Origin: Phycisphaerae bacterium
Lineage (GTDB): Bacteria; Planctomycetota; Phycisphaerae; SM23-33
Direction: 5' to 3'
DNA length: 40,783 nucleotides
NCBI GenBank assembly: GCA_003551645.1
Contig: PUND01000033.1
Location: 1-40,783 of the forward strand
The notes below the pieces were generated by a model. That model was not told the DNA's origin. It did not search any database and saw only the letters and a program-made list of their open reading frames with translations. The position numbers were made by a program, and so were the translations under genes. Shown piece after piece: positions 1-40,783 of the stretch (position 1 is the stretch's first letter; every line of letters begins with the position of its first letter).

Positions 1-1732
1 GATTGTAGCCCATCTTCAGCTCCCGGCCGTCCGTGCCGACCAGCGTGACCTCATCGTCATCGAGTGCGGAAATATCCAGCCGCTGCCTGTCGCGGACGGC
101 GCGTTTGAAGCCCTCGAAGCTACCGTGGTCTGGCTGTTCGCCAACCTCCATGGCAAACCCTGCCAGGTGGTCGCCGTTGGAATCGGCGCGGAGCCATATC
201 TCCTCACCGTAGCGGTCGGCCGTCCGGCCTTCCGGCTCAAACCGCTCGGCAGGGCCGAGGTTTATCGGCCGAATTGCAAGATAAGTCTTCTCCATCTCCA
301 CAAACCATATGTCGCCATCGGTATCCACCTCGGCCGTGCCGGGGATCATAAAGCCGAAGGGCTTGTCGGCGGGCCGTAGATAGACCATCAGGTTGCGGTA
401 CTGGCCCATCTGGTCGCCGCCGCGCTTGGTTTGGGGCCTGTCGTCGGTATATGCGATAAAGTAATCCACGCCTCGCTCGGAGTTCTCGGCCAGCAGCTTG
501 AACGGGCCTACGTCGCCGATGCCGGATTTCGAGACGCACGTACCCAGATAATAGGTCTCGCCGAAAAAGAGCGTCTCCCACGTCTCGGGCTGTTCATCCG
601 CGCCGGGCTTCCAGTTCTCGTAGGTCGGCTTGGTGTTGTGCATCTCCACCGGGCGTGGGAACTCCTTCTTCGCCAGGTGCGCCGCGGCAAGCGGCGGGCG
701 GTATGCGCTTGTGATCGGATGGCCGTCGTCGTAGTGCGGGCTGGGGTTGGGCATGGGCGTGTCGCCGAAATACAGCCAGAGCATGTGCGAGGCCCCGGCG
801 CCGAAGACCCTGTTCCCACCGCCGTAGTCACGCTTGCTGGGTCCGCCGAATCCGCCGCGGTAATACTTCAGGGCGCCGGCGGTGGCCAGCCAGTCGCAGG
901 CGGCCTTTGCGAGCATCTTCACCTCTGGGTCCTGCGCGAAGTCATACAGGTTCAGGTAAGGCACCAGAGTGTGCGTGTGGTAGGTCTCGCTGTCCCACTC
1001 GCCCATCCCGATGTGGTAGAGCGTGGTGACGTATTCGGTGATCTTGTCCTTGTATTTCTGCCTGGTCTCCTCGTTGCCGGTCGCCTCGGCGAACAGGTAC
1101 ACGGTGGTTTCCCGCATGGCGCGGAGGTTGTCGGTCCTGCGGACGTCCACCCAGCTTCCGAAACGCTCCGGCCCCCAGCCGGGCTTGTCGCGGTCGCCTT
1201 CTCCGTGGGTCGGGTGCGGGCGATATCGCGGGTTCTTCTCGGTCCAGGAATCGGCGCCTTTTTTCATCCGCTCCATGTAGTCCGGATCGAGGGCGTTGAG
1301 ATACTCGCCAAGGAAGAAGTACTTTCTCGCCTGGTGCTTGAGCGTGAAGCACCAGTAAAAGTCGATGTACTCGGTGTGGGGGTGGTCGTCGCCGGCCTCG
1401 GGCGGACGGGCCTGAAGATAGTTTACGGCGCTTTGGCGGTTGCCGGCGACAAAATCAATCAAGGCCCGGCCGTAGGATGACTTCTTGTTTTCCCGCCAGT
1501 TGCTGCCGTAGCTTTTCCCCCTGTAGTGCTCGATGATATGGTTTGCCCGCTCCCAGAAGCCCTGCTCAAGCTCTTCGGGCCACTCGGTATTGCGGAACTC
1601 CGCATCCACCGGCACCGGACGGACGCGGACAAGCCCGTCCTCATCGGTGGTGATTTTCTCGTCATCGGCGGCCGCCGGCGCGGCCAGGATTGCGGCGACA
1701 GTCAGGGCCGTCAACAGGAGCTTAGAATACAT
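1..1732 (-). CDS. Secreted protein, probable alpha/alpha-toroid (polysaccharide lyase/heparinase-like) enzyme; 3' end beyond window
   Basis: Manual reverse-strand translation gives one open frame from ATG at 1732 to the window edge: MYSKLLLTALTVAAILAAPAAADDEKITTDEDGLVRVRPVPVDAEFRNTEWPEELEQGFWERANHIIEHY...GMGEWDSETYHTHTLVPYLNLYDFAQDPEVKMLAKAACDWLATAGALKYYRGGFGG... Signal peptide is evident. It shares the GEWDSxxY...xNxYDFAxDxExxxxAxAxxDWxATAxALKY block with the CDS at 38188..40053. Not in the ORF track because it has no stop inside the window. Confidence 0.82.
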   Translation of the reverse strand, partial: MYSKLLLTALTVAAILAAPAAADDEKITTDEDGLVRVRPVPVDAEFRNTEWPEELEQGFWERANHIIEHYRGKSYGSNWRENKKSSYGRALIDFVAGNRQSAVNYLQARPPEAGDDHPHTEYIDFYWCFTLKHQARKYFFLGEYLNALDPDYMERMKKGADSWTEKNPRYRPHPTHGEGDRDKPGWGPERFGSWVDVRRTDNLRAMRETTVYLFAEATGNEETRQKYKDKITEYVTTLYHIGMGEWDSETYHTHTLVPYLNLYDFAQDPEVKMLAKAACDWLATAGALKYYRGGFGGPSKRDYGGGNRVFGAGASHMLWLYFGDTPMPNPSPHYDDGHPITSAYRPPLAAAHLAKKEFPRPVEMHNTKPTYENWKPGADEQPETWETLFFGETYYLGTCVSKSGIGDVGPFKLLAENSERGVDYFIAYTDDRPQTKRGGDQMGQYRNLMVYLRPADKPFGFMIPGTAEVDTDGDIWFVEMEKTYLAIRPINLGPAERFEPEGRTADRYGEEIWLRADSNGDHLAGFAMEVGEQPDHGSFEGFKRAVRDRQRLDISALDDDEVTLVGTDGRELKMGYN

Positions 1733-1967
1733 CACAAAGGTCCTTTCCAACTCAAATCGGTACACGTATCCAATCCGCCTTCGGATAAGGCAAACCGACA
1801 ATATAACACCTCCGTTGTTGAAACTCCACCGGCGCCACAGAGTTCCGCGGACTTGAAATTACCCGCCGATGCGCCAAGACTGCTGTGAAGGCCCCTCTGT
1901 CCGGCGTCCGGCCTCAACGGAGGGCAATGCGCAAGCCGATTGGATTTCGATGCATAAAGGAACCACG

Positions 1968-2945
1968 ATGGACATGAGATACAGGCAGCTTGGACGCACG
2001 GCACTTGAGGTATCTCCCTTGTGCCTTGGCACCATGAACTTCGGCAACCAGACCAGCGTCGAGGACAGTCACGCCATCATGGACAAGGCGCTCGATGAGG
2101 GCATCAACTTCTTCGATACGGCCAACGGCTACGGCGGCAGGAAGTTCGAGGGCTGGACCGAGCAGGTCATCGGCAAGTGGCTTGCCCAGGGAGGCGGCCG
2201 GCGCGAGAGTATCGTGCTGGCGACCAAGTGCTATAACCGCATGGGCCCCGGTGTGAACGACCGCGGGCTGAGCGCCTACCACATCCGCCGGGCCTGTGAG
2301 GACAGCTTGAAACGGCTCGGCACGGACCACATCGACCTCTACCAGATGCATCACATCGACCGCAGGGCGCCCTGGGACGAACTGTGGCAGGCGATGGAGC
2401 AGCTCGTCCGCGAAGGCAAGGTCATATACGTCGGCAGCAGCAACTTCCCCGGCTGGGCCATAGCCACGGCCAATCAGGAGGCGTCTAAGCGAAACTTCCT
2501 GGGGCTTGTCAGCGAGCAGAGCTTGTACAATCTGACGGCCCGGACGGTGGAGCTGGAGGTGCTGCCGGCCTGCCGCGAATACGGCGTCGGCGTGATTCCC
2601 TGGAGTCCGCTGGCCGGCGGTACGCTCGGCGGCGTGCTGGGCGACGATGAGGGTGTCCGCCGAGCCGGGCGACGGAAACGCGGACAACTCGAACCCATAC
2701 GCGAGCGGCTCGAAGCATGGGAGTCGCTGTGCGACGACCTCGGCGAGCAGCCGGCGAACGTCGCACTGGCCTGGCTGCTTACCCGACCGGGTGTAACCGC
2801 ACCGATTATCGGCCCGCGAACCATGGAGCAGTTCACCGGCTCGCTGCGGGCGCTGGAGATCACGCTCGACGATGAAACTCTCGCCAAGCTGGACGAAATC
2901 TGGCCCGGCCCCGGCGGCGAGGCCCCCGAGGGCTACGCCTGGTAG
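1968..2945 (+). CDS. Aldo/keto reductase
   Basis: MDMRYRQLGRTALEVSPLCLGTMNFGNQ...INFFDTANGYGG...IVLATKCYN...HIDLYQMHHID; AKR catalytic D-Y-K-H pattern. Start placed at 1968 after an AAAGGA ribosome-binding site rather than at the longer ORF start 1869. Confidence 0.93.
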   Translation: MDMRYRQLGRTALEVSPLCLGTMNFGNQTSVEDSHAIMDKALDEGINFFDTANGYGGRKFEGWTEQVIGKWLAQGGGRRESIVLATKCYNRMGPGVNDRGLSAYHIRRACEDSLKRLGTDHIDLYQMHHIDRRAPWDELWQAMEQLVREGKVIYVGSSNFPGWAIATANQEASKRNFLGLVSEQSLYNLTARTVELEVLPACREYGVGVIPWSPLAGGTLGGVLGDDEGVRRAGRRKRGQLEPIRERLEAWESLCDDLGEQPANVALAWLLTRPGVTAPIIGPRTMEQFTGSLRALEITLDDETLAKLDEIWPGPGGEAPEGYAW

Positions 2946-2996
2946 CCCGGAGCTGTCGGAGGGCGAACGCGGCTTTGCCCGGCCGCCTGATGAGGC

Positions 2997-3028
2997 AACC
3001 AGTTAACCAGTGAACCAGTTAACCAAGT
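2997..3028 (+). repeat. Degenerate octamer tandem tract
   Basis: AACCAGTT AACCAGTG AACCAGTT AACCAAGT between the two aldo/keto reductase genes. Confidence 0.85.
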
Positions 3029-3049
3029 ACCAAAGTAAGGAGCCACCAC

Positions 3050-4021
3050 ATGTTCACACGCACACTCGGACGCAGCGGAATCGAAGTAAGCGCCATGGGC
3101 CTTGGCTGCTGGGCCATAGGCGGGCCTTACACCAACCCCGAAGGCAACCCCTGCGGCTGGGGCAAGGTGGACGACGATGCCAGCAAACGGGCAATCCACC
3201 GAGGAATCGAACTGGGCGTGACGCTGTTCGACACAGCGGCCTGCTATGGCGCCGGACACAGCGAACGCGTGCTCGGAGAAGCCCTCAAGGGCCGGCGGGA
3301 CAAGGTAGTTATCGCGACCAAGTTCTGGCACCGCTTCGACGAGGACGCCCGCGAGGTGCTCGGTCCTTACGAAAGTCCCGACGAGATCGCCTCCGCCTGT
3401 GAGGATTCGCTGCGACGGCTTCAGACCGACTACATCGACCTGTACCAGTTCCACCAGGGCAATTACGACCCCGACAAGGCGCCGGCCGTCCGCGAGGCGT
3501 GCGAAAAGCTCGTCGAACAGGGCAAGATTCGCTACTACGGCTGGAGCACAGACTCACCGGACCGGGTTGCCGTCTTCGCCGAAGGCAGGCACTGCACCGC
3601 CATCCAGCAGCGGATGAACCCCTTCGAAGGCACCCGCGATACGCTGCGGCTCTGCGAAAGGGAGAACCTGGCCTCGCTGAACCGCTCGCCGCTGTATAAG
3701 GGCCTGCTCAGCGGGAAGTTTTCCCACGATTCCACCTTCGCCCCGGACGATGTCCGCCACCCGCACTGGGACCTCAAGAGCGGCCGGCAGGCCGAAGACC
3801 TCCGACGGTTCCAGGCGATCCGCGATGTACTGGCCTCCGACGGGCGGACGGCCGTCCAGGGCGCGCTGGCCTGGCTGTGGGGCCTGAGCGACAAGACAAT
3901 CCCCATACCCGGCTTCAAGACGATTCAGCAGGTGGAAGAAAACGCCGGCTCGATGGAGTTCGGACCGCTGACCGACGAACAGATGAGGCAGATAGACCGG
4001 CTTCTGGCGGACATGGAGTAG
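3050..4021 (+). CDS. Aldo/keto reductase
   Basis: MFTRTLGRSGIEVSAMGLGCWAIGG...TLFDTAACYGAGHSE...VVIATKFWHR...YIDLYQFHQ; AAGGAG ribosome-binding site upstream. Confidence 0.93.
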   Translation: MFTRTLGRSGIEVSAMGLGCWAIGGPYTNPEGNPCGWGKVDDDASKRAIHRGIELGVTLFDTAACYGAGHSERVLGEALKGRRDKVVIATKFWHRFDEDAREVLGPYESPDEIASACEDSLRRLQTDYIDLYQFHQGNYDPDKAPAVREACEKLVEQGKIRYYGWSTDSPDRVAVFAEGRHCTAIQQRMNPFEGTRDTLRLCERENLASLNRSPLYKGLLSGKFSHDSTFAPDDVRHPHWDLKSGRQAEDLRRFQAIRDVLASDGRTAVQGALAWLWGLSDKTIPIPGFKTIQQVEENAGSMEFGPLTDEQMRQIDRLLADME

Positions 4022-4083
4022 CAGGCAGGCGGGTCGGACATACTCCCAACGGCACGCCGCCGGCGCGGCCCGACAATACCCGC

Positions 4084-4147
4084 TGTTTTCGTGCTTCGTG
4101 TTTTGTATTTCGTGCTTCCGCCGATCGCCAGTGGCGAGTTGCGAATC
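4084..4147 (+). repeat. Degenerate heptamer tract downstream of the hypA-like gene
   Basis: 4084..4118: TGTTTTC GTGCTTC GTGTTTT GTATTTC GTGCTTC; 4127..4147: GCCAGTG GCGAGTT GCGAATC. Confidence 0.85.
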
Positions 4148-4180
4148 AGCCGCAGGTCGAGCCACATTATGTCGGCCCGC

Positions 4181-4477
4181 CTATTCCTCGCCCTCGAATC
4201 GCGTTATGAGCAGCTCCCAGCCGCTGGCGGTCTGGGGCTGCTCCGCGCCCGGCGGTGTATATTGCTCGCCGGGGTCCACGATGGTGATATCCACCTCGGC
4301 ACCCTGGAAGTTCGTGCCCTCGAATGCGTGCTCGAAGCTGTGGGCCAGGAAGTCGGCCGAGACGCCGTGCAACATTCCGACGACCATCTCGATGCGGCGA
4401 ACGCGCGAATAGCCGTGCGTATCGGCGAGTTGCCGCAACTGCGGCCAAAGCTCCTTGGCAAGCCCGTGCTCATGCAT
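4181..4477 (-). CDS. HypA-like hydrogenase/Ni metallochaperone lacking the zinc-binding cysteine loop
   Basis: MHEHGLAKELWPQLRQLADTHGYSRVRRIEMVVGMLHGVSADFLAHSFEHAFEGTNFQGAEVDITIVDPGEQYTPPGAEQPQTASGWELLITRFEGEE: HypA N-terminus (MHE) and C-terminal G-x-E-L-x-I strand, no Cys anywhere. Confidence 0.75.
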   Translation of the reverse strand: MHEHGLAKELWPQLRQLADTHGYSRVRRIEMVVGMLHGVSADFLAHSFEHAFEGTNFQGAEVDITIVDPGEQYTPPGAEQPQTASGWELLITRFEGEE

Positions 4478-4638
4478 TGAAAACCTCGCTGCTCCTTAGT
4501 GAACCGGAAACGTGTAAGCGGGAACCATGGAACCTGGAACAAGTAACCGGGCTTATGCCGCCTGTGCCTATAGTCGGCTATGCGCCAGGCACTCAAGGCC
4601 AGACGCACAAACGGCCCTATGCACACGGCGTGGTCCGG

Positions 4639-4673
4639 CGAGTCACGATTCGCCACTCGCGACTCGCGATTCT
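4639..4673 (+). repeat. Degenerate heptamer tract upstream of the hypA-like gene
   Basis: CGAGTCA CGATTCG CCACTCG CGACTCG CGATTCT. Confidence 0.85.
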
Positions 4674-4699
4674 ATCGGGCAGGCATGCCCGACTTTCGG

Positions 4700-5104
4700 C
4701 TACTCTTGAAGCCCGAGCCGCTCGCGGATGCGGTTGTGGAGGTCCACGCTTCGGTCCTGGTCGCCGAAGGTGCCGATGCGGATCGCGACGTCCGTGACCC
4801 GCTCCGCCTTTCTGTCGGCGGAGATTCTCACGCGCGTGTCACCGGCGGTACGTCCGACGATACGGCCCTCGTACTCGTCGGATTCCTTGCTGACGAGGGT
4901 AATGTTCATCTCGTCAAGAGACGCCTCAGCCGCCGAGATCACATCCGGCACCGATGCGTTGTACGTCGCCGTCAACTCGCCGCGATGCCAGTAAACGCCG
5001 GTACCCACAGCTCCGGCGGCAACCATCGCAGCACAACCCGACGTAACGGCCAGACCGCCGAGCAACAGGGCCGTCGCCAGCACACGAAACACCGTCGATT
5101 CCAT
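4700..5104 (-). CDS. DUF3568-like lipoprotein
   Basis: MESTVFRVLATALLLGGLAVTSGCAAMVAAGAVGTGVYWHRGELTATYNASVPDVISAAEASLDEMNITL...; lipobox VTSGC and DUF3568-like body. Confidence 0.7.
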   Translation of the reverse strand: MESTVFRVLATALLLGGLAVTSGCAAMVAAGAVGTGVYWHRGELTATYNASVPDVISAAEASLDEMNITLVSKESDEYEGRIVGRTAGDTRVRISADRKAERVTDVAIRIGTFGDQDRSVDLHNRIRERLGLQE

Positions 5105-5231
5105 GTCAGTTCTCCCAACTGGTTGGTTGCCGACCACCGGCCCAACCAGCGATAAGTGGCTTAGTCTAATAACCCAGTATATGCCCGCAAAACGCTCCTG
5201 CGCCAAGCGCATAGTCCGCGGGCGGTCTCGC

Positions 5232-5579
5232 TCAGCCCTTGACCGCGCCGAGCTGGATGCCCTTGACGAGGTATTTCTGGAGCACCACGAACAGGATTAT
5301 CAGCGGCACTACCGACATCGTCACCGCCGCCATCAGAAGGTGAGTCGCCTGTCCCTGCGTGCTGTCGAAGTAAAGCAAGCCGATGGGCAGCGTGTATTTT
5401 TCGGAGCTTTTGAGCATCACCAGCGGCCAGAAGAAGCTCATATAGTTGCCCAGGAAAGTGAATATCGTCAGTGTTATCAGCCCGGGCCTGGCAAGCGGCA
5501 GGATAATCTCCCAGTAAACCTGCCACTTACTCGCGCCGTCGATCTCGGCCGCCTCGACGGATGCGACATGCCGCTTGCT
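5232..5579 (-). pseudogene. 5'-truncated MalG-type sugar ABC transporter permease remnant
   Basis: The frame ending at 5232 reads ...VEAAEIDGASKWQVYWEIILPLARPGLITLTIFTFLGNYMSFFWPLVMLKSSEKYTLPIGLLYFDSTQGQATHLLMAAVTMSVVPLIILFVVLQKYLVKGIQLGAVKG*, i.e. EAA loop to C-terminus only. An in-frame TGA at 5580..5582 blocks extension and no ATG/GTG/TTG precedes the EAA motif. Confidence 0.82.
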
Positions 5580-5742
5580 TCAATACCTTCACAAGGCGGC
5601 AGGCCCGCCGACGGCGAGCCGCGCCAACCGTCTTTATAGCCGGTCTCAGGCCGTTGTCGCTACTTTTTTTGCCCCGCTGTTCGAGGTTGAAACAAACAGA
5701 ACCTTTCTGTAGCATCTGTGTTCAAGTTAAAAGGATTAAGCC

Positions 5743-6882
5743 ATGGCCGAAGTCACACTCGAGAACGTAAGCAAGACCTTCCCCGGTGGAGTAACGGCTG
5801 TTGACCGGATGAATCTGACCATCCGCGACCAGGAGTTCGTGGTGCTCGTCGGCCCCAGCGGCTGTGGCAAGAGCACGACGTTGCGAATGGTCGCCGGGCT
5901 GGAGGAGATCACCGCGGGCGCGGTCAGCATTGCCGACCGCGTGGTCAACGACATGCCGCCGAAGAATCGCGATATCGCGATGGTCTTCCAGAACTACGCC
6001 CTGTACCCGCACATGACGGTGTACAAGAACCTGGCGTTCGCGCTGAAGCTGCGGAGGATGAAACACGCCGATATCGACAAGCGCGTCCGCGACGCCGCCA
6101 GGGTCCTGGGCATCGACGACCTGCTTGACCGCAAGCCGCGAGCGCTTTCCGGCGGTCAGCGCCAGCGTGTGGCGGTCGGGCGGGCGATTGTCCGCCAGCC
6201 CAAGGCGTTCCTGTTCGACGAGCCGCTGAGCAACCTCGACGCCAAGCTGCGCGTCGAGATGCGAGCCGAGCTTAAGCGGCTGCACCATCGGCTGATGACC
6301 ACCACCATCTACGTCACGCACGACCAGGAAGAGGCCATGACCCTCGGCGACCGCGTGGTTGTGATGAAGCAGGGCATCGTTCATCAGTGCGGCGCGCCGC
6401 TGGAGGTTTACGAGGAGCCGGCCAACCGCTTTGTCGCCGGTTTTCTCGGCACACCGCCTATGAACTTCCTCGAAGGCAAGCTGGTTGCCCGGAACGGTAA
6501 CCTGTATTTCGACGAGGGCAGCGCCGTGATACGCCTGGCGCCCGAGCAGGAGCAGATGCTCGCCGACCGCGCCGGTCAGGACGTTGTTCTCGGTATCCGT
6601 CCGGATGGCATGGCCACCAAGCCGGAGGGACGGTTCAGCGGCGAGGAAAACGTCCTGCCGGCCACCATCACCGTGATCGAGACCCTCGGCCAGATCATGG
6701 ACCTTCACGTGACCACACCGCAGCATCCGTATCTGGTCGCGCGAATCGAGTCGCAACGAGAGCTTAAAGACGAACAGGACATCAAGCTTTACGTGGACAT
6801 GGCCAAGACGCACGTCTTCGAGCCGGGCGAGGACGGAGCCAACCTCACCGTCGGAGCGCACGAAAAAATGGCGATGGCGTAG
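5743..6882 (+). CDS. ugpC: Sugar ABC transporter ATP-binding protein (MalK/UgpC/MsmK family)
   Basis: Walker [10 protein letters not shown], signature [17 protein letters not shown], Walker [17 protein letters not shown]-terminal OB/TOBE region. Confidence 0.93.
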
Positions 6883-6941
6883 GCGCCGGCATCGAACAGA
6901 CAGCGATCCAGCCCGCCGAAACCGTAGCAAAGGAGGCCGTC

Positions 6942-8495
6942 ATGACCCGCACAGCGCTGACTCTCCGCATTCTCCCGGCCGTTATGGTGCTCCTGTGCAT
7001 CACCGCGGGCATGCCCGCCTCCGAGGGTCCGCCGGACGCCAGACCGGTGCTGTTCATGCTCGGCGAGGGGTTCAACGGCGACGAGTTCTACCAGCCGTAT
7101 TTCGCACTGACCGCGGTCGGCTACCGCGTGGTTATCGCCGGGGCTGAAGAAGGACCGGTCAAGTCCCCATACGACGACCGCGACCTCGACGTAAACGCGG
7201 ATGTCGCCCTTGCCGACGTCAACGCCGAGGACTACCTGGCGATGATTATTCCAGGCGGGCACGGCCCGGAGAACCTCGAGGAATATCCCGAAGCCCTGGA
7301 AATCTGCCGCGCCTTCATGGAGGCCGACAAGCCGGTCAGCGCCATCTGCCACGGGCCGCGGCTGCTGATGCAAGCCGGACTCCTGGAGGATCGCGCGTTC
7401 ACATCCCTCTGGAGAATCAAAGACGAGCTTCCGGACCTGTGGACCTCCGGCGAAAGGGGCGCCTACGTTGATAAGGCGGTCGTCGAGGATGGAAACCTTA
7501 TCACCAGCCGATACCCGTGGGACACGCCGGCGTTCACCCGACGCACGCGGCGCAAGCTGGCTGAAGCGGCCGGGCATGAATTCGACGAGCGCCGACCACG
7601 CATCGCCGTTATCAACCCCAGGCCCGACCGGCTTGACCGCTGGGCATATCTCGGCGCGCTGCCGGCCGCCGGTGCGAAAATCGAGGACCTGCCTCTGTGG
7701 CGCGTCGAGCGGTTTATTGACGCCGAGGATTACGACCCTGGCCAGTATCAACTGCTGCTGGTCCTGAGCGGCGGGCAGAAAGATGAGCTGGTCGAACACG
7801 AGCACGTCCGACGGCTGATCGACAGCTTCGCCGACGCCGACGTGGGGGTGGCAGTCGTCGGTGATGTGTATGACAAGCTGGTTGAAGCCGGCATTGTCGG
7901 CGACGATGTGCTCCGCCCCGACGGCTCCCACGGCGAGATCATCGGTGAATTGCTTACCGAGGCCCTCAGGGACATGCCGGCCGAGCAGCCCGCGCAGCCG
8001 AAACCGGCGACGGCCGCCATAGCACTGGACAACGGCTTCGACGGCAGAGTCTTCGCGGCTATGAAGGCCCATCTGGAATACAAGGGCCACGAAGTGCTCG
8101 TGATAGGCCCGGAAGCCGGCTGGATTCGCGGCATCAACGGCACGCCGGCCGAGGTCCAGGCAACCTATGACGACGCCAACCTGGCCGAAGACGCCGTCAT
8201 CGTCGCCCCCGGCGGGCTTTGGCCGGGGGAGCACATGCAAACCGATACGCGGATCGACTGGCTGCTCGAGCGACACGGCACAGGGGCCACTATCGTCGCC
8301 TTCGGGTTCGACTCGCTCTACATCGGCCGTCGCGAGCAGTTCGACGGCAAGTCCTTCGCAACCACCGCGCAGGTGCGATGGGCCTTCCAGGGTGCCGGCA
8401 GTTACACCGAAGACCCGGCGGTCGTTACAACCGAACGGCTGATTACGGCCAAGGGCTTCGAACAAGTGGCCGACGCCCTGAAACTTCTGGATTAG
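6942..8495 (+). CDS. Secreted multi-domain DJ-1/PfpI family protein
   Basis: Signal peptide, then PVLFMLGEGFNGDEFYQPYFALTAVGYRVVIAG...AMIIPGGHGPENL...PVSAICHGPRLLMQAGLL (DJ-1 nucleophile elbow), followed by two more Rossmann-like DJ-1-type segments. Confidence 0.85.
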   Translation: MTRTALTLRILPAVMVLLCITAGMPASEGPPDARPVLFMLGEGFNGDEFYQPYFALTAVGYRVVIAGAEEGPVKSPYDDRDLDVNADVALADVNAEDYLAMIIPGGHGPENLEEYPEALEICRAFMEADKPVSAICHGPRLLMQAGLLEDRAFTSLWRIKDELPDLWTSGERGAYVDKAVVEDGNLITSRYPWDTPAFTRRTRRKLAEAAGHEFDERRPRIAVINPRPDRLDRWAYLGALPAAGAKIEDLPLWRVERFIDAEDYDPGQYQLLLVLSGGQKDELVEHEHVRRLIDSFADADVGVAVVGDVYDKLVEAGIVGDDVLRPDGSHGEIIGELLTEALRDMPAEQPAQPKPATAAIALDNGFDGRVFAAMKAHLEYKGHEVLVIGPEAGWIRGINGTPAEVQATYDDANLAEDAVIVAPGGLWPGEHMQTDTRIDWLLERHGTGATIVAFGFDSLYIGRREQFDGKSFATTAQVRWAFQGAGSYTEDPAVVTTERLITAKGFEQVADALKLLD

Positions 8496-8656
8496 CATGC
8501 GGGACGATGGCTGTTTCTCCCGCCGATAGCATATGGCACATAAGGCCCCGGCCATCGATGGTCCGGCAAGCAACTACAGCCGGGTGTGGCCCGTCGGCAT
8601 TGCCTCTTTTAACGTGTGTGGTTTTTGGAGGATAAGCCACCGCATTCCGCACCGCA

Positions 8657-9127
8657 TCAATCCCCCATCGCATCGGCCACAACCCTTTCGGCGGCCTCGA
8701 CCAGGGCCTCAAAGCCCCCACTAAGCTCCTCGCTGAGTCCGCGGCCGAAGTCGGTCGTCTTCGGCTGGACGACCAGCAGCGTGACCGTCTCGGGACTGTG
8801 GTAGAACCTCCCGCACAGCTTCAGCGTCTCCATAAAGGGGACATCGTGCATGCTCACACGGTCCCGTGGGGTGTCATCGGATATCTGCTCCGGGCGCACC
8901 ACCCGATATTCACCGGGTGACAGGCCCATCTCCGCGGCGTCAAAGACCACCATCCGCTCGGCCGATTCTACTACGTTAAGCAGGTTCAGCCCGCCGGCGC
9001 CGCCGTCAACGAACTCCACACCCTCGCCCCAGTCACGCCGGGCGCGGACCGCCTCCAGCAGGCGCGGCCCCACGCCGTCGTCGCTCATCAGCAGGTTGCC
9101 GATGCCCAATACCGTCAGTCGAGACAT
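8657..9127 (-). CDS. Hydrogenase maturation protease (HyaD/HycI, M52 family)
   Basis: MSRLTVLGIGNLLMSDDGVGPRLLEAVRAR...GVEFVDGGAGGLNLLNVVESAERMVVFDAAEMGLSPGEYRV...SMHDVPFMETL; GIGNxLxxDDGxG and D/H metal ligands. Start 9127 chosen to match family N-terminus. Confidence 0.88.
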   Translation of the reverse strand: MSRLTVLGIGNLLMSDDGVGPRLLEAVRARRDWGEGVEFVDGGAGGLNLLNVVESAERMVVFDAAEMGLSPGEYRVVRPEQISDDTPRDRVSMHDVPFMETLKLCGRFYHSPETVTLLVVQPKTTDFGRGLSEELSGGFEALVEAAERVVADAMGD

Positions 9128-9149
9128 GTTTGCCGCCCTGCCCGCATAT

Positions 9150-9788
9150 TCAGACAGCCGCGCCCATCTTCCTAATGGAACGGCGGATGTCGGCGGGGTC
9201 TTCCACCAGTATGCCGCGCATTCCGAGCCGCTCGGCCGCCTCGATGTTCTCCGCGCGGTCGTCAACGAACGCCACGTTTGCCGGCGCTTCGCCCAGGTAG
9301 TCCAGTACCGCATGGTAGCTTTGCGGCTCCGGCTTGCGGGCGCCAAGCTCGTGCGAGGTGAAGATGGCCTCGAACCTGCTCATCGCCTCGTCGTACAGCG
9401 GCCGCCACATGGCCGAGTGCAGCTCGTTTGTGTTGGTCAGCGACACTATGCGCATGCTCGCCGAAAGGTCGCCCAGCAGTTGCTCTGTGCCGTCATACAG
9501 CCCGTCGAAGACGTTGCACCAGCCGCGGCGGAACTGCTCGAAGTCCAGATCAATCCCCATCACGCCGCTGATGTGGCGGTGGAACTGACAGGGGGTCATC
9601 TCGCCGCGTTCGAATTCGCGATACGCACCGTCGGCGAGCACGGCATGGGCAAGCCGCTCCGCCGGCGCGCCGGTTATGCCCGACCAGTACTCGAACATGC
9701 CCTCGACCCGGACTCGGATAATAACACCGCCGAGATCGAACACCGCGGCGGTCGGCGGCCGGTCGTGTCGCGCCGCGGGTGGCCTCAC
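9150..9788 (-). CDS. HAD superfamily (subfamily IA) hydrolase
   Basis: AAVFDLGGVIIRV...RIVSLTNTNELH...SHELGARKPEPQSYHAVLDYLG...NVAFVDDRAENIEAAERLGMRGI. Confidence 0.9.
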   Translation of the reverse strand: MRPPAARHDRPPTAAVFDLGGVIIRVRVEGMFEYWSGITGAPAERLAHAVLADGAYREFERGEMTPCQFHRHISGVMGIDLDFEQFRRGWCNVFDGLYDGTEQLLGDLSASMRIVSLTNTNELHSAMWRPLYDEAMSRFEAIFTSHELGARKPEPQSYHAVLDYLGEAPANVAFVDDRAENIEAAERLGMRGILVEDPADIRRSIRKMGAAV

Positions 9789-10375
9789 AGCGTGCCCTTG
9801 GTTGAGGGTATCTCCCCGGCGGCGCGGGGGTCGATGTCCTTGGCCTGTCGAAGCGCCTGCGCGACGGCCTTGAAGATCGCCTCGGCGATGTGGTGATCGT
9901 TGCCGCCGTAGCGCACGCGTATGTGCAGATTCATCCCGGCCGACGAGGCCAGACGACGCAGGAACTCCTCGATAAGCTGGGTGTCGAAGGTTCCTATCTT
10001 GTCACAGCAGAAACGTGCATCGAACACCACCGCCGCCCTCCCGGAAAGGTCAACAGCCACCTCGGCCAGGGATTCGTCCATCGGTACCGACGCCGAGCCG
10101 TAGCGGCGTATGCCGGCCTTGTCGCCGAGGGCCTCGGCAAGCGCCTCACCCAGCACAATCGCCACATCCTCGGTGGTGTGATGGTCGTCCACGTGGACAT
10201 CGCCGGCAGCGCTGACAGTCAGGTCGGTCAAGCTGTGCCGGCCGAGATGGTCCAGCATGTGGTCCAGGAACCCCACACCGGTGGAGGCCTCAACGTGGCC
10301 GGTCCCGTCGAGGTTCAACGAAAGCTCGATGGTCGTTTCTCTGGTCTTGCGTGTTCTCTGCGCCGTTCGGGACAT
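9785..10375 (-). CDS. hisB: Imidazoleglycerol-phosphate dehydratase
   Basis: GVGFLDHMLDHLGRHSLTDLTVSAAGDVHVDDHHTTEDVAIVLGEALAEALGDKAGIRRYG...SAGMNLHIRVRYGGNDHHIAEAIFKAVAQALRQA; HisB signatures. Overlaps the downstream HAD gene start by 4 nt (9785..9788). Confidence 0.96.
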   Translation of the reverse strand: MSRTAQRTRKTRETTIELSLNLDGTGHVEASTGVGFLDHMLDHLGRHSLTDLTVSAAGDVHVDDHHTTEDVAIVLGEALAEALGDKAGIRRYGSASVPMDESLAEVAVDLSGRAAVVFDARFCCDKIGTFDTQLIEEFLRRLASSAGMNLHIRVRYGGNDHHIAEAIFKAVAQALRQAKDIDPRAAGEIPSTKGTL

Positions 10376-10592
10376 CGCTTTCACCACCATGACAGCAAAG
10401 GTTACTACTGCTTTCGGCCAGAACGCCCCCGCTAGGCCAGTCTTGTCGCCGGCGCCGACGTCGGCGAGGCCCACAATCGCCCAATCGCACGGGTCAAGTC
10501 AAGAATCCCCGCCGAAGATTCCGCAGCCGGCTTTCCGTCGGGCCGAACCGCCGCGCGGGGCTTGATCCGCGGCGCGGATATCAGAGCGGTTC

Positions 10593-10621
10593 TTGATGTT
10601 GTAGGGGGATTATGGTATTTA
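10593..10621 (+). promoter_or_regulatory. Candidate sigma70-type promoter for the thioesterase-ior-paaK cluster
   Basis: TTGATG - 17 nt - TATTTA in the divergent intergenic gap between hisB (minus) and the thioesterase gene (plus). Confidence 0.35.
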
Positions 10622-10692
10622 CCCGACTCGTTTATTCCTGCCGCAACGGTGCGGGAGGGCGTTTTTGGGCGGTTACAGCGACCTGCGTTACC

Positions 10693-11115
10693 ATGTGCGC
10701 CGTCGAGAACAAGTTCCAGCTTCGCGTCCGATACAGCGAAACCGACCAGATGGGCACGTTTTACAACTCCCGTGCCCTGGAATGGTTCGAATGCGGCAGG
10801 ACAGAGTTTCTGCGCCGACTGGGAACCCCCTACGCACGCATGGAGCTGGACGGTGTTTTGCTTCCGCTTGTGGAGGCGCATGTGGCGTATCTGGGCCGGG
10901 CGCGGTACGATGACCTCTTGGAGGTCTCAACGATCGGCGACATGGTCGGCAAGGCGCGAGTGCGTTTCGACGTGTCCATCGCACACGCCGAAGGAGGCGC
11001 CGACGTCGCACGCGGATACACCATCCACGCCGTGACCGACCCGGAGGGCAAGCCGATTCGCCCGCCGAAATGGCTTGTCGAGGCGCTGGACAAAGGCCGG
11101 AGAACAGAATGGTAA
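10693..11115 (+). CDS. Acyl-CoA thioesterase, 4HBT family (YbgC/FadM-like)
   Basis: FQLRVRYSETDQMGTFYNSRALEWFECGRTEFLRRLG...; hot-dog 4HBT pattern RYxETDxMGxxYNxxxLxWxE. Confidence 0.88.
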   Translation: MCAVENKFQLRVRYSETDQMGTFYNSRALEWFECGRTEFLRRLGTPYARMELDGVLLPLVEAHVAYLGRARYDDLLEVSTIGDMVGKARVRFDVSIAHAEGGADVARGYTIHAVTDPEGKPIRPPKWLVEALDKGRRTEW

Positions 11116-12701
11116 GTTCCGAACGTATGTTGCTCAGTGGCAACGAGGCGGTCGCGCACGCGGCCCTGGACGCCGGCATCGCGCTGGGTGCGGGTTATCC
11201 CGGGACGCCGTCGACAGAGATACTGGAGACCTTTTCGGAAATAGGCGGCAGGGCCCAATGGTCGCCCAACGAAAAAGTCGCTCTGGAAGTCTGCATCGGC
11301 GTGGCCTACGGGCGATCCCGGGCGCTGGCGACGATGAAGCACGTCGGGCTGAATGTCGCGGCTGACCCGCTATTCACCGCCGCCTACTCGGGTGTGGACG
11401 GCGCGCTGGTTATCGTAACCGCGGATGATCCCGGCATGGCCAGCAGTCAGAACGAGCAGGACAACCGCCACTACGCCAGAGCCGCCGGCCTGCCCATGCT
11501 CGAACCGAGCGACTCGCAGGAGGCGTACGACTTCTTCTTTAAGGCGGTGGAGATATCCGAGCGGTGGAAGCTGCCCGTGCTGCTGCGGATGACTACCAGA
11601 ATCTGCCACTCACTGACGGTGGTGCATCGCCGACCGGACGCCGAAGAAGCGCCTGCGGCCGACTACCAGCGGGACATCAAGGGGCGGGTAATGATCCCCG
11701 CCTACGCCCGCGGAGCACACGTGCGACTGCGGGAAAAGCTCTCCGAGATCGCCGACTGGAATGAGAAGTCCGGCCTGAACCAGGTCGTCGAGGGCGAGAA
11801 GTCTCTAGGCATCATAGCCGACGGAGTCGCATACGCCCATGCACGGGAGGCGGCGCCCGATGCGAGCTTCCTGAAGATATCCATGGTTCACCCCCTGCCG
11901 ATTGAGGCCATCCGCCGCTTTGCCGAGTCGGTCCAAAGGTGCGTGGTCATCGAGGAGGGCGACCCGTATCTGCTGGAACGCATTCGCGCCGAAGGCGTGA
12001 CCGTCGAGGGCAAGCCGGATATGTACCGCTTCGGCGAGCTGAATGTGGCGCGGGTCCGCCGGATACTTGCCGGCGACACATCGCCCGAACCGGCTCCGGC
12101 CAGGGGCAAACCCCCGCAATTGTGCCAGGGCTGCCCGCACCGCACCGCATTCGAGATTCTTCGCGATCTCGGCTGCATCGGCACAGGCGACATCGGCTGC
12201 TACACGCTCGGCGTGCTTCCGCCCTTTGAGGCGATGGATACCTGCGTGTGCATGGGTGCCAGCATAGGTGTTGGGCTTGGGCTGAGGCACGTGCTGCCAG
12301 AAGAACAGGCCCGCAAGGTCGTCAGCATCATCGGCGACAGCACCTTCGTTCACAGCGGCATCACCGGCCTGGTTGAGATGATCTACAACCCGCCGCCTAC
12401 CGGGCATGTGATACTGATACTAGACAACGGGACCACCGCCATGACCGGCATGCAGGAGCACCCCGGCACCGGTCGGAAGCTCGACCACCAGCCGACATCG
12501 CAGGTGGTCTTCGAGGACCTGGCCCGGTCGCTGGGCGTGCCCAACGTCCATGTGGTGGATCCGATGAAGCAGGCCGACGAGCTTCGCAAGCACCTGTCAG
12601 AGGCGCTTGAGAGTAACGAATTGACCGTCATCGTGGTCCGTCGGCCCTGCGTTCTGGCGGCCGGAAAGATACGCCAGTATGCCCAGGCGGCCGAACAGTA
12701 A
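11109..12701 (+). CDS. iorA: Indolepyruvate ferredoxin oxidoreductase, alpha subunit
   Basis: MLLSGNEAVAHAALDAGIALGAGYPGTPSTEILETF...; TPP-domain CQGCPHRTAFEILRDLGCIGTGDIGCYTLGVLPPFEAMDTCVCMGASIGVGLGL...GDSTFVHSGITGLVEMIYNPP. Start overlaps the thioesterase stop by 7 nt. Confidence 0.93.
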   Translation: MVSSERMLLSGNEAVAHAALDAGIALGAGYPGTPSTEILETFSEIGGRAQWSPNEKVALEVCIGVAYGRSRALATMKHVGLNVAADPLFTAAYSGVDGALVIVTADDPGMASSQNEQDNRHYARAAGLPMLEPSDSQEAYDFFFKAVEISERWKLPVLLRMTTRICHSLTVVHRRPDAEEAPAADYQRDIKGRVMIPAYARGAHVRLREKLSEIADWNEKSGLNQVVEGEKSLGIIADGVAYAHAREAAPDASFLKISMVHPLPIEAIRRFAESVQRCVVIEEGDPYLLERIRAEGVTVEGKPDMYRFGELNVARVRRILAGDTSPEPAPARGKPPQLCQGCPHRTAFEILRDLGCIGTGDIGCYTLGVLPPFEAMDTCVCMGASIGVGLGLRHVLPEEQARKVVSIIGDSTFVHSGITGLVEMIYNPPPTGHVILILDNGTTAMTGMQEHPGTGRKLDHQPTSQVVFEDLARSLGVPNVHVVDPMKQADELRKHLSEALESNELTVIVVRRPCVLAAGKIRQYAQAAEQ

Positions 12702-12831
12702 ACGACGCGACTAATCGATTGCACAGATTCGGCACCGATTGCGCCGATGTAGCGACCAGGAGCACCTTTTGGAGGCGATGAACCGCCGGCCAGAGCCGAC
12801 GGTCGAATCGCCGGTTGTAAGGACATCTCAG

Positions 12832-13326
12832 ATGAGCGAACGCAGTGTTACCAATGTTGTCTTCGCGGGCCTCGGCGGACAGGGCGTGCTGAAGGCGTCG
12901 GACATACTTTCCGATGCGGCCTTCCGCTGCGGGCTGGACGTAAAGAAGAGCGAGCTTCACGGCATGAGCCAGCGTGGCGGGTCGGTCACATCCGACGTGC
13001 GTTTCGGCGATTCGGTCGCCAGCCCCATGGTCCCGATCGCCGAGGCGGACTACCTGGTGGTGCTGTCGGTATCGGAGGTTGACTTCGCCCGCCCCCTGCT
13101 GAAGGAAAACGGCGGCGTGTTACTTACGGCCGACCTTATCAACGAGAGCCGGCTCGCCAACCGAAGGAGCTTGAACGTCGCGATGCTGGGCGCGTTGAGC
13201 ACCTTTCTGGACATACCCGAAGAGCAATGGCATCGGGCAATCCGAGCGAACCTGCCCGAAAAGGTCCACGAGGCGAATATCGAGGCGTTCAACATCGGAC
13301 GGGAGGCCCGGAGCAGGCAGGCGTAA
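12832..13326 (+). CDS. iorB: Indolepyruvate ferredoxin oxidoreductase, beta subunit
   Basis: [51 protein letters not shown]...; gamma-domain GLGGQG and SQRGG motifs. Confidence 0.93.
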
Positions 13327-13367
13327 TCCTGAATCCCCGATTAGTATCGCAGAACAAGGACAGTCAG

Positions 13368-14702
13368 ATGACCGAGCAATGGAACGATTCACCGGGCGGG
13401 TTCCACCCCGCCAGTACGCCGGACTATCTGCCGGCGGCGCAGCTCAGGGACCTTCAGTTGCGGCGGCTTCAGGGAGTGCTCCGACTGGCGCATGACAACG
13501 TCGAGCCATACCGTGCGAAGCTCGCCGAAGCCGGCATCGGCCCGGACGACGTTAAGTCGCTTGACGATGTAGCCCGTCTGCCGTTCACGGTCAAGGAAGA
13601 TCTTCGCGACGCCTATCCCTTCGGACTGTTCGCCAGGCCCATCGGCGAGGTCGTGCGGCTGCACGCCTCCAGCGGCACCACCGGCAAGCCCACCGTGGTC
13701 GCCTACACACAAGAAGACCTCAAGGTATGGTCCGAGGTCATGGTGCGGTCCTTCGCCGCATGCGGCTGCCACCGCGGGGATGTTATCCAGAACGCCTACG
13801 GGTACGGACTGTTCACCGGCGGGCTTGGCGCACATTACGGCGCCGAGGCCCTGGGCGCTACGGTGATCCCCATCTCCGGCGGAAACACCGAGCGGCAGAT
13901 TATGGTGATGAAGGACTTCGGCGTCACGGTCATCTGCTGCACGCCGAGCTACCTGCTGCACATAATCGAGCGGGCGAGCGAGATGGGCGTGGACATCCGG
14001 GAGCTTCCGCTGAAGGCGGGCGTGTTCGGCGCCGAGCCGTGGTCCGAGCCGATGCGCGTTCGCATCGAGGCGGCCGGGAACATCAAGGCATACGACATCT
14101 ACGGGCTTTCGGAGATTATCGGCCCCGGCGTCGGCATCGAGTGCGAGTATCAGGCGGGACTGCACATCTTTGAGGACCATTTCCTCGTGGAAATCATCGA
14201 CCCGGAGACCGGCGATCCGCTGCCCGACGGCCAGGAAGGTGAGCTTGTCCTGACCACGCTGTCGAAACGGGCCATGCCGATGATCCGCTACCGCACGCGC
14301 GACATCACCCAGGTAGTTCCAAGCCCCTGCCCCTGCGGCCGGACTATCCGCCGTATCAAGCGAATCACACGCCGCAGCGACGACATGTTCATCATCCGCG
14401 GCGTTAACGTCTTTCCCTCACAGGTGGAGACCGCCCTGCTTGCGGTCGAGGGTACGCTGCCGCACTACCAGATTGTCCTTACACGCGAACACGACCTCGA
14501 CCAGATGGAGGTGCAGGTGGAGGTAACGCCGGAGGTCTTCAGCGACGAGGTCAGAGGGCTGGAGCAGTTCCGGGCGCAATTGTCGCACGCACTGGAAAAC
14601 ACGCTGGGCCTGCGGTGCAAAGTATCGCTGGTCGAGCCGAACACCATCGAGCGGAGCATGGGCAAGGCAAAGCGCGTCATGGACAAGCGCAAACTGGAAT
14701 AG
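13368..14702 (+). CDS. paaK: Phenylacetate-CoA ligase (copy 1)
   Basis: [17 protein letters not shown]...[33 protein letters not shown]...[15 protein letters not shown]...RYRTRDIT...[22 protein letters not shown]-forming ligase, PaaK type. Confidence 0.94.
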
Positions 14703-14767
14703 GAAGAAGTCGTCACCAAGCTCACGAAGTCCACGAAGACAAGGAAGATAAGATAGCCGGCAGTAAG

Positions 14768-14786
14768 CGCTTGCCTACGGCAAGCG
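14768..14786 (+). repeat. Intergenic hairpin CGCTTGCC-TAC-GGCAAGCG
   Basis: Perfect 8-bp stem, 3-nt loop, bordered by GCCGGC on both sides, between paaK copy 1 and the ACT gene. Confidence 0.7.
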
Positions 14787-14824
14787 GCAGCCGGCGAAAT
14801 TGAAGCCCTCAGAGAGGAACGGCC

Positions 14825-15265
14825 ATGAAACTGCATCAGTTGTCGGTGTTTCTGGAGAACAAGCCCGGGCGGCTGAGCGAGCCGTGTGTCGCGCTGGCCG
14901 ATGCCGGCATCAACATCCTGACGCTGTCGCTTGCCGACACGCAGCAGTTCGGAATACTCCGGCTGATCGTGCGCGACTGGCAGAAGGCCAGGGATGTGCT
15001 GGAAAAGGCCGGCTGCGTGGTCAAGGTCACCGAGGTCGTCGCCATCGAGGTCGCCGACCAGCCCGGAGGGCTGGCGACGGTCCTTAAGGCGCTGGAGAGC
15101 GAGAGCGTCAACATCGAGTACATGTACGCCTTCACCTTTCGCAGCGAGGACAAGGCGGTGCTGGTGTTCCGCTTCGACGATCCGGACGCCGCCGTCGCCA
15201 AGCTCCAGGACAGGAAACTCAACGTCCTCAGCCCGGTAGAGCTGTACGAACTGGTGGAGCAGTAG
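14825..15265 (+). CDS. Tandem ACT-domain protein
   Basis: MKLHQLSVFLENKPGRLSEPCVALADAGINILTLSLAD...VVAIEVADQPGGLATVLKALESESVNIEYMYAFTFRSEDKAVLVFRFDD; two ACT modules, located between two paaK genes. Confidence 0.9.
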   Translation: MKLHQLSVFLENKPGRLSEPCVALADAGINILTLSLADTQQFGILRLIVRDWQKARDVLEKAGCVVKVTEVVAIEVADQPGGLATVLKALESESVNIEYMYAFTFRSEDKAVLVFRFDDPDAAVAKLQDRKLNVLSPVELYELVEQ

Positions 15266-15281
15266 GCGCCACGGCACGATT

Positions 15282-16607
15282 ATGACCGACTTTCCGTTCG
15301 AGAACCGTATCTGGGACAGTGCCGAAACCGCGCCACGGGCCGAGTTGGAACGACTCCAGCTCGACCGGCTCCGTGGGCTTGTGTCCCGACTGGCCGACGT
15401 GCCCTTCTACAAGAACGCCTTCGCCGAGGCGGGCACAAGCCCCGAAGACATCCGGTCACTTGACGACCTGCGTCGTCTGCCGATGACCACCAAGGACGAC
15501 CTCCGAGAGCATTACCCGCTGGGGTTCCTCGCGGTCGGCCGCGATAAGCTCGCCCGAATCCACGGCTCCAGCGGAACCACCGGCAAGCCCACCTTCGTCG
15601 CCTACACGGCCGCGGACCTGGAGTTATGGGCGAATCTGTGCGCCCGCTTTCTGGTCGCCGGCGGGCTGCGTCCGGAGCATACGGCTCAGATCGCCTTCGG
15701 GTACGGGCTGTTCACCGGCGGATTCGGCCTGCACTACGGCGTCGAGAAGGTCGGCGCGGCCATCGTTCCGGCCGCGGCCGGCAACACCCAGCGGCAACTC
15801 ACGCTCATGTGCGACCTTCAGACCGACGTGCTGGTCTGCACTCCGTCCTACGCGCTGACAATCGCCGAGGCGGCCGCAGCGGCCGGGCTGGAGCCGCGCG
15901 ATCTGCCGCCGCGGTTCGGGCACTTCGGCGCAGAGCCGTGGACCGAGGATATGCGCCGCGAGATAGAGAGCCGGCTCGGACTGCTGGCGTTCAACAACTA
16001 TGGGCTGAGCGAGGTAATCGGCCCCGGCGTCAGCGGAGAGTGCGCCCTGCGCGACGGCATGCACGTTCAGGAGGACCACTTCCTCATCGAGTGTCTGGAC
16101 CCCGACACGCTGGAGCCGGTCGCCGAGGGCGAGCAGGGAGAGCTGGTCATCACCACGCTGACCAAGGAGGCGTTCCCGGTGCTGCGATACCGCACACGGG
16201 ACATCGCCCGGCTGGACCGCTCACCGTGCCCCTGTGGCAGGACGACGGCGCGAATGAGCCGCGTTGTTGGACGTACCGACGACATGCTGATTATCCGCGG
16301 CGTGAACGTATTCCCCTCGCAGATAGAGGAGGCCCTGCTCCACGTGGAGGGCACCGCGCCGCACTACATGATCGAGGTGGACCGACCGGGCACGCTGGAC
16401 GTCGCCACGGTCCGGGTGGAGGTCCGCGAGCAGGACTTCTCCGACAAGATGAGCCAGATGCAGGCCCTTCGCGATCGTATCGACCGCGAAATACAGTCCA
16501 TTACGGGCATCCGGATGAGCGTGGAGCTTATCGAGCCGCAGACCCTGGAGCGGTTCGTCGGAAAGGCCAAGCGGGTTATCGACCACCGTGTGACGGACTC
16601 TTCGTAA
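15282..16607 (+). CDS. paaK: Phenylacetate-CoA ligase (copy 2)
   Basis: [17 protein letters not shown]...[33 protein letters not shown]...YGLSEVIGPGVSGEC...[20 protein letters not shown]...[23 protein letters not shown]. Confidence 0.94.
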   Translation: MTDFPFENRIWDSAETAPRAELERLQLDRLRGLVSRLADVPFYKNAFAEAGTSPEDIRSLDDLRRLPMTTKDDLREHYPLGFLAVGRDKLARIHGSSGTTGKPTFVAYTAADLELWANLCARFLVAGGLRPEHTAQIAFGYGLFTGGFGLHYGVEKVGAAIVPAAAGNTQRQLTLMCDLQTDVLVCTPSYALTIAEAAAAAGLEPRDLPPRFGHFGAEPWTEDMRREIESRLGLLAFNNYGLSEVIGPGVSGECALRDGMHVQEDHFLIECLDPDTLEPVAEGEQGELVITTLTKEAFPVLRYRTRDIARLDRSPCPCGRTTARMSRVVGRTDDMLIIRGVNVFPSQIEEALLHVEGTAPHYMIEVDRPGTLDVATVRVEVREQDFSDKMSQMQALRDRIDREIQSITGIRMSVELIEPQTLERFVGKAKRVIDHRVTDSS

Positions 16608-16754
16608 GCCCCGGCGGCTGGAGCTTTCGGGCGCGGTTGGACAGGCGCCGGCGGCTAAGTCGGGGTCAACGGGCCGAAATGGCTGGCGGAGCGGCCGTTC
16701 GGCCGCGGAACGTTGCTTTGTATAAACCGAGGGGCGGATAAGGCAGCCAATGCA

Positions 16755-18593
16755 ATGACGATTCTGGCCGAAACGCACCATGTCGGGCTGTGGGAAACCA
16801 TCGTAATCATCTGCTACCTGGCCGTGCTTGGCTATCTGGGCTGGCTGGGCTACCACCGCACCCGAGGCGCGACGGATTACCTGATCGCCGGGCGGCGTAC
16901 GCACCCGTTCGTAATGGCGATGAGCTACGGCGCCACCTTCATCTCCACCAGCGCCATAGTGGGCTTCGGCGGCGTGGCCGGGCGTGTGGGTATGTCGCTG
17001 CTCTGGCTTGTCTTCCTCAACATCTTTGTCGGCATCTTCATCGCTTTCGTGTTCCTCGGCGGCAGGACTCGGCGTATGAGCCACCACCTGGACGCGCACA
17101 CGTTTCCGGAACTGCTCGGCCGCCGGTTCCAGAGCCGGGCGGTACAACTCATCGGGGGGCTGATTATCTTCTTTTTTGTTCCGCTCTACGCGGCCGCGGT
17201 CCTGCTGGGCGGCGTACATTTCATCGCCGAGCAACTCGCCGTAGATGCGAACATCGCCCTGCTGGTATTCAGCGTAATCGTCGCGGCCTATGTCATCGTC
17301 GGCGGGCTTAAGGGCGTCATGTACACCGACGCGCTGCAGGGGACCATCATGTTCTTCGGCATGCTGATCCTGCTGATATCCACCTACGTCGCGGTCGGCG
17401 GCGTGGTCGGCGGCCACCAGTCGCTGACGGACCTGTCGGGCCTGGCCGAGCACCAGATGGGCGCCGGCGGCCACGCGGGGTGGACCTCGATGCCCCGCTT
17501 CGGCTGGGGCGACCCGCAGTACAACCTCTGGTGGGTGGTGGTATCTACGCTGACGCTGGGAGTGGGCATCGGAGTGCTCGCCCAGCCGCAACTGGCCGTG
17601 AGGTTCATGACCGTCCACAGCCAGAAGGAGCTGAACCGCGCCGTGCTGGTCGGCGGGTTGTTCATACTGATGATTCCCGGCACCGCCTACGTGGTCGGCA
17701 GCTTGTCCAACGTGTACTACACACAGCAGGGAGACATCCTGACCGGCCGGGTCGTCGAAACGCTGGACGCCGACAAGGGGCATGTCGTCATGGCCCTGCT
17801 GGAAGACGACGATGCCGAAGAGCCGACACTGCTTCTTAACGACGGCGAGCCGGTTGAGGTGCCGGTGGTGCTGGCCGTGTGGTCGGACGGAGCGGAATTG
17901 CCGCAGCCGGGCGATATCGCCCATGGCCGGGCGCCGGCATTGCACTACGTGGACGGTCAGGTGGACACGCTCATGCCCAACTACATCACCCGGTCGATGC
18001 CCGGTTGGTTCGGTATGCTGTTTCTCCTGACGTTGCTGGCCGCGGCCATGAGCACGTTGTCCAGCCAGTTCCACGCCCTGGGAACGGCAATCAGCCGCGA
18101 CGTGTTCGAGCAGCTAAGCCCCGGCCGGGCCGGCAGACCGGAAAGCAGCGTACTGGTCGTGCGGCTGGGCGTTCTGGTGGGTTTTGTGGTGGCCGTCGCT
18201 ATCGGGTATCTGGCCGGAGGAGACTTCATCGCGCGGGCCACGGCGCTGTTCTTCGCCATCTGTGCGGCATCTTTCCTGCCGGCTTATATCGGCGGGCTTT
18301 ACTGGCGGAGGATGACACGGCCGGCGGCGCTGGCGTCGATGAGCGTGGGGTTCTTCAGTTCGCTGCTCTGGCTGGCGTTGGTGAAGGCGTCCGAAGCCCG
18401 GGAAATCGGCATCGTCCAGATCATCACCGACGGAAAGCACAGCATCCTGGACGGACACCACAACTGGCCCGTCGTGGACTCGATAGTAATCGCCCTGCCT
18501 CTTTCGATACTGACGGCGGTCGTCGTGAGTCTGCTGACGAAGCCACAGAGTGAGGAACATCTGGACCGGTGTTTCCGCAAGGCGCATCCATAA
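16755..18593 (+). CDS. Sodium:solute symporter (SSS family) with atypical inserted soluble segment
   Basis: Multi-TM protein; DYLIAGRRTHPFVMAMSYGATFISTSAIVGFGGVAGRVGMSLLW...MYTDALQGTIMF...MPGWFGMLFLLTLLAAAMSTLSSQFHALGTAISRDVFEQL. Confidence 0.93.
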   Translation: MTILAETHHVGLWETIVIICYLAVLGYLGWLGYHRTRGATDYLIAGRRTHPFVMAMSYGATFISTSAIVGFGGVAGRVGMSLLWLVFLNIFVGIFIAFVFLGGRTRRMSHHLDAHTFPELLGRRFQSRAVQLIGGLIIFFFVPLYAAAVLLGGVHFIAEQLAVDANIALLVFSVIVAAYVIVGGLKGVMYTDALQGTIMFFGMLILLISTYVAVGGVVGGHQSLTDLSGLAEHQMGAGGHAGWTSMPRFGWGDPQYNLWWVVVSTLTLGVGIGVLAQPQLAVRFMTVHSQKELNRAVLVGGLFILMIPGTAYVVGSLSNVYYTQQGDILTGRVVETLDADKGHVVMALLEDDDAEEPTLLLNDGEPVEVPVVLAVWSDGAELPQPGDIAHGRAPALHYVDGQVDTLMPNYITRSMPGWFGMLFLLTLLAAAMSTLSSQFHALGTAISRDVFEQLSPGRAGRPESSVLVVRLGVLVGFVVAVAIGYLAGGDFIARATALFFAICAASFLPAYIGGLYWRRMTRPAALASMSVGFFSSLLWLALVKASEAREIGIVQIITDGKHSILDGHHNWPVVDSIVIALPLSILTAVVVSLLTKPQSEEHLDRCFRKAHP

Positions 18594-18635
18594 CAGAAGT
18601 GAGCGGGTCCGGCACACCGTCTCCCGGCCGGCCGC

Positions 18636-19682
18636 TCACGACCGGTCGGATATGTGAATCATGGCCTTTATCACCTTGTCACGGTAGTCGGCGACAAGGT
18701 CGAACGCCTCGGGCGTCCGCTCGATGTCGAATCTGTGCGTCGCAAGCGCATCAAGATTGAGCTTGCCGGATGACATAAGCTCTATCGTCGGCCTCATGCA
18801 CTCGTTCTGGCGGCGGACGTTCCGCAGCGTCAGTTCCTTGCGGCGCATGTGGTTCATGTCGAAGCTGACGCGGTCGTCAGGGGGTATCCCGACTATCATC
18901 AGCGTCCCGCCGGGCGCAAGCAGGTCCACACCCTGATCGAGCGTTTCCTGTTCGCCGGCGCATTCGAAAACCACGTCCAGCCCGTTCGGCTCATGTGCAA
19001 GAATCTCGCCGACCACGTCGGACTCTCCGGCGTTGCCGGTCCAGCCCGCGCCGTAGCGGCGGGCCAGCTCAAGACGGTCGTTCAGCAGGTCTGTGGCATA
19101 GACGGTGTACTCGCCGTCGGCCCACAGCGCCGCCAGCACACACAGCCCGATGGGGCCTGTACCCAGCACACCGACACGCGCCGCCGGCCGGACGCCGGAT
19201 AGCCGCTGCGTGTAAAGCCCGATGGCCATCGGCTCGACCAGCGCCGCCTGCTCGGCCGTCATCGACTCCGGCACTTCGAAGCAGCACCGAGCCGGCATTA
19301 CCACCTGTTCGGCCAGACAACCCGGGGCCTGGCCCGGACAGCCCAGAAAACGCTGATTCCGGCAGGTGTGCTCACGACCGGAAACACACTGATCGCACTT
19401 GCCGCAGACAATCAGCGGGTCCACCGCCACGCGGCTGCCCTCGCTGAGCGTATCGACGCCGGGACCGACTTGCAGGATGCGACCCGCGAACTCGTGCCCC
19501 ACGCGCCAGGGGTATGCCACTATCTGCGAGCCGATTCGGCCGCTGCGGTAGTAGTGCATGTCGCTTCCGCAGACTCCGACGACCTCGACCTCCAGCAGCA
19601 CCTCGCCCTGACCGGGAGGTTCAGGGGCCGGCTCCTGTCGAATCTCAACGTTACGAATACCAGTCAGATAAGCGGCCTTCAT
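18636..19682 (-). CDS. Zinc-dependent medium-chain alcohol dehydrogenase (sorbitol/xylitol dehydrogenase-like)
   Basis: MKAAYLTGIRNVEIRQEP...GVCGSDMHYYRSGRIG...WRVGHEFAGRI...CGKCDQCVSGREHTCRNQRFLG...VGVLGTGPIGLCVLAAL; catalytic and structural Zn motifs. Confidence 0.93.
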   Translation of the reverse strand: MKAAYLTGIRNVEIRQEPAPEPPGQGEVLLEVEVVGVCGSDMHYYRSGRIGSQIVAYPWRVGHEFAGRILQVGPGVDTLSEGSRVAVDPLIVCGKCDQCVSGREHTCRNQRFLGCPGQAPGCLAEQVVMPARCCFEVPESMTAEQAALVEPMAIGLYTQRLSGVRPAARVGVLGTGPIGLCVLAALWADGEYTVYATDLLNDRLELARRYGAGWTGNAGESDVVGEILAHEPNGLDVVFECAGEQETLDQGVDLLAPGGTLMIVGIPPDDRVSFDMNHMRRKELTLRNVRRQNECMRPTIELMSSGKLNLDALATHRFDIERTPEAFDLVADYRDKVIKAMIHISDRS

Positions 19683-19896
19683 GCATGCTCCTTCAGCAAA
19701 GAGGCCGGCGAAACCCAACCGGCCCAGTCGCGGAAAAGTGCGCGACAGTATATCTCCGCGCCGCTAACGCGGACAGACAAAACACGCTCACGGCCGGGGT
19801 GGAATTCGAACACCCAGGCGGCTATACTTCGGTTTCGGCTACCGACTCATCATCGTGCTGGTGGCGGTGCGGCCGACGCAGCAGAGGAGATCGGAA

Positions 19897-20874
19897 ATGG
19901 CGAACCTGAAACGGCTTTTGATGCTTCCGCTGGCGGCGGCACTGCTTTATGCTTCCACGGGCTGTGAGAACAGGACAAGGCCCGACACGGACCCGGCGCC
20001 GACCGGTCCGCCGGAAGAACAGGCCCGTAACATCCTTCAGCAGGCACGCGAGGAAGCGCCCGGCTGGGGCCAGGCCGTAGAGATGATCGATGCGATTCTT
20101 GAGCTTGGCGAACCGGCCGTGCCCGTTCTTGTCGAGGCCATTGACGACGAGTCATGGCGTGTAAGGCAGATGGCCGTCGAGGCGCTGGGGCGGAGAGGCG
20201 AGGTTGACGCCAAGACTCTGGATCTGATCATCCGGCGGCTCGATGATGAGGATGAGCGTGTGCGGGTGGTTACGCCGCGCGCCCTGGCGGCCATCGGCGA
20301 CGAGACGGCCGTCGAGCCGCTTATAGAGACCATGAATACCGATGCCGATTCGGGCGTCCGTCAACAAGCCACACAGGCGCTCGGGTCGTACCGCGGCGAC
20401 AGGGTCGTCGGCGCACTGATAGATGCGCTGGATTCGGACGAACCCCGCGTGGTACTGGAGGCCATGAACTCCCTTGCATTGACCGGCGATGAAGCCGCCC
20501 TTGAGCCGCTGGTGCGGCGGCTGGACGGCGAGCGCTCGGTTCGGCTGCAAGCGACGGAATCGCTCGGATCTCTTGGAGACAAGCGCGCCCTGGAGCCGCT
20601 GGTCGAGGCGTTCGAACGGGGCAACTGGGAGATGCGGGCAACCGTCGCAACGGCCCTTGGCGACCTTGGCGATCCCGGCGCTGTGGAGACGCTGGCCGAT
20701 GCCCTTAAGGATGCCGAGCAAAACGAGTCGGTTCGCACCAGCTCCGCACGCGCCCTGGGCCGGATCGGTGGCGATGAGGCCCTTGAAGCATTGCGAGCCG
20801 TTCGCAACGATGAGGAACAGCGAGTCCGCAGCGCGGTGGAAAGGGCTCTCAGCGAACTGGGTGCCGACCAGTAG
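19897..20874 (+). CDS. HEAT-repeat lipoprotein
   Basis: Lipobox LLYASTGCENR, then repeated helical pairs such as RRLDGERSVRLQATESLGSLGDKRALEPLVEAFERGNWEMRATVATALGDLGDPGAVETLADAL. Confidence 0.85.
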   Translation: MANLKRLLMLPLAAALLYASTGCENRTRPDTDPAPTGPPEEQARNILQQAREEAPGWGQAVEMIDAILELGEPAVPVLVEAIDDESWRVRQMAVEALGRRGEVDAKTLDLIIRRLDDEDERVRVVTPRALAAIGDETAVEPLIETMNTDADSGVRQQATQALGSYRGDRVVGALIDALDSDEPRVVLEAMNSLALTGDEAALEPLVRRLDGERSVRLQATESLGSLGDKRALEPLVEAFERGNWEMRATVATALGDLGDPGAVETLADALKDAEQNESVRTSSARALGRIGGDEALEALRAVRNDEEQRVRSAVERALSELGADQ

Positions 20875-20936
20875 CGCCCTCAACCGCCGCGCAGCCGGCG
20901 CGGCACAGGCCCCGAAAACTCCCCCAGGAGGACCGG

Positions 20937-21734
20937 ATGAGATTTATCGTTCCCATAAAGCAGGTGCCGGAGACCAACGCCGTCAGGATGGATGAGGAAA
21001 CCGGCACGATGGTGCGCGAGGGCGTCGAGTCGATAATCAATCCGCTCGACCTTTACGCCATCGAGATAGCGATCCGCCTGCGCGAACAGCACGGCGGCGA
21101 GGTGATAAGCATTTCCATGGGCCCGGCGAACGCCGAAAAGGCCATCCGAGAAGCGATCGCCATGGGCTGTGACAGCGGCGTGCTGATCACGGACAAGGCC
21201 TTCGCCGGAAGCGACACCTGGGCGACCAGCTATGTGCTCGCCGCCGCTATACGCCGAATCGGCGACCCGGGACTTATCATCTGCGGCGAGCGGGCGACCG
21301 ACGGCGACACCGGACAGGTCGGTCCCGGAATCGCCAGTTTTCTGGACCTTCCGTTGGCGACGTACGTCGGGAAGGTCGAACACGTGGACAACGATGTCTG
21401 CCGCGTCCGCCGGCTGATCGAGAGCGGCTACGAAGTACTGGAAACCGACATGCCGGCGGTCCTGACGGTGGTCAAGGAGGTCGCCGACCCGCGGCTGCCG
21501 ACGCTCCGCGGCAAGCAGAAGGCCCGCAAGGTCGAGGTGCCCGCTTGGGGAGCCGATGACCTCGACACGGACCCGAACCGGCTGGGGCTGAAGGGCTCTC
21601 CGACACGAGTGGTTAAGATATTCCGCCCGCAGGTAACCCGGCAGTGCCGGAAGGTGACAGCCGTGGATGAGGAATCCATCGGTCCGGCGGTCGATGAGCT
21701 TGTCGAGTTCCTCCGTCAGCGTGAGCTTATATGA
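20937..21734 (+). CDS. etfB: Electron transfer flavoprotein, beta subunit
   Basis: MRFIVPIKQVPETNAVRMDEETGTMVREGVESIINPLDLYAIEIAIRL...IICGERATDGDTGQVGPGIASFLDLPLATYV. Confidence 0.95.
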   Translation: MRFIVPIKQVPETNAVRMDEETGTMVREGVESIINPLDLYAIEIAIRLREQHGGEVISISMGPANAEKAIREAIAMGCDSGVLITDKAFAGSDTWATSYVLAAAIRRIGDPGLIICGERATDGDTGQVGPGIASFLDLPLATYVGKVEHVDNDVCRVRRLIESGYEVLETDMPAVLTVVKEVADPRLPTLRGKQKARKVEVPAWGADDLDTDPNRLGLKGSPTRVVKIFRPQVTRQCRKVTAVDEESIGPAVDELVEFLRQRELI

Positions 21735-21817
21735 CAAGCCCGGCACCGGCCGTGGTCCCGGCCCGGATCGCCCCTTTTGTGCGAGCCGCGGCACAGACAA
21801 CTGCAGCGAGGTAGTAA

Positions 21818-22816
21818 ATGGAACATCGAGGCGTTTGGATTGTAGGCGAGCAGTCGGAAGGTCGCGTTCAGCGTATATCCCACGAGTTGCTTACTCGCGG
21901 CCGGGAACTGGCGGACAAACGCGAAACGGATTTGACGGCCGTCGTGCTCGGAAACGACATCGACGCCGACGACCTGCAAGGGCTTATCGACCGCGGGGCC
22001 GACCGCGTGCTGACCATGGAGGCGCCGGAGCTGGAGCACTTCCTGGTCGAGCCGTACACCGCCTGCATGATGCAACTGATAGAACGGCACCGCCCGGAGA
22101 TAATCATCGCCGGCGCAACCAGCACAGGCAGGACGCTGATGCCCTACCTGGCCATCCGCGCCGATGCCGGGCTGACGGCCGACTGCACCGTGCTGGACAT
22201 CGAGCCGGAGACCGGAAACCTGCTCCAGACCCGTCCGGCGATAGGCGGGAACATCCTGGCGACGATCAAGACGCCGGAGTACCGCCCGCAGATGGCGACG
22301 GTCCGGCCGCGCAGTACGCGCCCGGCCGAGCCGCAGCCAGGACGCGGCGGCGAAATCGACCGGCAGACGGCCCCGAAGGAGCTTCTGGGCAGCCGGGTCC
22401 GGCGGGTGGACTTCGTACCGGATGAGTCTGAGCACGGCCTTGCCGAGGCCGATGTGGTGGTCAGTGTCGGCCGGGGGATAAAGAAAGGCGAGAACGTCAC
22501 TGTGGTCGAGCCGCTGGCGGAGTCGCTGGACGCGGCGCTGGGTGCCAGCCGGGACGCCGTGGACCGCGGCTGGATGAGCTACCCGCACCAGGTGGGCCTT
22601 TCCGGCCAGACCGTCAGTCCGAAGCTCTACGTCGCGGTCGGCGTATCCGGGTCCATCCAGCATCTGGCAGGCATGCAGACGGCCGAGACAATCGTCGCGA
22701 TAAACAACGACCCCGAGGCACAGATATTCCGCGTTGCCGACTTCGGAATCGTGGGAGACCTGTTTGAGATAGTGCCGGCAATTGCGGAGAAGCTTCGGGA
22801 AGCTGCGGAAGATTGA
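21818..22816 (+). CDS. etfA: Electron transfer flavoprotein, alpha subunit
   Basis: VWIVGEQSEGRVQRISHELLTRGRELADKRETDLTAVVLG... and FAD-binding C-terminus VGVSGSIQHLAGMQTAETIVAINNDPEAQIFRVADFGIVGDLFEIVPA. Confidence 0.95.
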   Translation: MEHRGVWIVGEQSEGRVQRISHELLTRGRELADKRETDLTAVVLGNDIDADDLQGLIDRGADRVLTMEAPELEHFLVEPYTACMMQLIERHRPEIIIAGATSTGRTLMPYLAIRADAGLTADCTVLDIEPETGNLLQTRPAIGGNILATIKTPEYRPQMATVRPRSTRPAEPQPGRGGEIDRQTAPKELLGSRVRRVDFVPDESEHGLAEADVVVSVGRGIKKGENVTVVEPLAESLDAALGASRDAVDRGWMSYPHQVGLSGQTVSPKLYVAVGVSGSIQHLAGMQTAETIVAINNDPEAQIFRVADFGIVGDLFEIVPAIAEKLREAAED

Positions 22817-22832
22817 TGGCGGATTTGAGCTA

Positions 22833-24249
<1,417 letters not shown>

Positions 24250-24269
<20 letters not shown>

Positions 24270-25731
24270 ACAGCCCGGCCGGCGGGCGAAGGACGGCAGC
24301 GCCGCTCCAGCCGGCCAATATAACGCTCTTACCCCCGACATCGTCCGCCAACTCCAGGAGATCGTCGGCCAGCGTTACGTCATCCACGGGGATGCCGAAA
24401 AGCTTCAGCCGTATTCCCACGACGAGGTTCCCGATCCGGAATACGCGCACATGCCGGACTGCGTGGTCCGGCCGGAATCCACCGAGCAGATTGCCGCGAT
24501 AATGGCCCTCGCCACGCGGCATCGTATACCCGTTACGCCTCGCGGCGCCGGAAGCGGTCTTTCCGGCGGCGCAGTGCCCATATACGGCGGAATCGTGCTG
24601 CTATGCGACCGGATGAACCGCATCATCGAGGTGGACCCTCAGAACATGGTCGTGGTCGCCCAGCCGGGCGTCGTGACCAACGAAATCAACGACGCCGTCC
24701 GCGAGCACGGGCTTTTCTACGCCGGCTACCCCATGAGCGTCGAGACCTGCTACGTCGGCGGCAACGTCGCCGAGAACGCCGGCGGCGGAAAGGCCGTCAA
24801 GTACGGCGTCACCGGCAGATATGTGCTCGGCTTGGAGCTTGTGACGCCGAAAGGCGAGATAGTCCGCCTCGGCGGAAAGCTGGTCAAGAACGTCACAGGA
24901 TACGACCTCATCCAGCTCATGGTCGGCTCGGAGGGCACGCTGGGCGTCTTCACCGAGATAACGCTCAAGCTCATGCCGCTGCCGAAGGCGTCGGTGGACC
25001 TGCTGGTGCTTTTCGGCACGGCCGAGGAGGCGATAGAGTCCGTACCGGCGATCATGACCACCGCCGGGGTCATACCGACCTCGTTGGAATTCATGGACCG
25101 AACGTCCGTTCAGGCGGCGTGCGAGTACCTCAACGAGTCCATCCCCTACCAGCAGGCCGGGGCGATGCTCATTGCCAGTGTCGATGGACCCGACGAGGAA
25201 CACGTCCGGCAGGACTACGAGGCGATCGGTGAGCTGTGCCTTCAGCGCGGGGCGATGGAGGTGTACGTCGCGGATAACTTTACCACATCCGAGCGGATAT
25301 GGTCGGTGCGGCGCAACATACCGGAGGCATTCGCGATAGTCTCGCCGCACCAGGCGAACGAGGACCTGGTTGTGCCGACGGCCGCCATCCCGAAACTGCT
25401 GGAGGCGATGCTGAAGCTTTCAGAGAAATATGGCGTGACGATCCCCTCTTACGGCCACGCCGGCGACGGCAACCTGCACACACGGATCATCAAGAACCCC
25501 GACTGGCCGCTGGATAAGTGGCGCAAAACCCTTCCGCTGGTGCTGGAAGAGCTATACCACGCCACGGCGGAACTGGGCGGCAGGATATCGGGCGAGCACG
25601 GTGTCGGGCACAAGCGCAAGCCATACTTGTCCATGTTCCTGTCCAAGCAGGCCCTGGAGATGATGCGGGCAATCAAGCGAGCCATCGATCCGCAGAACAT
25701 ACTCAATCCCGGCAAGATCCTGGACTCGTAG
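24250..25731 (+). CDS. FAD-linked 2-hydroxyacid dehydrogenase, GlcD family (copy 2)
   Basis: Same architecture and long identical blocks as the upstream gene (e.g. MPDCVVRPESTEQIAAIM; CYVGGNVAENAGGGKAVKYGVTGRYVLGLELVTP). ATG lies 20 nt inside the upstream ORF. Confidence 0.92.
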
Positions 25732-25880
25732 CGACGCTTCCATCAAAAGGCCCGCCAGGAGCATCAAGATACGACAGGACTGGCGCATGAAGACACGGCC
25801 GGCGCTCCGCCAGGCCCGGCATGCCCCGGCGAGCCGGGACAGTGCCGAGCTTTGCGGAGCGTCATAACTTTCCCTGCCGG

Positions 25881-26624
25881 CTACTTGGCCGCGGCCTTTG
25901 CCCTTGGCTGACCGGCCCGGCCGCCCTGGCGACGTCGCTTTCGCCTGCGGCCCGGCTCGGGCACATCCGGCCGGGGGACGCGGACCGGATGCTCGGCGAT
26001 GCACTTCTCGGCCTCGAGGCAGTCGGCGGCGTGGAGGTCGGCCCGGATTTCCTCGGCCAGCCCCTGTGCCCGGTTGAAAACCCCGCCGACGACCATCACC
26101 TGCATTTCGGAACAGATACCCACCTCGCGGATCAGTTCGATAAGATGCCTGATGCCGGGGATCTCCGGTGGGCGGGTTCCGTGTATGCACAGAACATCAG
26201 GCGTGACCTTGCCGAGGAACTCCAGCGCCTCATCATTGGGAACGCCCGAGCCGAGAAACCAGACGGTCCAGCCGTCCGCCTCGAAAAGGTCGGCCACCAT
26301 CTGGGCGCCAAGCTCCTCGCTTTCGCCGTCGCCGCAGATGACGACCATCCGACGGCCGTGCTTCGGCTTGCGAGCGAGCATCCCGTGGAGCTGATCCGCT
26401 ATCATCCTGTTTATCCGGGTGGCCATGTGCTCGGATATCCGGGGAATCTCATCCTCCCGGTACAGCCGTTCCACCTGCTCCATTGCCGGCCAGACAATCT
26501 TTTGCAGCAGCTTTCGAGCCGGCACCCCCCTGTCCTGCGCGGCGTATATCAGCTCCCGGGCCTCACATCGCTTACCGGCGAACAAGTGCTCCAGATACTG
26601 CTTAAAAAGCTCCGCGATTGTCAT
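25881..26624 (-). CDS. Cobalamin-binding-domain-like protein (helical cap + Rossmann) with degenerate B12 motif and basic tail
   Basis: WPAMEQVERLYREDEIPRISEHMATRINRMIADQL (B12-binding cap-like, EH present), RRMVVICGDGESEELGAQMVADLFEADGWTVWFLGSGVPNDEALEFL, C-terminal RRRKRRRQGGRAGQPRAKAAAK. Start 26624 selected over 26714. Confidence 0.75.
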   Translation of the reverse strand: MTIAELFKQYLEHLFAGKRCEARELIYAAQDRGVPARKLLQKIVWPAMEQVERLYREDEIPRISEHMATRINRMIADQLHGMLARKPKHGRRMVVICGDGESEELGAQMVADLFEADGWTVWFLGSGVPNDEALEFLGKVTPDVLCIHGTRPPEIPGIRHLIELIREVGICSEMQVMVVGGVFNRAQGLAEEIRADLHAADCLEAEKCIAEHPVRVPRPDVPEPGRRRKRRRQGGRAGQPRAKAAAK

Positions 26625-27230
26625 GGTATACACCGATCCTTTACCTGGCCTCGGACGCGACACATCCATGCACGCCCTCGGCAGTCCGGGTTGCGCCGGG
26701 GATCCGTCCATCACCGGCCGACCGCATGCCCTTCTCCGTCATCCGCAGACCATCCGACGATGCGCCGGCGCCGCGGACGCCGTGGCATCTGTCAGTGGGG
26801 TGCGGGCAAGCGGCAATGTTAAACTGGGCTATTTGCATCGTGCTGGTAAAATCGGAATAACCCTTTGGGAAACTTGAGGGCTTTTGGGAATCTAGGTAAC
26901 CTAGATATTACAGGGGAGTTTGGCCAGGCCAGCGGTCGGCGGACGGGCACAGCAAAGCCCACCAGGACCACGACGGCATACGGCACATAAGTACCTTCAA
27001 ATAAAAGCCGTACATCCAGAAAAACGCAAGTATATGGGTTGGCGCACTAAAGACGTGCCGGCTTGGGTGAAGGCCATGTGACCGTCAAAACAAAGGATAT
27101 GTCCCCCGCCGGACTGCCGCGTCGCCCTTGCCGGCACACGTTGCCGGCCGAAACCCGACCCGCATCCACAGCAGCCGACAATCCGCAGTGGCTGTATTGT
27201 GGAAATCCGTTGTTGCCGCCGGTGTTTGTC

Positions 27231-28147
27231 TCAACACGCGCCGGCCGGTTCGCCCCTGGCGCGTTCGACGCGGTTTCTGCCCCGCTCTTTTGCCAGATAC
27301 AGCGCCTCATCGGCTACCATTATCGCCGAATCGGCCGTCTGCCCCCGGCATCCCTCAACAACGGTAACGCCAAAGCTGGCAGTGACCTCCAGCGAGTTCC
27401 GGCAAAGCCGCACCGGCTCCTCGCCAAGACAGCACCGGATACGCTCGGCCAGTGCAATGGCGCCGTCCTCGTCGCAGCCGGGCAGCACCAGAAGGAACTC
27501 CTCGCCGCCGTATCGTCCGATGGAGTCGTAGGTCCTGAGCACTGATCGCATGCGCCGTACGGACTCGCGCAGCACCGTATCACCGGCCTTGTGCCCTTGT
27601 GTGTCGTTGATGCGTTTGAAGTGGTCGAGATCCGCCATGACCACTCCCACGCGCGACTTCTCACGTTCCCCGTGGTCCAGCGCCCGCTGGAGCGCCTCGA
27701 TGATGGCCGGGCGGTTCAGCAACCCTGTGAGCATATCGTGCGTCGCCTGCTCTCGCAGCGACTCTCGAGCGGCGATAATCTCATCCTGCAGGTCCAGGAT
27801 TCGCTGCGCGGCCCGGACACGGACGCGCAGCTCGCCCGCGTCGAACGGCTTTGTGACGTAATCGTCCGCCCCGGCGGCCATCGCGTCGATTAGATCCTGC
27901 TTCTGCCCCCTGGACGTGAGAATCATGACGTACACGTAATCTTCGTTACTCTGCTTGCGTATCCGACGAGACACCTCGATGCCGTCCAGCCCCGGCATCA
28001 TCCAGTCGAGTATGGCCAGACGCGGCCCGTCACCACTTTCGAAGACCTCCCACGCCTCGTCGCCGTCGCAGGCGACAAGCACGTCGTAGCCCCACTTCTT
28101 CAGGGAGGCCTCCAGAACGCGCCGGGAGACAGGGTCGTCTTCGGCGA

Positions 28148-28160
<13 letters not shown>
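27231..28160 (-). CDS. Receiver-GGDEF diguanylate cyclase
   Basis: [40 protein letters not shown]...[13 protein letters not shown]...TSRG...TKPFDAGEL then [12 protein letters not shown]...[22 protein letters not shown]...[24 protein letters not shown] active site and RxxD I-site five residues upstream. Confidence 0.95.
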
Positions 28161-31041
<2,881 letters not shown>

Positions 31042-31042
<1 letters not shown>

Positions 31043-32061
31043 CAGTCATCCTCCTGTTCGGCTCTTTCGGGCCAGATGTGATCGGCATTGCGCACTACGG
31101 CGACAGGCAGTCTGATCTGCAATTTCCGAGCCACAATCAGGTTCACCGCCGTCTCAAACTCCGGCGGTTCCGGCCCCGCGACGGAAACCTTCGCGCAGTC
31201 GGCAGGGTCATTCCGCCTCTGATCCAGCCGCCGCAGGACCAGATCCGCCGCCTGGCGGCCCTGGGTCACCGGGTTGACGCCGATACCCAGCAGCGCACCC
31301 GCCCTGACAAACTCCGCGGAGAAACCGAACACGGGCGTCTGGTGGCGCATGGCCGCCAGAAGCAGCGTCCTGATGGTGGGTATGTCGTAAACCGCCGCGT
31401 CCGGCGCCGTCCAGACCAGGTCCACATCCATCCGCAGCAACTCGTCGATACTCTCGACTACCGACTTGCCATCCTCTTTCGCGACGGCCTTGAGACGCCA
31501 GTTCTCCGGCAGCGCTTCTGTGGCGCGCCGGCGGAGTCGTTCGCTTTCGGCGGATTCGGGACCATAAATCATGCCCAGCGTGCTGGCCCTCGGCAGCGCG
31601 CGGCGGATGAAGCTGAACTGCTCCTCAATCGCAACACGGTGGCCGACACCGAACATTTCTCTGCCTTCCGTAAGCCCCATATCCTCGGGGCTTGCCACCA
31701 TGCAGTAAGCCAGAGGCAGCGCATCGTCGGCGTTGCGGTGCAGCCAGACAGCGGCCCCGGCGCCGATGCCCACCACCACACGGGTCTGATCATGGACGTA
31801 TCTGTCGTAGTCCTCGATCAGGTCCGCCAGCAGCACCGGCGATACCGTGTATTCGCCGTCCTCAAGACGCCGTTCAAAAGCCACATACGCCTGCTGGTGC
31901 CACTCGGCACTGGAACTCAGCACCACCAGCACCGTCTGGCCGGGCGCGGCAGCCGCCAGAACGAGCAGACATGCCGCCACCGGGAATATTCGCCACGCGG
32001 ACCGGTTTTGCGGCGTGCCCGGTGTGTCTGACGACGACGCCTCTGTCTGTTTGAAACCCAT
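31042..32061 (-). CDS. Periplasmic ABC-type substrate-binding protein (ABC_sub_bind/DUF534-like)
   Basis: Signal sequence [20 protein letters not shown], then [24 protein letters not shown]...[31 protein letters not shown]...[67 protein letters not shown]. Stop overlaps the kinase start (TGATG). Confidence 0.8.
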
Positions 32062-32347
32062 CTTGGTCGCTCCATTCAGGCCTCCTGACGCGCCGCCCTG
32101 TACGGCGGCGCCGCAGTGATCGCCGCGGTTATTGTCCTCCCTGAACGCGTGTGCATCTATGTGACGGATTTCGTCTGCCTCTTTCTCGATAACTGCTCTC
32201 GATGGACCAAGTATGGAGCAATTACACGCCACCCGTGCCCTTAATCGATTTGATTCCCGACCTACCTTAGTAGAAAACCCTTCCGAATTTGCCCCCCCAG
32301 GCCCGCCGGTGCTTGCCCGGCCGAGGGGTTTGCACTACTCTGACCGC

Positions 32348-32830
32348 ATGACACGCATCGGCTTCGGATATGACTCGCACCGTCTAGTCGAGGGTCGCGA
32401 CCTTATCATCGGCGGCGTGCGTATCGAGCATGAACTGGGCCTCAGCGGACACAGCGACGGCGACGCCGTCCTGCACGCCGTCACCGACGCCCTGCTGGGC
32501 GCCCTGGCCGCCGGCGATATCGGGCAGTTGTTCCCCGACACCGACGACCGCTGGAAGGACGCCGACAGCAGCGTGTTCGTGGCAAAGGCGATGGGCATTG
32601 CCACAGAAGCCGGCTACAGCGTCGCAAACTGCGACGTGGTCATAATCGCCGAATCGCCGCGGCTTGGCCCGCACCGCGAGGCGATACAGCGGCGTATAGC
32701 AGATCTGCTCGGCGTCGAGCCGGGCCGGGTCGGCGTGAAGGCAAAGAGCAACGAGCGGATGGGATTTGTCGGACGAGGCGAAGGCATCGCCGCGATGGCC
32801 GCGGTGCTGCTGACGGCCGCCGGCGAATGA
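32348..32830 (+). CDS. ispF: 2-C-methyl-D-erythritol 2,4-cyclodiphosphate synthase
   Basis: RIGFGYDSHRLVEGRDLIIGGVRIEHELGLSGHSDGDAVLHAVTDALLGALAAGDIGQLFPDTD...KAKSNERMGFVGRGEGIAAMAAVLL. Confidence 0.97.
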   Translation: MTRIGFGYDSHRLVEGRDLIIGGVRIEHELGLSGHSDGDAVLHAVTDALLGALAAGDIGQLFPDTDDRWKDADSSVFVAKAMGIATEAGYSVANCDVVIIAESPRLGPHREAIQRRIADLLGVEPGRVGVKAKSNERMGFVGRGEGIAAMAAVLLTAAGE

Positions 32831-32852
32831 ACACCCGGAGAGCTTCTGAGAT

Positions 32853-34262
32853 ATGCTTCGTCTGTACAACACAGTGACGCGAAAGGTCGAACCGTTCGAA
32901 CCGATCGAGCCGGGAGCGGTCCGGCTCTACACCTGCGGGCCGACCGTCTATAACTACGCCCATATCGGAAACTTGCGAACCTACGTCTTCGAGGATGTCC
33001 TTAAGCGGGTGCTGCGATTCTGTGGCTACGAGGTCCGCCACGTGATGAACGTCACCGATGTCGGACACCTGGTCAGCGACGCTGATGAGGGCGAAGATAA
33101 GATGGCCCTGGGCGCCCGCCGGGAGGGCAAGACCGTCTGGGAGATAGCCGAATACTACTGGGATGCCTTCCGGCGGGATATGGAGCGTCTGCACCTCATA
33201 GAACCGGACGTCTGGTGCCGCGCGACCGAGCACATAGAAGATCAGATAGAGCTGGTCCGCAAGCTCGAGGAGAACGGCTACACCTACACCATCGACGACG
33301 GCGTTTACTTCGACACCTCCAAGCTGCCGGACTACGGCAAGCTGGCGCACATGGACCTGTCGCAGTTGCAGGCGGGAGCCCGTGTGGCGATGGTCGAGGG
33401 CAAGCGCAACCCCACCGACTTCGCACTGTGGAAGTTCTCGCCGGCCGACCAGCAGCGGCTGATGGAGTGGGACAGCCCGTGGGGTGTGGGCTTCCCCGGC
33501 TGGCACATCGAATGCGCCGCGATGGCGATAAAGTATCTTGGCGAGCGGCTGGACATACACTGCGGCGGTGTGGACCACGTCAACGTTCATCACAGCAACG
33601 AAATCGCACAGGCGGAGTGCGCACTGGGCCATAAGTGGTGCAACTGGTGGATGCACGCGGAGTTCCTGGTGATGGCGGCAGAGGATGCCTCCGGAAAGAT
33701 GAGCAAGTCTTCCGGCGAGTTCCTGACTCTGGACAAGCTTACAGAGGCCGGCTACGACCCGCTTGCATACCGAATGCTCTGCCTAGGAGCGCACTACCGC
33801 CAGCAGTTGACGTTCACCTGGGAAGCCCTCGACGGCGCACAGTCGGCCCTGCAACGCCTGCGACGCGAGGCGCTGGACCTCCGCGCCGAGCATGCCGCCG
33901 GCGATGAGCCGATCGAGCGGTACATGGACGAGTTCCGCGAAGCGGCCAAGGACGACCTGAACATGCCGCGCGCCCTCTCGGCTGCCTGGCGCGTACTCCG
34001 CGACGAGACCGCCCCCGCCGGCGACCGGTACGCCACGCTGCTGGAGATGGACAAGGTGCTCGGCTTCGGCGTGGAGCAATGGCGCCCTGAACCGCTGCCG
34101 ATAAGCGAGGACGAGATCCAACAGCGAATCGAGCAACGCACAGAGGCACGGAAGAACAAGGACTTCGCCACAGCCGACCTCATACGGGATGAGCTTCTGG
34201 AAATCGGCATCGCACTGGAAGACACCCCCGAAGGAACCGTCTGGCGCAAGGCCGAAGCTTGA
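32853..34262 (+). CDS. cysS: Cysteinyl-tRNA synthetase
   Basis: [57 protein letters not shown] motif [17 protein letters not shown]-terminal DALR-type region. Confidence 0.97.
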
Positions 34263-34272
34263 GCAAACAGCA

Positions 34273-34308
34273 GTCACGAAGGCCACGAAGCCCACAAAGG
34301 CCACAAAG
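34273..34308 (+). repeat. Degenerate nonamer tract
   Basis: GTCACGAAG GCCACGAAG CCCACAAAG GCCACAAAG immediately after cysS. Confidence 0.85.
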
Positions 34309-34379
34309 GTCTCGAAAGAGAAGCAACGAGATCGGCAAACCTAGTTGCACGCGGCTTCCCGGCCTTGAAGGCAAAGTTC

Positions 34380-34399
34380 AGCCCCGAAGGGGCGACAGG
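34380..34399 (+). repeat. Palindromic RAYT-associated element, direct copy 1 (AGCCCCGAAGGGGCGACAGG)
   Basis: GCCCC-GAA-GGGGC hairpin + GACAG; 19/20 identical to the copy at 34443..34462. Confidence 0.85.
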
Positions 34400-34405
34400 A
34401 AATAG

Positions 34406-34425
34406 CCGGGGGCGTAAGCCCCCGG
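34406..34425 (+). repeat. Hairpin CCGGGGGC-GTAA-GCCCCCGG
   Basis: Perfect 8-bp stem/4-nt loop between the two direct copies; a half-copy (CCGGGGGCTTAC) recurs inverted at 34957..34968 on the other side of the transposase. Confidence 0.85.
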
Positions 34426-34442
34426 AAACCTAATTAAAGATA

Positions 34443-34462
34443 AGCCCCGAAGGGGCGACAGA
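34443..34462 (+). repeat. RAYT-associated element, direct copy 2 (AGCCCCGAAGGGGCGACAGA)
   Basis: Exact reverse complement of 34914..34933; together they bracket the transposase ORF. Confidence 0.9.
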
Positions 34463-34464
34463 AC

Positions 34465-34911
34465 TTGTCCTATACGAACCTGATATACCACGTGGTCTTT
34501 TCCACCAAGCAGCGCCGCCCTATCTTGACAACCTACGTCCGCGAGCGAGTATTTGAGTACCTCGGCGGCATCGTCCGCAAGCTCGACGCAAAGCTCTTGC
34601 GTGCCGGCGGCGCGGACGACCACGTGCATCTGGCCGTCTCCGGCCCGGCGACGCTCGGCGTCGCAGAGCTGGTCCGTAAGACCAAGGCCAACACGTCCCG
34701 CTGGGTGCATCAGAAGCTCCCGGAGCAGCGGGACTTCGCGTGGCAGGACGGGTACGCGGCGTTCTCGGTTTCACTGTCGGGGCTTGATCGTGTGCTGGAT
34801 TACATCTCGAACCAGCAGGAACATCATCTTCGTGTGATGTTTGAGGAAGAGCTAAAGGCCCTGCTGGACAAGCACGGTATCGAATACGATGACCGATATG
34901 TATTCTCATAG
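34465..34911 (+). mobile_element. IS200/REP-associated tyrosine transposase (Y1_Tnp/RAYT-like)
   Basis: MSYTNLIYHVVFSTKQRRPILTTYVRERVFEYLGGIVRKLDAKLLRAGGADDHVHLAVSGPATLG...FAWQDGYAAFSVSLSGLDRVLDYISNQQEHHLRVMFEEELKALLDKHGIEYDDRYVF; HVH (HUH) motif and YI-x-Q-x-HH. Confidence 0.92.
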
Positions 34912-34913
34912 TC

Positions 34914-34933
34914 TCTGTCGCCCCTTCGGGGCT
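34914..34933 (-). repeat. RAYT-associated element, inverted copy (TCTGTCGCCCCTTCGGGGCT)
   Basis: 20/20 inverted match to 34443..34462. Confidence 0.9.
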
Positions 34934-35055
34934 ACAACGCATGAAGCGCCCGGCCACCGGGGGCTTACTACTCTGCGAAGCACGAGGACGCCCCCAACTA
35001 TTGGCTGCCGCCCCCTCCGGGCTTGGCCGCGCCCCTTCCTGCCGCGGGAGGCACA

Positions 35056-35556
35056 ATGACCTGTCAGAACACATACCTCGTGCTGGGCATAGACCCTGGC
35101 TTGCATGTAACCGGCTACGCCGCGGTGAATTTCGCCGGTGCCGAGCCGGCAATAGCCGAGGCGGGCACCGTCCGCACCGACGATAAGGCCCCGCTTGCCG
35201 ACCGCATCACACAACTGCATGCCGACCTCTCCGAACTGCTGGCGGAGCTTCGCCCCGACCTGGTGGCCGTCGAGGAGCTTTACGCCCACTACAAGCATCC
35301 CCGGACGGCGATACTGATGGCGCACGCCAGGGGCATAGTGCTGCTGGCGGCCCGACAGGCGGACATCGGGATAAGGCACTTCGCCGCAACGCACATCAAG
35401 AAATCGCTTACCGGCAACGGCCACGCGTCCAAGAGGCAGATCCAGCGGGCGGTGCAGTCGGTCTGCTCACTTGCGGAGCTTCCCGAACCACCGGACGTGG
35501 CCGATGCGCTGGCCATCGCCCTCTGCGCCGGCAGGCGGGCGACCGGACCGGTCTGA
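35056..35556 (+). CDS. ruvC: Crossover junction endodeoxyribonuclease RuvC
   Basis: YLVLGIDPGLHVTGYAAV...LVAVEELYAHYKHPRTAILMAHARGIVLLAA...PEPPDVADALAIALCAG. Confidence 0.95.
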   Translation: MTCQNTYLVLGIDPGLHVTGYAAVNFAGAEPAIAEAGTVRTDDKAPLADRITQLHADLSELLAELRPDLVAVEELYAHYKHPRTAILMAHARGIVLLAARQADIGIRHFAATHIKKSLTGNGHASKRQIQRAVQSVCSLAELPEPPDVADALAIALCAGRRATGPV

Positions 35557-35617
35557 ACGCGACGCCTTCAATGAACGAGACTGTTGCCGGACGGGAAATG
35601 TTTGTATCCTTCAGGCC

Positions 35618-36241
35618 ATGATCGCACGGATTGCAGGCCAACTGGAGCACGCCGCGGACGGAGCCGCCCTGATAGACGTCGGCGGCGGGCTGTGCTATGA
35701 GGTGCTCATTCCCGCGTGCGACATCGAGCGGCTGGAGCGCCGGGTCAACTCCGAGGTGGTCCTGCACACGATACATTACTTCGAGGGCGACCCGTCCCGA
35801 GGCATGCAGACGCCCCGGCTGATCGGCTTCTGCACCGAATCCGACCGGGACTTCTTCCGTGTGTTCACCACCGTAAAGGGCGTCGGCGTCCGCAAGGCGC
35901 TGAGGGCGCTGGTCCGACCGGTCGCCGAGGTGGCCGCGGCCATCAGGGACAAGGATTCGGCCTTTCTGGTGGCGCTGCCGGAGATCGGCAAGCGCACGGC
36001 CGAGCAGATTGTCGCCGAGTTGAACGACCGCGTTGACGACTTCGCAGGCGGCGCCGCACCGACAGTCGAGGCCGAGCTTAGCGAACCGGCCCAGGAGGCA
36101 GTCGCCGTGCTCATCCAGCTCGGCGAACGACGCGCCGACGCGACGGTGCTTATCGAACGGGTAACCGCCGTAGCGCCGGAACTCGACACCCCCGAGCAGA
36201 TACTCCAGCAGGCGTACCGGCTGAAGGCCGGAGGGAAGTGA
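35618..36241 (+). CDS. ruvA: Holliday junction branch migration protein RuvA
   Basis: MIARIAGQLEHAADGAALIDVGGGLCYEVLIPACDIERL...FCTESDRDFFRVFTTVKGVGVRKALRAL...LPEIGKRTAEQIVAELND. Confidence 0.94.
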   Translation: MIARIAGQLEHAADGAALIDVGGGLCYEVLIPACDIERLERRVNSEVVLHTIHYFEGDPSRGMQTPRLIGFCTESDRDFFRVFTTVKGVGVRKALRALVRPVAEVAAAIRDKDSAFLVALPEIGKRTAEQIVAELNDRVDDFAGGAAPTVEAELSEPAQEAVAVLIQLGERRADATVLIERVTAVAPELDTPEQILQQAYRLKAGGK

Positions 36242-36243
36242 AA

Positions 36244-36261
36244 GTAGCCAGGAGCCAGGAG
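36244..36261 (+). repeat. Left arm of 18-nt exact inverted repeat flanking the four-helix-bundle gene
   Basis: GTAGCCAGGAGCCAGGAG; exact reverse complement of 36851..36868. Confidence 0.9.
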
Positions 36262-36301
36262 CACGGCTGCCTGCAAGAGACGTGAACAGAAGGTTCATGT
36301 A

Positions 36302-36742
36302 GTGCGAATCCGGACTACCAGCTTGACCGAAAGGTACGGACACGACAGCAGCCCTTTCGGATACGAGGACCTGGAAGTCTATCAGGCCGCCAGAGCGCTG
36401 CGCCGGCGCATCTACCGACTTGTACGCATGCTACCCGATGACGAGCGTTTTGCACTCGCCCAGCAAATGAAGCGGGCAGCGGTGTCCATAACCGCTAACC
36501 TAGCTGAGGGATACGGACGGCACAACTGGCAGGAGTCGTTGCAGTTCTGCCGACAGGCGCGCGGCTCGCTCCTGGAGCTTGCGGAGCATGTACAGGTCTG
36601 TATTGACGAGGGCTACGCGAAGCCCGAACATCTGGAAGCATTGAGAGAACAAGACGTCATGGACGTGTTGCGGCTGCTTAACGGATATATCAACTATCTT
36701 CAGAAGCGCAAGGCCTCCGAGACGAAGCGGAGCCCAAGATGA
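36302..36742 (+). CDS. Four-helix-bundle protein (S23 / 23S rRNA-intervening-sequence protein family, Avd-related fold)
   Basis: FGYEDLEVYQAARALRRRIYRLVRMLPDDERFALAQQMKRAAVSITANLAEGYGRHNWQESLQFCRQARGSLLELAEHVQVCIDEGYA...; S23 family pattern LxxQxxRAAxSIxxNLAEGxGR. GTG start. Confidence 0.9.
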   Translation: MRIRTTSLTERYGHDSSPFGYEDLEVYQAARALRRRIYRLVRMLPDDERFALAQQMKRAAVSITANLAEGYGRHNWQESLQFCRQARGSLLELAEHVQVCIDEGYAKPEHLEALREQDVMDVLRLLNGYINYLQKRKASETKRSPR

Positions 36743-36848
36743 AACTGGCCGGGCCAATGCCCCAACACACGGCCGCAGTTTACGAGCCGAATCGGTTAGA
36801 ATACCCCCGGTTCCCGGCTAGTGCCTACCAATTTCCCGGCCTGCCGCA

Positions 36849-36886
36849 GACTCCTGGCTCCTGGCTACTGGCTACTGACTACTAAC
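36849..36886 (+). repeat. Degenerate heptamer tract, right arm of the inverted repeat
   Basis: GACTCCT GGCTCCT GGCTACT GGCTACT GACTACT AAC. Confidence 0.85.
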
Positions 36887-36889
36887 ACG

Positions 36890-37924
36890 ATGTCCCGCGA
36901 AAAAATAATCTCCCAATCCAGCACCGGCGCCGAGGATGAGCAGTACAACGCGGCCCTTCGCCCGCGGTCGCTCGACGAATGCATCGGCATGACCGAGCTT
37001 ATCGAGAAGCTGAGCATCTCGGTAACCGCCGCCCGCGATCGGGACGAGCCGATGGAGCACGTCATGCTTCACGGCCCGCCCGGACTCGGCAAGACCACGC
37101 TGGCCTACGTCATCGCCCACGAAATGGGCAGCGCCATCAAGGTCAGCTCCGGTCCGGCACTGACACGGCCGAGCGACCTCATCGGCATACTGACCAACCT
37201 GGAGCGAGGCGACGTGCTGTTCATCGACGAAATCCACCGGCTTCCGGCGTCGGTCGAGGAATACATCTATCCGGCGATGGAGGAGTTCAAGGTGGACTTC
37301 GTGGTCGATTCCGGCATGCACAGCCGGACAATCAACCTTCCGCTGAAGCCCTTCACGCTCATCGGCGCCACCACGCGAGCCGGGCTGCTAAGCCCGCCGC
37401 TGAGGACGCGGTTCGGCATCGCACACCACCTGGAGTTCTGGCCGGTGGAGGATTTGCTTGCCCGGGCCAGGATGACCGCGAAGATGCTGGAGGTGCCCTA
37501 CGACGAACCGGCGCTGGAAATGCTCGCCGCCCGCGCCCGCGGGACGCCGCGCATCGCCAACCGCCTGCTCCGACGCTGCCGGGATTACGCCCAGGTCAAG
37601 GCGGCCGGGCGGCTGACCATCGAGACCGTTGAGGCGGCCCTTCGGCTGGAGGGCATCGACCCGCTTGGACTGGACGAGCTTGACCGCCGCTTCCTGAGGA
37701 CCATCATCGGCGTCTATAGGGGCGGTCCGGTGGGTATAGAGGCCGTCGCGGCCACACTCGGCGAGGAGACAGACACACTGGTGGATGTGGTCGAGCCGTT
37801 CCTGCTCCAGGCGGGGCTGCTGGCGCGCACGCGCCGAGGCCGGCTGGCCACGACGCAGGCCTACGAGCACCTCGGCGAACAGCCGCCCGCCGACGGCGAC
37901 GCGGGGCTTTTCAATAACACCTGA
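36890..37924 (+). CDS. ruvB: Holliday junction branch migration DNA helicase RuvB
   Basis: LRPRSLDECIGMTELIEKLSISVTAARDRDEPMEHVMLHGPPGLGKTTLAYVIAHEMG...FIDEIHRLPASVEEYIYPAMEEF...LIGATTRAGLLSPPLRTRFGI. Confidence 0.97.
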   Translation: MSREKIISQSSTGAEDEQYNAALRPRSLDECIGMTELIEKLSISVTAARDRDEPMEHVMLHGPPGLGKTTLAYVIAHEMGSAIKVSSGPALTRPSDLIGILTNLERGDVLFIDEIHRLPASVEEYIYPAMEEFKVDFVVDSGMHSRTINLPLKPFTLIGATTRAGLLSPPLRTRFGIAHHLEFWPVEDLLARARMTAKMLEVPYDEPALEMLAARARGTPRIANRLLRRCRDYAQVKAAGRLTIETVEAALRLEGIDPLGLDELDRRFLRTIIGVYRGGPVGIEAVAATLGEETDTLVDVVEPFLLQAGLLARTRRGRLATTQAYEHLGEQPPADGDAGLFNNT

Positions 37925-38187
37925 TATCTTCAGGCAGAGCCGCGACTACCATGGCCGGCGGCAGCGCCACAGGTTCAGGAACCTATCATCGTACTGCCTC
38001 CTCGGCCTCGGTAGAGCCGGTCTTGTTAGCCGTGGCAAAAGCTCGGTGAATCGTCAACCGCCAATGAGAAACACCAGCCCGTGTTTTGGGTTTATAAACT
38101 TGTCAAGAGAGGGTACACTCAGTGTCGGAGAATCGCATACTGGATGCGAATGGCCGCGAATCCTGGATAGTTATGAAAGGTGTGAAC

Positions 38188-40053
38188 ATGCGTTTATCAG
38201 CCACTTTAGCAGCAATCGCCCTGCCGGTACTTTGCGCCGGCATCGCAGCGGGCCAGTGGGCCGGCGACTGGGACATCCCGAACCCGGAAAACCGCGAACA
38301 CCCGCAAGGTGAAGCGGCCCAGGCCGCCAGCCCCCGAAGCTATGAGGATGAGGAGGGCTTCGTCGAACGGGCCAAAATCGTCTTGGAGGGCGTCGCCGAC
38401 AACGACCTGATGACGTGGCGTCGCGGGTTCTTCGAAGGCGGCGACCCCGGCAAGTATCTGCCCGGACACGCGATGGCCAAGCTGCTCATCGGCCAGGACG
38501 ACCCGGACATCCGCCGGCTCTACAACGACGACCGCTCGCACCGCGAACACTACCACTTCGCCGCGGTCAACTGGGGCAGGTTCCTGCCGATTTTCGGCGA
38601 GGATATCCTGACCGAGGAGACGCGCGAGAAGCTCGCCGACAGCGCCTTCCGCTACGGGGCCTATATGAATCCCCGCGGCACGGAAAACCACGTCACACAG
38701 TGGATGACCACCCAGAGCGTCCTGCCCCACTACACCGGGCGCGGGCTTTCGCACCAGCCGAAGGATGAGGTGCTGTCCCGCGGGAAGGAGCACCTGCGCG
38801 AGTACATCACCGGCATCTACGCCGCCGGCAACGGCGAGTGGGACTCCAGCATCTACTACATGTTCACCATGAACGGGCTGATGAATGTCTATGACTTCGC
38901 TAAGGACGATGAGACGCGACTGATAGCCCGCGCCGGGCTGGACTGGTTCGCCACCGCCTACGCACTGAAATATCGTGACGGCATCTTCACCGGCCCGAAC
39001 CAGCGCGGCTTCGCCACACGCCCGCACGGCTCCATCACCGACCAGACCGGCTTCATCTGGTTCGGCTCCAACGCACGGATAACCCCGGCCGACACGCGCG
39101 GCTGGCGATATACCCCACACGCCGTGACCAGCAGTTGGCGACCCAACCGCGTCCTCAACAACATCGCCCGCAAGAACCTGCCAGATATGCCGTTTGAGTC
39201 GCGAAACTCCAAGCCCAACTACTGGGGCACTCGCGGCACGCCGCAGGCGAGCAACATGCACGAAACCGTGTACGTCTCGCCAAACGCCACCATGGGCACG
39301 CTCTGGAATGGGCACGGCTCGCAGATAGGCCGGTTCCAGGTGGTCGCCTCCACCGAGGACGGCGGCGTGTCCTTCTCCGGCGGCAACCCGCGAAGCTCCG
39401 ACCATCGCGGAGAGAAGACCGGCATCGGCTTCGGCTACGGTACCGGGCGGTACAGCCAGTACGCGGCCAGCGGCCCGGTTGCGGTCCACGTCGCCTGCGC
39501 GCCTGAGGATGATACCGACGCCCACTACAGCTTCTTCCGGTATCCCGAAGACATCGAGCCGACGCATGCCGGCAACTGGTGGCTGTTCAAAGCCGGAAAG
39601 ACCACCGTGGCGGTCTATCCGCTCGGCGGCGATGCGGAGATCGCGGAGCTGGACGACGACCTCGAGGCCCTTAGCATACCGGGACAGAACAGCGGCTTCG
39701 TCGTCCGCGTGCTCGACGCCGACGTGCCCGACGAGCGGAACGCCGCCAGGCGGCTTCAGCAGGTGCGGGTGGATACTTCCCGCTTCGACGACGAACAGGC
39801 CGTCACCGTCACTGACGCCGGCAGCACGCTGGAGTTCCGCTTCGACCCGGCCACCGATGACGACCGTCACGGCAACAAGACGCCGAACGTGAAAATCGAC
39901 GGCGAGGAGATTTCCTTCGGCGACTGGCCTGTGTACGACGGCCCGTACATCCGCCAGGAAGACGGAGTCCTTAGGGTCCACGACGGGACCGACGGGTTCG
40001 AGATAGACTTCACCGAAGACCTGCCAGTTTATAGCGAGTGGAAACCGGAATAA
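38188..40053 (+). CDS. Secreted protein, probable alpha/alpha-toroid (polysaccharide lyase/heparinase-like) enzyme
   Basis: Signal peptide MRLSATLAAIALPVLCAGIAAGQ; shares GNGEWDSSIYYMFTMNGLMNVYDFAKDDETRLIARAGLDWFATAYALKY block with the partial CDS at 1..1732. ATG 38188 follows a GAAAGG ribosome-binding site. Confidence 0.82.
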   Translation: MRLSATLAAIALPVLCAGIAAGQWAGDWDIPNPENREHPQGEAAQAASPRSYEDEEGFVERAKIVLEGVADNDLMTWRRGFFEGGDPGKYLPGHAMAKLLIGQDDPDIRRLYNDDRSHREHYHFAAVNWGRFLPIFGEDILTEETREKLADSAFRYGAYMNPRGTENHVTQWMTTQSVLPHYTGRGLSHQPKDEVLSRGKEHLREYITGIYAAGNGEWDSSIYYMFTMNGLMNVYDFAKDDETRLIARAGLDWFATAYALKYRDGIFTGPNQRGFATRPHGSITDQTGFIWFGSNARITPADTRGWRYTPHAVTSSWRPNRVLNNIARKNLPDMPFESRNSKPNYWGTRGTPQASNMHETVYVSPNATMGTLWNGHGSQIGRFQVVASTEDGGVSFSGGNPRSSDHRGEKTGIGFGYGTGRYSQYAASGPVAVHVACAPEDDTDAHYSFFRYPEDIEPTHAGNWWLFKAGKTTVAVYPLGGDAEIAELDDDLEALSIPGQNSGFVVRVLDADVPDERNAARRLQQVRVDTSRFDDEQAVTVTDAGSTLEFRFDPATDDDRHGNKTPNVKIDGEEISFGDWPVYDGPYIRQEDGVLRVHDGTDGFEIDFTEDLPVYSEWKPE

Positions 40054-40161
40054 CTTCCGGCGGACAATCCGACATCACAACCGGCGCGGCGTCCGAGACA
40101 GTATCGGGCGCCGCGCTGTACATTCGCGGGTTCACGCCCGTCCGCCAAGACCCCCATTGCA

Positions 40162-40308
40162 GGGATGCACAGGATGCATGGGATTCATCTCAAAGTCCAC
40201 AGAGCACGCAAAGACCACGAGATTTGTGGAAAGGACCGTAGCACCGGCTTGCCATCGCGAAGACCTTCCGCCCTTGTGGAACTTCGTGGTCTTATAGAGC
40301 TTCGTGAT
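40162..40308 (+). repeat. Composite of degenerate nonamer tracts in both orientations
   Basis: 40162..40188: GGGATGCAC AGGATGCAT GGGATTCAT; 40194..40220: AGTCCACAG AGCACGCAA AGACCACGA; 40273..40308: CTTGTGGAA CTTCGTGGT CTTATAGAG CTTCGTGAT. Confidence 0.75.
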
Positions 40309-40352
40309 TCCGGCCCTTCGACAAGCTCTTGGCAGGCAATCCGCAATTCTAC

Positions 40353-40436
40353 TGGCCCGGGAGGGATTCGAACCCTCACGTCCCGAGGGACAAGGGATTT
40401 TAAGTCCCCAGCGTCTGCCGATTCCGCCACCGGGCC
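40353..40436 (-). tRNA. tRNA-Leu (anticodon UAA)
   Basis: Minus strand GGCCCGGTGGCGGAATCGGCAGACGCTGGGGACTTAAAATCCCTTGTCCCTCGGGACGTGAGGGTTCGAATCCCTCCCGGGCCA: 7-bp acceptor, class II variable arm, T loop TTCGAAT, anticodon loop CTTAAAA. CCA not encoded. Confidence 0.95.
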
Positions 40437-40664
40437 GTGGTACGCACTCGTTGAGCCGCTGAAAAGGCAGGCAGGTGGGTCGCCGGCCGGGAAAGACCTC
40501 AGCCGGTGTCCGCACAGCGAACCACCTGCTCGCCGCTGCCGCGGAAGACCGTTACCGCCGCCGTCGCAGACAGGATAACCCCGCACCGCCCCGGCCGCCA
40601 ATGCTTTGCGGGCGCCTTCGGCACGTGGCGGGGTCCGATCGGTTCGTCGCCGGCCGCGAACCCG

Positions 40665-40783
40665 ATCGGGTAGGCAGGGGCGATTGCTCGCCCCGGCCTC
40701 CCACACCACCGTACGTACGGTTCCGTATACGGCGGTTCAGCAGGTGCTCTCAAGTCGTCGATGCTCGGCAAGCAGGCTTACAA
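40665..40783 (-). mobile_element. 3' end of a group II intron (domains V and VI); remainder beyond window
   Basis: Minus strand ACCGCCGTATACGGAACCGTACGTACGGTGGT (plus 40705..40736) folds as domain V: 9 bp, 2-nt CG bulge, 4 bp, GAAC loop. It is followed by GGGGCGAGCAATCGCCCC (DVI-like stem) and CCTACCCGAT (intron 3' end). Confidence 0.85.

Follow-up and report, generated by a model that had tools for sequence, protein, structure and literature searches.

To our knowledge, the S23 or four-helix-bundle genes that are common in bacteria have no known function, and we know of no accepted origin for the tandem heptamer arrays of bacterial genomes. The 23S rRNA gene of Coxiella contains an intervening sequence (IVS) of 428 nt; RNase III cuts its 28-bp terminal stem, and an S23 open reading frame lies within it (PMC4990558). 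Tandem GACAGAT heptamers lie 5' of this reading frame in numbers that vary among strains, and the authors think that this S23 protein is not produced in vivo (PMC4990558). S23-encoding IVS have already been called selfish elements.

Among longer simple repeats, heptamer arrays form the commonest class in many bacterial genomes, and arrays of TAACTGA have been described in Beggiatoaceae, Cyanobacteria and Bacteroidetes (PMC4679880). In Xanthomonas, GGGAATC arrays form 70-75 convergent pairs (PMC4692102). The arrays of Xanthomonas, Nostoc and Beggiatoaceae were reported without a mechanism (PMC4692102, PMC4679880); MacGregor weighed a repeat-binding protein as a possible mobile element. S23 or four-helix genes are not mentioned in the main text of either paper. 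We found no paper linking heptamer arrays to S23 genes except in rRNA; few subscription journals and no preprints were covered, and a prior description is not excluded.

Structure of the unit between ruvA and ruvB

The locus lies in a window of 40,783 nucleotides from a Phycisphaerae bacterium, by which we mean the whole stretch of DNA that was analysed. Between ruvA (35618-36241, plus strand; HHH_5 and RuvA_N by Pfam, tblastn to relatives) and ruvB (36890-37924, plus strand; ATG at 36890, RuvB_N E 1.2e-67) we found a 640-nt unit made of one S23 gene between two inverted heptamer arrays. The neighbouring genes are RuvC, RuvA and RuvB by Pfam, which confirms the placement given in a preliminary description of this DNA. 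The S23 gene (36302-36742, plus strand) has a GTG start, although its exact start codon is uncertain, and encodes 146 amino acids that match PF05635 (E 2e-28) and TIGR02436 (E 1.9e-26) in profile searches. It is the only gene found inside the unit, as first described, and Pfam searches detected no transposase there, including no PF01797.

The 5' arm (36243-36261, plus strand; AGTAGCCAGGAGCCAGGAG) comprises about 2.7 heptamers (AGTAGCC, AGGAGCC and AGGAG) of a type common with the clade relatives L078 and L082. It forms an exact inverted repeat with 36851-36869: the two arms are 19 nt long, 100% complementary and 589 nt apart. The preliminary description had reported an exact repeat of 18 nt; the repeat is present, its length is 19 nt, and the 18-nt arms fall inside it. 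The distances given for those arms, 3 nt from the ruvA stop and 21 nt from the ruvB ATG, agree with a ruvA end at 36241 and a ruvB ATG at 36890. The full 3' arm (36851-36883, plus strand) reads CTCCTGG, CTCCTGG, CTACTGG, CTACTGA and CTACT and ends 6 nt before the ruvB ATG. Exact complementarity to the 5' arm covers the opening 19 nt of this array; further heptamers (GGCTACT, GGCTACT and GACTACT) run on to 36883, and the right arm is thus an array rather than a simple 18-mer. By our own estimate, chance would produce an exact inverted match of 19 nt within about 650 nt roughly 1e-4 times per 40 kb. In a scan of 788 placements across the window, an arm score of at least 16 was reached at only three places, the two other places also being genes bounded by repeats.

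This architecture is close to that of the 23S rRNA IVS of Leptospira and Coxiella, which share with S23 units a size of 400-600 nt, an S23 open reading frame and a terminal inverted repeat forming a stem. The window unit has the S23 gene and the complementary 19-nt arms with a predicted stem, but it lacks the defining location, since it stands between two protein genes and not in 23S rRNA.

Two further repeat-bounded genes of the window may be recorded here. Directly upstream of ruvC, a second single-gene unit, separate from the S23 unit, carries a RAYT-like Y1 transposase gene (34465-34908, PF01797 E 5.2e-28; unit 34443-34933, plus strand) between exact 20-nt inverted REP-like hairpins (AGCCCCGAAGGGGCGACAGA; arms 34443-34462 and 34914-34933). 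The other place is an inverted repeat (4124-4147 and 4647-4670; 4124-4670 overall) of heptameric appearance (GATTCGC, CACTCGC, GACTCGC), which encloses a HypA-like gene (4181-4474, minus strand, PF01155 E 1.1e-9) and no S23 gene. In addition, we counted 73 heptamer tracts of the window type in the genome, a reversed-pattern control giving 11, and most of these tracts are without an S23 gene (for example at C25:4706, C67:17730, C34:138-195, and C149:33464 and 33933).

The ruvA-ruvB junction in relatives

Among 30 ruvB loci of relatives, ruvA was immediately upstream in 26, and only one of these 26 had an S23 gene between the two (L059/L077 of genome G014). The stop-to-start gap was at most 22 nt in 14 of the 26. 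The comparison that the preliminary description had suggested thus shows 25 of 26 relatives without S23 at this junction, and a conserved ruvA-S23-ruvB order, which had been named beforehand as a refuting outcome, was not observed. Two junctions contained arrays without a gene: in L051 (G007), inverted GATTTGC heptamers spanning about 99 nt, and a short solo array in L057 (G008; CCACTGGCTACTGACTACCAGCTACT / GGCTACTGACTACC) whose heptamer type is that of the window right arm. The latter may be a remnant of a window-type insertion or a separate insertion. Unrelated hairpins or longer stretches separated ruvA and ruvB at seven other loci.

The presence of S23 at this position in G014 as well could suggest that the gene is an old member of the ruv operon with a role in Holliday-junction repair. 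Apart from the 25 relatives without S23, the protein tree speaks against this: the window protein groups with L078, L079, L082 and L083 (98/95), the G014 protein (L077) falls outside this clade and has another heptamer type, and no member of the window clade from another genome lies beside ruvA or ruvB. We rejected an ancient ruv operon gene on the tree and the junctions of relatives, and we see almost no room left for it. Because the G014 protein lies outside the window clade and the heptamers differ, the two ruv insertions look independent on present sequence evidence.

Inverted heptamer arms at other S23 genes

The genome (2.83 Mb in 150 contigs) contains four PF05635 genes. Two of the others, L001 and L003, have inverted arms of the same build and of other sequence (TTAGCCA/CTAGCCA in L001, GGTTAAC type in L003). 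The fourth, L004, is a truncated match after a tRNA-Pro gene, with an inverted array entirely upstream of the gene. A single repeat common to all S23 genes of the genome was considered and rejected, the heptamers of L001, L002 and L003 being different.

We then extended the comparison to 40 relatives, 36 of which possess S23 genes. Inverted heptamer arms were detected in 62 of the 78 S23 copies of this genome and its relatives, using a score of at least 15 and an interior below 850 nt as the cut-off. By score alone, 63 of the 78 copies reached 15, against 9 of 90 random control placements at ruvB loci. When the upstream flank was aligned with the reverse-complemented downstream flank in 51 copies, the score between the 5' and 3' arms had a median of 22 within copies and 11 between copies (99% at 22 for the latter). 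The arms consist of degenerate heptamers in tandem, oriented as mirror images; identity was 0.68 at a lag of 7 and 0.19-0.32 at the remaining lags of 2-12, and in 52 of 61 arms the best lag was 7. The 5' arm contained more G than C in 54 copies, with 6 opposite cases, and in 14 of 14 plasmid copies. These results bear out the expectation that other S23 copies would have such inverted flanks, except that there is no common GGCTCCT type and each S23 clade has its own heptamer.

Arms were absent by the cut-off from 16 copies. Three of these (L026, L033 and L084) have visible heptamers with a score too low or a flank too short, and nine belong to a clade with the motif MAFxFEKL/FENL. This clade has no flanking arms, and the flanking-arm plan of S23 units is therefore not universal. 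A tRNA gene lies just upstream in six of its nine loci (L004, L027, L028, L030, L031 and L085), and the order is tRNA gene, copy-specific palindrome, and inverted array entirely upstream of the S23 gene. In L030, the unit is in tandem repeat.

Occupied and empty sites on plasmids

S23 genes were found by tblastn on 33 plasmids, and heptamer arms were present at all 14 plasmid loci examined (the first ten, then four more). Their arm scores ranged from 14.5 to 31.5, against a median of 9 and a 95% value of 13.5 for controls at the same loci. The armed plasmid copies belong to Cyanobacteria, Bacteroidota, Chloroflexota and Spirochaetota, and the same kind of unit is present in at least five bacterial phyla. 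This list is limited to what plasmids and relatives of the window genome could provide; our sample did not include Proteobacteria or most other phyla.

Searches with joined flanks identified eight occupied/empty junctions on cyanobacterial plasmids in addition to ruvA-ruvB. At the first, occupied in Trichormus plasmid C and empty in Nostoc linckia plasmid 2, the flanks are 99.3% and 98.7% identical. The same insertion occurs in Scytonema with a 5' array two heptamers shorter (the difference between L110 and L114), and a truncated remnant of it in Nostoc C052 plasmid E. The second site, between TraM and a hypothetical gene, is occupied in two plasmids, and two others lack the unit. L119 has there a gene-less unit built in the same way, and L125 (Nostoc C057 plasmid H, about 500-850) a gene-less one with TCAAAAT heptamers; the S23 units of other plasmids at this junction have AGGGAAC heptamers. 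The third and fourth sites are nrdB/nrdA (L104 occupied, L122 empty) and cas10/cmr3 (L112 occupied, L123 of PCC 7002 empty). The remaining four are provided by the pairs L109/L129 and L105/L130 and by the reciprocal pair L127/L128. The latter are paralogous operons of a single Nostoc strain that carry different S23 units, each junction being empty in the other operon. As a separate observation, S23 units were located within CRISPR operons of cyanobacterial plasmids three times, twice between cas6 and cas4 and once between cas10 and cmr3 (L108, L111 and L112).

No heptamer arrays were found at the well-aligned empty plasmid sites, and the arrays therefore arrive with the insertion; we accordingly rejected the possibility that they were present beforehand as a target. 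Direct repeats of 5 nt were seen at two plasmid junctions (GTAAT at the first site, TTCTA at L127) and could also reflect microhomology. The other junctions had no direct repeat or a small scar, with flanks 84-97% identical, and a target-site duplication of consistent or fixed length was not established across the plasmid junctions compared.

Comparison of these sites shows that the arrays and the S23 gene are inserted jointly at places that are empty in relatives, and we infer that they form a mobile unit; this rests on the occupied and empty sites and on one S23 clade (L109, L110 and L127; 100/95) whose members share a heptamer and occupy three unrelated sites. Mobility is inferred from such sites, and no movement has been watched.

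Array type follows the protein clade

Similarity between proteins was correlated with similarity between arrays for pairs from different genomes (Mantel rho 0.226; the highest of 1000 permutations reached 0.150). The correlation disappeared with the reverse complement of the arrays (rho 0.005), and the arrays of close-protein pairs were alike on the same strand only (0.51 vs 0.14). Within a copy, the two arms matched each other better than one matched the other arm of the nearest relative in 47 of 62 copies, which suggests that the arms of one copy may evolve in concert.

The preliminary description had offered two views of the gene, a small mobile cassette lacking a transposase of its own, or cargo dispersed by the micro-repeats. 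The second does not hold: heptamer type tracks the protein clade, and arrays and gene arrive jointly at sites empty in relatives, so that S23 is not random cargo. The first is supported, and neither of the outcomes that would have refuted it (conserved gene order with non-repetitive flanks, or no other S23 copies with such flanks) occurred.

A related possibility is that the arrays alone are mobile, as a MITE-like part that depends on some unrelated enzyme, for instance a Y1/RAYT transposase, with S23 as cargo or a resident host gene. REP/RAYT systems do resemble S23 units in having one small gene between inverted repeats and many gene-less repeats in the genome. In the present genome, matches to the heptamer pattern far outnumber S23 genes (73 against 4), gene-less or truncated forms exist (L117, L119 and L125 on plasmids, L051 and L057 between ruvA and ruvB), and a RAYT gene lies about 1.3 kb from the S23 unit. 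However, RAYT systems consist of a Y1 transposase gene and palindromic REP hairpins, whereas S23 units have no PF01797 and carry heptamer arrays instead; the REP hairpins of the nearby RAYT have another sequence and no heptamer plan. Mobility of the arrays alone would also not account for array types that track the S23 clade, nor for purifying selection on an S23 gene whose units occupy unrelated sites. We consider this explanation improbable, without dismissing it.

The S23 protein and its transcript

Estimates of dN/dS ranged from about 0.05 to 0.22, for the pairs where both rates were estimable. Being well below 1, they indicate that the S23 protein is under purifying selection and, on this estimate, has been kept functional while the unit occupies different places. 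The AlphaFold2 model of the window protein (pLDDT 88.5) best matched 2GSC and 2RLD, then 4DWL and 8UB7 at probability 1.00 (Foldseek). 4DWL is the Avd of the Bordetella phage and 8UB7 the ribonucleoprotein of a diversity-generating retroelement (DGR). The Avd profile phrog_3206 also matches the window protein (E 1.7e-6), and fold and profile thus confirm the relationship of S23 to Avd given in the preliminary description. 2GSC is the S23 protein of Xanthomonas campestris, a homopentamer (PMC4990558, citing Lin 2006). PADLOC returned no match that would indicate a defence role, and tblastn gave no match in 50,697 phage records that would point to carriage by phages. We know of no catalytic residue in S23 proteins. 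In the predicted RNA fold, the arms pair as a terminal stem (z -2.64 for the window, -3.27 for L110).

The likeness to Avd raises the possibility of a retroelement, in which the RNA of the unit would be copied by a reverse transcriptase in trans and S23 would act like the Avd of DGRs. The structure and profile matches and the predicted stem of the transcript are compatible with this, as is the orientation of the plasmid copies, which are co-directional with their annotated neighbours except in L104. Nevertheless, S23 units share with DGRs only an Avd-like fold that is nearer to the S23 structures, and they differ in that no reverse transcriptase was found in the unit or in the genome. RVT_1 was not found in the window genome (94% complete) or in several S23-rich relatives, among them G008 (seven S23 genes, 96% complete) and G014 (five S23 genes, 90% complete). 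Across 35500-37500, a repeat search not aimed at template and variable repeats showed no long direct repeats. Dependence on a resident reverse transcriptase is disfavoured by the missing RVT_1 in these genomes, and we regard the retroelement explanation as quite doubtful.

Discussion

Taken as a whole, we think it likely that S23 genes and their inverted arrays constitute a mobile element of fold-back type that recognizes its own arrays, although recognition is inferred in the absence of binding data. The S23 protein, a pentameric four-helix barrel similar to Avd, would be the element's own mobility or maintenance factor. It may recognize its arrays as a stem, whether formed by the transcript or by single-stranded or cruciform DNA; recognition is an inference drawn from the tracking of protein clade by array type. 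The likeness of the arms could be kept by slippage and by copying between arms across the fold-back. Cutting and joining would be left to host or trans-acting enzymes; neither the nuclease or polymerase nor the nature of the intermediate, RNA or DNA, has been identified.

Fold-back transposable elements of eukaryotes, such as Tetris, have long inverted termini made of short tandem repeats in variable number. S23 units likewise have inverted tandem termini of period 7 whose number varies at one site (L110 vs L114), but they are bacterial, their repeat is 7 nt long and they code for S23. Classical insertion sequences and MITEs have a transposase in the autonomous copy, whereas S23 units carry none and have the S23 gene only; the arms of S23 units match within a copy, and between copies only inside one S23 clade. 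Compared with what is described for IVS, S23 units occur in many clades with their own heptamers, at occupied and empty sites, and as plasmid copies in unrelated operons. On our analysis, the S23 IVS of 23S rRNA is probably the same element placed in rRNA, with RNase III excising it from the transcript.

A broader claim would be that S23 units represent a separate class of bacterial transposable elements, namely fold-back elements measuring about 0.4-0.6 kb with a sole protein, a four-helix pentamer without known catalytic site, that selects its own arrays. The units would then be a major source of the heptamer repeats noted for so long in bacteria, and the rRNA IVS would be one special case of them. 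We judge that this could go either way. The arrays of Xanthomonas and Beggiatoaceae resemble S23 arms in being tandem heptamers, mostly intergenic and variable in length, with convergent inverted pairs in Xanthomonas. Their link to S23 is a proposal of the present analysis, and those genomes were not examined.

Two puzzles are raised by these units: how they move without a transposase and without a resident reverse transcriptase, and how the arms of one copy stay alike while diverging from those of every other copy. Genes without known function and arrays without accepted origin are now joined, since they appear to travel as one unit, and this offers one source of the abundant heptamer arrays of bacteria together with a candidate binding protein that can be tested.
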